In this document: positions 1-64,000 of the stretch, one piece after another
Layout: each line of letters begins with the position of its first letter
Position numbering within the stretch: position 1 is the first letter of the stretch
Origin: Lichina pygmaea
Taxonomy: Eukaryota > Ascomycota > Lichinomycetes > Lichinales > Lichinaceae
Assembly: GCA_963422465.1 (NCBI GenBank)
Contig: OY730172.1
Span: 1,550,001 to 1,614,000 of the forward strand
DNA length: 64,000 nt
Reading direction: 5' to 3'
Made by a program: the position numbers and the translations under genes
The notes under the pieces: model-generated
The model's input: the letters and a program-made list of their open reading frames with translations, nothing else
Databases searched by the model: none
What the model was told of the DNA's origin: nothing

Positions 1-95
1 CCGTTAATCAACGCAGTTATAACCCCCCCACGAAAGACAAGCGCATCCGTCGACCGCCTCTTGTTGTCCTCCGCAAGTCGGACACACAGCCCAGC

Positions 96-1893
96 ATGTT
101 CAGAAGGTCAATACCATCGACGAGCTTGCGGCTCGCTGCAAGGCCCCATCAGACACTTGCCTGCAGTTCACGAGGACCGACCAGCTTCCTCTGCGTCAAC
201 CGGCAGCGAAGGGGCTATGCGACAGAAGCAGGTGAGCTGCAGTCGCCTGACAGCGATATCTTGGGACTGACTTGCTGCTCCGTAGATGAACGGGACCTTG
301 TCATCATCGGCGGTGGTGTGGCTGGATATGTGGCAGCTATCAAGGCGGGCCAGGAGGGCCTCAAGGTAAGCTGATCCAATCCCTGGCTTAAAGCATGTTG
401 GGGGGGAGAAGATAGCAGAGCGCTGACATCCGGCCCGACGACCAGGTATCATGCATAGAGAAGCGTGGCGCACTCGGCGGTACCTGCTTGAACGTGGGGT
501 GCATCCCCTCGAAATCGTTGCTCAACAACTCCCATCTGTACCACCAGGTCCTGCACGACACCAAGCACCGGGGGATCGAGGTCGGAGACGTCAAGCTCAA
601 CCTGCAGCAGATGATGAAGGCGAAGGACACATCCGTCGCGAGCTTGACCAAGGGCGTCGAGTTTCTGTTTCGGAAGAACAACGTCGACTACATCCAAGGG
701 ACGGGAACGATCACGGGTGAGCACGAGGTCAAGGTCAACTTGATCAAGGGCGGCGAGCAATCCGTGCGAGGCAAGAACATCATCATCGCCACCGGCAGCG
801 AGGCCACGCCGTTTCCGGGCTTGAAAATCGACGAGACGAAGGTCGTCACCAGCACGGGGGCCATTGCGCTCGACAAGGTGCCGAAGAAGATGACCGTGAT
901 CGGGGGTGGTATCATCGGGCTGGAGATGGTGAGATGTCGCCCATGGGCCGATCATGAGGCCTGCGGCTGCTGATGCGGCCGTCAGGGCTCGGTTTGGTCG
1001 CGATTAGGATCCGAGGTCACCGTTGTCGAGTATCTCGGCCAGATCGGCGGACCTGGAATGGACCTGGACATTGCGAAACAGGCACAGAAGATCCTACAGA
1101 AACAGGGCATGAAGTTCAAGCTCAACACGAAGGTCGTCGGCGGCGACGCCAGCGGTGAGGGGGTCAAGCTCGAGGTCGAGCCGGCCAAGGGCGGCAAGAA
1201 GGAGACGGTCAGTCGTTCCAAATGACTCGATGCTCTCCGTGCGCACGCTGACACGCGCTCGTGTCCGAGCAGCTCGACTCGGACGTGGTGCTCGTGGCCA
1301 TCGGTCGACGGCCGTACACGGCCGGGCTGGGGCTCGAGAACGTCGGTCTCGAGGCGGACGACAAGGGCCGGCTGGTCATCGACCACGAGTACCGGACGAA
1401 ATACCCTCACATCCGCGTCATCGGGGACTGCACGTTCGGGCCGATGCTGGCGCACAAGGCCGAGGAGGAGGCCGTGGCGGCGGTCGAGTACATCAAGAAG
1501 GGCTTCGGGCACGTGAACTACAACGCCATCCCGTCGGTGATGTACACGCACCCGGAGGTGGCCTGGGTCGGCCAGAGCGAGCAGGAGATCAAGGCGGCCG
1601 GCAAGGTCAAGTACAAGGTCGGCACCTTCCCCTTCTCGGCCAACTCGCGCGCCAAGACGAACCTCGACACCGAGGGCATGGTCAAGTTCATCGCCGACGC
1701 CGAGACGGACCGCATCCTCGGCATCCACATCGTCGGCGCCAACGCCGGCGAGATGATCGCCGAGGGCACGCTCGCGATCGAGTACGGCGCCAGCTCCGAG
1801 GACGTTGGTCGCACGAGCCACGCGCACCCGACCCTGTCCGAGGCGTTCAAGGAGGCGGCCATGGCCACGTACGGCAAGGCCATTCACTACTGA
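96..1893 (+). CDS. LPD1: Dihydrolipoyl dehydrogenase (E3), mitochondrial
   Basis: Oxidises the dihydrolipoyl groups of the pyruvate, 2-oxoglutarate and branched-chain dehydrogenase complexes and the glycine cleavage system, passing electrons through FAD to NAD+ in the mitochondrial matrix. Five exons: 96-231, 286-365, 446-928, 986-1207 and 1273-1893; all four introns are GT-AG and the sum is 513 codons, the usual family length. The N terminus is an Arg/Ser-rich presequence ending near GYATEA. Residues 50-59 hold the FAD dinucleotide-binding GGGVAG loop; CLNVGC carries the redox-active cysteine pair (about C86 and C91). A second GGGIIGLE loop binds NAD. The C-terminal HAHPTLSE supplies the catalytic His (about 492) and its Glu partner (about 497). 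The start is the first ATG in frame with the presequence. Identification is secure from the motifs; no truncation seen. Confidence 0.96.
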
Positions 1894-2763
1894 CCGAAGA
1901 TGTATCAAAATCCGTTTCCGACTGCATCACTCGTCGTCCGTCCTTGGCCGAGCCTTGTTCACTCGGCGTATGAGGTTTTGATGCCATGCTCTTATCGTTC
2001 ACCTTTATCGAAACTCCTTCTCCCCATTTCATCTCCTCTCATCTCCTCTCATCTCCTCTCCATCTTTCCCATCTTCTCATGTCTCATGTCTTGTCATGTC
2101 TTGTCATTTTATAATCTCTCTCATTTCTCTTTTACTCTCGCATCTCCCTCTCATCTCTCTCTCCAAGAACTCTTCACATATTCTTCAGAGATGACAGTGG
2201 GGATTTCTTCACATGTCACTACGCATGATAGTAGACTGGCAGTAACAGCCAAGTCCATCAGGCAATGTACAAAATAAAGCTTTTCCAACCTGATCTGATA
2301 GCAATTATCGCAGCGGGAGAGTTTCACCCTCTTGTACAGCCTATGACTTACCACTACTCTGACCCTGAACAAGTACATTCAAGAAGGATACTCCAACAAC
2401 CACCAGCCCAACAACAACAAAGATACAACAGAGAAATTAGCTCTTGACAAAAAACTGAATGCTGGCTTGGACTCTTGCTGTGTCTTGAGAGAGCGGGTTT
2501 TGTTTCTTTCTTTCTTTCTTTCTTTGTCTTTGTTTTGTTTTCATTCGCCAGGATTTGGCCCGACTCTAATTCCCAAGACTACAGTACTGTAGTAGCCAAG
2601 CTAGATTATGCTGGGGAACGATACGTACGGTACTGTACGTACGGGAGGTACAGTACGTAAGTACATAGAAGTTGGTAAGGCGAAAACCCCTGCAGTTGTT
2701 CATGTCATGCAAGTGTTTAAGCTCGAGGTCACATGAGCTCTTACCGTAGAGCGAAACCCCCTT

Positions 2764-2794
<31 letters not shown>

Positions 2795-3667
2795 ACCGGT
2801 TGGGCCTCTAGCGTGCCTAGGTACGGTAGAGTTTAGGTGCCCTTTTTCCCGATCATCGAGGAGCCAATGAACAAGGGCAAATGGCTGTGTGGCAGTCAAG
2901 CAGGACGGAGCTGGTCTCGGGCCCAGGCGGAAGATGGAGGTGTAGAAACAACGCTGCTACACCAGTGGCTGCCCGGAGGCCGGGGGAGAGGAGAGGGGGG
3001 AGGGGGGAGGGGGAGGGGGAGGGGGGAGAGGGGGAGACGGGGAGAGGAGAGGGGGGGGTGTGTCTGAAGTCAGTCGCTTGGAGGTTTAGTACTGCCTGTC
3101 ACAGTTTTCGCTGACGTTCCCCTCAGAGAAGCGGTGGGCAGCAGTCAAGCACCACTACGTACAGTAAGTACCGTGCTTCGCAGTCTCCTACCTGTCACCC
3201 CACAGGGGAGGGTAAGACCGGAGACTCGAAGCCAAGGGGGGACCCCAGCGGCCCTCGCTTGAGAGTACCGGTAGGTACTTACAAGAATACTTCTTTTCGG
3301 TTCTTTGTCTGGCACTTGAGGGATGGAAAGCGTACGGTATTGAAGATTGTTTGAACGGTGGGGGATGTACTACGGTAAGTAGGGAGAGATTGTGTGCTGC
3401 ATGTGTTTACGGATAGGTAGATAGGTAGATATGTAGATATATACGTACTCTAAGTAAGCCTTGATATTTCTCTCGCTCTCTACTAAGAATTGTTTTTTCC
3501 GGCTGGATGGAGTCTTTATGCACGGGCTTGCGTAAGAGGGATGGACTTTCTTGTTCTCGTCTTCCCTGGAAGCTACCACGAACCTCCATCCAACCCCCCC
3601 CCCCCAATTTTCCCCTTCGCAACAACCCCAACAACCCCAATGATCAACACCCCACCCCTGGGAGCTT
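1894..3667. other. Intergenic region with simple repeats, no gene seen
   Basis: Between the convergent ends of the dehydrogenase and the hydrolase. It holds a CT-rich stretch with repeated catctcctct-like units (about 2026-2160), a short (TTTC)n run near 2505-2524, a 30-nt C run (2765-2794), a G-rich purine tract (about 2980-3060) and several GTAC-rich words. Open frames here are low complexity and match no family I recognise. Confidence 0.6.
2765..2794. repeat. Homopolymer C tract (30 nt)
   Basis: An uninterrupted run of about 30 C. Similar G/C runs occur at 3969-3991, 17877-17907, 29675-29696, 45719-45744, 58086-58103 and 62401-62429. True lengths may differ, because such runs are hard to sequence. 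Confidence 0.9.
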
Positions 3668-5878
3668 TCAAAACAACCTCTCCTGCTTGACATCCAACGG
3701 CGCCAGCGTACCGTTGGGGAACAGACTGAACGGCAGGACGTCCGGCTGGCAGAAGGTGTTGTTCTCCGGCAACGTCGCATCCTCTAGATAGGCCGAAACC
3801 TTGTCCAACATGCAGTCGTTGATGAATTTCAGACCGATGTGCGCGCTGATGTTGTTCACGAGCACGGCAGAGTCGATGAGCCTGGTCGAGGTTTGGTAGG
3901 CACTTTTTGAGGGGTAGGGGATGTTAATGGTTTGATGTATTTGATGTACCGAAAAGGGAGAGATGAGAGGGGGGGGGGGGGGGGGGGGGGGAGGGGGGAG
4001 GGAATTGGTGGTCTTGTGTGTGGTACCTAGAAAATGACAAGTATGGCACAATGGAAGAGAGAGAGAGGCAGCACTCACTTGGCCAATGGCGTCACCGGAT
4101 CGAGTCTGGAGCTCACCAAGAGGACCGGATTCGACGTCTTGATGTCCTCAAAAGGACCTTCGAACCGCTTGACGCCGGTCGAGTTGAAAGCTAAGCGACA
4201 GTAAGAACCCGCCTCGAAGAACTTTGGCGCACAAAGAAATGGAGACGTACGGCTGCAAAATCCAGACACGAGCAGCGTCAGGTGAGCGGCCCAGGGTCCA
4301 TACCGCGTGACCTCGTCGCTCTGCAGGTAGTCCTCGAGCTCGCCGATCGAGAAGGACATGTCGGGACGGTCGGAGCACCGGATGCTCGGGTTGGCGTCCA
4401 GCACGTTGTTGGTCATGTTGGTGACTGGATCGACCAGGAACACGTCCCGGTCGCGCGGTGAAGCGAAGAACAACAACGATGACAGATCGAGGCTGTCGTT
4501 TCTGATCCCGGCCAAGACGACGCTCAATAGGGGGAAGGTCTGCGGCGGGTCGTAGAGGCTTCTAAGGATCCTGTTCCGCACCGTCTGCCATTGGATGACC
4601 CCCCCCCCAAAGGGCGGGACGTATGGCTCGTCTCGCAGCCGCTGCTCGAGATCCCGGTACGACTGGCGGATTCTGTCGACGCCGTCCAGCCAGAACGGGC
4701 AACGTGACTGACCCGCGAGGAAGCAGAACTCGAAAAACTGCTCCAGGATCGCGTCAATGTCCCTCGCGTCCGCAGGGGTGAATTCGGCGTCATGCGTGAC
4801 CTTCGAGTCTACCACGCCTGTTGCCAGGTCAGTCCTTGCGCTGGGCTTTGGCCCTGAGAAACGAGGGAGAAAACATACCGTCGAGGATCATGCGCTCGAT
4901 CTTGTCTGGATACATCCCCGCGAAAATGAACCCGAGATGCGTCCCGTACGAGAGGCCACTAGAGAGCGTCGGTCAACTCTCATAACCACCACCACCGCCA
5001 CCACCACCGCCGCTGAAGACACCTACAGGTAGCTCAACCTGTCCGAGTACCCGTAAACCTCGTTCAACCTCCGCAGGTCTTGCGCAGCGTACATGGTGCC
5101 GATGTACGGCGCCACGCGACCGGCGTTCTTCTCACACTGGCTCATCAACAGCCGCTGGATCGCGTACATCTGGATGACGGTGTCGTTGGACTGCGACACG
5201 TGTTGGCGGGCCAGGTCATACAAGGTGAGCGTGCGCACGGCCTCGTCCTTGAAACAGGCCAGGGCCGGAAGCGTCGAGCCGACGGCACGGGGATCCCAGC
5301 TGACGAGGTCGTACGCGCCGAGGAAGGACCCGATCTTGCTCGCGTTGATCCCCAAGAGAGTCGGAAGCGCTTCCGTGCCGGACAGGCCCGGTCCGCCGAA
5401 GTTGACGAACATCGGTCCCTTGTAGTTCTGCTTGTCCGTGGCGCGAGCCCGCACGACGGCGAGCGAGAACTGGTCTGACGAGTTGGGTTGGGAGTAGTCG
5501 AACGGCACCTTTGTTCGTGTGGAGGTTCGTTTCAGCGATTGCGACGGCACAGGGCGGCGTTGTTCCCTTCCAACTTACCAGCAGTCTTGCACACTCGAAC
5601 GAGCGTGTTCGAGTAGCATCACCGTCATCATCGTCACCATCATCGGCTGCCTTGTTGTTTGCGTACGGTAGCGGCTTGCAAGGGAACCACTCCAATGTTT
5701 CTGAAGGGACAATAGAGGCGAACGGGCTTCCGCCAGTGCTAGTCGCGGTGGTATTGTGTGGCGTCTCGTGATATGGAGCCTGGCGTCCGGAGGTGTAATG
5801 GGCAATCTCTGCTTCGGGCACTGATGCGGTGGTTACCTGAACAACCAGAAGCACCTCGAGAACCCAGACAAGGAGCAT
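3668..5878 (-). CDS. Secreted alpha/beta hydrolase, TAP-like (peptidase S33 type)
   Basis: Probably an extracellular hydrolase or aminopeptidase of the tripeptidyl-aminopeptidase-like group; the substrate cannot be told from sequence. Six exons on the minus strand: 5878-5579, 5508-5027, 4958-4879, 4817-4251, 4190-4079 and 3881-3668, summing to 584 codons. Residues 1-19 form a hydrophobic signal peptide. An oxyanion-type NFGGPG stretch precedes the nucleophile elbow GLSYG (Ser about 264), which is assembled across an intron. The acid residue is in SSRLDPVTP (Asp about 507) and the His is in ISAHIG (about 528). The last intron (4078-3882) carries a 23-nt G run. An Asp-rich stretch lies near residue 78. 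The catalytic triad is intact, so it is probably functional. Family call is firm, exact specificity is not. Confidence 0.88.
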
Positions 5879-8174
5879 CTTTCCCTAACAACAATGACCA
5901 CAGTGCAGAGCCGCACGACTGAAAGATCGTGAGAAGATTTCATCTTGGAACTCGTCGGGCATTCAAGCGCATTAAATAGGTGCAAGGAGATGGGCAAGAA
6001 ACCCGTGGGAGCGTAGTCTTCGGCCACACAATCTGTTAGTGCTGCACATGACTGGGCTCTCGCGTGTAACGATAATCATCAGAGCTGACGAGGTAGAATG
6101 GTGGGGATGAGGCGATGCTTGAAGCACTCTGCCACGAGACCAAGCGCGAATCCAATTGACGTTTCAGCGCAACTCGATGGTCGCAGCATGTTTCACGTCA
6201 ATCATGACAGCTTCGTGATCGCCGAGGGTAGCACAGTACCATGAAACTTGGCGATGGCGCTGTCAAGGCTCGGGCCTTCTTGGATCGGACTCTCCTTTCA
6301 TCCTCTCCGTGGGCAGAGCTGTGCTTCGACAGGGCTTTGTCAGTCTGAATGTTGGAGTAACAGAACGGGCGAAAGGAAGATCCAACCAGTTGCTCACTAG
6401 TAATGCCGGACGTGCTTTACACCGTCTTACACTGACAAGTTTCTCCGATGCTGACCATGATGATTCGCACCATAGATCAAGGTTGCATGATCGCCACCTT
6501 CGTCATTGCCTTTTGACGGCCGAAGCCTACGCCGCAATCCCGGCGACGGTATGTACGATGTGGGGCGAAGCCGAAGTAATGACTTCCGTAGGAAGGTACA
6601 GGGTGATGCGTACCCTCGAGCGTCGTACAAGATCACATCGGGCTAATGTCCTCGAGGCTGCGCAGTCAGCCGATCAAGGTCCGTGAGCAGAAATATCACT
6701 GAGCCATGAGGGCCACCGCCAAGTGGAGTCCAGCAAGTTCTACCACGACGGAAACATCTTCGGCGAGAAGGAGATTGCATACCTCGGCGCAGGAGTACGT
6801 GACGTACTCCTAGATCTTTGTGATACCCTTTATCAGGGCCAGTGAATTAGGCCTCCAGTTTGAAACCGTCTCCTGGTAGGAAGTAGTCAACTGATCGGAG
6901 GCCAATGGGTTTGCAACTGAAGATCTCTCCGCCACTTTCGCTCGCCGACCTCGTACGTGCTCCGGTCAGTCATCTCTCTTTTGTCTCGAGACTCACTCTG
7001 GCCCGTCCCCAGCAAGGCGGAGCATGAGCTTCGAAGGGGCCATTGACCGAGGTCGAGCTTTCTCGTCGCCGGGACACGGTCTGGGCTTCGTGGGCAGCAT
7101 CCCCCTGGCTTTTGGCTTGTTTCATCTACTCTGTAGATGATGATAGACCTTCTGGAGGGACAGCAGACGGTGTCTATGATAAGATGGCATCCAGTACTGT
7201 GCAAGACATTCCAAGAAAATCCCGTCATCTTTGAGCATGTCTCTCAACATGGCTCTTGAGATGTATCCAGGCTGATAGGGTCTTAATGCCAACTTTGCAA
7301 GAAAGTTGGCCGATGCTGGATTCCAAAAACTGGCATGACCTTTCATCAGATGATGATCCTGTACTGGCCGTGCGGGCTCCCTCGCATTGGTCTTATACGT
7401 TACGTACGAGTATGGAGACAACCAATCTTTCCGAGTTACTCTCTCGTACGGTAGGGTGTTCGGGTGAGGGGGTTGCAGGGGTATCGGGGTCGGGGTATGT
7501 AGTCAGTGCGCAGAAAAGAAAAGATCTCTGCTGGTAGCGTCGACATGAACATTGTTTGACAACGACAGCGCCAAGCACCCAAGGCCCGAGGACCTACTTC
7601 CGTATCGCCACTAAGAGTACGTACAGTGCCGTGATTGCGTACTGGTGGTCTTCTGGCTCAGAGCAGTCGTAGCTGATCTGCACGAGTGCTGAACGGGCAG
7701 CTTGTCAGAGTATCTAGGAGGATGTTGAGTAGTTCTGTACGGACAATTCCTCAAGTCTACCCCAGCTATGCAAAGTCTTCCCCATGTATCCCTCTTCCCT
7801 GGGATATACTCCACTGACCGCCACATCCCACGTGACTCCTGCGCCACCTGCGCCACCACAAGCCGAGTACCTACAACTTGCCCTGTCTAAAGTACGTATG
7901 TACGTTACGTACATCAAGCTGCTCACTGCCCCCACCAACCACAATCTGCTGATGACAACTCCGCGCTCCGCCGACTGCTGTGATTGACCGACTACTCGTA
8001 CTAGAGGTACAAAGTACAGGCCTCTCACCATTGCTGTACGTTACGTACAAGAGTACGTAACGTACTAGGGGATGGTACGCATGCTATGTACCTTTGTACT
8101 GGTAATGTATTACATAAGGTACTGTGGGTACGTACCTTCTCACTCTTCCGTTCAAGGTACAAGGGTATATTAGT
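5879..8174. other. Gene-poor region upstream of the transposon island
   Basis: No gene I can support. A short peptide-like frame at about 6713-6840 (+) and a 99-codon minus frame at 7122-7421 look less random than the rest but match nothing I know and have no convincing splice partners. Positions 7735-7790 (minus) share about 50 bp, at roughly 88% identity by eye, with 22957-23010 (plus), so part of this DNA is dispersed repeat. Confidence 0.5.
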
Positions 8175-8205
8175 CGGACAATTACTCCGATGCCCCCCTC
8201 TATGC
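8175..8205 (-). repeat. Single arm of a dispersed palindromic repeat
   Basis: Matches one arm of the inverted repeat at 21408-21479 (rule: TGCATAGAGGGGG, then CATCGGAGTAATTGTCCG on the other strand). A further copy is at 21887-21919. Read as a small non-coding repeat family rather than a gene. Confidence 0.6.
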
Positions 8206-8239
8206 ACGTTTCTATCTACCATACCCCCCTTCTTTCGGC

Positions 8240-8626
8240 AAGATTGTAGCCACCGCCGGCCTCAGGAGCACCCGCACCCCCGGCAGTGCCGCCAAAGCCG
8301 ACAGCACTCCTCAAGAGGACCCATGACCAACATGGCAGTGAGAGCGCAAGCAGCAGTAGCAGTGGAGACAAAGTTCAACCCACACCCGTGGTGGAGACCA
8401 CCCGGCGGTCAGCCAGCACCCCGGCAGGGAGCTCCCTGCTGGGCAGCCGACACCGCCAGGGAAGACCACGGAAATTCTCACACTGCTTGCCGGACCAGCT
8501 CCAGCTCTCTGTCAGCAGGCCCAGCCACCAACACCCTCAAGGGCACTGCAGGAGACCCGCAGGCTACATGTAGCCCAGCTGAACAATGAACCCACACCAG
8601 AACCTCTGCATCTTACAGTACAACAT
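8240..8626 (+). mobile_element. Tad-like LINE, part upstream of the LTR-element insertion
   Basis: Pro/Thr/Gln-rich reading frames lead into the first residues of an endonuclease domain (a LQYN-type motif at about 8609-8626). This motif continues in frame at 15170 once the LTR element and one copy of the AACAT duplication are removed. The upstream part may be the end of ORF1, but I see no zinc knuckle, so that is weak. Confidence 0.55.
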
Positions 8627-8750
8627 TGTTACGACCCATGGGATGGGAGCCACTCATTTATAGGCAATCAGGCCGCGGGCCAGGCAAGAGGACACCATGG
8701 AAGTCAAGTGACCAACCAACAAGGGGTCACGTGACTGTCGAGACACACGG

Positions 8751-8918
8751 GAGTCTCGACGCAGGATGCATGAAGTATCAAGACAATCTCACCAGTCTCG
8801 ACGCAGGATACATAAAGCATCAAGACAATCTCACCAGTCTCGACGCAGGATGCATGAAGCATCAAGACAATCTCACCAGTCTCGACGCAGGGTGCATAAC
8901 ATGGTGGGACTGTCGAGA
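8751..8918 (+). repeat. 42-bp tandem repeat inside the LTR
   Basis: Four units starting at 8751, 8793, 8835 and 8877, each carrying GTCTCGACGCAGG and CAAGACAATCTCAC-like segments; the last unit is diverged. The same array is in the 3' LTR. It lies just upstream of the TATA box, where an enhancer would be expected, but that role is inference. Confidence 0.8.
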
Positions 8919-8982
8919 CAATCTCACCCATCTTGACGTCGAGACTGTCAAGACAATCAAGATTGTCTCGACAGGCCAGCAC

Positions 8983-9028
8983 TATATAGTCCGACGATAG
9001 TTCCCCTATGGAACGATCATCTTCAACT
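8983..9028 (+). promoter_or_regulatory. Putative LTR core promoter and transcript 5' end
   Basis: TATATA at 8983-8988, conserved in both LTRs. About 35 bp downstream lies ATCTTCAAC (GTCTTCAAC in the 3' LTR), which is complementary to the segment just after the 5' LTR and could be the RNA 5' end used for self-priming. Confidence 0.5.
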
Positions 9029-9228
9029 CATGTTATGATCCAGACAACTAGATCTACTTCAATACAATCCTTTTGTATGAAGCCATTGATCAGGTGTCAC
9101 CACCACCACATTCCACCAAACCCCTTCACACTCCTTGACACTCCTCTCCTGCGAGAACCAACCCGCCTTCCACATCTCGCCCTTAATCCTATACTCGGTT
9201 AGGACAGCACGGTACGGACCGCAACACT

Positions 9229-9236
9229 TTGAAGAC
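9229..9236 (+). other. Putative prim binding site, self-priming type
   Basis: Directly after the LTR (2-nt spacer) lies TTGAAGAC, which does not start with TGG and so does not look like a tRNA 3'-end complement. It is the exact complement of GTCTTCAA just downstream of the LTR TATA box in the 3' LTR (7 of 8 in the 5' LTR). This is the arrangement known for Tf1/sushi-type elements, which prime from their own RNA 5' end. Confidence 0.45.
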
Positions 9237-9244
9237 CCTCAAGG

Positions 9245-10744
9245 ATGAGTACCTCAGGAGCAACCAACCCCAACTTCCCAGATAGAAAGATTAGTGTCGC
9301 CAAGCCAGACCTGTTCTACGGTGAAAGAAACAAGGTCGATGACTGGCTCATGCAACTCCAAGTCTACTTTCAATTCCAACCAGAGACGAAGCTGCCTAAG
9401 GAAAAGTGGCCCCTCTTTGCAACCACTTACATGAGAGGTAATGCTTATCGATGGATCAAGCCTTACGTCAACAAACATCTCTCAGGAAACAGAGACCACG
9501 ACAGCACGTCGGAATGGATGACAAAATAGACGTGATTCAAGGACAAGATCAAAAGAATCCTTGGACTATCTAACGAAGACAAAGTGGCTATACGAATAAT
9601 CCAGCACATCAAACAACAACGCTCAGCCGCAGAGTACACCACGCAGTTCAAACAATACTCAGTACTGACTGATTAGGACGACAACACCCTAATAGTCATG
9701 TACTGACGTGGACTCAAGGAAAACGTGAAGGATAAAATCACCTTTGACGGACGAGCGGTCAACACACTGGACGAGCTCATCGCACAAGCAATCAACATCG
9801 ATGACAAACTATTCGAGCAAGCGATGGAGAAACACCACAACAGAGGATACAGCCACCCCGCATGGCATGTGAGCAATCACTACAAGCCGCCTAACAAGGC
9901 ACCACCACATGACCCATATGGCTATGCACCCATGGAACTGGATGCAGTCCACCACAAGGGAAGGTTCACGAAGGGAAGGAACAACAAAAAGGGGAAAGCA
10001 CTGAAGTGCTATGCCTGTGGCAAGCTAGACCACATGGCGAGAGACTGTTGTTCAAAGAATAAGGTGCACCGACAGCAACTTAATACGCTTGACAGAGACT
10101 GGAACATCATCAAGCCAGAGGACCCACCAGGAGAGGCTCAGCTATCCCTCGAACAATAGGACAACTACAATCAGACATTGGAAGCAGCCCACCAACTGGC
10201 AACATCAGGAGGCAAGGACCTACCAGAACAGACAGGTCAGGACAAGGGACAGGAGCCCTTAACCACCTCTGATAGGGACCAAGACAAACCCACGTCTATC
10301 AAAGAAGAAATACCACGAGGAAGCTATGCTTACAGCATGGACCCACGAAATCTACAGCACAGCGAACTACAGTGGAGGTTTTGCACGAAGCACTACTGCA
10401 CCTACCACAAACAACTACGAAGGTACGGAGGACATTCACCCTACCGCGCCACCTGCCACAAACATTGGGTCAATTGCAAGAAGGATACGTGTGAGATCCA
10501 TCTCTGGGACAAACGCCAACACACCGTATTCCCCAGGCACACACATGATTGGCACGAACACCTCATGTTCCTACAGCAAGGCAACAACCACAACTGCTAC
10601 GTCAACAATTGGCAGTACTGCCTCAAGCCTGGATGTGACAAGCATCAGCAAGACAAATTCATGAACAGATTCCTCAGAACTGATAGGAATGGCTGGACCT
10701 ATTGCCCAGTCAGTGAAAAAACACTTCAATCAGGAAAAGACTGA
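9245..10744 (+). pseudogene. gag of the chromovirus, interrupted, with zinc knuckle and Cys/His module
   Basis: Structural protein gene starting at the ATG at 9245. One frame runs through stops at 9527-9529 and a few more up to about 9710 before the downstream half becomes open. The C-terminal part has a retroviral CCHC knuckle (CYACGKLDHMARDC; C-x2-C-x4-H-x4-C). After it, in the same frame, is a further region with three W-x2-C-x4-C-x2-H motifs (10373-10408, 10466-10501 and 10610-10645). The gag frame ends at 10744 and pol lies in the -1 frame. Most stops can be explained by single transitions at TGG, CAG or CGA codons. Confidence 0.88.
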
Positions 10745-10782
10745 ACTCCCTTGTCAAGGGGTGACATCGGGAGCTCAACAAC

Positions 10783-13700
10783 ATGACCCCTAGCAACGCA
10801 AAGCACCTGCGATTACCTGTGTCACTACACGCCAACACGCCAGTACAGACATACGCACTTGTTGACTCTGGAGCCAGTGGAAACTACATTTCAAGACAAC
10901 TTTACAACACCCTCGGCACTGGAAGAAGACGCAAGCAGCAGCCCTATCAGCTCGCGATGGCAAATGGACAGACAGAGCTAGTCTGCCATGAGACGCAGCC
11001 AATAGAAATAGTTACCGGACACCATGCTGAAAGGATCCACCTTGATATCGTTGAGTTGGCCACTCAGGATATCTATTTGAGGATGCCTTGGCTAAAGAAG
11101 CACAACCCAGTTGTTAACTGGAGGACAGGAGTACTCATGTTTAGGAACTGCACTAACAACACAGCTCGGACCTGTTACCAGCTGCAGAAGGCGTGGACAG
11201 ATGAGGGAAGGAGTCCTCAGTGGAACCTCACTGACAGAAAGGACAACTCTCAAGAGAAGAGGTCTGCCTTGACAGGCACACCCCGGAACCAGGTGGCCAA
11301 ACAGTCAGAGATGAAGAGAGAGGAAGTTGTTAACCCTCTGGAGATCCCTGAAGAGTACTGACCTGGGTATGATAACCTCTTTCAGGAAGAGACAACAACA
11401 GTAGTGTTGCCTAAGCACCAACCTTGGGATCATGAGATCAAGTTGCAACCAGGGATAGAGCCAGGATTTGGACTAATTTACCAGTTATCAGAGAAAAAGC
11501 TCCAAGTACTTTGCGAGTACCTGGAGGAAAACCTGAAAAAGAGTTTCATTCAAGAATCTCAATCGCCAGCAGGATACCTGATACTATTTGCACCAAAGAA
11601 AGATGGAAGTCTTCGACTTTGTGTAGATTACAGAAAACTCAACAACATTACTATCAAAAACTGATATCTGTTGCCAGATGCGAACGAATTGCGAGACAGG
11701 ATCAGCCAAGCTACAATCTTTACCAAGCTGGACTTGAAAGGAGTATACAACCTGATATGCATGAAAGAAGGAGAAGAATGGAAGACAGCCTTCAGAACCT
11801 GATACAGACACTACGAGTATCTGGTCATGCTATTCAGACTCACAAATACACCAGCAACATGTCAAGCCTTGATCAACAATGTCATCAGAGCATACCTGGA
11901 CTAAACAGCTATCACCTACCTAGACAACATTCTTGTCTACTCGAACACACAACAGGAACATACCAAACATGTGAAGGATGTTCTACGATGCCTACAAGAG
12001 GCAGGGCTCAAGCTCAACCTGAAGAAGTGTGAGTTCAACAAACCAGAAGTTGAATTCCTCAGATACATCATAGGAATTGAAGGGATCAAGATTGACCCTG
12101 AGAAAATCAAAGTGATTCAACAATGGCCAACACCGACATCAGTTAAGAAAGTACAAGCCTTCCTAGGATTTGCCAACTTCAACTGATAGTTTATCAAGAA
12201 CTACTCACAGACGGCAACACCACTGACAGAACTCACAAAGAAGGACGTGGAGTACTGGTGGACAGAGAGATAACAAAAAGTATTCCAGCAGCTCAAGGAC
12301 ACTTGCGCCAAGGAACCAGTTCTCCTCAACTTCAAGACAGGCCAACCGACATGAATCAAGATGGACGCTTCAGATCAGGCAGTGGGAGCATGCTTATGCC
12401 AACAGGCAGACGACAAGTGGCACCCAGTTGCCTACTACTCACGAAAAATGACACAAGCAGAACAAAACTATGATATCCACGACAAAGAGCTACTGGCAGT
12501 TGTCAATGCACTTGAACACTGGAGAGTGTATGCGGAAAGCAGTTCCGAACTCACTGTTCTCACAGACCACAAGAATCTGACAATGTTCACGACAACCAAG
12601 AAGCTGAACAGACGACAAGTCAGATAGGCTGAACTCCTAGGGCAACACAAGTTTAAGATCTTGTACACCCCCGGACAAGACAACAGGAGAGCAGACGCAC
12701 TAAGCTGATGAAAAGACTACATAGAAGATGATGAACACCAAGGAACAATCTTATAGTAGGACCAGTAAGGGAACCTGGTGCCTTGACCACAGATCAACAA
12801 GCTCACGGCAGAAGATACTGAGGAATTAATAAAGAACTACCACGACAATCCAGCACATGGTCACCCAGGAATCTCCAAGACCACAGACCTTATCCAACAG
12901 GCAGGGAATAATGTCATCAACCTCTGACAACATGTCACAAGCTACATCAGCAAATATCTACTATGCCAGAAAAACAAACACGGAAGACACAAGCCATATA
13001 GAGAAGGACACCCAAACACAATACCAAGAGGCCTGTGGGAAGACATGTCAATGGACTTTATCATGAAGCTACCCAAGTCCAAAGACCCAGTCACAGGAAT
13101 CACCTACAACTTGATTATAGTGATAGTGGACAGATTCACAAAATATCTAATAGTGGTACTATTCAAGGAAACCCACACAGCAGAGCAGTTGGGACACCTC
13201 CTACTGGACAGATTGGTCAGGGACCACAGAGTTCCAATCATGGTCATTACTGACAGAGACAAACTCTTTCACATCCAACTACTGGAAGACAATCAGTGCA
13301 GCCATGGGAACAAAACCCAAAATGTCTACGGCCTATCACCCACGAACTGACAGCCAGACGGAGTGAGCAAACCAAGTCCTGGAGACTTATTTGCAGTATT
13401 ACATCAACCAGACCCACAGTAATTAGGTACAATTATTACCAGTGGCACAGCTGGCAATCAACCAGCACAGATCAGACTCAAGAAAGGAATCGCCATTCTT
13501 TGCCAATTTTGGGTGACACGCAAACATCAGAATACCAAGCAGAGCTTCACCAAACACAGAGAAAGCACTCCAACATGACAAGCTCCTACGACAAACACAC
13601 ACGATGATGAGGTATTACCTTCAAGAGACCTCAGAAAAGATGCAACACCAAATAGACAAAAAATTGAAAATGGCACCTCAGCTGAAGAAGGGGGATAAAG

Positions 13701-14113
13701 TCTACCTCCTCACAAAAAATTGGAAAGTCAAGAAACCAAGAACAAAGAAACTGGACTATGTCAAGGTCAGACTATTTTCAGTTGAAGAAAGAACTGGACC
13801 AGTCAACGTCAGACTGTGACTACCGAGAGACGCTCGGGTACACCCAAACTTTCACATCTCAATGATTGAATTAGCCGACCAGAGCACACCCTTGCAGGAA
13901 ACATTTTATTACCAACCAGAGGAAGAACAGGAATTCAAAGTCGAACAGATCTTGAAGAGAAAAGGTCAGTGATACCTTGTCAAGTGGAAAAACTACCCAG
14001 ACTCGGAAAATACCTGGGAACCACTCAGGAACCTCGCGAACTGCCAGCTCCTTCTGCAGCAGTTCCGGCAGCAGCAGAACCGAACAGCTTGGCCTGCAGC
14101 GCGGACGTGTTAA
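10783..14113 (+). pseudogene. pol of the chromovirus: protease, RT, RNase H, integrase, chromodomain
   Basis: Protease motif DSGASGNYIS near 10865; RT with [10 protein letters not shown] near 11620 and YLDN at the position of the catalytic YxDD; RNase H with [10 protein letters not shown] near 12363 and TDHKN; integrase with zinc-binding and core segments; chromodomain with [17 protein letters not shown] near 13973-14030. The frame is cut by at least a dozen stops. A one-base shift near 13266-13269 (an extra T) moves the rest of the integrase and the chromodomain into the next frame. The coding frame ends at TAA 14111-14113. Inactive. Confidence 0.9.
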
Positions 14114-14525
14114 TAACCATCACTGACAAGTCTTCACCATCCGCCTCCATCTCAGCAACAAGGCACTGGAGCTTCTTCTTTGCTCGACCCTCAGCACCTT
14201 CAAGAACCTTTCACTTTCAGGACACACAAGCCTGCAGCTCGGCAAGCTACTCAACAAGAGTATCCCGCTTGGCCTCATCAACAGCCAAATCCTCGCGAAG
14301 GTTATCTCAGGTCATGTTCAGCGACTCCCAAGAAAGTGACACACAGGACTTCCCACAACAAGTGCATTCAGCGCACTTCAACTTATTGTTGTTGTCAGAC
14401 ATTCGGAAGCAGGGCTTGTGGTTCAAAACACAGAAGTCACACGGAGCAAGCGACACAAAGTTATGATCACAGATCTGGGCTGCCAGTTGTTTTCGGTAAG
14501 CAGAGGTACGTGATTTTGCAGACAT
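14025..14525 (-). pseudogene. Antisense Cys-rich plus coiled-coil ORF in the chromovirus 3' region
   Basis: On the strand opposite to gag-pol, one frame from ATG 14525-14523 to TGA 14027-14025 spans 166 codons with four in-frame stops. The first part is rich in cysteines (CDFC, CAECTCCGKSC), followed by a Glu/Leu/Lys-rich stretch typical of a coiled coil (DNLREDLAVDEAKRDTL, then LAELQA). The composition stays protein-like across all four stops, which are one-transition changes (TGA from CGA, TAG from CAG or TGG). It overlaps the last 89 nt of pol. From memory, fungal Ty3-type elements often carry an antisense Cys-rich coiled-coil ORF here; function unknown. Confidence 0.65.
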
Positions 14526-14569
14526 ACTCAAGAATTCATCAGGACGATGAATGAAGGAGAGGAGGGTAG

Positions 14570-15169
14570 TGTTACGACCCATGGGATGGGAGCCACTTAT
14601 TTATAGGTAATCAGGCCGCGGGCCAGGCAAGAGGACACCATGGAAGTCAAGTGACCAACCAACAAGAGGTCACGTGACTGTCGAGACACACGGGAGTCTC
14701 GACGTCGCATACATGAAGTATCGAGACAATCTCACCAGTCTCGACGCAGGATACATGAAGCATCAAGACAATCTCACCAGTCTTGACGCAGGATGCATGA
14801 AGCATCGAGACAATCTCACCAGTCTCGACGCAGGGTGCATAACATAGTGGGACTGTCAAGACAATCTCACCCGTCTCGATGTCAAGACTGTCAAGACAAT
14901 CTTGATTGTCTTGACAGGCCAGCACTATATAGTCCGACGATAGTTCCCCTATGGAACGATCGTCTTCAACTCATGTTGTGATCCAGACAACTAGATCTAC
15001 TTCAATACAATCCTTTTGTACGAAGCCATTGATCAGGTGTCACCACCACCACATTCCACCAAACCCCTTCGCGCTCCTTGACACTCCTCTTCTGCGAGAA
15101 CCAACCCGCCTTCCGTATCTCGCCCTTAATCCTATACTCGGTTAGGACGGCACGGTACGGACCGCAACA
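14570..15169 (+). repeat. 3' LTR
   Basis: 600 bp, TGTTACG...CGCAACA, followed by the AACAT target duplication (15170-15174). It shows C-to-T changes in CpA context relative to the 5' LTR (for example CTCAT to CTTAT near its start), plus many CpG-type transitions on either copy. Confidence 0.95.
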
Positions 15170-15174
15170 AACAT

Positions 15175-15833
15175 CTGCAAGGAGAAGAACAGCACAATAG
15201 CGCTGCTGCTCTGGGGACTTGCTGGCAAGAAGCTGGATGTTGTCGCAGTACAAGAGCCCTGGCAGAACCCCCACTGGCAAACTTTGTATAACCCGCCAGG
15301 GAGCTGTTTTTATCTAGCTTTCACCCCCACAGAGTGCACCCATGTCTGCTTCTATGTCAATAAGGCTATACACCCAGACAGCTGGGAGATCAATAGAGCA
15401 GGCAATCCTGACATTGTGACACTGGCAATCTGAACCATATGCAGAAGTCAGCTGGCCCTGATCCACATCCACAATGTCTATAGCCTCTTGCCATGACACT
15501 GAACCACTCTGGAGACACCAGTTATTGACAAGTTGACAGCAAGGCTCTGGGCAGCCCCCAGTGTCCACCATGTTATAGCCAGAGACTTCAATCTACACCA
15601 TCCAAGCTGGGGAGGCCAGCAGTACCTCACACAACATATGGTGGTGGACAGCCTACTTGACACAGCTGCTGCCACCAGCCTGCAACTTGCCCTCCCTCTG
15701 GGTATGATCACTTGGCAGGCCAGGAACCTGGAGAGCACAATCAACCTTATGTTTGTATCAGTGGCACTCACCCCCCAGATCATGGCCTGTGGGGTGGTGG
15801 AGCACCTAGAGCAGTCATCAGACCACTGCCGGC
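15175..15833 (+). pseudogene. Tad-like LINE endonuclease (APE-type) fragment
   Basis: Continuation of the LINE ORF2 interrupted by the chromovirus. The translation gives the endonuclease motifs LDVVAVQEPW (about 15234-15263), a DFNLHHPSWGG block (15579-15611) and a terminal SSDHC (about 15816-15830), which are three landmarks of APE-type LINE endonucleases. Stops break the frame near 15432 and 15497. The usual DF(N)xHH motif is present, but the preceding Gly is Arg (ARDFN). The sequence switches abruptly to a minus-strand LTR element at about 15833, so the RT domain is missing here. Confidence 0.8.
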
Positions 15834-16437
15834 ATCTCATGAAGATTTTGGTGATGTCTTCTGCACCCATCCCTGCACAAGGCTCACAAATAACACTCTT
15901 GCTTAGGCAGTCAGTAAACACCAGCATGTTGCTGTAGCCCATCAAATTTGGCAGGTCAGTGATGAAGTCCATCAACAATTCTTGCCGCAAGTGGTTGGGG
16001 ACTGGGAGAGGTTTTAAGAATCCCTGCTGACAGGTTTGCCAGAGCTTGTTCCTCTTGCAGGCAGTGCAATCCAGCACAAATCATTCGATGTCGGCGTCCA
16101 TATTGGGCCAGAAGTAATCTTGCCAAAGGATTGCAGCAGTCCTGTCTTGACCTGGGTGCCCTGTGAGTGGTGAGTTGTGAGCTAGTTGGATTAATCAAGT
16201 CCTCAAGGGCTCACTGTCAGGGACCCAGGTATGTCCTCTGAATAGAACCTGTTCCTCTTCTTGGATCTCACATTCTCCAATGGAGACTTTGAGTCTTAAC
16301 TTGGGGGGAGACATCCTTCTTCCTTCTGTGATTGCCTGCTGAATTCTCTGCAACACAGGATCCTTCTCACGCCATTCTGCCCAAAGCGACTTGATGGCAG
16401 GCATGTCTTGTTCTTCTTCTACATTAGCGGGTGTGGC
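15834..16437 (-). pseudogene. Truncated integrase segment of the second LTR element
   Basis: Lies in the pol reading direction after a TGA that ends the RT-RNase H frame at 16438. It shows a linker (DPVLQRIQQ), an integrase zinc-binding domain with His and Cys ligands (HRAP..., CTACKRNK) and the beginning of the core (LLMDFITDLP, carrying the first catalytic Asp). Small frame interruptions lie near 16195 and 16080. The sequence breaks off at about 15834. Confidence 0.75.
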
Positions 16438-17876
16438 TCAAAGCAATTCAGAGGAGGGCTTAGGGCAGAAGACACCTGGGGCGCACATTCCTGGCTTCAG
16501 AAGCTGGCAATCACAAGCTAGCAGCCGGTCGTCAAGTCTGTTTGGGAGGTCTTGGGGGTGGTGTGACAGCAGGTCAGGAATGGTGTTTGACTTGCCCGGG
16601 GTGTACAAGATCTTGAAGTCGTATTTGGAGAGGGTCTTGGCCCAGCGCATCTGTTGTTTGGTGAGCTTCCTTGTTGACATGAAGTACTTTAGATTCCGGT
16701 GGTCTGTAACAATCCTGAACTCCTTCACACTTCGTAGCTCAGTGTCCCACTTGTCCAACACCTTGATGATGGTGAGCATCTCTTTGTTGTAGATCTCGTA
16801 ATTGCACTCAGCAGGCAGGTGGCGTTTGGACATGTACGCAATCAGCCGTAGGACGCTGTCAATGACCTGTTGTAGTACTGCTCCTGAGCACCAGCCAGAG
16901 GTGTCACGCGCCAAAACAGTTTCGCGATCTGCGTCGAATTGCCCTAGCACTGGGGCCATCACAAAGGCTCTCTTCAACAAGTGGAAGGCCTTGTCAGATT
17001 CGGGGGTCCATTGGAACACTGCGTCCTTTTTGGTCAGACCAGTTAGGGGGGCTGCGATCTTGGAGAAGTCTTTAATAAAGTGTCGGTAGAAGTTCGCGAA
17101 ACCAAGGAAGGCTTGGACTGCTCGTACAGAGGTAGGAGCTTCCCAGGCCTGCAATGCAGAGATCTTCTCTGGGTCCATTCGTAAACCTTTTCCTGCTTCC
17201 AGAATAAAGCCCAGGTACTTCGTAGACTGTGCATGGAACTCGCACTTATCAATGTCAATCTGCAGGCCGGCTTCTTGTAGCTGTTGCAGGACTCTCTTGA
17301 CTTGTTCCTTGTGCTCCCCCAGTGTCCCGTCAGTGTAAATCAGGATGTTGTCAATGTAAGCGGAGCAGAAGTCATCCAGGAAGTCCTTCAGAGCGTGATT
17401 GATGTACTTCTGGAAGGTGCTGGGGGTGTTGGCTAGTCCAAACAGAGTAACCAGCCATTCGTAGAGTCCGTAGCGTGTGTGGAACACCATCTTCCATTCA
17501 TCTCCCTCTGCTATCCGGATCTTGTGGAACACTGCGATGACGTCGAGTTTGGTGAAGTACTTGGCTTTGCTGACGGAATTGAGAGTCTCTTGGATCAACG
17601 GCAACGGGTAACAATCCTTCCTTGTGATCTTATTCAGCCCACGGTAGTCCACGCAGAATCGTAGTCCACCTCCTGGCTTGCGCACAAAGAGCACTGGAGC
17701 AGCCGCAGGTGACTGGCTCACACGGATAAACCCTTTGTCCAATAACCCATTGAGGGTGTTACGCAACACCAGAAGCTTGTCCTTCGACATGGTGTAGAGG
17801 GGCCCCCAAGGCACCTCCGGAGCTGTTCCGTCTGCCTTTGGCTCTAGCTCGACTGCATGATCCTGGCTGGCTCGGT

Positions 17877-17908
<32 letters not shown>

Positions 17909-18816
17909 AGGCGTTCTGCAGCGGCGTGGTCAAAGACGTCGAGCCATTGGTGGTAGTCTTCCGGGAGCTTCTCCTTAGGGTCTGAACGTATCTTTGTCTT
18001 CAACGCCTTCTTGATGTCTCTCATGCTCGCGGCAAAGACTTGGGCCTTCTTGTGCCTGCAAGCCAGCTTGAATGCAGCTGCATTGACCATGACGCAGTCC
18101 AATTGCAGCTCTCTTGGGGCTTCTTGTTCCAGGTTAGCTACTGTCGTTCCTGAGTGGTGGATCAACATCTTGTCCTTTGCGTGATTGAAATGCACATCTT
18201 GCTGACGGATCCAGGGGCGTCCTAAGATCATATCCCATTCGTTAAGCTTAGCCACAAAGAAGAAAACATGTGGCTGTACGTGGCCTTTGATCCGCATGGC
18301 TCCGTAAGCCACTTCGCTGATTGTTCCTTGCTGGGGGTCTCCTTCGAACGTGGATATACGGATTGGGCGGGTCCGTAGCCGCTTCAAGTTGCATTTGGTG
18401 GCGTATGCAGGGTCAATGATTCCGTAGGAGCTGCAGCCACAATCTACCATTGCTCGCCCGGGGGTGAAGTTCTGAATGCGCAGAGGAGAGAGTTCAATAG
18501 GGGTGTGGAACAACGTGCCATTCATCGGGAAGTTATTAAGCTCCTCCCTAATCTTGCTGACTTGTTCCACCACCTTCTTGACCACTTCCTCAGATCCTTG
18601 GACGCGACTCTGCCCAAGGATCACCCATTTTTTGACTCCGACTCCATCTCTGCAGTCTCTACCTCTGCATCCTCGGGGACTCGAGCCTCTGTCACGGCAA
18701 CCTGTGGACGGCGGGTGGGGAGCAGCACACATTGGCTGACAAAGTGCTGCTTCGACCCGCACCGTACGCATAAGCCCTTGGCTCTCCGTTCTGAGAGCAC
18801 GTCGGGGGTCACCCAT
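16438..18816 (-). CDS. pol: protease, reverse transcriptase, RNase H (second LTR element)
   Basis: Open for 792 codons, though the real product most likely enters this frame by -1 frameshifting at 18627-18633 rather than at the ATG at 18816. Protease region with VDCGCSSYGIID; RT with RFCVDYRGLNKIT, TKLDVI and SAYIDN (Asn where the second catalytic Asp of YxDD is usual); RNase H with LTKKD and TDHRNLKYFM. A Pro run is encoded by a 31-nt G/C homopolymer (17877-17907), so its length is doubtful. It ends at a TGA before the integrase, so the protein is truncated compared with a full Ty3 pol. Probably inactive for integration, but the RT domain is uninterrupted. Confidence 0.88.
18593..18633 (-). 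other. Putative programmed -1 ribosomal frameshift signal (gag-pol)
   Basis: Read on the minus strand: heptamer A AAA AAT (18633-18627) in the gag frame, a 4-nt spacer GGGT, then a perfect 9-bp stem GATCCTTGG / CCAAGGATC (18622-18614 and 18601-18593) closing a 12-nt loop. The gag stop TGA (18623-18621) lies two codons after the heptamer, and slipping back one base opens the pol frame. All parts of an eukaryotic -1 site are present. Confidence 0.7.
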
Positions 18817-19898
18817 TTAGCTCGGAGCTTTCCCGCCGATGTGTCCATGGGGCCTGAGTGTGTACCGGTAGCTGTTGAGGTGGCTGGGGAGCTGGCAGGG
18901 TGGCTGGGAGCCGCACGGGAGGGTGTTCCAGCCGTGCCCGCCGTGCGGGCCAGTGGCAGGACCATCCGGGAACGTTGGCGATATTGTTCTGCTCGTTGGC
19001 GGTTATCCAGTGACTGGCACAGGCGTACCAGTTCGTCCATTGTTGCTGGCTTGGTAGCCTGGTACGAGAGAGCCGTCCCTAGCTCTTGCGAGAGCTGCAG
19101 CCGCAGCATGTGCAGCAGGGAGCTCTCGTCGTACCCCGTCTTGGGCGCATGCCGCATAAACTCCGCGTAGTGCTCCGCGAAAGTCTTCTTGCCTTGACTG
19201 AGCTTTGCCAGCTTTGTCCGAGCCGTGTTCGCTCGATCCGGATCTCCAAAGGCGTTGTCCAGAATCCTGAACATGGATCTGAACGCCGAGTCGCCTGGGT
19301 GTTCGTTGGCAAGTCTCAGAGCTCTGGCGTAGCTCTCCTCTGCGAACGGCTCCAATTGGGCCTGTGCGGCTCCTCCAACCCGCGAGAAAACGTAGCGGAG
19401 CTGAGCTAACGCATCAGGGTAACGAATCCCCTCCTGCCTAATCTTATCAGCCATCTTAATCTTCCAAACGTCCAGAGAGATCTCATCTGTCCGTGCGTCT
19501 CCTGTGAAAATAGGAGGATTCGGGAGCTTTGCCGGCTTGGGGGAGCTGGCTCGCTGGGTGGTGGTGGCGGTGGCTAGCTGGGTCGGCTCCTGCAAGGGAG
19601 TAGCGGGGGCTGGGGTCGCAGGCGTCAAGGAGCCAGGTGAGAGCAGCTGGTTCCGGAGAGTGTCTCGTTCCAGCTTGAAGGCATCACGTTCTGCCTTGTA
19701 GTAGCCGGCTTGCCCCATTGCTTCTTGGTACTGCTGCTGGAGTGTAACAAGTTGCTTGTTGATGAAGCCTAGCTCAGCCTGCGAGGATTGGAGCCGTGCC
19801 TCCACATCCCTGCCCAAGGCCACCTTCTCGTCCCGGTCCTGCTGGGTAAGTTCCAGCTCATCCATAACACGCTGCAGCTCGTCTTGCAGCGCGGTCAT
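18621..19898 (-). CDS. gag of the second LTR element
   Basis: A 425-codon intact frame. The N-terminal 80 residues form a Glu/Leu/Gln-rich coiled coil. A Pro/Thr-rich linker follows, then a retrotransposon gag domain (SLDVWKIKMADKIRQE onward) and a CCHC knuckle (CVRCGSKQHFVSQC) near residue 375. It ends at TGA 18621-18623, immediately after the slippery heptamer. The start is the first ATG after an in-frame TAG upstream. It overlaps pol by 196 nt in the -1 relation. Unlike the neighbouring chromovirus, no stops interrupt it. Confidence 0.9.
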   Translation of the reverse strand: MTALQDELQRVMDELELTQQDRDEKVALGRDVEARLQSSQAELGFINKQLVTLQQQYQEAMGQAGYYKAERDAFKLERDTLRNQLLSPGSLTPATPAPATPLQEPTQLATATTTQRASSPKPAKLPNPPIFTGDARTDEISLDVWKIKMADKIRQEGIRYPDALAQLRYVFSRVGGAAQAQLEPFAEESYARALRLANEHPGDSAFRSMFRILDNAFGDPDRANTARTKLAKLSQGKKTFAEHYAEFMRHAPKTGYDESSLLHMLRLQLSQELGTALSYQATKPATMDELVRLCQSLDNRQRAEQYRQRSRMVLPLARTAGTAGTPSRAAPSHPASSPATSTATGTHSGPMDTSAGKLRAKWVTPDVLSERRAKGLCVRCGSKQHFVSQCVLLPTRRPQVAVTEARVPEDAEVETAEMESESKNG

Positions 19899-19952
19899 GC
19901 GATCCTCTGCGTTGGCGCCTTCCGTTCTCTTGATCTGTCTGTTCTGTCGATA

Positions 19953-20165
19953 GGGCTATCCAGCCAAACGCTCGGGTCCTTGACTCGAGCCCGTGTACAC
20001 AGCAGCTATCCAGCGGAGTGTGTCCGTCCGTTCCGTCAGTTCTGTTCCGTTGGTGAGGCTATCCAGCCAAGCGCTCGGGTCCTTGACTCGAGCCTGTGTG
20101 CGCGGCAGCTATCCAGCTAAGCGCGTCCGTTCTGTTCCGTCAGTAGGCTGTCCAGCCGAGGGAGA
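19953..20165 (-). repeat. Direct repeats in the 5' leader of the second LTR element
   Basis: A segment beginning GGCTATCCAGCCAA at 19954 recurs 103 bp later at 20057, including GCTCGGGTCCTTGACTCGAGCC, and a shorter third copy begins near 20146. It lies just upstream of gag in the element's orientation. Confidence 0.75.
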
Positions 20166-20319
20166 GCTTTACCTAATGTCAAGGGCTAGACGTCGATGAC
20201 GATCAATAGATTCCTATTGTACAAGAAGGTAAAGCTACAGAAAGAAAGTGCAACACAGGCAGGTAAAACATGGAAGGCGACACGAAGTCAGCTGACTCGT
20301 CGCGTGGTCACGTGGCTGG

Positions 20320-20800
20320 GAGGTGCTCGTGGTCTGCCCTGTGACAATTGGACTGGCAGCATTCCTCTGCAAGCAACAGGTACCTGGCTTCCCCACACCA
20401 GCATGCAGCTGTGGAGTGCTGTGGGAGACAGCCGAACACATGGTTCTAGACTGCTCACACCTTCTCTGAGTGTGGTGAAGCCTGTATCTAGCAGCTGCCA
20501 CCACTGACTACCAGGCTTGGTTTGACATCCTGACCACAGCCCACCACCACCCTCACAGTGTGGATCCTCTGACAAGGCATTCTCCCCCAGTTCTCCTGGG
20601 CTCAGGAGCAGCTGGAAGCTGGCTGCTAGCCAGCCACCCCCCATGTTCTACAACATCTTGACAGGATAGTGCTGGCCAGGCACTGCAGAAGGAGGTTTTT
20701 CACACTAGCAGGCCTAGAGTTTTCCTTGCTTAATTTTCATAGCTGACCCAGCATAGTCTAGATAACTAGCACTAGAATGGAGTAGGAATACCAATTACCA
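20320..20800 (+). mobile_element. LINE 3'-terminal fragment (plus strand)
   Basis: The translation gives the C-terminal end of a Tad-like ORF2 (LAAFLCKQQVPGF, then ACSCG, and FSWAQEQLEAG in another frame) and a 3' UTR with GACCCAGCATA and CTAGAATGGAGTAGGAAT, ending in a short (CCAATTA)-type tail. It is similar to the minus-strand copy at 22085-22937. Stops and shifts make it inactive. Confidence 0.75.
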
Positions 20801-20810
20801 ATTACCCCCC

Positions 20811-21404
20811 TTCTTTCTTCCATGCCCCCCTCCATCCCGTGTCTCACCTAGCTAAGTGAGATACTTGTTATTCCCCACAGTTCCCATAGTGATTGAAGTA
20901 TCTGTCTAAATTTAAGTTGGCGGTACGTACTGTACGTATCTTCTTTTCTTCCATACCCCCCTCTATCCAGGTACTTTGTTTACCGCAGAAAAGCCATACA
21001 GATCAAAGTACCAGCGAAATTCAGAGTTGACCAAGTATGCGAGGCAACAGCAACAGCGATGATGACAGTGACGATGACAGCGACAACGACAACGACAACG
21101 ACAACGACAGCGACGACCACAGCGACAACCACAGTGACGACCACAGCGACGACCATAGCGATGGCCACAGCAACGACCACAGTGACGACAAAAGTGACAG
21201 TGATGATGACAGTGAGGGGACGGAGAGGAGGACAATTCTGATACTTCAGCTTGTATGGTCATTTGTGTGGTGTTGTAAGTATCTTATTAGTAAAGCTTAA
21301 AGCTTGAAGGATACATTGGTCTGTGTGAGTGTTAAAGTGGTAGACCAAGTACCTCGCTTAGCTCGGTGAGACACGGGATGGGGGGGGGCCATGGAAGAAA
21401 GAAA
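20811..21404. repeat. Foldback/MITE-like element with about 58-bp inverted ends
   Basis: The left end (20811-20868) and the reverse complement of the right end (21345-21404) agree over about 58 bp, including CATCCCGTGTCTCACC and GAGCTAAGCGAGGTACTTG-like parts (roughly 85% by eye). Between them is a (GAC/AAC)-rich stretch (21037-21200) and no transposase. It starts directly at the tail of the LINE fragment. Confidence 0.6.
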
Positions 21405-21407
21405 CAT

Positions 21408-21479
21408 GCATAGAGGGGGCATCGGAGTAATTGTCCGTATATTAGTACGGACAATTAATGTGATGCCCCCCCTCTACGC
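21408..21479. repeat. Long palindrome, arms about 32 bp
   Basis: Left arm 21408-21439 (GCATAGAGGGGGCATC... ATTGTCCGTA) and right arm 21446-21479 are near-perfect inverted copies around a 6-nt centre. Single arms recur at 8175-8205 and 21887-21919, which marks a repeat family. Confidence 0.75.
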
Positions 21480-21886
21480 AACTCTTACTTCAATGCCCCC
21501 CTCGGCTAAGGATAGGTACCACGGTACCTCGAAAGTGGCGAAGATCGGTAGGGAGCGTAAGTACTCCAGAACTATTGACAAGTCTGCCCCGACTGCCTGA
21601 CTTCACACAGCTGACGGAGTCTCCATAACCCCCCAAAATGCCATAAATGACATCAAAATCAAGGTCTGACGGGAGTAACGTAGAGCTAGGCACTAGATGC
21701 GACAAGAGAAAAAATGCGACTGAGAAATGTGTGCTTTGTGATAGCTCCAAGAGTTATGACACCTGTATCCCGGTCAACTTTGAAAAGTACTTAGGCTTGG
21801 GTGGCCCGGCTGGGTGCAGTGTATGTATCCATGTACGTACCCTTAGCTGAGGGGGGCATCGAAGTAAGAAAGGGGGCATGGTAGGT

Positions 21887-21919
21887 GCATAGAGGGGGGC
21901 ATCACATTAATTGGCCGTA
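21887..21919. repeat. Single arm of the palindromic repeat
   Basis: GCATAGAGGGGGGCATCACATTAATTGG-like sequence, most similar to the right arm of 21446-21479; it is preceded by a GGGGGGCATCGAAGTAAGAAAG motif also seen around 21480-21500 in inverted form. Confidence 0.6.
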
Positions 21920-22084
21920 TTAGTATCCCGTACATACCGCTTGAATCTCATCAGATACTTTGCATGTAGTGTGATGATAGGGCAAATTGAAGGTACACAC
22001 GGCTTGAACCTTCTTGGTGTGGCGCAAGTGGCGTGGGCGGGTGGCGCTCGGAGGGGTGTTCCAGGGCAAGGGGGGATTGATTGT

Positions 22085-22937
22085 TGATTGAATTCCTACA
22101 CTATTCTAGCACTAGTGTAACTAGGTTATGCTGGGTCATCTATCAAGCTAGGCTAGGAAAACTTGAACAAGTAATAAACCTCTCCCCACAGCACCTCACC
22201 AGTGCTTTCCTGCCGAGTCACTGTAGAACATGGGGGGTGGCTACCTAGTAGCCAGCTTCCAGCTGCTCCTGGGCCCAGGAGAACTGCAGAAGGACACCGT
22301 GGCGGAGGATCCACACTGTAAGGGCGGCAGTGGGCCGTGGTCGCGTAGTCATCACCTGGTAGTCAGTAGTGGAAGCTGCTGCATATAGACTGCAGCGAGC
22401 CCACCGAAGGCGAGGGCAGGTGACAACTACGTGTTTAGCTGTTTCCCATTGTGCTCCACAGCTGCAGGCCAGTGTCGGGAAGCCGGGGACCCACCGCTTG
22501 CAGAGGAAGGCTGCCAGCCTGATCTTAGCTGTGTGGACCTGTGTCAGGATGCTGCTCTGGGCCTTCGACAAGCCGGCGTGAAGCCGGAGAGATGCCAGGT
22601 ACGGCATCTTGTCGGGCTTCCAGTCGTCCCCTCCTCTGGGGTCCGGGTCCAGCAGTGGGACTCTTGGCGGGGAGCGTCCGTGTAGCTGGTTCTATCGTTC
22701 CCAGCACCATTGTTCTGCCAACTGTCCGGAGGCAGTGTTGTTGTTGGCGCTCCAGGGTGTCGCCGATCCAATGCCGGTGTGCTGGCCGGAGGAGGCCCTC
22801 TAGTAGGGCCCACACTGTCGCTCCGTAGGTAATGACCGGGCACACCACTATGTTGTAGATCAGTCTTGCCTTGTCAAATGTTGCGCCCCAGGTGGACCCT
22901 GTGATGGTGGTGAGGGCCTGGCTTCTGCCTTCTCTGC
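22085..22937 (-). mobile_element. LINE 3'-terminal fragment (minus strand)
   Basis: Encodes the end of a Tad-like ORF2: TWGATFDKARLIYN (about 22890), VCPVITYGATVW (about 22830), then in a neighbouring frame AKIRLAAFLCKRWVPGF and ACSCG (about 22450-22520) and WILRHGVLLQFSWAQEQL (about 22270-22320). The 3' UTR contains GACCCAGCATAACCTAG and GTGTAGGAATTCAATCAAC. At least one frameshift separates the RT end and the RNase H-like end, so it is dead. Confidence 0.8.
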
Positions 22938-24826
22938 AGTGCGCTTCACGGCAAGGGGGGGAAGAAGTTGCATAACTGGGGTAGACCTGAGGAGTTGTCC
23001 GGTACTACAATTTCAGTACGTACGTGCGTTCGGCAAATGCGCGAGGTCCCGAGTCAAAAATCTGCACGGATCCAAACCCCTCCGAGAAGTCCTGCACCGC
23101 TTGAGAGCAGAGTCAGTGTACTTGTAAGAATAGAATCAGAATCACAACTTAGGGACAGAACCAGACATCCTCTCGGCAGCAGTGTTACGTACGTACGGAC
23201 TTAAGTACCGTACATCCAGAGGGGCTCAGATATCTACTTTGTACGTACGGCCGTACGTACTCCGTACTCTGCTACCGGTTCGGCTTATTAATGCTGGCTG
23301 ATGATACTGTGGCAGCTTGTCCACAGAACGTTCACCTACATACGTACGACTGCAAAGTGATACCTATAGTAGGAACGGAAATATCAGGGATCCCTGTGGC
23401 TTTCTGCGCCGACCTGGGCAAGTGTACGGTACGGTATAGTAGATCGTGGCTTATTGTACAACTTTGGTGGCGAGTCCTGTACCGTACCGTAAGGAAGTGC
23501 AGCGATTAGTCTTGCAGAATGCAGATCTTGCCAGTCTCACTCAGGCCTTGCGTGGCATCGGCCTGTCGAGAGGGAGAGAAGTCTGCTCCATTGAGGGCTC
23601 GGGCAATATGGCCGCGGATGACTAAGCCACGTCGACTGACTAAGCTAGATCCTGGCTCTGCCTAGGGCCGCAACGTTGCTGTTGCCAGTAAGGAAGCCTT
23701 GTCAGCGTGACATCAACTGTGGGCAACTGCAGTAAGCTGTCTGTGGAGAGTCTTGTCACGGCTTCGGTAGGCTTCAATGTGTTCTAGGATATATCAGGTC
23801 TCAACAAGGATGAAGAATAAATACGTGATCAGCTCGGCAGGGAGGTTATGCACCTCACGGTACATACGTACGACGGCAAGCTCCTTGCTGCACACCTGAA
23901 TCATATGGATGTTGGGTGAAGTCTTGTAAGCTTGTCCCGCGGAGCCTACACTTCCTCCGCGGAGTTTGCATGTCCGCGGGGTTGAGAAGCCCTACTACAG
24001 TAGTGTGATTAGTAGGATGGCTGGCTAGCTGGCTAGATCAGCCCACTACTGCAGGTGCTGTGGTGGAATATCATGTTTTCAAGTAAGGATGGCAGCTTGA
24101 ACCGAGCAAGCTGTAGTACGGACAGTACGTAGGGAGTACGGAGTACATACGTATGTATGTACAGTACGCGTACACTTTACCTAAGCGAAGGTTGCGTACA
24201 CCAACCTTAGTCAGCAGGTGGAATGTTCTGAACGGAAGTACGTACTGTACGTAGGCAAGGGTAGTTACAGCGAACGTCTTTGCAGCCAACTTCACCGTCA
24301 TCTTGCTATCCTGATTTCAGATTGGATCAAGCTTAGGAATACAGACTGCGCAAACATCACTTTTGCCAGTAGCCTTGGAGTATCTTCCCACTCCGTACTC
24401 CGTACGGAGTACATTCGTACGTAAGTACGGAGTACGTGCGTACGAGTACCGTACCAACTTACTAGGAGGGCGCTGATTACATCATCAAGGGTCCTAGCCG
24501 AAGCTCGTACGTAGTCCACCCGTCCTAAAGTGGAATGTCTATGCGACCACGTGAAGCAGCAGGCCTATGCTATTGGAAGGCCGATCGAATCGATCCTCCT
24601 CCGATGGCCGGCCGCGCCGGCGAGACTGCACAAGGCCGGGATGACGCGTACTGTACGTACGTACGTACGTACGTACATACGTACTTCCGTACCTGCAGAC
24701 GGCATGCGGCGTCGGCCCTGCTCTATCACCAACCGTATCTCTGCAGCACGCCCTTAAATTTGCTCGCAGTTTTTCAAGCCCCCCTGGACGCGCCCTTCCT
24801 TCTGCCGCCGACGATTCGGCCTCTTC
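22938..24826. other. Intergenic, GTAC-rich, no gene seen
   Basis: Contains the second copy of the about 50-bp repeat shared with 7735-7790 (here 22957-23010), many TACGTA/GTACGG words, three CCGCGG-centred repeats at 23938-23977 and a (GTAC)n run at 24653-24683. No frame resembles a known protein. The last part is the promoter of the desaturase. Confidence 0.6.
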
Positions 24827-26635
24827 ATGGACTCGAATCTGTACATCCATAGAACGGCGTGCACGACGCCTTCGACGATGGGCCTCATGCGCGAGTTCTC
24901 ACCGGCCTCGGGACCGCGCTTCTCGACACCGTCTCTACGCGGCAAAGATGTCGTCCTTACTCGACCGGAGATCGAGTCGATGATCGCCGAAGGCAAGACC
25001 ATCGTCATCGTCAACAATCGAGTGCTGAGAGTCGACTCGTGGCTCAAGTTCCATCCCGGAGGAGACATGGCCATCCTGCACATGGTGGGCCGAGACGCCA
25101 CGGACGAAGTCACCGCGTACGTTGGCGGTTGACCGCGGAGACGATCATGTCCCAGCAAAGCCCCACTGATGATATGGCGGAACAGGCTCCACTCGCCCGA
25201 GGCTCTTCGGCGCATGCAGCACTATCAGATAGGAACAATAGAGGGGGCCTGGACGAACTTCGTTGCTCCAATCCACGGTGGCACCTTCGTGAAGCGCGGT
25301 GGGGGCGGCGTTCGGGACGAAAAGGCTGGCGGCCACGGCGTCGCGGCCGAGGTGTCGCCGCCGCCTCGAGGCTACGACGAGAAGCAACGGCCCTCGCCGG
25401 AAGCGGAGACGGAGGCCGAGACGGCAAGGGCAACGCCTTCGTCCGCCGCGACGTACCTCGAGGCCCAGACGCAGGATGACGTCGATCGGGACCTGGCACG
25501 GTTCCCCGCCCTCGATGCCGAAACCCAGGGTCGGATCGTCCAGGCGTACCGGGGCCTGGGCGAACGGATCAAGGCCGAGGGCCTGTACCGCTGCAACTAC
25601 TGGGCCTATGCCGTCGAGCTGACCCGCTATTGCATGCTCGCCGCCCTGAGCATCTTCTTCCTGCGTCGCGGTTGGTACGCGACGAGTGCCTTCTTCCTGG
25701 GCCTGTTCTGGCATCAGCTGGTCTTCTCGGCACACGACGCCGGTCACATGGCAATCACGCACGACTTCACCACCGACACCGTCATCGGCATCGTCATCGC
25801 CGACTTCGTCGGCGGCTTGAGCCTGGGATGGTGGAAGCGCAGCCACAACGTGCACCACATCGTCACCAACTCGCCCGAGCACGACCCCGACATCGAGCTG
25901 ATGCCCTTCTTCACCGTCTCGCATCGCTTCTTCGACTCGCTCCACTCGACCTACTACGACCGCATCATGCCGTACGACGCCTTCACCAAGCTCGCCGTCC
26001 GCTACCAGGCTTGGCTGTACTACCCCGTCCTCACCCTCGGCCGCTTCAACCTCTACCTGCTGAGCTGGGACTACCTCTTCCGCGGTCTGGGACCGCGCAA
26101 GGGCTCGGCCTGGTGGCACCGATGGTTCGAGATTGCCGGTCAGCTGTTCTTCTGGACCTGGTTCGGGTACGGGGTGCTGTACTCGGCCATCCCGACCATG
26201 TGGCATCGCTTCGTCTTCGTCATGATCAGCCACATGGTCACGGCGCCGCTGCACGTGCAGATCACGCTGAGCCACTACGCCATGAGCACCGCCGACCTGG
26301 GCGCGCACGAGTCCTTCCCGCAGAAGATGCTCCGGACCACCATGGACGTCGACTGCCCGCCCTGGATGGACTTCATCCACGGCGGCCTGCAGTTCCAGGC
26401 CGTCCACCACCTCTTCCCCCGACTCCCGCGACACAACCTGCGGCGCGCCCAGGGGCTCGTGCAGGACTTCTGCGACGACGTCGGCATCCCGTACGCCCTC
26501 TACGGCTTCGTCGACGGCAACAAGGAAGTCATCGGACGGCTCGGCGAGATCAGCCGCCAAGCGGCCATGCTGGCCCACTGTCAGAAGGTCGTCGCGGAGA
26601 AGAGCATCTCGTGCACGGCCGCGAAGTGCAGCTGA
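24827..26635 (+). CDS. Delta-8 sphingolipid desaturase, cytochrome b5 fusion
   Basis: Introduces the delta-8 double bond into the long-chain base of fungal glucosylceramides at the ER. Two exons, 24827-25116 and 25186-26635 (intron 69 nt, GTACGT...CAG), 579 codons. An N-terminal cytochrome b5 domain carries the haem motif HPGG (residues 76-79). The membrane desaturase domain has three His boxes: HDAGH (about 280-284), HNVHH (317-321) and QAVHH (501-505); Gln in place of the first His of box three is the mark of front-end desaturases with fused b5. Several hydrophobic segments flank the boxes. The intron falls inside the b5 domain. Complete and probably active. A delta-6 fatty acid desaturase would look similar, but the fungal context favours sphingolipid. 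Confidence 0.92.
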
Positions 26636-28458
26636 GCGGAGCAGATTCGACCTCGTTTCGTTCGTTCGTTCTTTCGCCCACCGTCACACGCACTGTATAA
26701 TATCCAACCTTGGCATCCGAGGCCGTTGCGACGAATTGGCATCTTTTCCTCTGCCCGTAGTCGAGTCCGTGGTGATACTCCGACAGGCCTGTGGATGTTT
26801 CTTCCTGCTTTTCTCTTGGAACAGTGCGATGACGTAGCGCAGAGCTTGCATGCAGAAATCGAAGAACCTTTTTCCGGTCTTGCGAACGAGTCTGTTTTGC
26901 GGGAGTGTCATGCGGTAGAGCAGCGATACGGAGGCTGCGTCGCTCGTTCGCCCGCTGCTCGACCGATGCTGCCATCGGGATCTCGTCACTTGCGAATGAC
27001 GTCGTCGTGGCCGCATCGGCGACGCCGAGGGCGGGCGAGGAAGCGGACGGAAGAGGGCCAGGCCATCCGAGCAATGCCGTGACGACCACCACCCGAGCAG
27101 CGCCGTCGGTAGGTAGCACAAGCTCTGCTCGGATCTACGTCACATTCTTCTGCTCACCTGTTCCTCTTGTCGCTTTTCCGCGCCCTTCAACGTCGTGACC
27201 CACTTCTGATCATAAGTCTCGAAGGGGCTGCGGAGTCATCCGCGTCATCCACCCACGAGAGCATACTGGCTTGAGACTGGTAATGCGGAGTCTGAGACCT
27301 ACCCTTGATAGGTCGACCCGCGTTCGGAGAATTTGCTCGGGGCCTCTTCAGCTCGTGTCGTCTCCCCCCAAGCTAATGCTTGTCTTTGGCGCGAGGGGAC
27401 CTTGATTCCGTCGTACGATCACTTTTGCATCGGACATTATCGACCACCGCATGTCTTGAACCCCGAGCTGCCTCTTCCGAACGAACGACCGATACGAGAC
27501 AGCACCACCTGAACGGCGGCGGGCAATGATCGAACTCGACCAGCTGCCCGGAAGAAGCGCCAACCACCGTGCTCGTACCCTCGTACCAGACGCTAAATCT
27601 TACTCCAGCTAAGCATATAATCCAATACGATACGTTGGGAACGACGGCTTACGCCACCATCCCTACGTACACGGAAATTTCCTTGAAGCGTGGGTGGCAA
27701 CGGTGTTCGGACTTTGAACAAGGGATGTAGGTGCACAGCATACTCCACCACTTCGTACCATGCTGCAGGTCAAGTATCGTGGGGGGGGGGCTTGACAACC
27801 ATTCCGGCCGGGCTCTTTCGACTCTGAAGGCGCTTTCTGCTCCTCGAGTTCGCCGTCGTCTCGTGCTGCCAGCCCACCATCTCGGGTGGAAAGATGGACC
27901 GCGATCGCGACAGTCAGACCAGCCTTGTGCCGGCCGCTGGATATGACGTTGATGCTGCCCTGGGCCGGCGGACTTTCGGAGCGGATCCATCCTCGTCACG
28001 ACGATGTCTGGGTTCCAAACGAGAAGAGGCCAAAGCGTCCGGGTCGAAACAAGACGGCCGGGAACGATTCTCAGCTCAGATGTCAGGTCGTCGGGGCCAT
28101 GACGCGTGGCGTGGGGCATCGCAATTTCCGTTTCCGACAGCAGCTGGCTCAAATGCCTCACTAGAAGCCAGGGGGAAGCCGGGGAAGCCCCCAGAGCCCC
28201 GTGGTGACAGCAGGCACACGAGCAACTCTAATCAAACTCAGAACCGGACCGATCCTGTACGGCTCGTACGTCCACACAGCCAGTCTCAGCCGCGAAAAGA
28301 GTCCACAACACGGGGATTCGCGCCGTGTGGGGATGAGCTTATTCTGAGCTGTCAAGATCGAGGTCGCCGATAATATATCATCAGCCCTGTACACATGTAC
28401 TTTGCGGAGTACGTGTGGCCCGAATCTCTCGGGATCCTGCTTCGGGGCTCGCGAGCCC
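26636..28458. other. Intergenic region without a supported gene
   Basis: Holds the 3' end of the desaturase transcript and the promoter of the secreted protein, with TATA-like AATATAT at about 28373. A 170-codon minus frame (27649-28161) exists but has no recognisable domain, and such frames are common by chance in this GC-rich DNA. Confidence 0.55.
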
Positions 28459-29272
28459 ATGTCGCGTTTCGCGATGAAGCTGCATCTTATTCTGTTGACG
28501 GCCACAGCGTCCCTGTCGTGGTGTCGACCGGTTGGACCCGGGGAGAATCCTCCCGAGGACGACCCTGGCACGCCCGGGAACGAAGGGAGGAGTGATCCGC
28601 GCTGGGTCGAAGAGAAGAAGATTTCGAAACTGAACCTCCAATTCGAGTCGGAGGCAGAAAGACTTCGAGCGCTCGAGAGGGCCCAACGCCTCCCAGGCAA
28701 AGCTTCCGAGGCGACAAACCCGCGGGTGCCGAAGAACTGGAACAGAAAGTTTCCCAAATCGGTCGACTTCGAATCATTGACGGAATTCAGAGGAAATCAG
28801 TGCAGACAATGCATGGACGTGTGTTCTCGCTGGCTCGTGCGTGTCCTCAGCCTTCCTCTCGGGAAGCGGCGGACGACGCTGACCACACGACGACGAGCAG
28901 GACGTAGAAGGCAGAGAAGGAAGCCAAGACGTGAACGAAGCGTGCGCGCAGACATGCACGAACACTTTAAAACGCACCATCACCGACATGACGACCAAGA
29001 TCCCGCCGGAGCTGCGAGCACAAGCGCAGGCGATGGTCTGCACCGCGGCAGACAACCCTAACCCGGTCATCGACCCCGCTCCGGACTCGGAGCCGCCTCC
29101 GAGCCCGTTCTCACAGTTTTCGCAGTTGTCTCTTGGGGCCATCGGCGGCCGCATCATCGACGGCATGAACAGAGCTCTCTGGGCCGGGCCCGGGCGCCGG
29201 ATGGCGTCACCGGGAGGTGCCCCTCGCCGGCCGGCGTTCATGTGGGGTCGTCTACCGGTACCCATACGATAG
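28459..29272 (+). CDS. Hypothetical secreted protein, 243 aa
   Basis: Not recognised. Two exons, 28459-28818 and 28901-29272 (intron GTGTGT...GAGCAG, 82 nt, with a CTGAC branch-like site), give 243 codons. The first 17-22 residues are a typical signal peptide (MKLHLILLTATASLSWC). The mature part is hydrophilic, with an acidic/Pro stretch, a helical ERLRALERAQ region, two cysteine pairs brought together by the splice (CRQC and CAQTC) and a Pro-rich tail. A TATA-like element lies about 85 bp upstream. The start could also be the ATG at 28474. It could be a secreted effector-like protein, but that is inference from the signal peptide, size and cysteines only. Confidence 0.5.
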
Positions 29273-31141
<1,869 letters not shown>

Positions 31142-32814
31142 TCACGGGGTCGCTTCACGAAGTCGCACCTTGACGCCGTTCCCGCTGCAGTCGGTGAGGG
31201 TCTGATTATGTCGCACGACCGGGTCTGTCTCGCGGTTCTCGATCGCGTCGAAGCGTTGCAGCAGACGCACCGTCACGTACGACGCTTCGGTGAGGGCAAA
31301 TTGCTCTGCATGTTTGGAGGATGTGGAAATGTTAGAAACGTGACCGCGTGAGATGGGACGCGAAGAGTACGAGAGAGGGCGCTTGAGAGAAACTGACGTC
31401 CAAGGCATATCCGCGGCCCCCCGTTGAACGGCAGATACTTCCACGTCTGCTTCATGCCGATCCACCGCTCGGGCTTGAACTCATCGGCGTCCGGCCCCCA
31501 GAGGTCCTTCCTGCGATGCATGACGAAGACCGAGTAGTTGACCGTCTGGCCCTTGCGCACGGAGATCGGGCTCGTGCCGTCGGGCCCGCCGCCGGTCGGC
31601 AGGGTCGCGTCGCGGACGGCCTCGCGCCCGTTGATCGGCACGACCGGGTACAGCCGCAGCGTCTCGTTGTTGCAGTACTGCAGGTACCGGCACGACTTGA
31701 GCCGCGCGAACGTAATCTCGCGCGGGCAGTCGTACGTGCCGAACGTGTCGACCACCGTCGACCGCAACTTCTCGAACACGTCCGGGTGTCGAGCCAGGAC
31801 GTAGAAGAGCCAGCCCAGGTGCGAGGCCGTCGTGTCGCGGCCGGCCAGGAGGATGTTCAGCAGCTGCGACCGTAGCTGGATCGGGTCCTGCGTCTCGGCC
31901 GCGAGGGCGTCGAGGAAGACGTAGCGCTCTCGTTCGCTCTTCTCGACGCCCCCCTCGTTGCTCTTGTCCGTGGGCTGCTTGTCTAGCGCGAGCCGCACCA
32001 CGTGGTCGACGAAGTCCTCCACGTTCCGGCACGCTTGGCGGAACTCCGCCGACGTCACGAGCCAGTAAAAGTGCTGGAAGCGGCCGCGGCGGGCGAGATA
32101 TCGCTGGGCGAAGTCAAAGGCCCGGGCCAAGACGGCCTCGTCTCGGTACGAGGGCTTGGAATCGGCTCGGACGTGCCCGGCCATCTCGGCCAACTGCGAG
32201 TTGACGCTCTTGCCGAACAAGAACTCCGTGGCCGAGTCCAGCGTGAGCCGGAAGAACAACACCTGGAGGTCCGCCTCGCTCGTCCAGCCATCGGGGCCGA
32301 CCGGCAGCGCGCGCATCAGGTTCAGCAGGTGCTCCTCCTCGAGATGCAGATCCGAGACTTGGTCGCGCACGAACTGCGGCCGGAGCATGGCCCGCGAATG
32401 CTCCCAGTCGCGCCCGTCCTGGGTGAAGATGCCCTGGCCGAGCAAGGGCGCAAAGACGCCGCGTCTCCTCTCGCCGAGGGCGAAGTCGTGGAACTGCGTC
32501 GCCAGGATGGCCTGGATGTTCTGCGGGTCGGCCGTCATGAAGAAGGTCGTCCCGCCGAGCAGGGCATCGCAATAGGTCCAGGCGTCGACCGCCTGGAACC
32601 GCTCCGACAAAGCTGCCGGGATCATCTTGTCGCGGTCCGCCTTGAACATGCTCCGCACGACGTCGATGCCGAAGGGCAGCTTGTGCCTCTGCCTCGGCGG
32701 CTCCCTACAGCCCAGCTTCCTCGCCTTGGCCGCAGCGCGGCGCTCGTCCGCGAACGACCAGATCCAGCGGCACAGGATCCATGTCCCAAAGGCCCCGGCG
32801 ACGAGAGCCAGCAT
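31142..32814 (-). CDS. Cytochrome P450, CYP52-like (fatty acid/alkane hydroxylase type)
   Basis: Membrane-anchored haem monooxygenase; the closest group I recognise is the CYP52/CYP539-type omega-hydroxylases. Two exons, 32814-31398 and 31305-31142; the 92-nt intron (GTCAGT...TGCAG) splits the residue after the haem motif. 526 codons, the normal length. N-terminal anchor MLALVAGAFGTWILCRW; I-helix LLAGRDTTASHLGW (O2 activation); K-helix ETLRLYP (ExxR); haem-binding FNGGPRICLGQQFALTE with the proximal Cys. A perfect-looking 20-bp hairpin (32861-32901) lies about 45 bp upstream of the ATG. No clustered biosynthetic partner is seen. The substrate is inferred from family only. Confidence 0.92.
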
Positions 32815-32860
32815 CGTTGGCCGTCGATGCGGTGCGGTGTCGGCAACAGCTCCGTCTTAT

Positions 32861-32901
32861 ACCCGTGCTATGGGGGGGTATTACCCCCCCATGGCACGGG
32901 T
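32861..32901. repeat. Inverted repeat (hairpin) in the P450 upstream region
   Basis: ACCCGTGCTATGGGGGGG faces its reverse complement CCCCCCCATGGCACGGGT around a TATTA centre; one mismatch in about 20 bp. It could be a promoter element or a small insertion footprint. Confidence 0.8.
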
Positions 32902-33794
32902 ACCGTCCAGTCGGGGAGTTTACTGATCACCTCGGGACCGGGCAATCGGGCTCCGTCGGGCCGACATCTCTGCGGCCCTCCGCTGATTACTAAGGAGGTT
33001 GTACGTGTACGTACCTGTTGCACACCCTCTGCTTTTGTTAGACGCACACCCCTGCTAGCCTCGTCGGACGCACGACCCCATTGGCGTTGTTAAAGACACC
33101 TCTCCCACGACAACATCCCCCCACCTTTCGCCTCCAGTAGGTCGGTACGTATACGGAACGTATCTTCCGGACAATTACTGCCGTTCCCCCGATCGCTACA
33201 GAGCTTTTACTCCATACGGAAGTACGGAAGTACAAGGTGACAAGGCCCACATGTCATAAGGCTTGACAGCAACCACACAGCCAGTCCCTTTCCATTGCAA
33301 TTCGATATTGATATCTGTTACATACGATAGTCGGGGCTATGGCAGTGTATTCAGACCTCAGTCTGGATGTTCCATTTCACTTTCTCTGAGGGATAAAGAC
33401 TCTGGTACGTATACGTACCGGTAGCTGTAATACGTACGGCGACGACAGTCGGGGGCTGATGCCGCAGAAGTCTAAGAGTACGTAGGTACTTATACTGTAG
33501 TATGGCTAGTGGGGGTGTGCGTCTAACAAACGTTGGGGTGTGCATGTAGTAAATGGGGGTGTGCGACCCGTATCGAGGACCAAGCCGGGAAATAGCGTCG
33601 CGCTGACGCGACATATCAGTTTCCGGGGCCTACCGATTAGGCTGGCCGTTCGCTGAAACTAGCGTCCTCCCCCCTGGAGCTTTGTTCCAAGCATGAGCAA
33701 AGGTCAGGCTGTGGGGCGGAGGCTTTCTCAGAAAATAGAGTGAACGTGACGTGAACATTTAGTAAGACACGCTGCCAAGATCGTAAGACTGCGT
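32902..33794. other. Intergenic with a second inverted-repeat unit
   Basis: No gene supported. A 27-bp inverted repeat (33034-33060 versus 33504-33530, 25 of 27 matching, containing GTTAGACGCACACCCC) brackets about 500 bp with repeated GGGGTGTGCG-type words near both ends, as in a MITE. A CCGGACAATTACT word at about 33168 recalls the palindromic repeat family of 21408-21479. Confidence 0.6.
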
Positions 33795-35193
33795 CTAGAA
33801 TCCACTCGGTCCCTTTTCGGCCCTCTCGCCCGAGGCGGACGGCGTGCGTTCCCTCTGCAGCAACGAGATGTTGTACGCGTCAAGGTTCTCCAGCGGCAGA
33901 GTGAGAAACTCCACTTTGTTCTGCCACTGCGTCTGGGTCTCGGCGTATCCGCCGGCGTACGTCGGTGGCGGCGGCGGATCTGTTATCTTCGTGATGAGGT
34001 ACGCCGTCGAGGCCTCGGCGATGCCGTAGATGAGCACCCCAAGCAGCGGAATCTTGAGGAAGATGTAGAATCCCACGGCGAAGCCGAAGAGAATGCCTTC
34101 CCGATCGCGAAACCATCGGCGCTTCTGGTCCGGAGTGAACCTGATGCGCGAGAAGTACGGCTCGAGCTGTCGTCCGTCGTCAGCGCGTGCACGGTGTGGG
34201 GCTTGCCGCCGGACGGCCAGTCGGCGGAACCCACCAGATCTCGCATGAGGCTTCTCGAGGCGAAATAGCTCTGGAGAAAGACGATGAGAAACGTCTTGGG
34301 GAGGAACACACCGACGCCGAATACGGCCGTTGCCGGAATCGGGCCCACTGCCTGGTTGAAGGCGTAGAAGCTGGCAGCCGGCAAAACGAATCGGCCCACC
34401 ACCGGCACGTACGAGAACAGATACAGCGCCAGCGACAGTGCCATCCGCCTTGCGTAGCGCTTGAGGTAGACAAGGCCAGCGTCCATGGTAGGCTGCTGAG
34501 ATCTCCCGGCCCCGTGACTGGAGTACAGACGCAGGTTGGGATAGTACGTTGCCCGCAGGGTTCTGGGATCATCGGACTTGTGCTTCTTGGCATAGGTGAG
34601 ATCGACCCAGTTTAGAGAGTCCATGAATCTGCTCAGATCAGTCCCGGCTCCCGGGAAGGAACGAAGGCGGGCTCACAAGTCGTCAAGCGTAGGAGTCATA
34701 TATCTCATCAAAGACATGAGGAAGAAAGGCAGTTGAAGCACGGACTCGGCCACAAAGTCTAGCTTCGTGAACAGATTCGGAGTCGTCGAGGCCGTCGAGG
34801 ATGTCGAGGCCGCCAGCGTCGTCGGGGCCATCGAGGCCGGAGCGACCGACAGCACAAGCCATATGGAGGCCTTTATGAAGGCAATCTATGACCGGCAGAC
34901 GTCATCCACTGGATCCGGTCGCAGGGAGAGCGCTCGAGCACTCTGCCGTGTAGCGCATCATCGTACCGGCACGGCGATCAGCAGCCTGATCAAAGCCCCT
35001 GCGGCGACGGCGATGACGGCCTGTCGGTAATGCTCATACTTGAAGAGCCCCGGATTCTGCAGCGCTCTGATCGCTGGACCACATCCGTAAGCAGCTGGCC
35101 CCAGCTGGACTCGACAGCAACCGGGACGTGCTCACCTCCGACTACGGTGAGCTGGGCGCCGCGGATGATGGCATTGGGGTCGAAATTCGACAT
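33795..35193 (-). CDS. usgS: UsgS-like multi-pass membrane protein, apparent frameshift
   Basis: Fungal transmembrane protein of unknown biochemical role. Four exons: 35193-35136, 35073-34967, 34885-34677 and 34628-33795 (introns 62, 81 and 48 nt). The conserved start MSNFDPNAIIRGAQLTV, the block ALQNPGLFKYEHYRQA, the MRYMTPTLD segment and the C-terminal IAEASTAYLITKITDPPP identify it. Around 34150-34175 the reading frame must change by one base: upstream the frame reads KPHTVHALTTDD, downstream it must be read as QLEPYFSRIRF. The exon sum is one base short of a multiple of three (1208 nt), consistent with a single-base deletion; the intact form would be about 402 residues. Either a sequencing or assembly error or a broken allele. 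Divergent from INP1. Confidence 0.8.
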
Positions 35194-35606
35194 CGGGGCG
35201 GTCCTGTCTCCGTGGCGGCGGCATGATGCAATCACCGAACGAAGATCTCCGGGGTTTAGGCCGTCAAAGAAGCGCCGGGAAGTTCCGTCGGCGTCGGCAT
35301 GGTGAGACGGCGGGGAGGCAGGATTGACACATGCTCCTCGCGACGGCGGCTGCCATATTCGTACGTTCGTACGTACGTACGGAGCGTATGTTTATATCTT
35401 GTCAAGCGTCGGCGGTCGACTCGGTGCCGGGTAAGCGTCGGACTCGACGACGAACGCGCGCGGATCGAAGGACAACACCGGCACGGCTCGATGCAGCGCA
35501 AGGTTGGGCCAGCTCTGCTCTGCAGCGACTGACGGGTGGAGCGGGGAGACCGGGTCTGTCGCGACTCTGCCCCCTCCAACGATGACCTAATGATACCAAC
35601 CTGAAG
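35194..35606. promoter_or_regulatory. Divergent promoter between usgS and INP1
   Basis: 413 bp separate the two start codons, on opposite strands. A CGTACGTTCGTACGTACGTACGG run sits in the middle (about 35360-35384). No TATA box is obvious. Overlapping long frames here are shadows. Confidence 0.5.
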
Positions 35607-38496
35607 ATGGCTGCCACGGATAATCTTTTTGGGCCCGCAAGCTCGCCGACGATGGCCTCGACCAGACCGCCCAAGGCCGGCCGCGCATTCAGTTCCTCGT
35701 ACGCCGAGGCAGGCCACGTGCGGTCGCAGAGCCGTCTCAGGGCCGAGTCGTCGAATGGCGTCGAGGAGATCTTTGCGCACGACTCGGCGAAGGTGGTCGC
35801 ATTCAGCCCGCCGACCAGCGCCCTGCAGAAGACTCTGCGCCGTAACGGGAATCGGTCTCCGGAGCGGCCTCCGGCGGGGACTTTGCCGTGGTGTTCGCCG
35901 ACGGAGACGACGATAGCGTCGGGTGAGTGACCCCGACGCTCATACGGACGGGACGAAGGCACGAGCTGACTTGTTTCGAGGCCGTCTGCGGCTCCACAGA
36001 GCGCATTCCATCGCCTTTTTGAGCGCGTCGAACATCGTCCATGCGATCATGCGCAAGTCGGAGTGTTGGTGCGTCGACGGCGAGGCCACCTTTGTGCTTC
36101 GCATCCGCGGAGACGACTACTACCGCATCGAACTGCCCGGCCGCGCCGAAGCCGACGGGAACGGCGCCGAAGAGCTGAAGGGAGTGCTCTCGCGCATCTT
36201 GATGTACGAAAAGACGCTGTGTCCGTTCGCCAGGGGCTTCACCGTCGATCTACCAGGGACGCCCGAGCTACCGGCCGGCAAACGGAAGTGGAGGCCTGCC
36301 GAGGCAGGCTCCGGCACTCCGCTGGTCGAATACTCCCATCGAGACTTGCGACTTGCCTTTCCGGAGCATAGATCGCCTAATGCCGGCGCCGGAGATAGCC
36401 CTCCCGTCGGCTTCGGGTGGAGGGATGGCCCCGGTACTCCATCGAGGCCGCCACGGACGGATCCAAGTGGCGATGGATCCCTGTCAAAGCCACCTCGACC
36501 AAGGGCATCGGCGTCGATTCGGTCTGTCACCGTGCCCGCTCTGTTTCTCGAGAGTTCGAAGCCTCCGGCGCTGCCGTCAGAGCTGGGAATGCCACCGACG
36601 CCGCCACCGCCGCCGCCAGCGGAAGCCAGCGACTCTCGAGGTCTGGGTCGTCTACCGACCGAGAATGTCGATGGCAGGGGCGGTGGAGCGTCAGCAGCTC
36701 AGGATCGGCCTCTGCCGGGCTGGGATCGCTCAGCTTCGAACTCGCCCTGCTCGCCTCTGCAAGCCGAACGGCCAGCACCTGAGCAGGTGCTTGAGCCGCC
36801 TGACGCCGTCGTTCCTCCAGAAGCGCCGGGACCGTGGCAGGTCGATGGATCCGTCTCGGACTCGGCGGCCGACGCTCGGGCTCGGACGCCTCCACGTCCG
36901 GCGACGGCCGAGTCCAAAGTCCAGGAGCCATCGACGCCAGCTCGTCAGACGCGCGTCGGGAATGATGGGGCGAGCGACCCCGATCTCGCTCTTGGCGCGC
37001 AAATCTCGGACGTCTGTTCGGCAGAAGCATCGGCTGTTGCAGCAGATGCCGTTGACCTTGCAGACATACTGTCTCCTTTCGACCCGCAGCCAACCTCGGC
37101 CGGGTATAGGTCTGATTCTCGGTCGGCATCGATCTCGTCAGCGGTCGTCCTCCCCATGGTAATGTCGTCGACCCGTCCAGGACTGTCGGCCATAGGAGCG
37201 GGGACGGCACCGTCGAGCCCAGACGTCGCCTCGGCACGACGGGTGCTCTCGAGCCTGAGTCTCTCGCGCACGCGTCCGCGCTCATCTGCCAGACCGTTTC
37301 TCCCTCGGTCGCCATCGCCGTCCCCAAAGTCCCCGTCCACGCCTGCATCGGCGAGATTTCCGTCGTCTGGATCGTCGTCCTGCTCGACATCGTTCTACTC
37401 GACCAAGCCGTTGCAAGCGCTGTCGCCGGAGACGTCGTCCTCCTCCTCTCCCTCGTCGACGATGTCGCCCGTGACGACGACGACGACGATCATCCTGGCC
37501 CAGCGCACCTGCTCCTTGGTCTTTCACACGTCGACGCAGCTCATCCACACCATGCTCAGCATCGCCCGCCGCATCATGGACGGCGCTCTGCGCGACATCT
37601 TCATCGGCTTCAGCGAGGGCGGCGACAAGATCCCTTGCCAGTGGGATTTTGACGACAGCGACTACGACGTCGAGGATGACGCACAGGGCAGCGCGGATGT
37701 CGACGGCGTTGAGTGCGTCGCTCACCGAGACGGACTGGACACCGAAGCTCTGTCTGCCGGGGATGAGCACCGTGGAACTGGCCACGCAGTAGATGATCCC
37801 CCGGGACTCGATCAGCTTCCCGATCCGACCACCGATGACACCTCCAACGTGCCCAAGTCCTCGAACAGCGTCACTCGCTCCAAAGTCTTGACTAGCAGCA
37901 GCATTTCCAAGAGCCGCACGCCCTCGACCGTCGTCAACGGCACATGCAACGGCACATGCGACAGTGACGAAACCCGTTGCCCCTCGGATGCGGACGCGGA
38001 CGTGGACCCAGACCCCGCTCGCGAAGGACCATCGACACAGGCGGCCCCCGTCGACGTGCGCGAACGGGGAAACGACAGTCCCGCGGCGCCCAAGCACAAG
38101 GGTATGGAGATGGTCGACGAAGCCCCCACCCGACCCGCGCCTTCTGCCAGAAGTACACCCACGGTGAGCAAGGACGAAAGAACCGCGACGGGAACAGATG
38201 CCCCGGAAGCAGATGCGAGAGAACAGCAGAAACAGCAGCAACAACAAGACCCACTCGTGCGAAGGACAAGACGACCCAGGAGGGCGGCGGCGCGGAAGAG
38301 GGGCCAAGCGTCATCGGCCTCTGAAACCTTTGAGGAGGATGAGGGGGAGGATGAGGAGGAGGAGGCAGAGCACGAAGAAGAGCACGAAGAAGCAGGAGTG
38401 AACGTAGCTGACGAATGGGCCTCGGCCTCGGCCTCTGGCTTGAGCTCGACACGAGGATCGCAGGCGCCGGTTGATTGGGCTTTGGATGTTGATTGA
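35607..38496 (+). CDS. INP1: Inheritance of peroxisomes protein 1 (Inp1)
   Basis: Peripheral peroxisomal protein that tethers peroxisomes to the cell cortex so that some stay in the mother compartment. Two exons, 35607-35922 and 35981-38496 (58-nt intron, GTGAGT...GAG), 943 codons. The conserved Inp1 region straddles the intron: VEEIFAHDSAKVVAFSPP and PAGTLPWCSPTE before it, then GRLRLHRAHSIAFLSAS, KSECWCVDGE and YYRIELP, up to about residue 210. The remaining 700 residues are low-complexity Ser/Pro/Asp/Glu with a Glu-rich run and a basic RRTRRPRRAAARKR stretch near the end; these tails vary widely in the family. The start could be the second Met 15 codons later. Family call is based on the N-terminal block only. 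Confidence 0.82.
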
Positions 38497-40067
38497 TTTA
38501 CTTTATTCCTTGATTGCTTCATTGCTTCGTTGCTTCATTGCTTCATTACTTCAATTCTTTATTCCTTGATTGCTTCATTCCCTCAATCCTTCATTCCTTC
38601 ATTCCTTCATTTCTTTCATTTCTTTCATTTCTTTCGTTCCGTGAGTGAGTGGTTTTGAGTGGTCTTGAGTGATCCGAGTGATCGATCGATTTGAGCGATT
38701 GACCAATTCCTCTCCTTGCCCACTCTCTCTTTCCTGCTCGTGTATATTGATTTCTACACATTGGTCCTACGCATTCATCCTACACATCGATCCTACACAC
38801 CGATTCTACACATCGATTCTGTAGATTCGACTCGATGCATCGGAGCCGACTGGAACTCCCAAGGGAATACTGGCTGGCTCATGGGACTTGATTCCTTGGA
38901 TTCGAACTAGTCGGGGCTGGTTTGATTGCCTTTGGATCAACTTGGGGGGGGGGGGGGTTGGCTGGTTGACCTTGTATTGCCTTGACTTGGACTTGGACTT
39001 GACTTGGATTACGTTGGATTGTGTTTGAGTTGCCTTGGATTCCCGTGAGTTGGCTTGCTTTGATCTGGTTTGATTTGACCGGTTGGGTTCACTTGCTCGA
39101 TCGAATAGGATTGATGGATTTCAAGGATTTCAAGGATTCCAGGAATTGCCGGCTTGCTCCCGTGTCTGCTTGTCCGCTTCTCTTTAACAAGTGACTTTTG
39201 ATGGACTGCGCCCGGGCTTGTAGATGGGATTCTGGGGATCGCGCGCACGTCGACCTTGATGGATTTCCATCGGTCCAATCGACCGGCCTTATTTGGCTCG
39301 TGTGTTTGACTCGTAGGATCACTCATGGATTGACTCGAGCATTTACACAGCGCCTCATGTGACATGCTTCGTTTCCCCATGGTCGGTACGGCATCGCTCT
39401 AGTGCCTCCCAACACCGCCGTGCGAGATCTGATCACTCTAAAACACGCCTCATGCCCCGAGCCAGCCTACGAATCAAGTCCGCCGAGTCCGTCGAGTCTC
39501 TCAAGTCTCCCGAGTCTCCCAAGTCATCCGAGTCCCCCCGGTCCCCCAAGTCCTGTCACCTAAATCCTCCAAGTCTCACAGATCACTCAAGTGCACTAGA
39601 CAGGGGTAGCCAAGTCCGCCAAGCTACCAAAGCCCAGCAGAAACAAGAGGCCAAGTGCCCCCAAGTCCCCATCGCACCAAAGCCAACAGGAAACAAGAGG
39701 CAGAAAACAAGAAAGAAGGGAAAAAAAAAACAAGGAACGGCTTGCACAGAGTGAAAAGAAAAGAAAATGCATGGCGTGAAGGGTGGGGAGATCAGAAAGA
39801 TGATGTGTGTTGTGTGACACCAACGGATTGAAAAAAAAAGTGTAGATACTGTAAACATGGAAGGGAACCAAGAAAAGTATAGTGGACACACAAGGTAAAA
39901 GGGAATCTACACGAGTGGGGAGCTGCGTGGTCGAGCTGGTGGAGCACATTGACCTGAAGGCTGAATGTTTATGCATGGACAGTAAAAGTGCGCAGTAGAA
40001 GTACAAGACTCTTCCACGCCTTCTCGGCTCACACCCGTTCGAATCCCCCACATGTCATCATCACCCA
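38497..40067. other. Intergenic, low-complexity
   Basis: Contains CATTGCTT/CATTCCTT-type runs (38510-38640), (TACACATCGATTC)-like repeats (38755-38825), a G13 run at 38945-38957, CTTGGATT-type repeats (38980-39080) and a Lys-rich frame that is low complexity. A tRNA-like B box at about 40027 was rejected. No gene supported. Confidence 0.6.
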
Positions 40068-41963
40068 TCATTCACTCAGGTCAATGTTGAATTTCCAAAC
40101 GTCTGGTAGGTCTCGGTCAGTTGATACTTTGATCAGGAAGAGACGAAAGATTCTCGAAACCAAACCCCCCCCCACCAAAGAAAAGTTGAAAACATGGAAG
40201 AAGCCAAAGACTCACTGTTTTTTAAACTCTCGGCCGTGTCCGAAAGCAAGATGGCCCGTCTCTTGTTACAGTACGCGGTCTTGTCCATCATGTCGACCTT
40301 GAGGTCGGCCAGATCCGCCGTCGGCTTCTCGAACATCTCGCTGAGGCTCTCGACCGCCATCTCGAGGTCCTTCTGGTTGTCCTCGAAGATCTCCGTCAGG
40401 TTGTTGCGCTGCAGGTAGAAGGCAAAGGCGTAGGTCCACTTCAGGATCTGGCGACAGTGCTGCAGCGCCTGCGACGCCGTCTCGAGGAACTGCACCTCGA
40501 TCCACGACATGCCCGACGCCGTCTGCAGGTTCGTCATCTTCTTCTCCGTCTTGAGGTACAGGTCCTTGTCCAGCTTCGCCGACTGCTCGTGGTTCGCGTA
40601 GCGGTTGTAGTAGTGCAGGTACCGCTCCAGGCTCTGCCGCGACTTGGCCTGCGCGTCGCGCGCCTCCTCGCCGCTCCTCGAGTCGTAGCGGCTGCAGTTG
40701 TACCAGCTGGTGCCGTGCTCGGACCACAAGCCCATGCACATCCAGCAGAACTCGTGTTTACATTTCCGACTGCACCCGCCCGTCAGCCCAGAGGTCTCGA
40801 GCAAGCCGCCGGTAGGGAGAATCAGAAGAGGTACCAGGTCATGTGGTTGCAGCCGCCGTTCTTCTCGATGGTCGAGATGCACTTTGGGCACTCCTTCGTG
40901 TTCGCCGAGATCCAGTTGGACGTCTCCGAGTCGTCCTCGCACTTCTTCAGCCACTTCTTGACCAGCGTGCACGGACAGGGCCGGTGGTCGTTGAGGGCGC
41001 AGCCGAAGCAGAAGGAGTGCCCGCACCAACACGTCACCGTCGGCACGATGTGGGCCAGCTGCCGCTTCTTGACGACGCAATCGACGGCGTACTCGCAGTT
41101 CGGCGCCGGACACCACTTCATGTTTTCCTTGTCGTCGACGTAGGTCCGCGTCAGGAGGGTGTTGTACCTGCATCGGATCAGCCGCCACGGCCAGGTCCGC
41201 CTTCCGACGCCGTCGCCGACCCGTAAGACGTACCGGTCCTTGAGGTTGGGAGTGACGAGCAGCTCCAGCGTCTTGGAGTCGATGACCCTGTTGCAACCGT
41301 CACGGGGACACTGGATCCTCGCCGCTTCGCCCTCCTGTCCGATCTTCTGGGCCAGGTAGTGTTGGTAGCACTCGACGCAATAGCGATGGCCGCATCTCAT
41401 AGCGTACGTCTGCATCCCGCCGTCGTCGTCGAAGCAGATCTCGCAGACGAAGCCTGGGACGGCCTGGGTCTTGGGCGTCTGGACCAGGTCGGGGCCGAGC
41501 CCGGCCGTGTCCAGTACGATCTCGGGCCGGTCCATGTACGATTCGATCAGTCGCTCCTTGTTCCAGCGGTAGCGCCGCAGCAGGATGGCGGCCGCTTCTG
41601 GCGGCTCGCCCAGGATGGCCGAAACGTCCTCGACCTGCCGGTCCTGCTGGGCCTGGATGTCGGCGGGCGAGAGGACCTTGAACTCGACGTTGAACGACTG
41701 CTTCTGCGACATGACAATCTCCTTGTCCTGGGAGTCGAACCCGATGTCTGGCTCGTCGTCAAAGTCTAGGGGACGGCAGGCCGGGTCAGCGCGCGACAGA
41801 CGTGACGACGTAACATTGCCGATCCGGCTCGAGCACGAAGACGACGCATCAAACGAGGTTTGGTCTCCAAGCACTCGCCTTCGCCGAAACTGCCGTCGCT
41901 GTCGCCGGCCGCCATGTCGACCTCGCTGGACATGCCCGACATGAACTCATCCTCCGACTCCAT
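40068..41963 (-). CDS. Ariadne-family RBR E3 ubiquitin ligase
   Basis: Transfers ubiquitin from an E2 through a RING2 cysteine. Five exons: 41963-41891, 41765-41234, 41167-40835, 40769-40216 and 40102-40068; they sum to 508 codons. RING1 CEICFDDDGGMQTYAMRCGH with CVECYQHY; IBR with WCPAPNCEYAV and CGHSFCFGC; RING2 KECPKCISTIEKNGGCNHMT, whose active-site Cys is the one in GGCNHM (about 308), followed by CKHEFCWMC. The Ariadne domain follows (ARDAQAKSRQSLERYLHYY onward), ending VWKFNIDLSE. The third intron splits a RING2 zinc-ligand Cys codon. The N terminus is acidic. The first intron uses a weak donor, GTTTCG, but it is the only choice that keeps frame, so the first 24 residues are less certain. 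Confidence 0.9.
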
Positions 41964-43143
41964 GCTCGTGCTGGCGACGGTCTGGGGCGTTGCCGGCAGC
42001 GGCGCAAGATCCGGTCGTTTACTCGGTCTCGTCCGCTCCGACAACCGCTCCGAGGTCACGCTGGGCCTCCGTTTCTGGCCGCTCGGATGGGACGCCGTTG
42101 CGGATCGTGACTCCTTCCGCCTGGTCTCGCCGCGATGGGACGAGACTCAGGGCAGAAAGGCAAAGGGCAGGTGGACCCCAGCTTGGCTCGGAAGATTCGA
42201 GGACAGGTTGAGCGACGTGTGTACTAATTACCGTAATTACTGCGCGGCTGTGGACGACTGGATCAGGAACCAACGGGTGTGTGGATCAATTAGCGACTGC
42301 TCGACTTGTGGGGCCGTCGATGGTATACCGCAAGCTGTATCTTGTGTGAGTCCTGTCGACGCAGGCGTGGCAGGATCAAGGCAACAGTCTCCGTCTCTCC
42401 TTCCACCTTCTCGACATCCTCGTCCAGAGCGCCTTATCGTACGTTTGCGTACGTACGTACTCAGTACGTACCGTAGTAGAGAAGCTTCAGATGCCCGAAC
42501 GCCACTGTGCTAGCATCCAACTGCTGACTCATAATTATTGGTCAAACCATCGCGGTACGTATGTACTTCCGTACGGAGGTATAGTATCGCGAGACGAGTC
42601 TGCGTACAGAAGTACATACAGTACGTAGTACGTATTCAGTACACCAACACAAGTTGTCAGCAGCCATCTTCGTGAGTACTCCCTAATGCGACAGACTCAC
42701 AGCAATAAGTGATGGTCTTTGAGTACGTACCTCAGTATCTGTACGTATATACGTTGCATCTTCTAGAAAGGTAAAAGCCTCATCTGGGCACTACAGTAGC
42801 ATGACTGACGCCTGTCATCATAAAGTTGCCAAACATCTCAAAGGTTGTGGTACATTACATACAAGAGATTACTGCGAGCATGCGGCTCAAAATGCGGCTC
42901 AACAAAGTCTCTGCCCAGCACCATACCGGTACTGGTACGAGTACAAGACAAGTGGGACGGACGGATGCAATTACATAAGCAATGCATCTTTGATCACGTG
43001 AGCGGTACGTAGTATGTACATTCGACCTCCATGTACGTACCATCACGTGATGTCCCATGGTATCTCTGGAGCGGACGGCAAAAGACCTCCCTTCGCTCTA
43101 CGAGTAGACGTCCTGGGGGGCATTGTCTTTCCCCTCCTTCCTC
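41964..43143. other. Intergenic, no gene supported
   Basis: Upstream of the RBR gene and downstream of the eIF2B gene. GTAC-rich words are dense (42440-42760). Long frames at 41860-42513 are shadows of the RBR 5' end or chance frames. Confidence 0.55.
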
Positions 43144-43397
43144 TTAATCGTCCCCTTCGTCCTCCTCATCGCTATCCTCTTCGGCCTCAGCCAGCCACTC
43201 GACAAATTGTGCCGTCTTTCTGCGTACGCGCCTCATCTCATCGTCGCTCACCGAATCCGCGCTTTGCCACCACTGATTGACGCCGTCCTCGTCGAGGACA
43301 TCCATCTCGTAGAGTTCCTTGACTGTGAAGAGCAAGATGCTCTCGGCCCTTTGACGCCGGCTGCTGTCGCCGTTGGTGGTGGTGGTGGTGGTGGTCG

Positions 43398-43445
<48 letters not shown>

Positions 43446-45626
43446 CCGTGTCTCTCTTGGCCGCCAGGTCGCGTTGCAGGGACAGCAAGAAATCGACCTG
43501 GTCGGCCTTGACCGACTTGGTCTGGTCGAATATGCACTTCTCGAACACGACCTTGTAGGCGCGAAGGAGCCTGTGTACGGCGTCTTTGACCGAGCGCGAA
43601 TGCACGTCGACGAGCTGCTCGACGCGCCGCATGAAGGCGGCGATGATGGCGCGGCGCACGTGGTGGTACTCGGCGTCGATCCCCATGCGCAGGCCTTGCA
43701 GTTCGAGCTGCACGATGCCGGCCTCTTCGTCGCGGTTCAGCGCGTCGAAGATGCTCGCTACAGCCTCCCGGTGGAAATCGTAGTTGTGCGCCTCCTCGGA
43801 GATGGACGTCGTGATCGAGCCTCGACGGAGCAGTTGCTGAGACCTCTCGTCCTCGTCGCCCTGGGAATTCAGGGTCGATATGGACGACTGCGACAAGGCC
43901 CCGTTGGCCAGGTCGTACGCTGAGAGTCGTCAGTTTGTCTGTCGTGCACCTGGACGATGCCGCACGGTGACGTACCAAAGGCCCCAGGCGCGCCCTCTTC
44001 GTCGTCGTCGTCGTCGTCGTCGTCGTCTCCCGAGTCCGCAAACTCAAAGCCGTAGCCTCCTTCTCCCATCGTCGAGTCGTCAGCTCCAGACCTTGCCGTC
44101 GACCCGTGCTCTTCTGGCGTCAACGTCGTGATGCGGCTCCCTCCTCGGATCTTGATGCCTCGACCGATCCGAGCTCCGAACGATATGAGCGCTCCCGGTT
44201 CGACTGTACATTCCTCGCCGATGCTGACGGCATCGGCGACGACTGCATTCGTCACCTGCGATCCATCCAACACGGTCACGTCGTCCCAGATGTGAGCCCC
44301 CTCGATCCTGACTTGCTCCCCGATCGTGCATCGTCGCCCGATGACGCTGCCTTGGATGACGGTGTTGTTCCCGATGGACGTGCCCGCGCCGATGACGGTC
44401 TCCTTCTTGATCACGCAAGAGCGCGCCAGCTGAACGTCTTCTTCGAGGTAGATATTCCCCCGCTGGAGGCGGTAAGACTGGCCTTGCAACAGGTTGCTAT
44501 CGGGACAGATCGGGTACGCCCAGCGCGAGACGAGGTCCTTGCTCACGGCATCGTACGCGGCAAGGTCGCCGATTCTGGCAGCGTAGTAGCCGTCCACGAT
44601 CTCGGCGTGGATCGTCTTCCCGTTCAGCTCGTAGTCCTTGAGGACGCCGTAGAGGAAATGCTTGCGGGGCGATTCGTAGTCGAAGCTGTCCGTCCAGAGA
44701 GCGAGGACGTCCGGGGTGCAGATGTCGATGCGGCAGTCTATGAGGTCGTTCCGCACGTCGACCTCCGAGTGCGACGAGAGAAAGTCCGGGTCAATGTTGA
44801 CGCTGCGGCCGCCCTTCTGCCAGTCCATCTCCTCGTAATGCAAGCATCGGCTCTTGGACGGGTCGAGCACGAATATGGGAGATGCCCGCTGCGCCTTCGT
44901 GCGATGTCCCCGTCCTGCCTCGCGCAGGATCATGGTCATGATGGCATTCTTGTCCGCCGTCCGCCGGGCTCGGTGTCGCGCGAGGGCGCCTTCGAGCGGG
45001 ATGTTGCTGACGACGTCTCCGCTGACGACCAAGAAATCGCCGGTGATGATATGTCTGCTGTCGAGATCGCGCATGGCGTCGCCCGTCGAGCGGGAGTTTG
45101 ACGACCTGATGATCTCGAGCGTCCGGAAGGGTGACGATTGCAGTTGCCATTTCGAGGACCTGGCTCGCCGTCGACGCGTCAGCAGGCAGATCGCGGGGAG
45201 TCTGAAGGGTATCAAGAAACCGGGTTCGAGCCCCCACCGACCTGATATACGCTTCCACCTTTTCGGTGTGTGCTCCGCAGTAGACGATGATATCCTGCAC
45301 CCCGGCATTGGCGAGGAACTCGAGGGTGTACTCGATCATGGGCGTATTCGCAACGGGAAGGAGGCACTGCCGGTCGGCCGGTCAGCGCATGAGCACGACC
45401 ATGAGCGAAGAGACGTCTGTACGTACTCGTGGGCATTCCGCCGCAAAGGGGTTGAATCTTTTCTCGTACGAGTCCGTGAGCACCTACGCCGTGTCAGCGT
45501 CTGCTCGTGGGCCGGACTCAATCGAGACAGAAGGCTGCGTACCACCGCCTGCAGGGTTTCCTCTCGGTCCTCCTCAGACCCTTTCTTGCTGCCCGCAGGA
45601 GCGCCCTTGGCGCCTTTTTTACTCAT
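43144..45626 (-). CDS. GCD6: Translation initiation factor eIF2B subunit epsilon
   Basis: Catalytic subunit of the guanine nucleotide exchange factor that recycles eIF2-GDP; cytosolic. Five exons: 45626-45543, 45483-45427, 45366-45242, 45159-43976 and 43919-43144, summing to 741 codons (yeast Gcd6 is of similar size). The N-terminal nucleotidyltransferase-like domain starts ETLQAVVLTDSYEKRF and includes CLLPVANTPMIEYTLEFL; left-handed beta-helix hexapeptide repeats follow (VIGAGTSIGNNTVIQGSVIG, then IGEECTVEPGALI). An acidic linker with a run of nine Asp separates the C-terminal W2/HEAT domain (WLAEAEEDSDEEDE at the end). A Thr run (codons ACG/ACC) lies inside the W2 domain near residue 650, unusual for so conserved a fold. 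Introns are clustered at the 5' end. Confidence 0.94.
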
Positions 45627-46262
45627 GTCACCGAACGATGTGTGATGGATTCGGAAACGTCAACATCGAGAGTTGCGTCCTGGGCATCTCCACGCGCACG
45701 GCATTTTCAACGTGATCCGGGGGGGGGGGGGGGGGGGGGGGGGGATGAGTCATGAAGCAAGGAGATCGCGGCCGAGGATGACAGCTATCGCGCTTGTTTG
45801 CCCTGGGCAGTGTCGTCGGGTTTGGTGTTGCTTGTTCTGAAGTAGCCCGTACTTGATGGTGATAGCTTGCTGACTGCTACTAGACCCTTTTTATATGGTA
45901 ACTACGAGGTACGCTTGTGGAGCAGTTCTAGATGTTTATCTCAGCAACTTGCAGGGGCTATGCGGACGTCTCACGCCGCCCAGCATCATCGCAACAGAAA
46001 GAGACTTGATCGAGAAGACCGCCGCCCGCCATTCTATGTTGAAAGAAGCCGCATCTCCAGAAGTATGCCCTTTATCATGCTTGGTCAGATTGGTCCTGCC
46101 ACCGTGCTCACCAGCAATGCTGAAAGGGGACAGCCGGCGCGTCGATGTCGTATCGCCGTGAAAGGCGTTCCCGAGAACATTGCAGAGATGAATGATCGTG
46201 TAGAAAGACCAAGGGCTACCATGGGCATCCAGCGTCTTATCTAGGACGTGGGCGCATGCGGC
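45627..46262. other. Intergenic with a G26 tract, no gene seen
   Basis: Promoter side of the eIF2B gene and downstream of SKN7. A homopolymer G run occupies 45719-45744. Frames near 45867-46244 have no recognisable features. Confidence 0.55.
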
Positions 46263-47345
46263 TCAACCCCACCCCCCAGGTCTATTCGGCTGTGAAGATC
46301 CGACGACGGGTTCTGTCGGCTGTGAAGGGTACAAGCGCTGCCGCTTGGCGTCCGTTGGCTGCTCTTCCGCCGCGGACGCATCCGAGATCTGTGATATCTG
46401 TCGTCGGTGGGGTTCGACTTTGACGGCCACCCGGACCGCTTCCTGCTGGGCGAGGGTAAAAGGATCCTGTGGTGGCCCGCCGTCCACGACGTAGGGGGCG
46501 GCTCGGGCGGTCATGCCCGCGTACTCATCGGCCAGGCCATGCGCCTTGGGCGAGATGCCCGCAACCTGCGTCGGCGATTGCCAGTTGGCCGTCGACGGCG
46601 ACTTGACGGACGAACTGTCGTCCTTGGATGAGTGTTGGGTGGGGTCCTGTGTGATGAGCTGGGCGAACTGCGTCGACTCCATGCCACGGGCATCTTTCAG
46701 ATGCCCGAGATGCTTCTCCAGAACCGTCAGAAGGCCCTCCTTTGTAAAGGGCTTTGGCAGAACATCGTTCATTCCTGTCCCGGCTCCAGTCAGAAAAGAA
46801 AAGAAAACAAAAAAAAAAACCCCCCAAAAAGACCAGAAACCCATGTGTGACGAGCGAGCGAGCGATCACGACAAGGATGGGATCCATACCGTGCGCAAAG
46901 TACATCGAGATGTCGTCACTTCGTATGTTGGAGGTCATCGCAATAATCGGGGTGGTATCGAACTGGCGGATCAGATGGCACGCAGAGACGCCATCGAGGT
47001 TGGGCATGATGATGTCCATGAGCACGAGGTCGTACTTGGAGCCGCCGTTGACCTTGTTCACGGCCTCGAGGCCATCCAGCTAGATTTGCGGGCGAGAGGT
47101 CAGCCTGCCACTCCCAGACGAACCCCGTTCGAGAGCACGTGCGGGGCGGTCGACCCACGGCGGTGTCGATGGCGCACTTGAACGAGTACAGAAACTTGCC
47201 GCCGATGCGTCGACATGTCGGGTCGTCCTCGACGAGCAAGATCTGGGGCGCTCGGATCCAGCCCGGATCGATGGCGGTGCTCTTCTTGCGGTCGCCCACG
47301 GCTTTGCGCGGGTCGGTCGGATCGACCGAGGCCGTGGCGCCGGCA

Positions 47346-47383
<38 letters not shown>

Positions 47384-48914
47384 CGGTAACGGATAGGGGA
47401 TGTTGTGGACGTGTTCGCCGAACATGGGATCGATGCCGTTGTTGTGCCCCACAGGGTACACGACGTCCTGCAGATCCGTGTTCAGCTTGGCGTAGTCGAT
47501 CAACTGCATCGCTTCGGGCAGGCCACCGGGCGCCGCGGTCGGGCCGCCGACCGGCGCCGGACCGGCTACGGCCTGGTCGTTGCGCGGAAGTGCCGACTCG
47601 GGCGACGGCGGGTTCAGCTGGCTCGTGGCTTGCTTGTACAGCTCGTTGATGTGCTCGAGGTTCCTCTGGTGCATGCCCGATTCGGCCCCGACCTCGTTCA
47701 GGATCCGCTCCGCTGCGCGCAGGGGTGAGGGTAAGTTGCTCTCGACAGGGGACATGGCCGCGGACGCGGCAACGGCGGCGACGGCGGGGTTCACGCCAAG
47801 GGCGACGGGGGCGGCGTTGTTGTGGTCCGTCGCGGCGGCGTACGGACCGGCCATCCGACCGGGACTGGGACCGGGGCCGGGGCCGGGGCCGGGGCCGGGA
47901 CCGGGACCGGGGGCGCGCTGCTGCTGCGAGATGCGGATGTAGGAATGGGCCGACTGCAGATAGCTGACGACGTTCCGCATCACCTGCCCGTGGTTCACCA
48001 GAGACTTTTGTATGCCCACGACCTCGTTCAGGAGCATGGCGTGGTGGACGCTAAGGTCGCTGTAGCGGTCCGAGAGGGTCTGAAGCTGCTGCTGCATCGC
48101 CATCAGCTGGCTGTTGAAGAGATCCATCTGCGGAGGCGGGCCGACGTCCTCGGCCGTCTGCGCCGGTTTGCGCGGAGCCGGCGCCTTTCTTCGGATGTTC
48201 TCAAGACAGTCCTTGCCGTTCATCTTGAACTCTGGGTGCTTGAACTCCCACGCCTAAGACACGAAGGGAGGCATCAGCCACGGACGCTCTTACGGCGGGC
48301 AGCCAGGGAGGCGGTCAGCGTGGCAGGCCGCGGGGAGGTCTAGCCTGCGGGGATGGGGTTCGTCTTGCATCTCACGTTGGCTCCGTACGGCGATTGGCCG
48401 CTCTCCTCGTTGTTGTGTCGAACCTTGTGGAAATCATACTTGTTCAGCTGCCTCACGAAGCTCGCAAAGTTGCTGTGCTTGAAGTGCTTCGGCAGGATGG
48501 CCTTGGTGAACTTCTCGTTCTGCAGGGGCTCCGTCAGCTTTCCGAGCCGGTTCGAGTCCGACGCGAGCCATTCGGCCAGCACGCGCGCGCACGCACCTCG
48601 AGGACGACGAAGCTGTTCCCGTCGTTGCCCCAGCGGACAACCTGCTCGTATGTTGGATCCTCGAGCATCCTAGCAAGAATCTGGTCAACCTAGGGTGCTG
48701 CAGTCCTCGTCATCGCCGTCGCCGGACGGACGTCATTGCGTACTTGTACAACTTCCGAACCTGTCGTCCCACACGTCGATCCCCCTCGAATCAGCCATCT
48801 CGTCCACCTCGACGGGCGCGTACGCCCCTCGGCTCCGGACACGCTTGAGACACTCACAAAGTCGCTCGAGCTGGTGGCGCTCGACGGCCCGGCATTCTGG
48901 CTGCCACCGTCCAT
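46263..48914 (-). CDS. SKN7: Skn7/Prr1-type HSF-domain response regulator
   Basis: Nuclear transcription factor for oxidative and osmotic stress at the end of a two-component phosphorelay. Seven exons: 48914-48858, 48760-48744, 48669-48597, 48519-48376, 48253-47159, 47079-46890 and 46774-46263, giving 695 codons. The HSF-type DNA-binding domain (residues about 18-110) is split over five exons: [70 protein letters not shown] coiled coil follows ([18 protein letters not shown]). The receiver domain begins [18 protein letters not shown]; the phospho-acceptor Asp is in LVLMDIIMP (about 484) and the conserved Lys is in VLPKPF (about 533). Gly-Pro and 13-residue Ala repeats lie between the domains. 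The second exon is only 17 nt, which automated annotation may miss. Confidence 0.94.
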
Positions 48915-50761
48915 GGCGGCGGCGCAGTCGCGAGGGCGAGCAGGGCCGATTCGCTTTCAGGTCGGCCGAGGCGCCGCGAGGGTAACGTCCAGCGTCCGGT
49001 GCCAGATCCAGTCGACGCGCCTTCGGTCCGGACGGAGCATGTCAAGGTCAGGTCGGCGCCCGACGGGGCCCTCTGCGCCGACCGCTCAACCGAGCACTTG
49101 CGCGGTTGATCGGCTCCTGCGTCGAGTCCCGTGAGCTCGAGCAACCGACCGCGAGCGGTTGCGAGCGGCGGCCAAGGCGGTTCGGCGCCGAGGTGCCTTC
49201 GGCGGCCCTCGATGCTGTAGCCGAGCACCAGCGCGACCTGGATACGAGCTCGAAAGAAGTCGACCGCGCCGGTGCGACGCTGTGCCGGATGGTCGAACGC
49301 TCCTGTGGAGAGAAGGCCGCGGGAGTGGGCAGCAGCAGAGGTAGCAGCACAAAGGAGCCTCTCGGTCGCAGATTGCTGATAGGTCGCTTCGCAAGCTGAG
49401 TTAGCGATGGAGCATCTGGCATCTGGAATCTGGAATCTGGCATCCGGAGATCCAGTGCGAACGTGTGAGCCTGTGAGGCCGATATCCACTTCGACTATGA
49501 TATGTCGTCCGAGGTGCAACTCGCACGCTGGCTCGGCCCACTTCTCCGTCGTGCGGCCGTGCCATTTCCGCGCAAAAGCAAGCTCGGCGTTCCTTGTGAT
49601 AGCGTGACGGTCTTGGTACATGTTGTGTGGTCCGTGCTTCCCCATCTCTTAGCGGTCTATCTACGACGGGTCGGTACTTGAGTAGCAAAGGTCCCAAGAA
49701 AGTCGTGAAAAGTGACGAGCATTGGCGGGAATGCTGGCGGCGACACCGAGAAATACGTACGTATACGCTCGCTAGGGATGTAACGTGCCCGTGATTCCCA
49801 AGTTTGCCACTAATCCCCAGGGGCACGAGGGGATTGGCCACTCGGCCGCCATCAGCGCCTTAGTAAGCTTCGAGGTGGCTCGAGAGAGCATCGGTGGCTC
49901 ACGTCTTGGCCCTCGGGCTTCTTGTTTTACGGCCGCGCGCGCGCGCGCAACCACGTCCTGCAGCAGCGATTGTGATGTCGGGACCTTATCCCCGTCGACG
50001 AGGCTGGTCCCTATCCTTCGTACCGCTATTTCGAGGCCTCGGTGGTGGGGCTTTTAGAACGGTCTCTTGGGGGTGTTCGCGCTGGAGACATTCCCCAGCG
50101 GAGCGTCTCCCTCTCGCGGTCAAGCTCCACATTGCTTGCCGTCGAGACGCTGATGGACGGTAGATCCTGTCTGCAAGGGACTGGAGAAGAAAGCCACTGG
50201 AATCCGAATCCCATGTTCGATGTGCATGCCGCCTTCGGTACGGTATTTCCTCCCAGGCCCGGATGCAACGGTGGTGGATGCCTTCGTACGGCAGCTTCGT
50301 CGTGATCAAGACTCCCGCCAGATATCTGCTTCTGGTCCGTATGAGATCTGGACGGCGCCGGAGACCTCAGATGCCAGAACGTCGAGTTTGACGCAGCATT
50401 TGTTGAGAGGCCTTTCCTGGAGAACTTGCATGGGCCAGAGTCAGCCATGGCGATGCTGAACGGCTCCGTTCTTTCGCAAGAGAAGTCTGAGCTCGAGATC
50501 GCGACGCGCCTCACCGCGTCCGTGGAGGTGGCGGAGGCCAGATGGAAGCCGGGGAAGGTTGCTGATGCAGCCATCGTCGTCATACGAGACTGTGTCCGAA
50601 CTTCTTTCTCTCGCGACACGCGGCCTCGGCATCTATGCAGACAACTTCCTTCGTAGACGCCCCGTCGCTTCCAAAACACAACCTGGATGTAAGTAGGGTA
50701 GGGTTCTAAGAAGTCCAACGCATGTCGTGAGGCCCGCCTACCTCGCAAGATCACGAGGCCC
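48915..50761. other. Long intergenic region between PRI1 and SKN7
   Basis: Probably the SKN7 promoter and 5' leader, plus the PRI1 3' side. Frames of 100-260 codons exist on both strands, but they overlap each other in GC-rich DNA and show no family resemblance or splice structure. A (GC)n stretch lies at 49932-49949. Confidence 0.5.
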
Positions 50762-52545
50762 TCAAAACTCCATCGCATCTCCCCGAGCCATCTCCTGTTG
50801 CGGCTGCTGCTGCTGCTGCTGCTGTTGCTCCTCCCTTTTCAGGGCAGCCTCCTCTTTGATGAGACCATGGGCAAAGGCTTTCAGGTGGTCAACGTAGGGC
50901 TTCAAGCTGGTCTTCTCGTAATCTTGAACGCGTTTTCCGTCTGCTGCCGTTGCTTCTGGTTGGACTTCGTCCGTGGAGGTAAGATGATTACGGTCCCAGG
51001 AGTCGATCTCGGCCAAGAGCTCCGTCACCGTGGGCACGCCCAGCGGGTCAAACTCTTCCACTCGCCGTGCGTCGATCGGGACGCATACCCTGCCGGTGCC
51101 CGGGTGGATGACGAACGGGCTCTTTAGCAGATGGATGAGTTTCTTGCTGACATCGACGTCCAAGCGCGGGTACGTGTACTCGAGCACGATGTCCTGTTTG
51201 GCCTCGAGCAGAGCCTTGGCGTCCAGGGTCCGACTGGCGCCTGACTTGGCCAGAGCGTCGATGTCGGCCCATCTGCTGGCTGACGAGCGATCCTGGCATG
51301 AGTCCCACTTCTTCTTCAGTGCATCGTTGAGCCCTTTGTCCGGGAGGAGCTGGAGCAACCTGTCGGCCCTCTCGGGCTCCCGCCAAGGGTCTTGCTCGGC
51401 GAGGATGTCGTGCTGAAAGTGGTCCTTTAGGATATCCAAGCTTCGGCTACGGAAACCACCTTCGTCAAGCTTGCCGTCTCGACGCCCCTGTCAGAAGTCC
51501 GAAGGGCGCTTACCTGAGGTGCGGATGCAACGGCCGTCTGACGTTGACTTTTTTCCCGCTCTGCGCGCCCCCTTTGATCACCTCGATATACCCCGTGATC
51601 GCCCTTCTCTTCTGATCGTCCATCTGTCGCGCTCGCTTGTCGCAGACCCACGCGTGTGCGCCTCGCCGCCCGGAATAGACCCACAGCACGTGCTTGAAGC
51701 CAAAGTCGTCCCGGAGCGCGGCACCGATGACCTTGATGGCCATGGTGACGAAGGTCCAGCACTTGCGGCAGATGTTCGCCTTGTCGCAGCAGGTACGGAT
51801 CTCGTCGTAGTCGGTCAGATCGATGTCGAAGACGAGCTCTTTGCTGAGCGGCCGGAACTGACTCGACTTGCGCAGTGTCTTTCGGTCTCGTGGGTTCGTC
51901 GTATATACAGGGCCAATCTCGAAGCGGGAGGGGTTGAGTCGTAGAACCTCTTTGCGTAGACTGTTTGTAGATGAGCCAACGGGCTTCGAATCGTACAATC
52001 GGAGCACCCCAGAGAAGTTCCACTCACAGATCTGCCGTGGTGAAGGCCTGATAACGGAGATATGCGTCGTTCTGCAGCGTGAAGGCAAACTCGCGATGGC
52101 CAAAGTCGTGGCCTGGGGTGAGGGAGTGGTTCAGCCACTGGAAGAGGTGGCGAAAGGGCAAGAGTCGTTGGTAGTACGCCTGCAGGACCTCGGTATCCAA
52201 GCTCTTGCTGCCAGGCGCCGTTCGTCTGACGCAGCCGTCAATCGGGCTGGACAGCACAGATGGAGGGCATCTTCAGTTTGCTTACGGCTGAGCATTGGCC
52301 ATTGACGAGTCAGGCCATTCGTCAGCGCCATCGTCGTCGTCGTCGTCGTCGTCGTCAAACATATCGTCGAGCTTGGAATCCCCCATCGGAGCCGTCGGCG
52401 TGTTTGGCACTCCCGAGGCAGCCTCCACCCCGCCATGTCCATCCTCTTGGCCGACAGATTGCATATCGTGGTCCATTGGGTCGACGTCCGGTGGATCTGC
52501 GTCTGATGTCTGCGCTCCACTGGCCTCGAGCTCTGAGTGCGGCAT
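50762..52545 (-). CDS. PRI1: DNA primase small (catalytic) subunit
   Basis: Synthesises RNA primers in the DNA polymerase alpha-primase complex. Four exons: 52545-52286, 52207-52028, 51960-51514 and 51446-50762, 523 codons. An acidic N-terminal tail with an Asp run precedes the AEP core: YYQRLLPFRHLFQWLNH, DFGHREFAFTL, then the metal-binding FDIDLTDYD (Asp about 192 and 194), a zinc motif CCDKANICRKCW, YSGRRGAHAWVCD and the C-terminal LEYTYPRLDVDVSKKL and HLLKSPFVIHPGTGRVCVP. A Gln run (8) lies near the end. The first intron could also end 39 nt earlier (39-nt intron), which keeps the frame and adds 13 residues; the 78-nt version is preferred because 39 nt is very short. Confidence 0.94.
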
Positions 52546-52799
52546 GTTGACGAGAGTTGCTAGAAGTCTTTAAGGGACCCACAGATGTTTCAACTCCGGA
52601 GATGCTCCTGCATTGCCGGGACGGCGTCGGAGACGCGTTCCAACGCCGATCCACTCAACACGTCATTTGGATGACAAATAAATTGGTCATCCAGCCTCGA
52701 CGGGTAGCTCACGTGATCTCGCAATGAGCTGTAGCTAGGGTTCGGTAAAGCTCTACGAAGTACTTCCGTACCACGTGCGTACTTCCGTACCGGTACGTA

Positions 52800-53856
52800 A
52801 GTTCGTTCGCAATGTATGGCCGGGTCGGTAATTTTGCGTGTCTTATTACTTTTGACACTATCCAGCTGTTTGGAGTCCTGACGGCAGCGACACTCGAGGT
52901 CTGCCAGGAGATCGCACTGCTCGCTGATACCTTGAAGTCTCCAGATACTTGTTCCCTCCCTCCAGCTTGATGATCTTCTGGATGGTGTGAGGGATCTGCG
53001 CAATCCAACACTAGATCTCACTTTGTGGGAGCTTATCCCAGCACTTGAGCCATGCTTCTTCTGCTGGGCCTTGACATTTCAGAGAACTATTCTTTGTTGT
53101 CACCCCCTTCACCCATGGCCAGCATGGCTTAATGGTGTTCAGATCTGGTGAGTTGCCTGGCCAGTCCAAGCGCTCAAGGCCGTACTCTCCAAAAAGAGCA
53201 AGGTTATGCGGGGAAACATGAGGTGTTGCTCTGTCCTCTTGCACAATTGTCTTGGGTTAATCCTTCTAGCATTCCTGAGTGAAGGGTAGGAGCTTCTGGT
53301 GTAGGATGATCTTGCCGTATCAATACTAATCAATTCCTCCTTTGCCTTGTTGTACAACCTTACCTCTTTTGGCTGTGAAGTGCTATTGGGGTGTCTATCC
53401 TGCAGGCTTTTGTCGGAGATCACAATCTCCCTTGCAATTTCTGCTGCTGACATCTCTCAGGATTCATGGGTTGCTTGTACAAGCTCCAGCATCTGCTTCT
53501 CCTTCTCCTTGTTTATCACTTCAGGCCGGCCAGTCTTTGGTGCATCCTGCACATGTTCTGCTGTGATCTGCTTGGAGACTGATAGGTTGAATCCTTGCTC
53601 TCTGGCCTTTCTGCAGAGTTGTGTGATCTGCGACAAGGATATTCCAGTAATACTGCTGATTTCAGTATGAGACTTACCTTCTTTAGCCAGAGTAAGAGCC
53701 TGGACTCAGTCTGCAACAGTGTAGTTCTTTGTCTTCGGCATTTTGTGGGTGAGTTGATCAAGTTGGTCGAGTCGGTCAAGTCAGTCGGTCGTGGTTTATC
53801 CGAAAATTCATGAGACCACCAAAAGTATTGAGCCGGCAATACTTTGCGAACGAACT
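52800..53856 (-). mobile_element. Tc1/mariner transposon remnant with TA target sites
   Basis: Ends begin AGTTCGTTCGCAA and are inverted at 52800 and 53856, with further TIR similarity (GTATTGCCGG). They are flanked by TA at 52798-52799 and 53857-53858, the duplication expected for this superfamily. At 1057 bp it is shorter than usual, consistent with internal deletion. Confidence 0.85.
53011..53741 (-). pseudogene. Tc1-type transposase, broken
   Basis: Starts at ATG 53741 with an HTH domain (KNYTVAD, stop, VQALTLAKEGKSHTEI, then SLSQITQLCRKA). Two TGA codons, near 53707 and 53461, sit where CGA would be expected. The catalytic half is in another frame: the second-Asp block VQEDRATPHVSPHNL and the DWPGNSPDLNTIKPCW block of Tc1 DDE transposases (about 53085-53245). 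The first-Asp region is missing between about 53280 and 53400, so it cannot work. Confidence 0.85.
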
Positions 53857-53924
53857 TACGTACTGTACGAGTACTACGAGGTACGAGATATATCTCCCCT
53901 CCGCTCTTTCATCGCAGACCGGCC

Positions 53925-54777
53925 ATGGCGATGCAGACTAGCCGCGACGGCAAGATAGATCGACAGTCGACCGTGCCCTTTCACTTGAAGTTGTTCTACC
54001 GAACAGGTTCGTTTCGCTGGTATGCACCGCAGGACAAGCCCAGGCTCACCCGCTGGGACGACTACGTTGGGCTAACAGGATGCGCTGTTTGACAGGCTTG
54101 AGGACCTCCATCAGCAATCCCCGCAGAACCTACCACCTCACGTGCAGATATACACCTGGCCCACATGCACTCTCCGGGAACTGTCGCATCTGCTGGTGAC
54201 GGCCTTGCCGCAGGTCCTGCCTGATCCGGCCGTGGGCACTCGAATCGCCTATCGTCTGGTCTTCCCTGACACGCGCGACAGTGGCCGGCCGGGGCCTGCG
54301 AGCTACATCAGCAAGGATCTAGGAAGCGTCGTCCTTGGAGCCGAAGGTGAAGGGGTGCTGCCCAGCAACGATGAAGGCGCGCGCATCGTCGCGGGAGGCC
54401 CGATGGCCGGAGAACTCGCCGGCGAACCGGAGAAGACCCTTCAGGAGGCGCGCTTTGTGATCGGGGACTACGTCTCCTGCGCCATATACCCACCGCTGCC
54501 GAACGGGTCCGTTGCTCCCGCTCCTTCGTCGGGATCGGCTTCGAGAGGGGCGGGCGCAGGAAGGGCGACGGCAGGCTTTTCTGGAGGTCGGAACGATCGG
54601 CCAGGCGGCGAACGCGAGAATGGTCACAGCAACTTCCGAGTACGCGGCAGCGCTCGTTCATACGCCAGGGAGAACCCTCCCAGCGTACCGAGCGGCGAGT
54701 GGAGGAGGGGTGAGAGATTACCGGATGGACCAGGAGGGGGAAACTTTGGGCGGGGACGACCGCGAGCTCGATATTGA
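53925..54777 (+). CDS. SAP18: SAP18-like Sin3-associated/ASAP complex subunit
   Basis: SAP18 is a ubiquitin-fold protein of Sin3 histone deacetylase and splicing-associated (ASAP) complexes; nuclear. Two exons, 53925-54019 and 54096-54777 (76-nt intron, GTATGC...GACAG), 258 codons. The SAP18 fold: DRQSTVPFHLKLFYRTGSF before the intron, then LPPHVQIYTWPTCTLRELSHLL, GTRIAYRLVFPD, KDLGSVVLG and ARFVIGDYVSCAI. The C-terminal 90 residues are Gly/Arg/Ser-rich and end in RGRPRARY, an RGG-like tail common in fungal members. Its start lies just 70 bp beyond the Tc1 remnant, so the promoter is displaced or supplied by that element. Convergent with the NDUFB4 gene (77 bp between stop codons). Confidence 0.88.
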
Positions 54778-54854
54778 CGACGCCAGCCCTTTCAAAGCTA
54801 CGGAAACACCAATGAGAGAGCCCATACATCAAGCCAGTCCATTCAGCCTGTTCA

Positions 54855-55271
54855 TCAATACTCGACGATGGTGTCACCGCGTCTCTTTCCCCGCAACTCG
54901 TACTTGCCCTATATATCGACCAGTAGATGGTCAGCCGCTGCAGCGGATCATCCCCTACCGTACGACCAGCAGACGGAAAGACATACGTCGGTCGAGTAGC
55001 CAATGTAACCGAATATCGACGGGACAAGGATGACATAGGCGAACGTGATCCAGGTTGTCCGAGGCGTCCAGCGGAAGTGCTTGTGCCGGTTGCGCATCAT
55101 GTCTGGAGCAGCACATCAGCCATCGATCTCGAGAGTGGTAGCACGAGGGTGGCAGACTGTTCCATTTCACGTAGGCCGGATCGAAGGCGAGCGCTATCGC
55201 GGCAGTCAGCTTCCATACACCAGCGAGATTCATATGTCTGTGAGCGTACTCGGTGAGTTGTCGCCCGCCAT
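54855..55271 (-). CDS. NDUFB4: Complex I subunit NDUFB4/B15-like, 75 aa, four exons
   Basis: Accessory single-span subunit of mitochondrial NADH:ubiquinone oxidoreductase. Exons 55271-55250, 55193-55158, 55102-54987 and 54908-54855 (introns 56, 55 and 78 nt) sum exactly to 75 codons plus stop. The assembled protein begins MAGDNSP and reads LAFDPAYVKWNN, then HFRWTPRTTWITFAYV, a transmembrane stretch (VILVPSIFGYIGY) and GKYELRGKRRGDTIVEY. The WTPRTxW block and the C-terminal RGDTI..Y are family hallmarks. No single open frame is longer than about 40 codons, so this gene is easily missed. One donor, GTCTGC, is weak. Divergent from SLD2 (344 bp). Confidence 0.88.
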
Positions 55272-55615
55272 GGTGACTATGATGAGAAGTATCGATCTGG
55301 CGACAGTTTGGGGTCGCAGTGGAAGCAGCTCAATCAGGGTGGTCGTCGTGAGGTTGATCTACGGTGTACCTTACGGTACCGTACCTTGTATCACGTGCGT
55401 AGCCATCACGTGGCGGAACCCCTTTACTGTACCGTACGGTACGTACTGTACGGTACTCTGTACGTGGCGCGCCCCCCTCTACGGAAGTACAGTAAACGCG
55501 TTCGTCTCACAACCGTGATGTGGAGTGCTTTCCAGACACCAATCCCAACCCTACGAGTAAGGTGAAATAGGTGATCGGTCAGTCGGTGTCTTTCAGCCAC
55601 AAAGGCTACAGAAAT
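55272..55615. promoter_or_regulatory. Divergent promoter between NDUFB4 and SLD2
   Basis: 344 bp with dense GTAC words (GTACCTTACGGTACCGTACC at 55362-55382 and GTACGGTACGTACTGTACGG at about 55433-55453) and two CACGTG-related hexamers (ATCACGTG, 55391 and 55408). Confidence 0.45.
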
Positions 55616-57322
55616 ATGGAGCGCGCAGAGATCCTCAGATCAGAGCTCAAGATATGGGAACGAGCGTTCGCAGAGGCGAATAGCGGACGGAAACCAGGGC
55701 GAGACGACATCAAGAGCGACAGCGCCATAGGTACGCCATTCCGGCTGCTCACCAAGCGTGCCAAGAAGTCGGTCTAACGCTCTGCGCCAGCGGCCAAATA
55801 CAAGGAGTACACGAGTCTGCGAAGTGAGACTACGGCCAATGCATCTCAACGGCCCGAGCAGCATCCGTCAGAGACGCCTTCCAAGAAGCGCAAGTTGACC
55901 GGTACGGCGCCGGTGTCGATCGCGCAGACACCCACCCGAAACAAGACATGTCAGACGCCGTCAAAGTCCATCCATCCTGCCGTCGTGGACCCCTACGACT
56001 CCCCGTCCATCGTCCGGAGGCTGCAGTTTACGCCTAGTCGACGAGCGTTTGTCGGTCCGACGCCGCAACGAGACGGCAAGGTCCTTGGCCTGTTCGACCT
56101 GCTTGACGAGGAAGAGCGTACGCCAGTGAAGAGGCGGACCGGTGCACGTGTGTCGGAGGATGTCCAGCCCATTCAGCTTCAGACGCCGCGCAAGAAGGTC
56201 GACGAAGAGTTTGTGACTCCGTTGAGGCATGGCCGGACGCCGATGTCGAGTGGCAGGCGGTACCTCCTGAACACGATAGTCACGCCGGCGAAGAGGAAAT
56301 CGCCCGAGGCCGGTCTGGACGTGACGCCGGCGTTTCTGCGTCGGGGCGGGCAGTGGCTCAAGACTCAGCGGTACGACGAAAACGGGGAGCCTGAATTTGA
56401 CTCGCCCGTGGCGATACGCCTACCGGTGAAGCCTCGTGGCAAGACTCTCAGCACGCTCATTGCCGATCTACGAAAGCTGGGAGACGAACGGTTGGACGAC
56501 GACCTGGATGTGCTCAGGGATATCGAGAACGAGGCTGCGGGCGGCAAAAGCCAGTCTGACGGTGGAAACGCTCAAGGGGGCGGCAGACAAACCGAACCTC
56601 AAACCGAGAAGGCGGATGCCGATGCACCACCCGCAGCTTCGACCAAGCTCGACCAAGCTCCAAGCAGAGGGGCCCCAGACACGTCGTATGTTCGAAAGAA
56701 GAAGGGCGCCAAACGCACGACGAAGAGAGCCACCAGTAAGCACAGTCCGCGTCTCCGACTGTCTAATCCAGGGGCCGCTAATCCTTTGGCTTCCGCAGTC
56801 CGACCGTCCAGAGTCAAGCCAAAGCCTTTTGCGGACATCAATCCCTTGGCCACCGAGAACGCGGTCACGGCCGTGGACGACGACGACGGCGGCTACGACG
56901 ACCCTGGCCCGCCTTTTGGTCTCAACTCTGTCGACGACGGAAATGCACCCACCAACAAGAGCGCCGCCATCTCATCCGCCTCCCCTCTCGGCGAACCGGC
57001 CTCTGACGCCGCCGACGACGACACCGACCCATCCAATCAGGCCCAACAAATTTCCCAAGCGTGCCGCCCATCCAAAGCGGCCATCACATGCAAAGCATCC
57101 AAGTCCCACTCCAAAGCACGGCCGACGAGCTCGACTGCTCCGGCCGAGAAGAAGCAGAAGAAGAAGGCGAGAAAAGCGTTGGTCCCGACCGACGCCAACT
57201 TCCGCCGACTGAAGCTTAGGAATCGGAATAGCCGAGCGAAGAGAGTCGGCGGAGGTGGAGGCAGACGCTTCGGTGGTGGTGGTGGTGGTGGTGGTGGTGG
57301 TCGTGGGAAAGGGAGACGGTGA
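55616..57322 (+). CDS. SLD2: DNA replication regulator Sld2
   Basis: CDK-regulated initiation factor that, when phosphorylated, binds Dpb11/TopBP1 and loads the replicative helicase. Two exons, 55616-55730 and 55791-57322 (60-nt intron, GTACGC...CCAG), 548 codons. N-terminal helix ILRSELKIWERAFAEANSGRKP and IAAKYKEYTSLRSE is the Sld2 signature. The middle has many Ser/Thr-Pro sites (QTPTRNK, FTPSRR, GPTPQRD, RTPVKR, VTPAKRKSP), as expected for a CDK target, and FLRRGGQWLKTQ. The C terminus is basic, with TDANFRRLKLRNRNSR and a Gly run (GGT repeats, 57269-57300), as is typical. Divergent from the NDUFB4 gene. Confidence 0.88.
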
Positions 57323-58260
57323 TGGACGCGGCGTGACGTTGCTGACGTTGGCCATGGCCACCGGCGTTCTATAGTGCTCTGTAACTATGGCCGCAGGGCG
57401 TTCTATAGCGTCGTATGACCGCGGGCCATGGGCACGGCCATCTCATGGCTCCACGAGCCGCTGCCCTTCGCCGCGCCACGAGCCCTTGCCAGCGTCTGAG
57501 CACAACATCTTTACGGCGCTCGACGCCGCCGGGGCCCACAGTCCTCTGCACTCATCGCGTACCTTACCGTACCTTACCGTACCTGACCGTACCTGACCGT
57601 ACCTTACCGTACCTCACCGTACCTGACCGTTATATTACCGTACAGTACAGGACAGTACTCCGTACAGCCCCCCAAAACTACTTACAATAACGTGACGTAG
57701 CGTAACGTGACATACGTAACGTACGGAACGTACGGAACGTACGCATGGGTGAGACGGGAGAAGTACAGTACGAGGGAAAAGGGATCGTGTGGGAAGAGAA
57801 TTGATGAGCGTTGTAGTGTACTCGTACTGCCTGTGGCTGGGTGGTACGTACAGGAGTACTTTTGGGTGTGAATTTGGTGAGGTAGTCATGGGGATGGAGA
57901 GGGGGATGGAGATGGAGATGGAGGTGGAGATGGAGGTGGAGATGGAGGTGGAGGTGGAGAGGGGAGGAGGAAGGGGAAAGGAGAATGGAGAGAAGATGAC
58001 ATTGCGAGACTGTCCTCGTCTCTTGATATCACCTGTATTCTCATCTGTGCGATCCATGTTCCTGTCGATATAGGGGCGCAGGGGAGGGGGGGGGGGGGGG
58101 GGGCACGGATGTACAGATGTACAGATGCGTTGATATTGAGATGGACGGACGAACAGACATACGTGTACAAAAACCACGCAAGAGTCAGGAGGAGAGATTG
58201 AATTGCTACACCGTGCCCCGAGCTCTTGATGGGTTCACCTCCTGGCTGGAGCAAAAAGAA
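57323..58260. other. Convergent intergenic region with tandem repeats
   Basis: Between the 3' ends of SLD2 and MAM33. Holds seven 10-bp units ACCTTACCGT/ACCTGACCGT (57561-57630), ACGTAACGTACGG-type repeats (57700-57745), a (GGAGAT)n run (57895-57960) and G18 (58086-58103). No gene seen. Confidence 0.7.
57561..57630. repeat. 10-bp tandem repeat, seven copies
   Basis: Units ACC-T-TACCGT with T/G/C at the variable fifth position, exactly in 10-bp register; part of the GTACCG-rich intergenic DNA. Confidence 0.95.
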
Positions 58261-59624
58261 CTATGCGTTGACAAAGGATTTTACATCTGTAGTTTCGGAG
58301 CTCGGAGTTAGCGAACGGTTGTTTCTCGAACGGTGCAGTGGCGATAAGTGGGGGATGATGGGAGATGAGACGTGGGAGACAAGAGACGACATAGGAGATC
58401 GGAGACAAGAGTAGATATGTGGCAAGAACCGAGGGTCAAAAACCGTCAAGGGAGTGCAGAACGACGGGTTGATAAGACATACCTCCTAGCCACCGAACGT
58501 ATTCCCGCTGCTCCTTGTGATCAACGTAGTCAGGCACGAACAGGGCCAGGGCCGTGTTGACGCCCCGTTCGTCCAGGTACCGCTCGAACATGACCTGGAG
58601 ATCCTCGTCGAGGTTGACGAACGGAGGACCCAGGTACATGTCCCGCTTGGACAGCTCGCGGTCGGCCGAGTTGGTGTTCGCCAAGGTCGAGTCGCTGTAG
58701 TGGTACACGTTCTCGATCGAGATCATGCCGTCCGTGGCCACTGTCTCGAACTGGAGCGCCCCCTTTCCGGGCTTCTCGATCGTGACCTCGACCCGGATCG
58801 GGACCGACGGTTCCTGCAGGTCCGCGCCGTCCTCGGCGTCGGCCTCGGCCGATTCGTCGTCCGCCGGAGAGACAGAGCCTTGGGGCGCGACTTTGATATT
58901 GCCGCCCTCGGTCCGCCCGGCCTTGATCGTACCCTTGGACTGCGCACCGCCAGATTGACCGTCTGTTGGGAGCGAGTGGTCGCCTTGATCGGCATCGTCG
59001 TCTTCGTCGTACAAGGCCCGGTCCTCGTACTTGTCCGACTCTTGATCCAGCTCGTTGAGATCCGAAATGGAAAAGACGACCCGGATCCTGTGGAGCGGGC
59101 CCGTTAGCTGCATCGACGTGCACCTTGGACGGGTCTTTACTTCTCGTCCCCAAATTGTCTTGTCATGACGATCTCTTCTTTGCCAACCTGATCATGAATC
59201 TGGGGTGCAAATCATCAGCACGCTTCCTGTCTGCCGCAGAGCGACCATACACACTTCAAAAGGCCCGTTCTCGAGGTAGTCTTTCACGACCGTCGGCACG
59301 TCCTCAAGATCGCGCATCTCCTTCTCCAGTTGGAGTTCCGATTCGAGCTTGGTTGCGATTTCTCCATCGACTAGAGTTCATCAGCAAGATTCCTCCGGCA
59401 GCTTTGAAAGGAGGGAAGACAGCACTACCTTCGCCTGCTGCTTCTTGTCGTGTCCGTGACGATGAAAAGGTGGCTGCGAACTGCGGTCTGAACGCCTGGG
59501 ACCACGGCGACTGCAGGACTGCTGACCGCCGCCGTGGGGCAATCTGAACATTGGTGTAGGCCGGTCGACATAGTCGAGTCACCGACCTCGGCAGAGAACG
59601 CACGATCGTACGGGCAAAGATCAT
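58261..59624 (-). CDS. MAM33: Mitochondrial acidic matrix protein (Mam33/p32 family)
   Basis: Trimeric, doughnut-shaped acidic matrix protein linked to respiratory chain assembly and mitochondrial translation. Five exons: 59624-59429, 59370-59255, 59199-59141, 59087-58483 and 58286-58261; the last exon encodes only DVKSFVNA. 333 codons. The presequence (MIFARTIVRSLPRSVTRL) is Arg-rich without acidic residues. The mature protein has VDGEIATKLESELQLEKEMRDLEDVPTVV (split here), DQVGKEEIVMTRQFGDEK, IRVVFSISDLNE, an acidic Asp/Glu-rich insertion, then IRVEVTIEKPGKG, YLGPPFVNLDEDLQ and FERYLDERGVN near the end. The long acidic insert is the most variable part of the family. The order and length fit Pezizomycotina members. 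Confidence 0.93.
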
Positions 59625-60492
59625 TGTGACGGCGATGGCAACCTGCTGAGAACTTTTGGAGATTGGGGGACTGATGTACGGAAGTAGCTCGCGAACAATT
59701 TTCTGCAGCTCCGAGATCGTACTGTAGCTCAGACTTTAGGCGGGACGGTCCGGGAGCTAGGCAGGTACAGGCTAGTGGCTGATGACGTAATACATGACTA
59801 AGAGGGCTTGACAGGGCCCGCCAATGTCACACCATCATCCGCAGATGCCACTCCCGAATCGTGCAGACGTTGCTTGTGCGGACGGCGTTGCAGAAAGCAT
59901 GGGCGGACATGACCTCCGAGATCCGCACGATGAAGATAGCCGGTAACAAGAAGCAGATGACGGTGCCGCACGACTTTGGCGAAGAGCCTGTAGATGTACG
60001 CACTCAAGGCGCTGCCGCTTGGCGGCACGATTGATCTCAATAATCTTGGCGTGTCTCGCCGAGCGGACTCTCATGCGGACGCTCAAGGGAGGGTAGCAAT
60101 TTGGCGATCCGGATCGATGTGGAGGACGCTCTGATAGCACGCACCGTCGTGCTCGGTCTCAAAGGGAGTGACACGGCTCAAGGGGGGATTCGACAAGAGG
60201 TCAGGACTAAAATCGATCAGATGAGTTTTGTCGGACCATGGCCGAGGAATTGGTCGGCGGACAAGATCTCGGACCATACGGTACCATGCTGAATCAAGCG
60301 ATAGTCGACGCGTAGATACCTATTGGTGCTTTGCTGTTGTCTATTGTACTGTTGGGTGGCATCTGGTATGGGGTAGTAATTACCCTCAGATGACGAACGA
60401 TCCAATCGTCTTACTTTCCAAAAGTCGAATCTGCTGAGCGCTCCCTGATCGATGGCCGACGCAGCTCTGCGACGGAGAGTATTTCATTGCAT
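59625..60492. other. Intergenic; possible but unrecognised reading frames
   Basis: Minus-strand frames at 59798-60140 and 60083-60277 have mixed, basic composition, but I cannot join them into a known protein and find no convincing splice sites. Left unannotated. A TATA-free promoter for MAM33 would lie at the left end. Confidence 0.4.
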
Positions 60493-61212
60493 CTAGGCTC
60501 CGCCTTTCGGTGGAAAAACACTCTCCCGTCGATCTCCGTCCTGCCTGATCCTCACAAACTTGATGGACCCGAGCGCGGCCCAGTCGCCGTTCCAGCTCTT
60601 CAGCCTGTCAATGTTCTCGGCGTCTTCTAGGTCTGGCATGTCTAGATCATCGTCAGTGACTCGCTCGATAACGGAATGAACTGTAGCTCTACCAAAGCCC
60701 CACTTACAGAAGCCCGTACTGTACTCTTGCTCCTCGTCTGCGAGCCGCCGTCGCAAGAGATCCTCCTTCGTACTGGACGGCCGGCCAGGTCGCCGTTGCC
60801 TTTTCAGGTCTGCTAGTTCCTCGTCATCACGGTGTATAAATCTGTAGGTGAATTATGCCTGGATTAGTGGCTTCTTGACGGCAGGTGCTGTGAAGACCGA
60901 GGCTGGTCAGAGCAAAGGGTACCCGTTGATCAACTCGTCCATCACACCAGCCAGAGACCCATCCATTTTCTGTGCGGCATCTCGGAAGAAGGCTGTTCTC
61001 TGTACTTTCAGAGGTCAGCGCGAGGTCTGTGTGCACTGGGGTGCGTACCTACACAGTGGCTGATAGCCTTTGGCTCTCGTGGCTGCTAGTCGGGCGAGCT
61101 TTTCGTCCCTCAGTCCGGCTGTGCGTAATCTCTGAGCGTCTCTGCTGTTTTCGTGGATTGCCTTGCGCTTCTTTGCTACTTTTTTCTGGATTGCGCTGGT
61201 CCTGATAGGCAT
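60493..61212 (-). CDS. TMA16: Translation machinery-associated protein 16
   Basis: Small nucleolar/pre-60S-associated protein involved in ribosome biogenesis. Four exons: 61212-61055, 60997-60923, 60841-60708 and 60641-60493 (introns 57, 81 and 66 nt), giving 171 codons. The N terminus is basic (AIQKKVAKKRKAIHENSRDAQRL) with RDEKLARLAATRAKG; then TAFFRDAAQKMDG, FIHRDDEELADLKRQRRPGRPSSTKEDLL, and YMPDLEDAENIDRLKSWNGDW near the end, followed by KFVRI and a C-terminal FPPKGG. The RRPGRPSSTKEDLL block is the clearest signature. Each junction restores both frame and family motif. Confidence 0.9.
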
Positions 61213-61424
61213 CTTGACGACTTGGACGTTACCGTATGTTTGATGTGGAGGCGGGAAGTTGATGGATTTAAACAATGACGCTCTGGTATCGCAATTGGTT
61301 ATGGGTGCTAGTCCACATTACAGTAAACTCTCCATCTAGGTAAGTATTGGAAGAAACTACGACCATGATTGAAGTGCGGATATAATGATTGGAGGCGTAC
61401 TCATTCGGTTATCATCACTGACTT

Positions 61425-61760
61425 CCAGCGACTAACCTCCAACCCCCGGGCAGCCGCCACGGTCACGACGTGGTTCCTCCGCCTGGATCTTCTTGCCCGG
61501 TTCTCCTGGGCTAGGGAGCAACTCCTCTCTCCTCCCTCCTCCTCCTTCTCCTCCTCTTCTTCTCCTGCTTGACTGCTACAGTCACTTACCTAGTTCACAG
61601 ATCCTCGACCGGATGGCCTCCGCCTAGGGGCCGCAGGGAAGGTTTTTCGCCCTTGAGACGCATACTCTTGAGGTTTTCCTTACCGACTACATAGACTCCC
61701 CAGCATAATCTAGCCTAGCTAGCTTTAGAATGGTGTAGGAATTCAATCAATCAATCATTC
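61425..61760 (+). mobile_element. LINE 3'-terminal fragment with (CAAT)n tail
   Basis: Translation gives AAATVTTWFLRLDLLARFSWAREQLL, the same C-terminal ORF2 segment as in the fragments at 20320 and 22085. The 3' UTR has CCCCAGCATAATCTAGCC and GAATGGTGTAGGAATTCAAT, ending in CAATCAATCAATC, the tail type of Tad-like LINEs. It is strongly 5'-truncated. Confidence 0.75.
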
Positions 61761-61939
61761 GCTTATCATACTGTCGTGCTGATCTTCCACACCAGTTGAA
61801 ATACTCTCAGGCGCGGTCACCCTCGACAAGTCTGGATATCGTAGATCGTTTTCGCTTAGAGTGTCTGTGATCAAATTTGGAGGTACGGAACGTGCAGCAG
61901 GAGGTGATAGAGGATGTTCTGGCTGTTGAGAAAATCTAG

Positions 61940-62020
61940 CTAGGGCTTCCTAAGGCTTCTGAAATACTGATCAAGGGCTTCTCGGGCACATTCTTCAATC
62001 TTATCATAGGAGTCAGACAT
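61940..62020 (-). pseudogene. Remnant of a pogo/Fot-like transposase N terminus
   Basis: A 26-codon frame, MSDSYDKIEECAREAL then DQYFRSLRKP, followed by TAG, has the look of the start of fungal pogo-type transposases (x-Tyr-Asp-x-Ile-Glu-Glu). Nothing downstream continues it, so it is at most a fragment. Similarity is from memory and short. Confidence 0.3.
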
Positions 62021-62400
62021 TGTTATTGAAATTTTGATATTTAGAGGATGAAATATAGAGAATATGTAGGGGCAAAGTGGATTTTGTCTGGGACTTATTG
62101 GACCGTCCAGCACAGACAGAGACAAGGGCACCACAAATACACCAGAACAACGAAGTTTCGCCAAGACTGCAGTGAACACCGACAAGGATACGAGTGATGA
62201 GATGCCTAGGATTGTAGACAGTACCGTATGATAACACGCAAGGGACCAAAACAGCCAACTGACGCCTGACCACTTCCCAGTCTACCACTAACAGCGTTGG
62301 GTCCCACGATATTCGAAGAATAGCAACTGATGCTGAGCGAAGAGTCTTCGAGTTCCGCTTCGCCTCCTCACGCGACTAGCTGCTCGACTGGCACCCCCCG

Positions 62401-62431
<31 letters not shown>

Positions 62432-63302
62432 GAGGATCATACATTGCTTTCGGTAGGAATCTGTAGGGCAGCCTTTTCCCCAAGACGCAAAAGGTCTCAG
62501 GTCCGCCCGTCGTCGACGGTTTCTTATCGAGTTTAAAAGATTCGTCTACCGCCATTAATTCTCCGCTGATTTTCCATTGAGCGAGAAAATGCCCAGGCCC
62601 GACCTTCCATAACATCTTGTATGTCGTTGCCAAGACGCCCATGTGCCGGTGGGCTACAGTATGTGGGCCAAGGAAGAGCTAGTCTTCCAGGGCAGCGTAT
62701 CCTTCGGTATTGGACCGTTGATTGAGCGCCTCACGTGGCAAGGAGCGCCATCCGTGGCCGCGGCGCCGAGCGGCCGGCCGGATTGTAACGACGAAGATGC
62801 CATCCTGCATTGCTCGGTTATTGCAGTGCCGAAGCTCGGCCACGCCTTTTGTCGTGATGCAAGGTGGGTACGGACGCTCGTCTGTACCAACCCACAACTA
62901 GTCGCTGCATTACTTGCGTCGACAATCTCATGCTTTCTGACATTGTCCGAAGGCTGGTAGACGACGATGGAGAGAGAAAGACATTGTAAGGCATGCCGAA
63001 GTTGCCGGGTGCGTCTTTCATTGACCCCAGACCGCCAGGACGTACTCCTCCTCCCGACACCAACGTGGTCGCCATCGCGCTTCTTCCGGCGCTCCCTCAT
63101 CTAAGATTTCCAACTGTAGCCGAATATATCGCGCCTGTCTACCTGAGCGCCCAATTTGCAAAGAATAGATCAGAACGTCGTAAATATGTGACCGCTTTCG
63201 CCAATCTCCGTCGCAGATTCGGTCTTGGTCGAGTACCAAGGTGAACCGATTGGTCAAAGCCAAACTGGGAGCGGGTGTGACGACTGGTAGGTGTTGTCTT
63301 CT
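62021..63302. other. Unassigned region, C29 tract and fragmentary frames
   Basis: A C run fills 62401-62429. Plus-strand frames at 62643-62960 and 62993-63244 contain protein-like text (PKLPGASFIDPRPPGRTPPP) but no domain I know, and I found no intron that joins them in frame. A minus frame at 62376-62642 (KISGELMAVDESFKLDKK) is equally unassigned. A real gene may be here. Confidence 0.35.
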
Positions 63303-63490
63303 CCACCGTATGGGTGGTGCTTGGTTGTATCTTCCACCGTATGGGTGGTGCTTGGTTGTATCCTCCACCGTATGGGCGGTACTTGGTTGTACCTTCCACC
63401 GTATGGGTGGTGCTTGGTTGTATCTTCCACCGTATGGGTGGTGCTTGGTTGTATCTTCCACCGTATGGGTGGTGCTTGGTTGTATCCTCC
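63303..63490. repeat. 31-bp minisatellite, about six copies
   Basis: CCACCGTATGGGTGG plus TGCTTGGTTGTATCTT, repeated with starts at 63303, 63334, 63365, 63396 and on. Since 31 is not a multiple of three, the repetitive His/Thr/Tyr/Gly-rich frames on both strands are not evidence of a gene; copies 3 and 4 have G-to-A or T-to-C differences. Confidence 0.95.
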
Positions 63491-64000
63491 ACCATCCGAC
63501 TCGTGGATGTTGTCTTCCTGATGAAGAATACTCTTCATCTCATCACAGGCTCTTTGATGACGCTCCTGCTGCCTGGTGTCAACCGGTGTCTCTGTCTCGG
63601 CCGGTTGTCCCGTCATGTCTGGACTCTCCCTATCAGCAGTCTCCGCGTCGCGGTTGGTCTTGCTTTATCGATCGGTTGCTCCGTGGTACTTTGGCTCTTG
63701 GTATCCGCTGTTCTGTCGATCGCCGCTGGTTGCAGGAGAGTTGTTGAGAGAATTTGCTTTAGGGCGGAGATGACGGAGAAGATGACAACGAAAGAATGAG
63801 AAAGAAAGAAAGTGGAAGCGCGGAGCTGAAGTAGAATGTGTCTACTTGTTTGCTTGGTTGTACATGTCACAACCAACTGAGTAGTCGTGTCCGGGAAGTC
63901 TTTCGGAACATCATCCACTGACCCCTTGCGGTATATGCTGATATTACTGTCTTCATCTCCGGCCACGCTGGGGATGCTGTCTTGCTTCACCTGTTCAACT
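63491..64000. other. Unassigned window end
   Basis: A minus frame (63613-63990) starting MKQDSIPSVAGDEDSNIS extends close to the window edge. No domain is recognised. It may belong to a gene or transposon that continues outside the window. Confidence 0.3.

Follow-up and report, generated by a model that had tools for sequence, protein, structure and literature searches.

Tf1/sushi elements beyond fission yeast predominantly employ programmed −1 frameshifting, according to the portions of PMC10085805 considered here, in which grasshopper is listed as a −1 user and Fig. 4 compares MAGGY, REAL, grasshopper, Cgret, skippy, Tcn1, marY1 and others. In the available passages of PMC3441728, three Gypsy families of Verticillium have pol in the −1 frame. 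In these families, VdLTRE2, VdLTRE3 and VdLTRE4 of V. dahliae, gag and pol overlap, and PR, RT, RNase H, integrase and a chromodomain are described; the same passages name neither a heptamer nor a hairpin. A 2003 survey of gag-pol recoding is reviewed in PMC5009743 (cited from an excerpt). The spacer between a slip site and its downstream structure is typically 6–9 nt long (PMC3835772, in excerpt). Outside the retrotransposons, GGAAAAC has been put forward as the shift heptamer in several dsRNA viruses, mostly fungal, and in the putative Fusagravirus-type sites it stands directly before the UAG of ORF1 (PMC4881467, in excerpt).

The window examined here is a 64,000-nt stretch of the genome of the ascomycete Lichina pygmaea. 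On its minus strand a gag frame ends with TCA AAA AAT GGG TGA, and we read this site with good confidence, on comparative sequence grounds, as the gag-pol −1 recoding site of a retrotransposon of the Tf1/sushi (chromovirus) type of Ty3 elements. The features of the site and of the element are as follows.

18627 to 18633, minus strand: slippery heptamer A AAA AAT in the gag phase, read from the sequence (A AAA AAC in the copies L002, L005 and L008)
18623 to 18626, minus strand: spacer GGGT, 4 nt, whose final base doubles as the first base of the gag TGA
18621 to 18623, minus strand: TGA stop codon of gag
18614 to 18622, minus strand: 5' arm of the hairpin, GATCCTTGG (sequence, RNA fold and alignment)
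18602 to 18613, minus strand: loop of the hairpin, 12 nt, or 8 nt given two inner pairs
18593 to 18601, minus strand: 3' arm of the hairpin, CCAAGGATC (sequence, RNA fold and alignment)
18621 to 19898, minus strand: gag open reading frame, 425 aa, with a Retrotrans_gag match below the Pfam cut-off and a CCHC knuckle
16438 to 18816, minus strand: pol open frame at −1, 792 aa (Pfam)
15835 to 16437, minus strand: remainder of pol, interrupted by stops, where the integrase region begins (from the alignment with a complete relative)
20177 to 20346, minus strand: 5' LTR, TGTCA...TGACA, about 170 nt, its upstream edge supported by a second analysis
20165 to 20174, minus strand: primer-binding site AGGTAAAGCT, complementary to LTR positions 111–120 (20236–20227)

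The pol frame matches reverse transcriptase and RNase H above the Pfam cut-off and protease just below it, which gives the order PR (sub-cut-off), RT, RH, and the alignment to the complete relative runs to residue 925 of that protein, a position that we take, from its motifs, to lie inside integrase. The 10-nt complement between the primer-binding site and the LTR, a hallmark of self-priming, is present in the window and in three smaller elements described below (L006, L008 and L009). Since self-priming is a common feature of Tf1/sushi chromoviruses in the portions of PMC10085805 considered, this complement places the element, as judged from its sequence, among these Ty3 elements. The Gag knuckle reads CVRCGSKQHFVSQC under the CCHC definition given in the same source. 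With the Tf1/sushi chromoviruses described there the element shares pol at −1, the self-priming complement, the CCHC motif of Gag and a chromodomain in its relatives, and its LTR ends, TGTCA and TGACA, are as in the fission yeast elements; it differs in being a separate family, which is set beside these references by description. The comparison with VdLTRE2, VdLTRE3 and VdLTRE4, which share with the window element the overlap of gag and pol and the −1 position of pol, and which belong to a type with PR, RT, RNase H, integrase and chromodomain, is likewise one of descriptions (PMC3441728, in part). The window copy is truncated before the chromodomain, which is listed for relatives such as P0022 and was found in P0013, where it is fused to Gag.

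The copy in the window is dead, since its pol frame is closed by a stop at 16438, others lie beyond, and similarity to the complete relative ends at 15835. It is a truncated relic, unable to make a full Gag-Pol, and no further minus-strand pieces of the element were found in the window with the complete relative and a Gag-chromodomain relative as queries. Within the open pol frame, positions 17877–17907 are a run of 31 C that encodes prolines and looks like a simple-repeat expansion. The gag leader contains a tandem repeat (19938–20130) of two 90-nt copies that are 84% alike and lie 103 nt apart. Other repeats adjoin both ends of the element, one at 15312–15826, apparently LINE-like, and one of 460 nt at 20347–20806 with more than 30 matches in the genome. 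A second Ty3 element occupies 8627–14869 of the plus strand between 300-nt direct repeats that are 96% identical, with protease, RT and integrase-like pieces at 10783–14023.

A preliminary description of this DNA had reported a −1 frameshift signal at the gag/pol junction and called it notable for a fungal Ty3 element. Its structural particulars were borne out: the gag-phase heptamer A AAA AAT ahead of the gag TGA and, 4 nt past it, the perfect 9-bp stem with its 12-nt loop lie where they had been reported, and the pol frame, said to stay open for more than 700 codons at −1, is open for 731 codons counted from the slip site. The gag and pol frames overlap by 196 nt. The spacer was correctly called short; it is nominally 4 nt against the usual 6–9 nt (PMC3835772, in excerpt), and opening the two outer pairs of the stem makes it 6 nt. 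In an RNA model of the junction the stem is extended to 11 bp and the loop reduced to 8 nt. As a −1 signal the site has good support from its position, its phase and its recurrence in four Ty3 families of this genome; the hairpin part is less firm. The claim of notability was not sustained, as −1 is already usual in the class, and the published −1 use in Tf1/sushi elements and in Verticillium Gypsy families (PMC10085805 and PMC3441728, both in part) makes the window signal the expected one. We conclude from the comparisons below that the signal is real, that the once-active family very likely made use of it, and that it is ordinary for its kind.

The placement of the heptamer at the end of gag is unlikely to be due to chance. 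A AAA AAT is the sole canonical in-phase heptamer in the whole gag reading frame, and in 5000 codon shuffles a canonical heptamer fell within the last seven gag codons in 0.14% of cases and anywhere in gag in 18%. Counted over both strands, the window has about 128,000 positions, of which 62 are starts of a perfect 9-bp stem with a loop of 3–15 nt, so that about 0.005 such stems are expected in ten start positions.

Twelve DNA matches to the junction region were found in the element's own genome. Five of them, including the window, cover the heptamer together with the hairpin, the match in L008 breaks off three bases past the heptamer, and the other six end sooner or are fragments. L002 and L005 read A AAA AAC AGG TGA at the junction and L003 reads A AAA AAA AGA TGA, and the −1 phase is common to all three. 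L008 carries A AAA AAC in the gag phase and parts from the window sequence after a further three bases. That relatives might lack the heptamer had been named as evidence against a signal; among the six copies of the family read at this place, such a loss is seen in one, the decayed L004, in which the A run is gone; the other five keep the run. The differences of L002 to L005 from the window are mainly transitions (328 versus 36 in L002), mostly C to T or G to A relative to the window base. Decay of this type leaves A runs intact, so the persistence of the run in the copies is no more than a weak sign of selection. AAC is probably the form from which the AAT of the window derives.

A commoner sister family is 46% identical to the window family in Pol over 694 aligned residues. 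It was sampled as the 29 best loci after the window (57 scored of 1157 candidates) together with L053 and L054. Pol is at −1 in 29 of 29 loci, and in most copies gag ends with GAG TCG GAA AAC AAG TAG. Of the 31 junctions, 29 carry G GAA AAC as the heptamer, one A GAA AAC and one A GAA AAT; G GAA AAC occupies the place homologous to the window heptamer and does not strictly follow X XXY YYZ. GGAAAAC is also the heptamer of visna-maedi virus. The sister heptamer resembles the Fusagravirus-type sites in lying near a stop (PMC4881467, in excerpt); those belong to unrelated dsRNA viruses, so the likeness is one of working at most and implies no kinship.

Immediately past the slip site the window and sister families have similar pol residues (V-x-L-G-x-x-R-x-Q-G), and this bears on how pol is entered. 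Pol could have a separate start reached by termination and re-initiation at an overlapping GTGA, or could be joined to gag by an unrecognised intron. A pol-frame GTG does overlap the TGA in the window and L003 has ATGA, but an ATG is absent from that place in the other four junction copies and in the sister family, which has GTAGTC, and the residues common to both families begin right behind the slip site. We regard this alternative as quite improbable and a −1 slip at the heptamer as the better account.

Twelve further stretches were taken. Two were sister copies and the other ten, a non-random set chosen for long open frames from 150 listed matches, fall into two more families, C and D. Family C ends gag with TCA AAA AAC TAG in 4 of 4 stretches. 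In 6 of 6 family D stretches, G GGA AAA (three) or A GGA AAA (three) is followed by GAC TGA. The slip sites of both families are in phase, and the frame heading to the RNase H match is at −1 to gag. Several D stretches have stops inside gag, and in L049 a stop lies just ahead of the heptamer. In the family C copy L043 (762–822), A AAA AAC is followed by a 6-nt spacer and a predicted H-type pseudoknot with stems of 8 bp and 8 bp, the score of which was reached by 0 of 60 shuffles; as modelled, this signal appears cleaner than that of the window. The scan found no pseudoknot in the D copy L046, and a candidate pseudoknot in family D comes from a reading by eye only.

The four families together allowed two other origins of the frame offset to be weighed. 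The first is that the ancestor had gag and pol in one frame and that the offset reflects a decay indel in the A run or a sequencing error. The window copy is decayed elsewhere, A runs are prone to length change, and a single-frame relative, P0152, exists. The same −1 phase, however, is shared by all 29 sister loci, by the ten C and D stretches and by L002, L003 and L005, and a run of six A is absent from two of the four families. The shared phase has largely refuted this explanation, and we consider it exceedingly improbable. The second is that pol is expressed from mRNA edited by polymerase slippage on the A run, not by ribosomal slippage. It is in keeping with the six A of the window family and of family C, but in the sister family (GGAAAAC) as in family D (GGGAAAAG or AGGAAAAG) the run at this place is only four A long and the offset is unchanged, and the explanation is in our judgement very improbable. 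Slippage of the ribosome at the heptamer remains our preferred reading.

The contribution of the hairpin was examined separately. In the 65 nt past the heptamer the window fold has a z of −1.55, and 15 of 200 shuffles folded equally well. For the sister copies L014 and L015, 42 of 200 and 23 of 200 shuffles were as good. The best fold of L005 lacks the hairpin, and 195 of 200 shuffles matched it. A pseudoknot was also sought, with base shuffles and one copy per family. The score of the window element was matched by 5 of 60 base shuffles, and the best score of the sister copy L015 was equalled in 1 of 60, which leaves a pseudoknot unsupported in the window and weakly supported in the sister family; the window element is more simply explained by a hairpin alone. 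An Rfam scan of window positions 18300–18900 returned a single sub-threshold match, which we took as chance.

The sister stem has the same position and loop length as that of the window family, and lacks the outermost pair. In each of the four other junction copies of the window family the stem contains an A-C mismatch; the same mismatch occurs in 4 of 31 sister junctions and a pairing G in the other 27 of 31. Given the transition bias of the decay and this predominance of G, the mismatch in L002 to L005 is probably a product of decay.

The stem was aligned in 20 rows, consisting of the window and 19 distinct rows from 35 junctions. Because the rows are akin, the counts of shuffles given here are not probabilities. 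The paired cells amount to 88.3% versus 84.6% in shuffles, with 0 of 500 shuffles reaching the observed value; five cells are changed on both sides, a number attained in 8 of 500 shuffles; and the covariation score of 0.128 is attained in 1 of 500. When the partners were slid by −1 the score was 0.138, slightly above that of the true register. A single stem pair is changed on both sides (G-C in 14 rows, A-U in 5 and G-U in 1), and five stem pairs are invariant. As many pairs with a change on both sides (one) occur in 463 of 500 shuffles, and as many further pair types (four) in 461 of 500. We read these alignments as showing a single compensatory change within what is probably a hairpin, short of proof. 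The covariation looked for in relatives was found in part: a like stem, the same loop length and one pair changed on both sides are present, and the shuffle and slide controls are mixed. The stem is also pol coding sequence. Third-position conservation, tried as proof of an RNA constraint, was seen in 8 of 11 codons, a level that at least 15 of 603 pol windows reach, and is indecisive.

It is therefore conceivable that the heptamer slips and that the hairpin reflects nothing but coding constraint in pol, or that another structure is the stimulator, which would be compatible with the slip site itself. The fold energies are weak, the best fold of L005 does without the hairpin, the covariation controls are mixed, conserved pol residues lie at the stem, and family C has a clear H-type pseudoknot. 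Set against these are the identical stem place and loop length in two families 46% identical in Pol, the rarity of a perfect 9-bp stem by chance, the pairing level above all 500 shuffles, and a number of two-sided cells above all but 8 of them. On balance we consider a by-product somewhat unlikely, and a stimulatory hairpin is kept in the model below.

We propose that ribosomes translating gag would arrive at A AAA AAT (A AAA AAC in three other copies of the family) and be slowed by the downstream hairpin, and that the P- and A-site tRNAs could then slip back by one base; both the stimulation and the slippage, with its rate, are presumed. A minority of ribosomes would go on in the pol frame to make Gag-Pol, and the remainder would stop at the TGA one sense codon further on to yield Gag. 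More tentatively, heptamer and stimulator may evolve as separable modules, with one tRNA pool and ribosome serving at least four −1 signals, a proposal that we place a little short of even. If it is true, the two sister families share a hairpin and differ in the heptamer (A AAA AAC versus G GAA AAC), family C has an H-type pseudoknot behind A AAA AAC, and family D combines G GGA AAA with some other structure. Four families in one genome would offer a natural test set of heptamers (AAAAAAC, GGAAAAC and GGGAAAA) against stimulators (hairpin and pseudoknot), one that bears on Gag:Gag-Pol ratios in a filamentous fungus, and the site provides a case examined by comparison in a class for which most entries state just that pol is in −1. 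Among the titles and abstract openings covered we recognised no published account of the hairpin or heptamer of the window family.

Relatives in other genomes were compared at the protein level only, and tblastn confirmed none among the viral contigs and prokaryote genome contigs searched. Six of 19 Gag homologues (P0001–P0003, P0005, P0007 and P0013) are the window Gag itself or agree in length and reading with open frames of L006 to L009. Among the 13 unseen in the element's own genome, the last residues are (K/E)N or (K/E)Nx in seven, which is what a slip site encoding the end of Gag would give, the ends counted being protein ends that may reflect a stop or a contig end; P0019 ends otherwise. 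Of the remaining homologues, P0010, P0011, P0012 and P0014 are cut short and P0015 looks chimeric. The Pol relatives comprise the best 120 of 1947 and the best 120 of 3596 matches, or 161 distinct proteins. Four of the 161 listed exceed 1400 aa; three of these start inside pol and one, P0152, is a one-frame Gag-Pol, a count that leans on the second search because the first was confined to proteins of at most about 1280 aa. Gag and pol in one frame, which the preliminary description had held would speak against the signal, was thus seen, among the 161 Pol relatives listed, only in this more distant protein.

The same genome contains four LTR elements of about 2 kb, L006 to L009, with room for little beyond a Gag joined to a chromodomain. 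They lie as follows.

L006, 12 to 2112: Gag-chromodomain element
L007, 152 to 2089, minus strand: Gag-chromodomain element
L008, 61 to 2196: Gag-chromodomain element
L009, 114 to 2200: Gag-chromodomain element

In the titles and abstract openings covered and in the passages of PMC3441728, we recognised no published Gag-chromodomain fusion of such a kind. The chromodomain is above the Pfam cut-off in the L008 reading frame (P0013) only and weak in L009. At least two join points are present, one ahead of the slip site (L006, L007 and L009) and one just past A AAA AAC (L008). Intact elements of this design would have no need of a frameshift, and they were possibly mobilised in trans. All four are broken: L006 runs out of the frame of the chromodomain, that frame is interrupted by a stop in L007 and in L009, and gag contains a stop in L008. 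Their LTR pairs, over 172–176 aligned nt, are 95–99% identical within each element. The 5-bp flanks of L006 (ACCTG) and L008 (TGGAC) match in the manner of a target duplication, and those of L007 and L009 mismatch.
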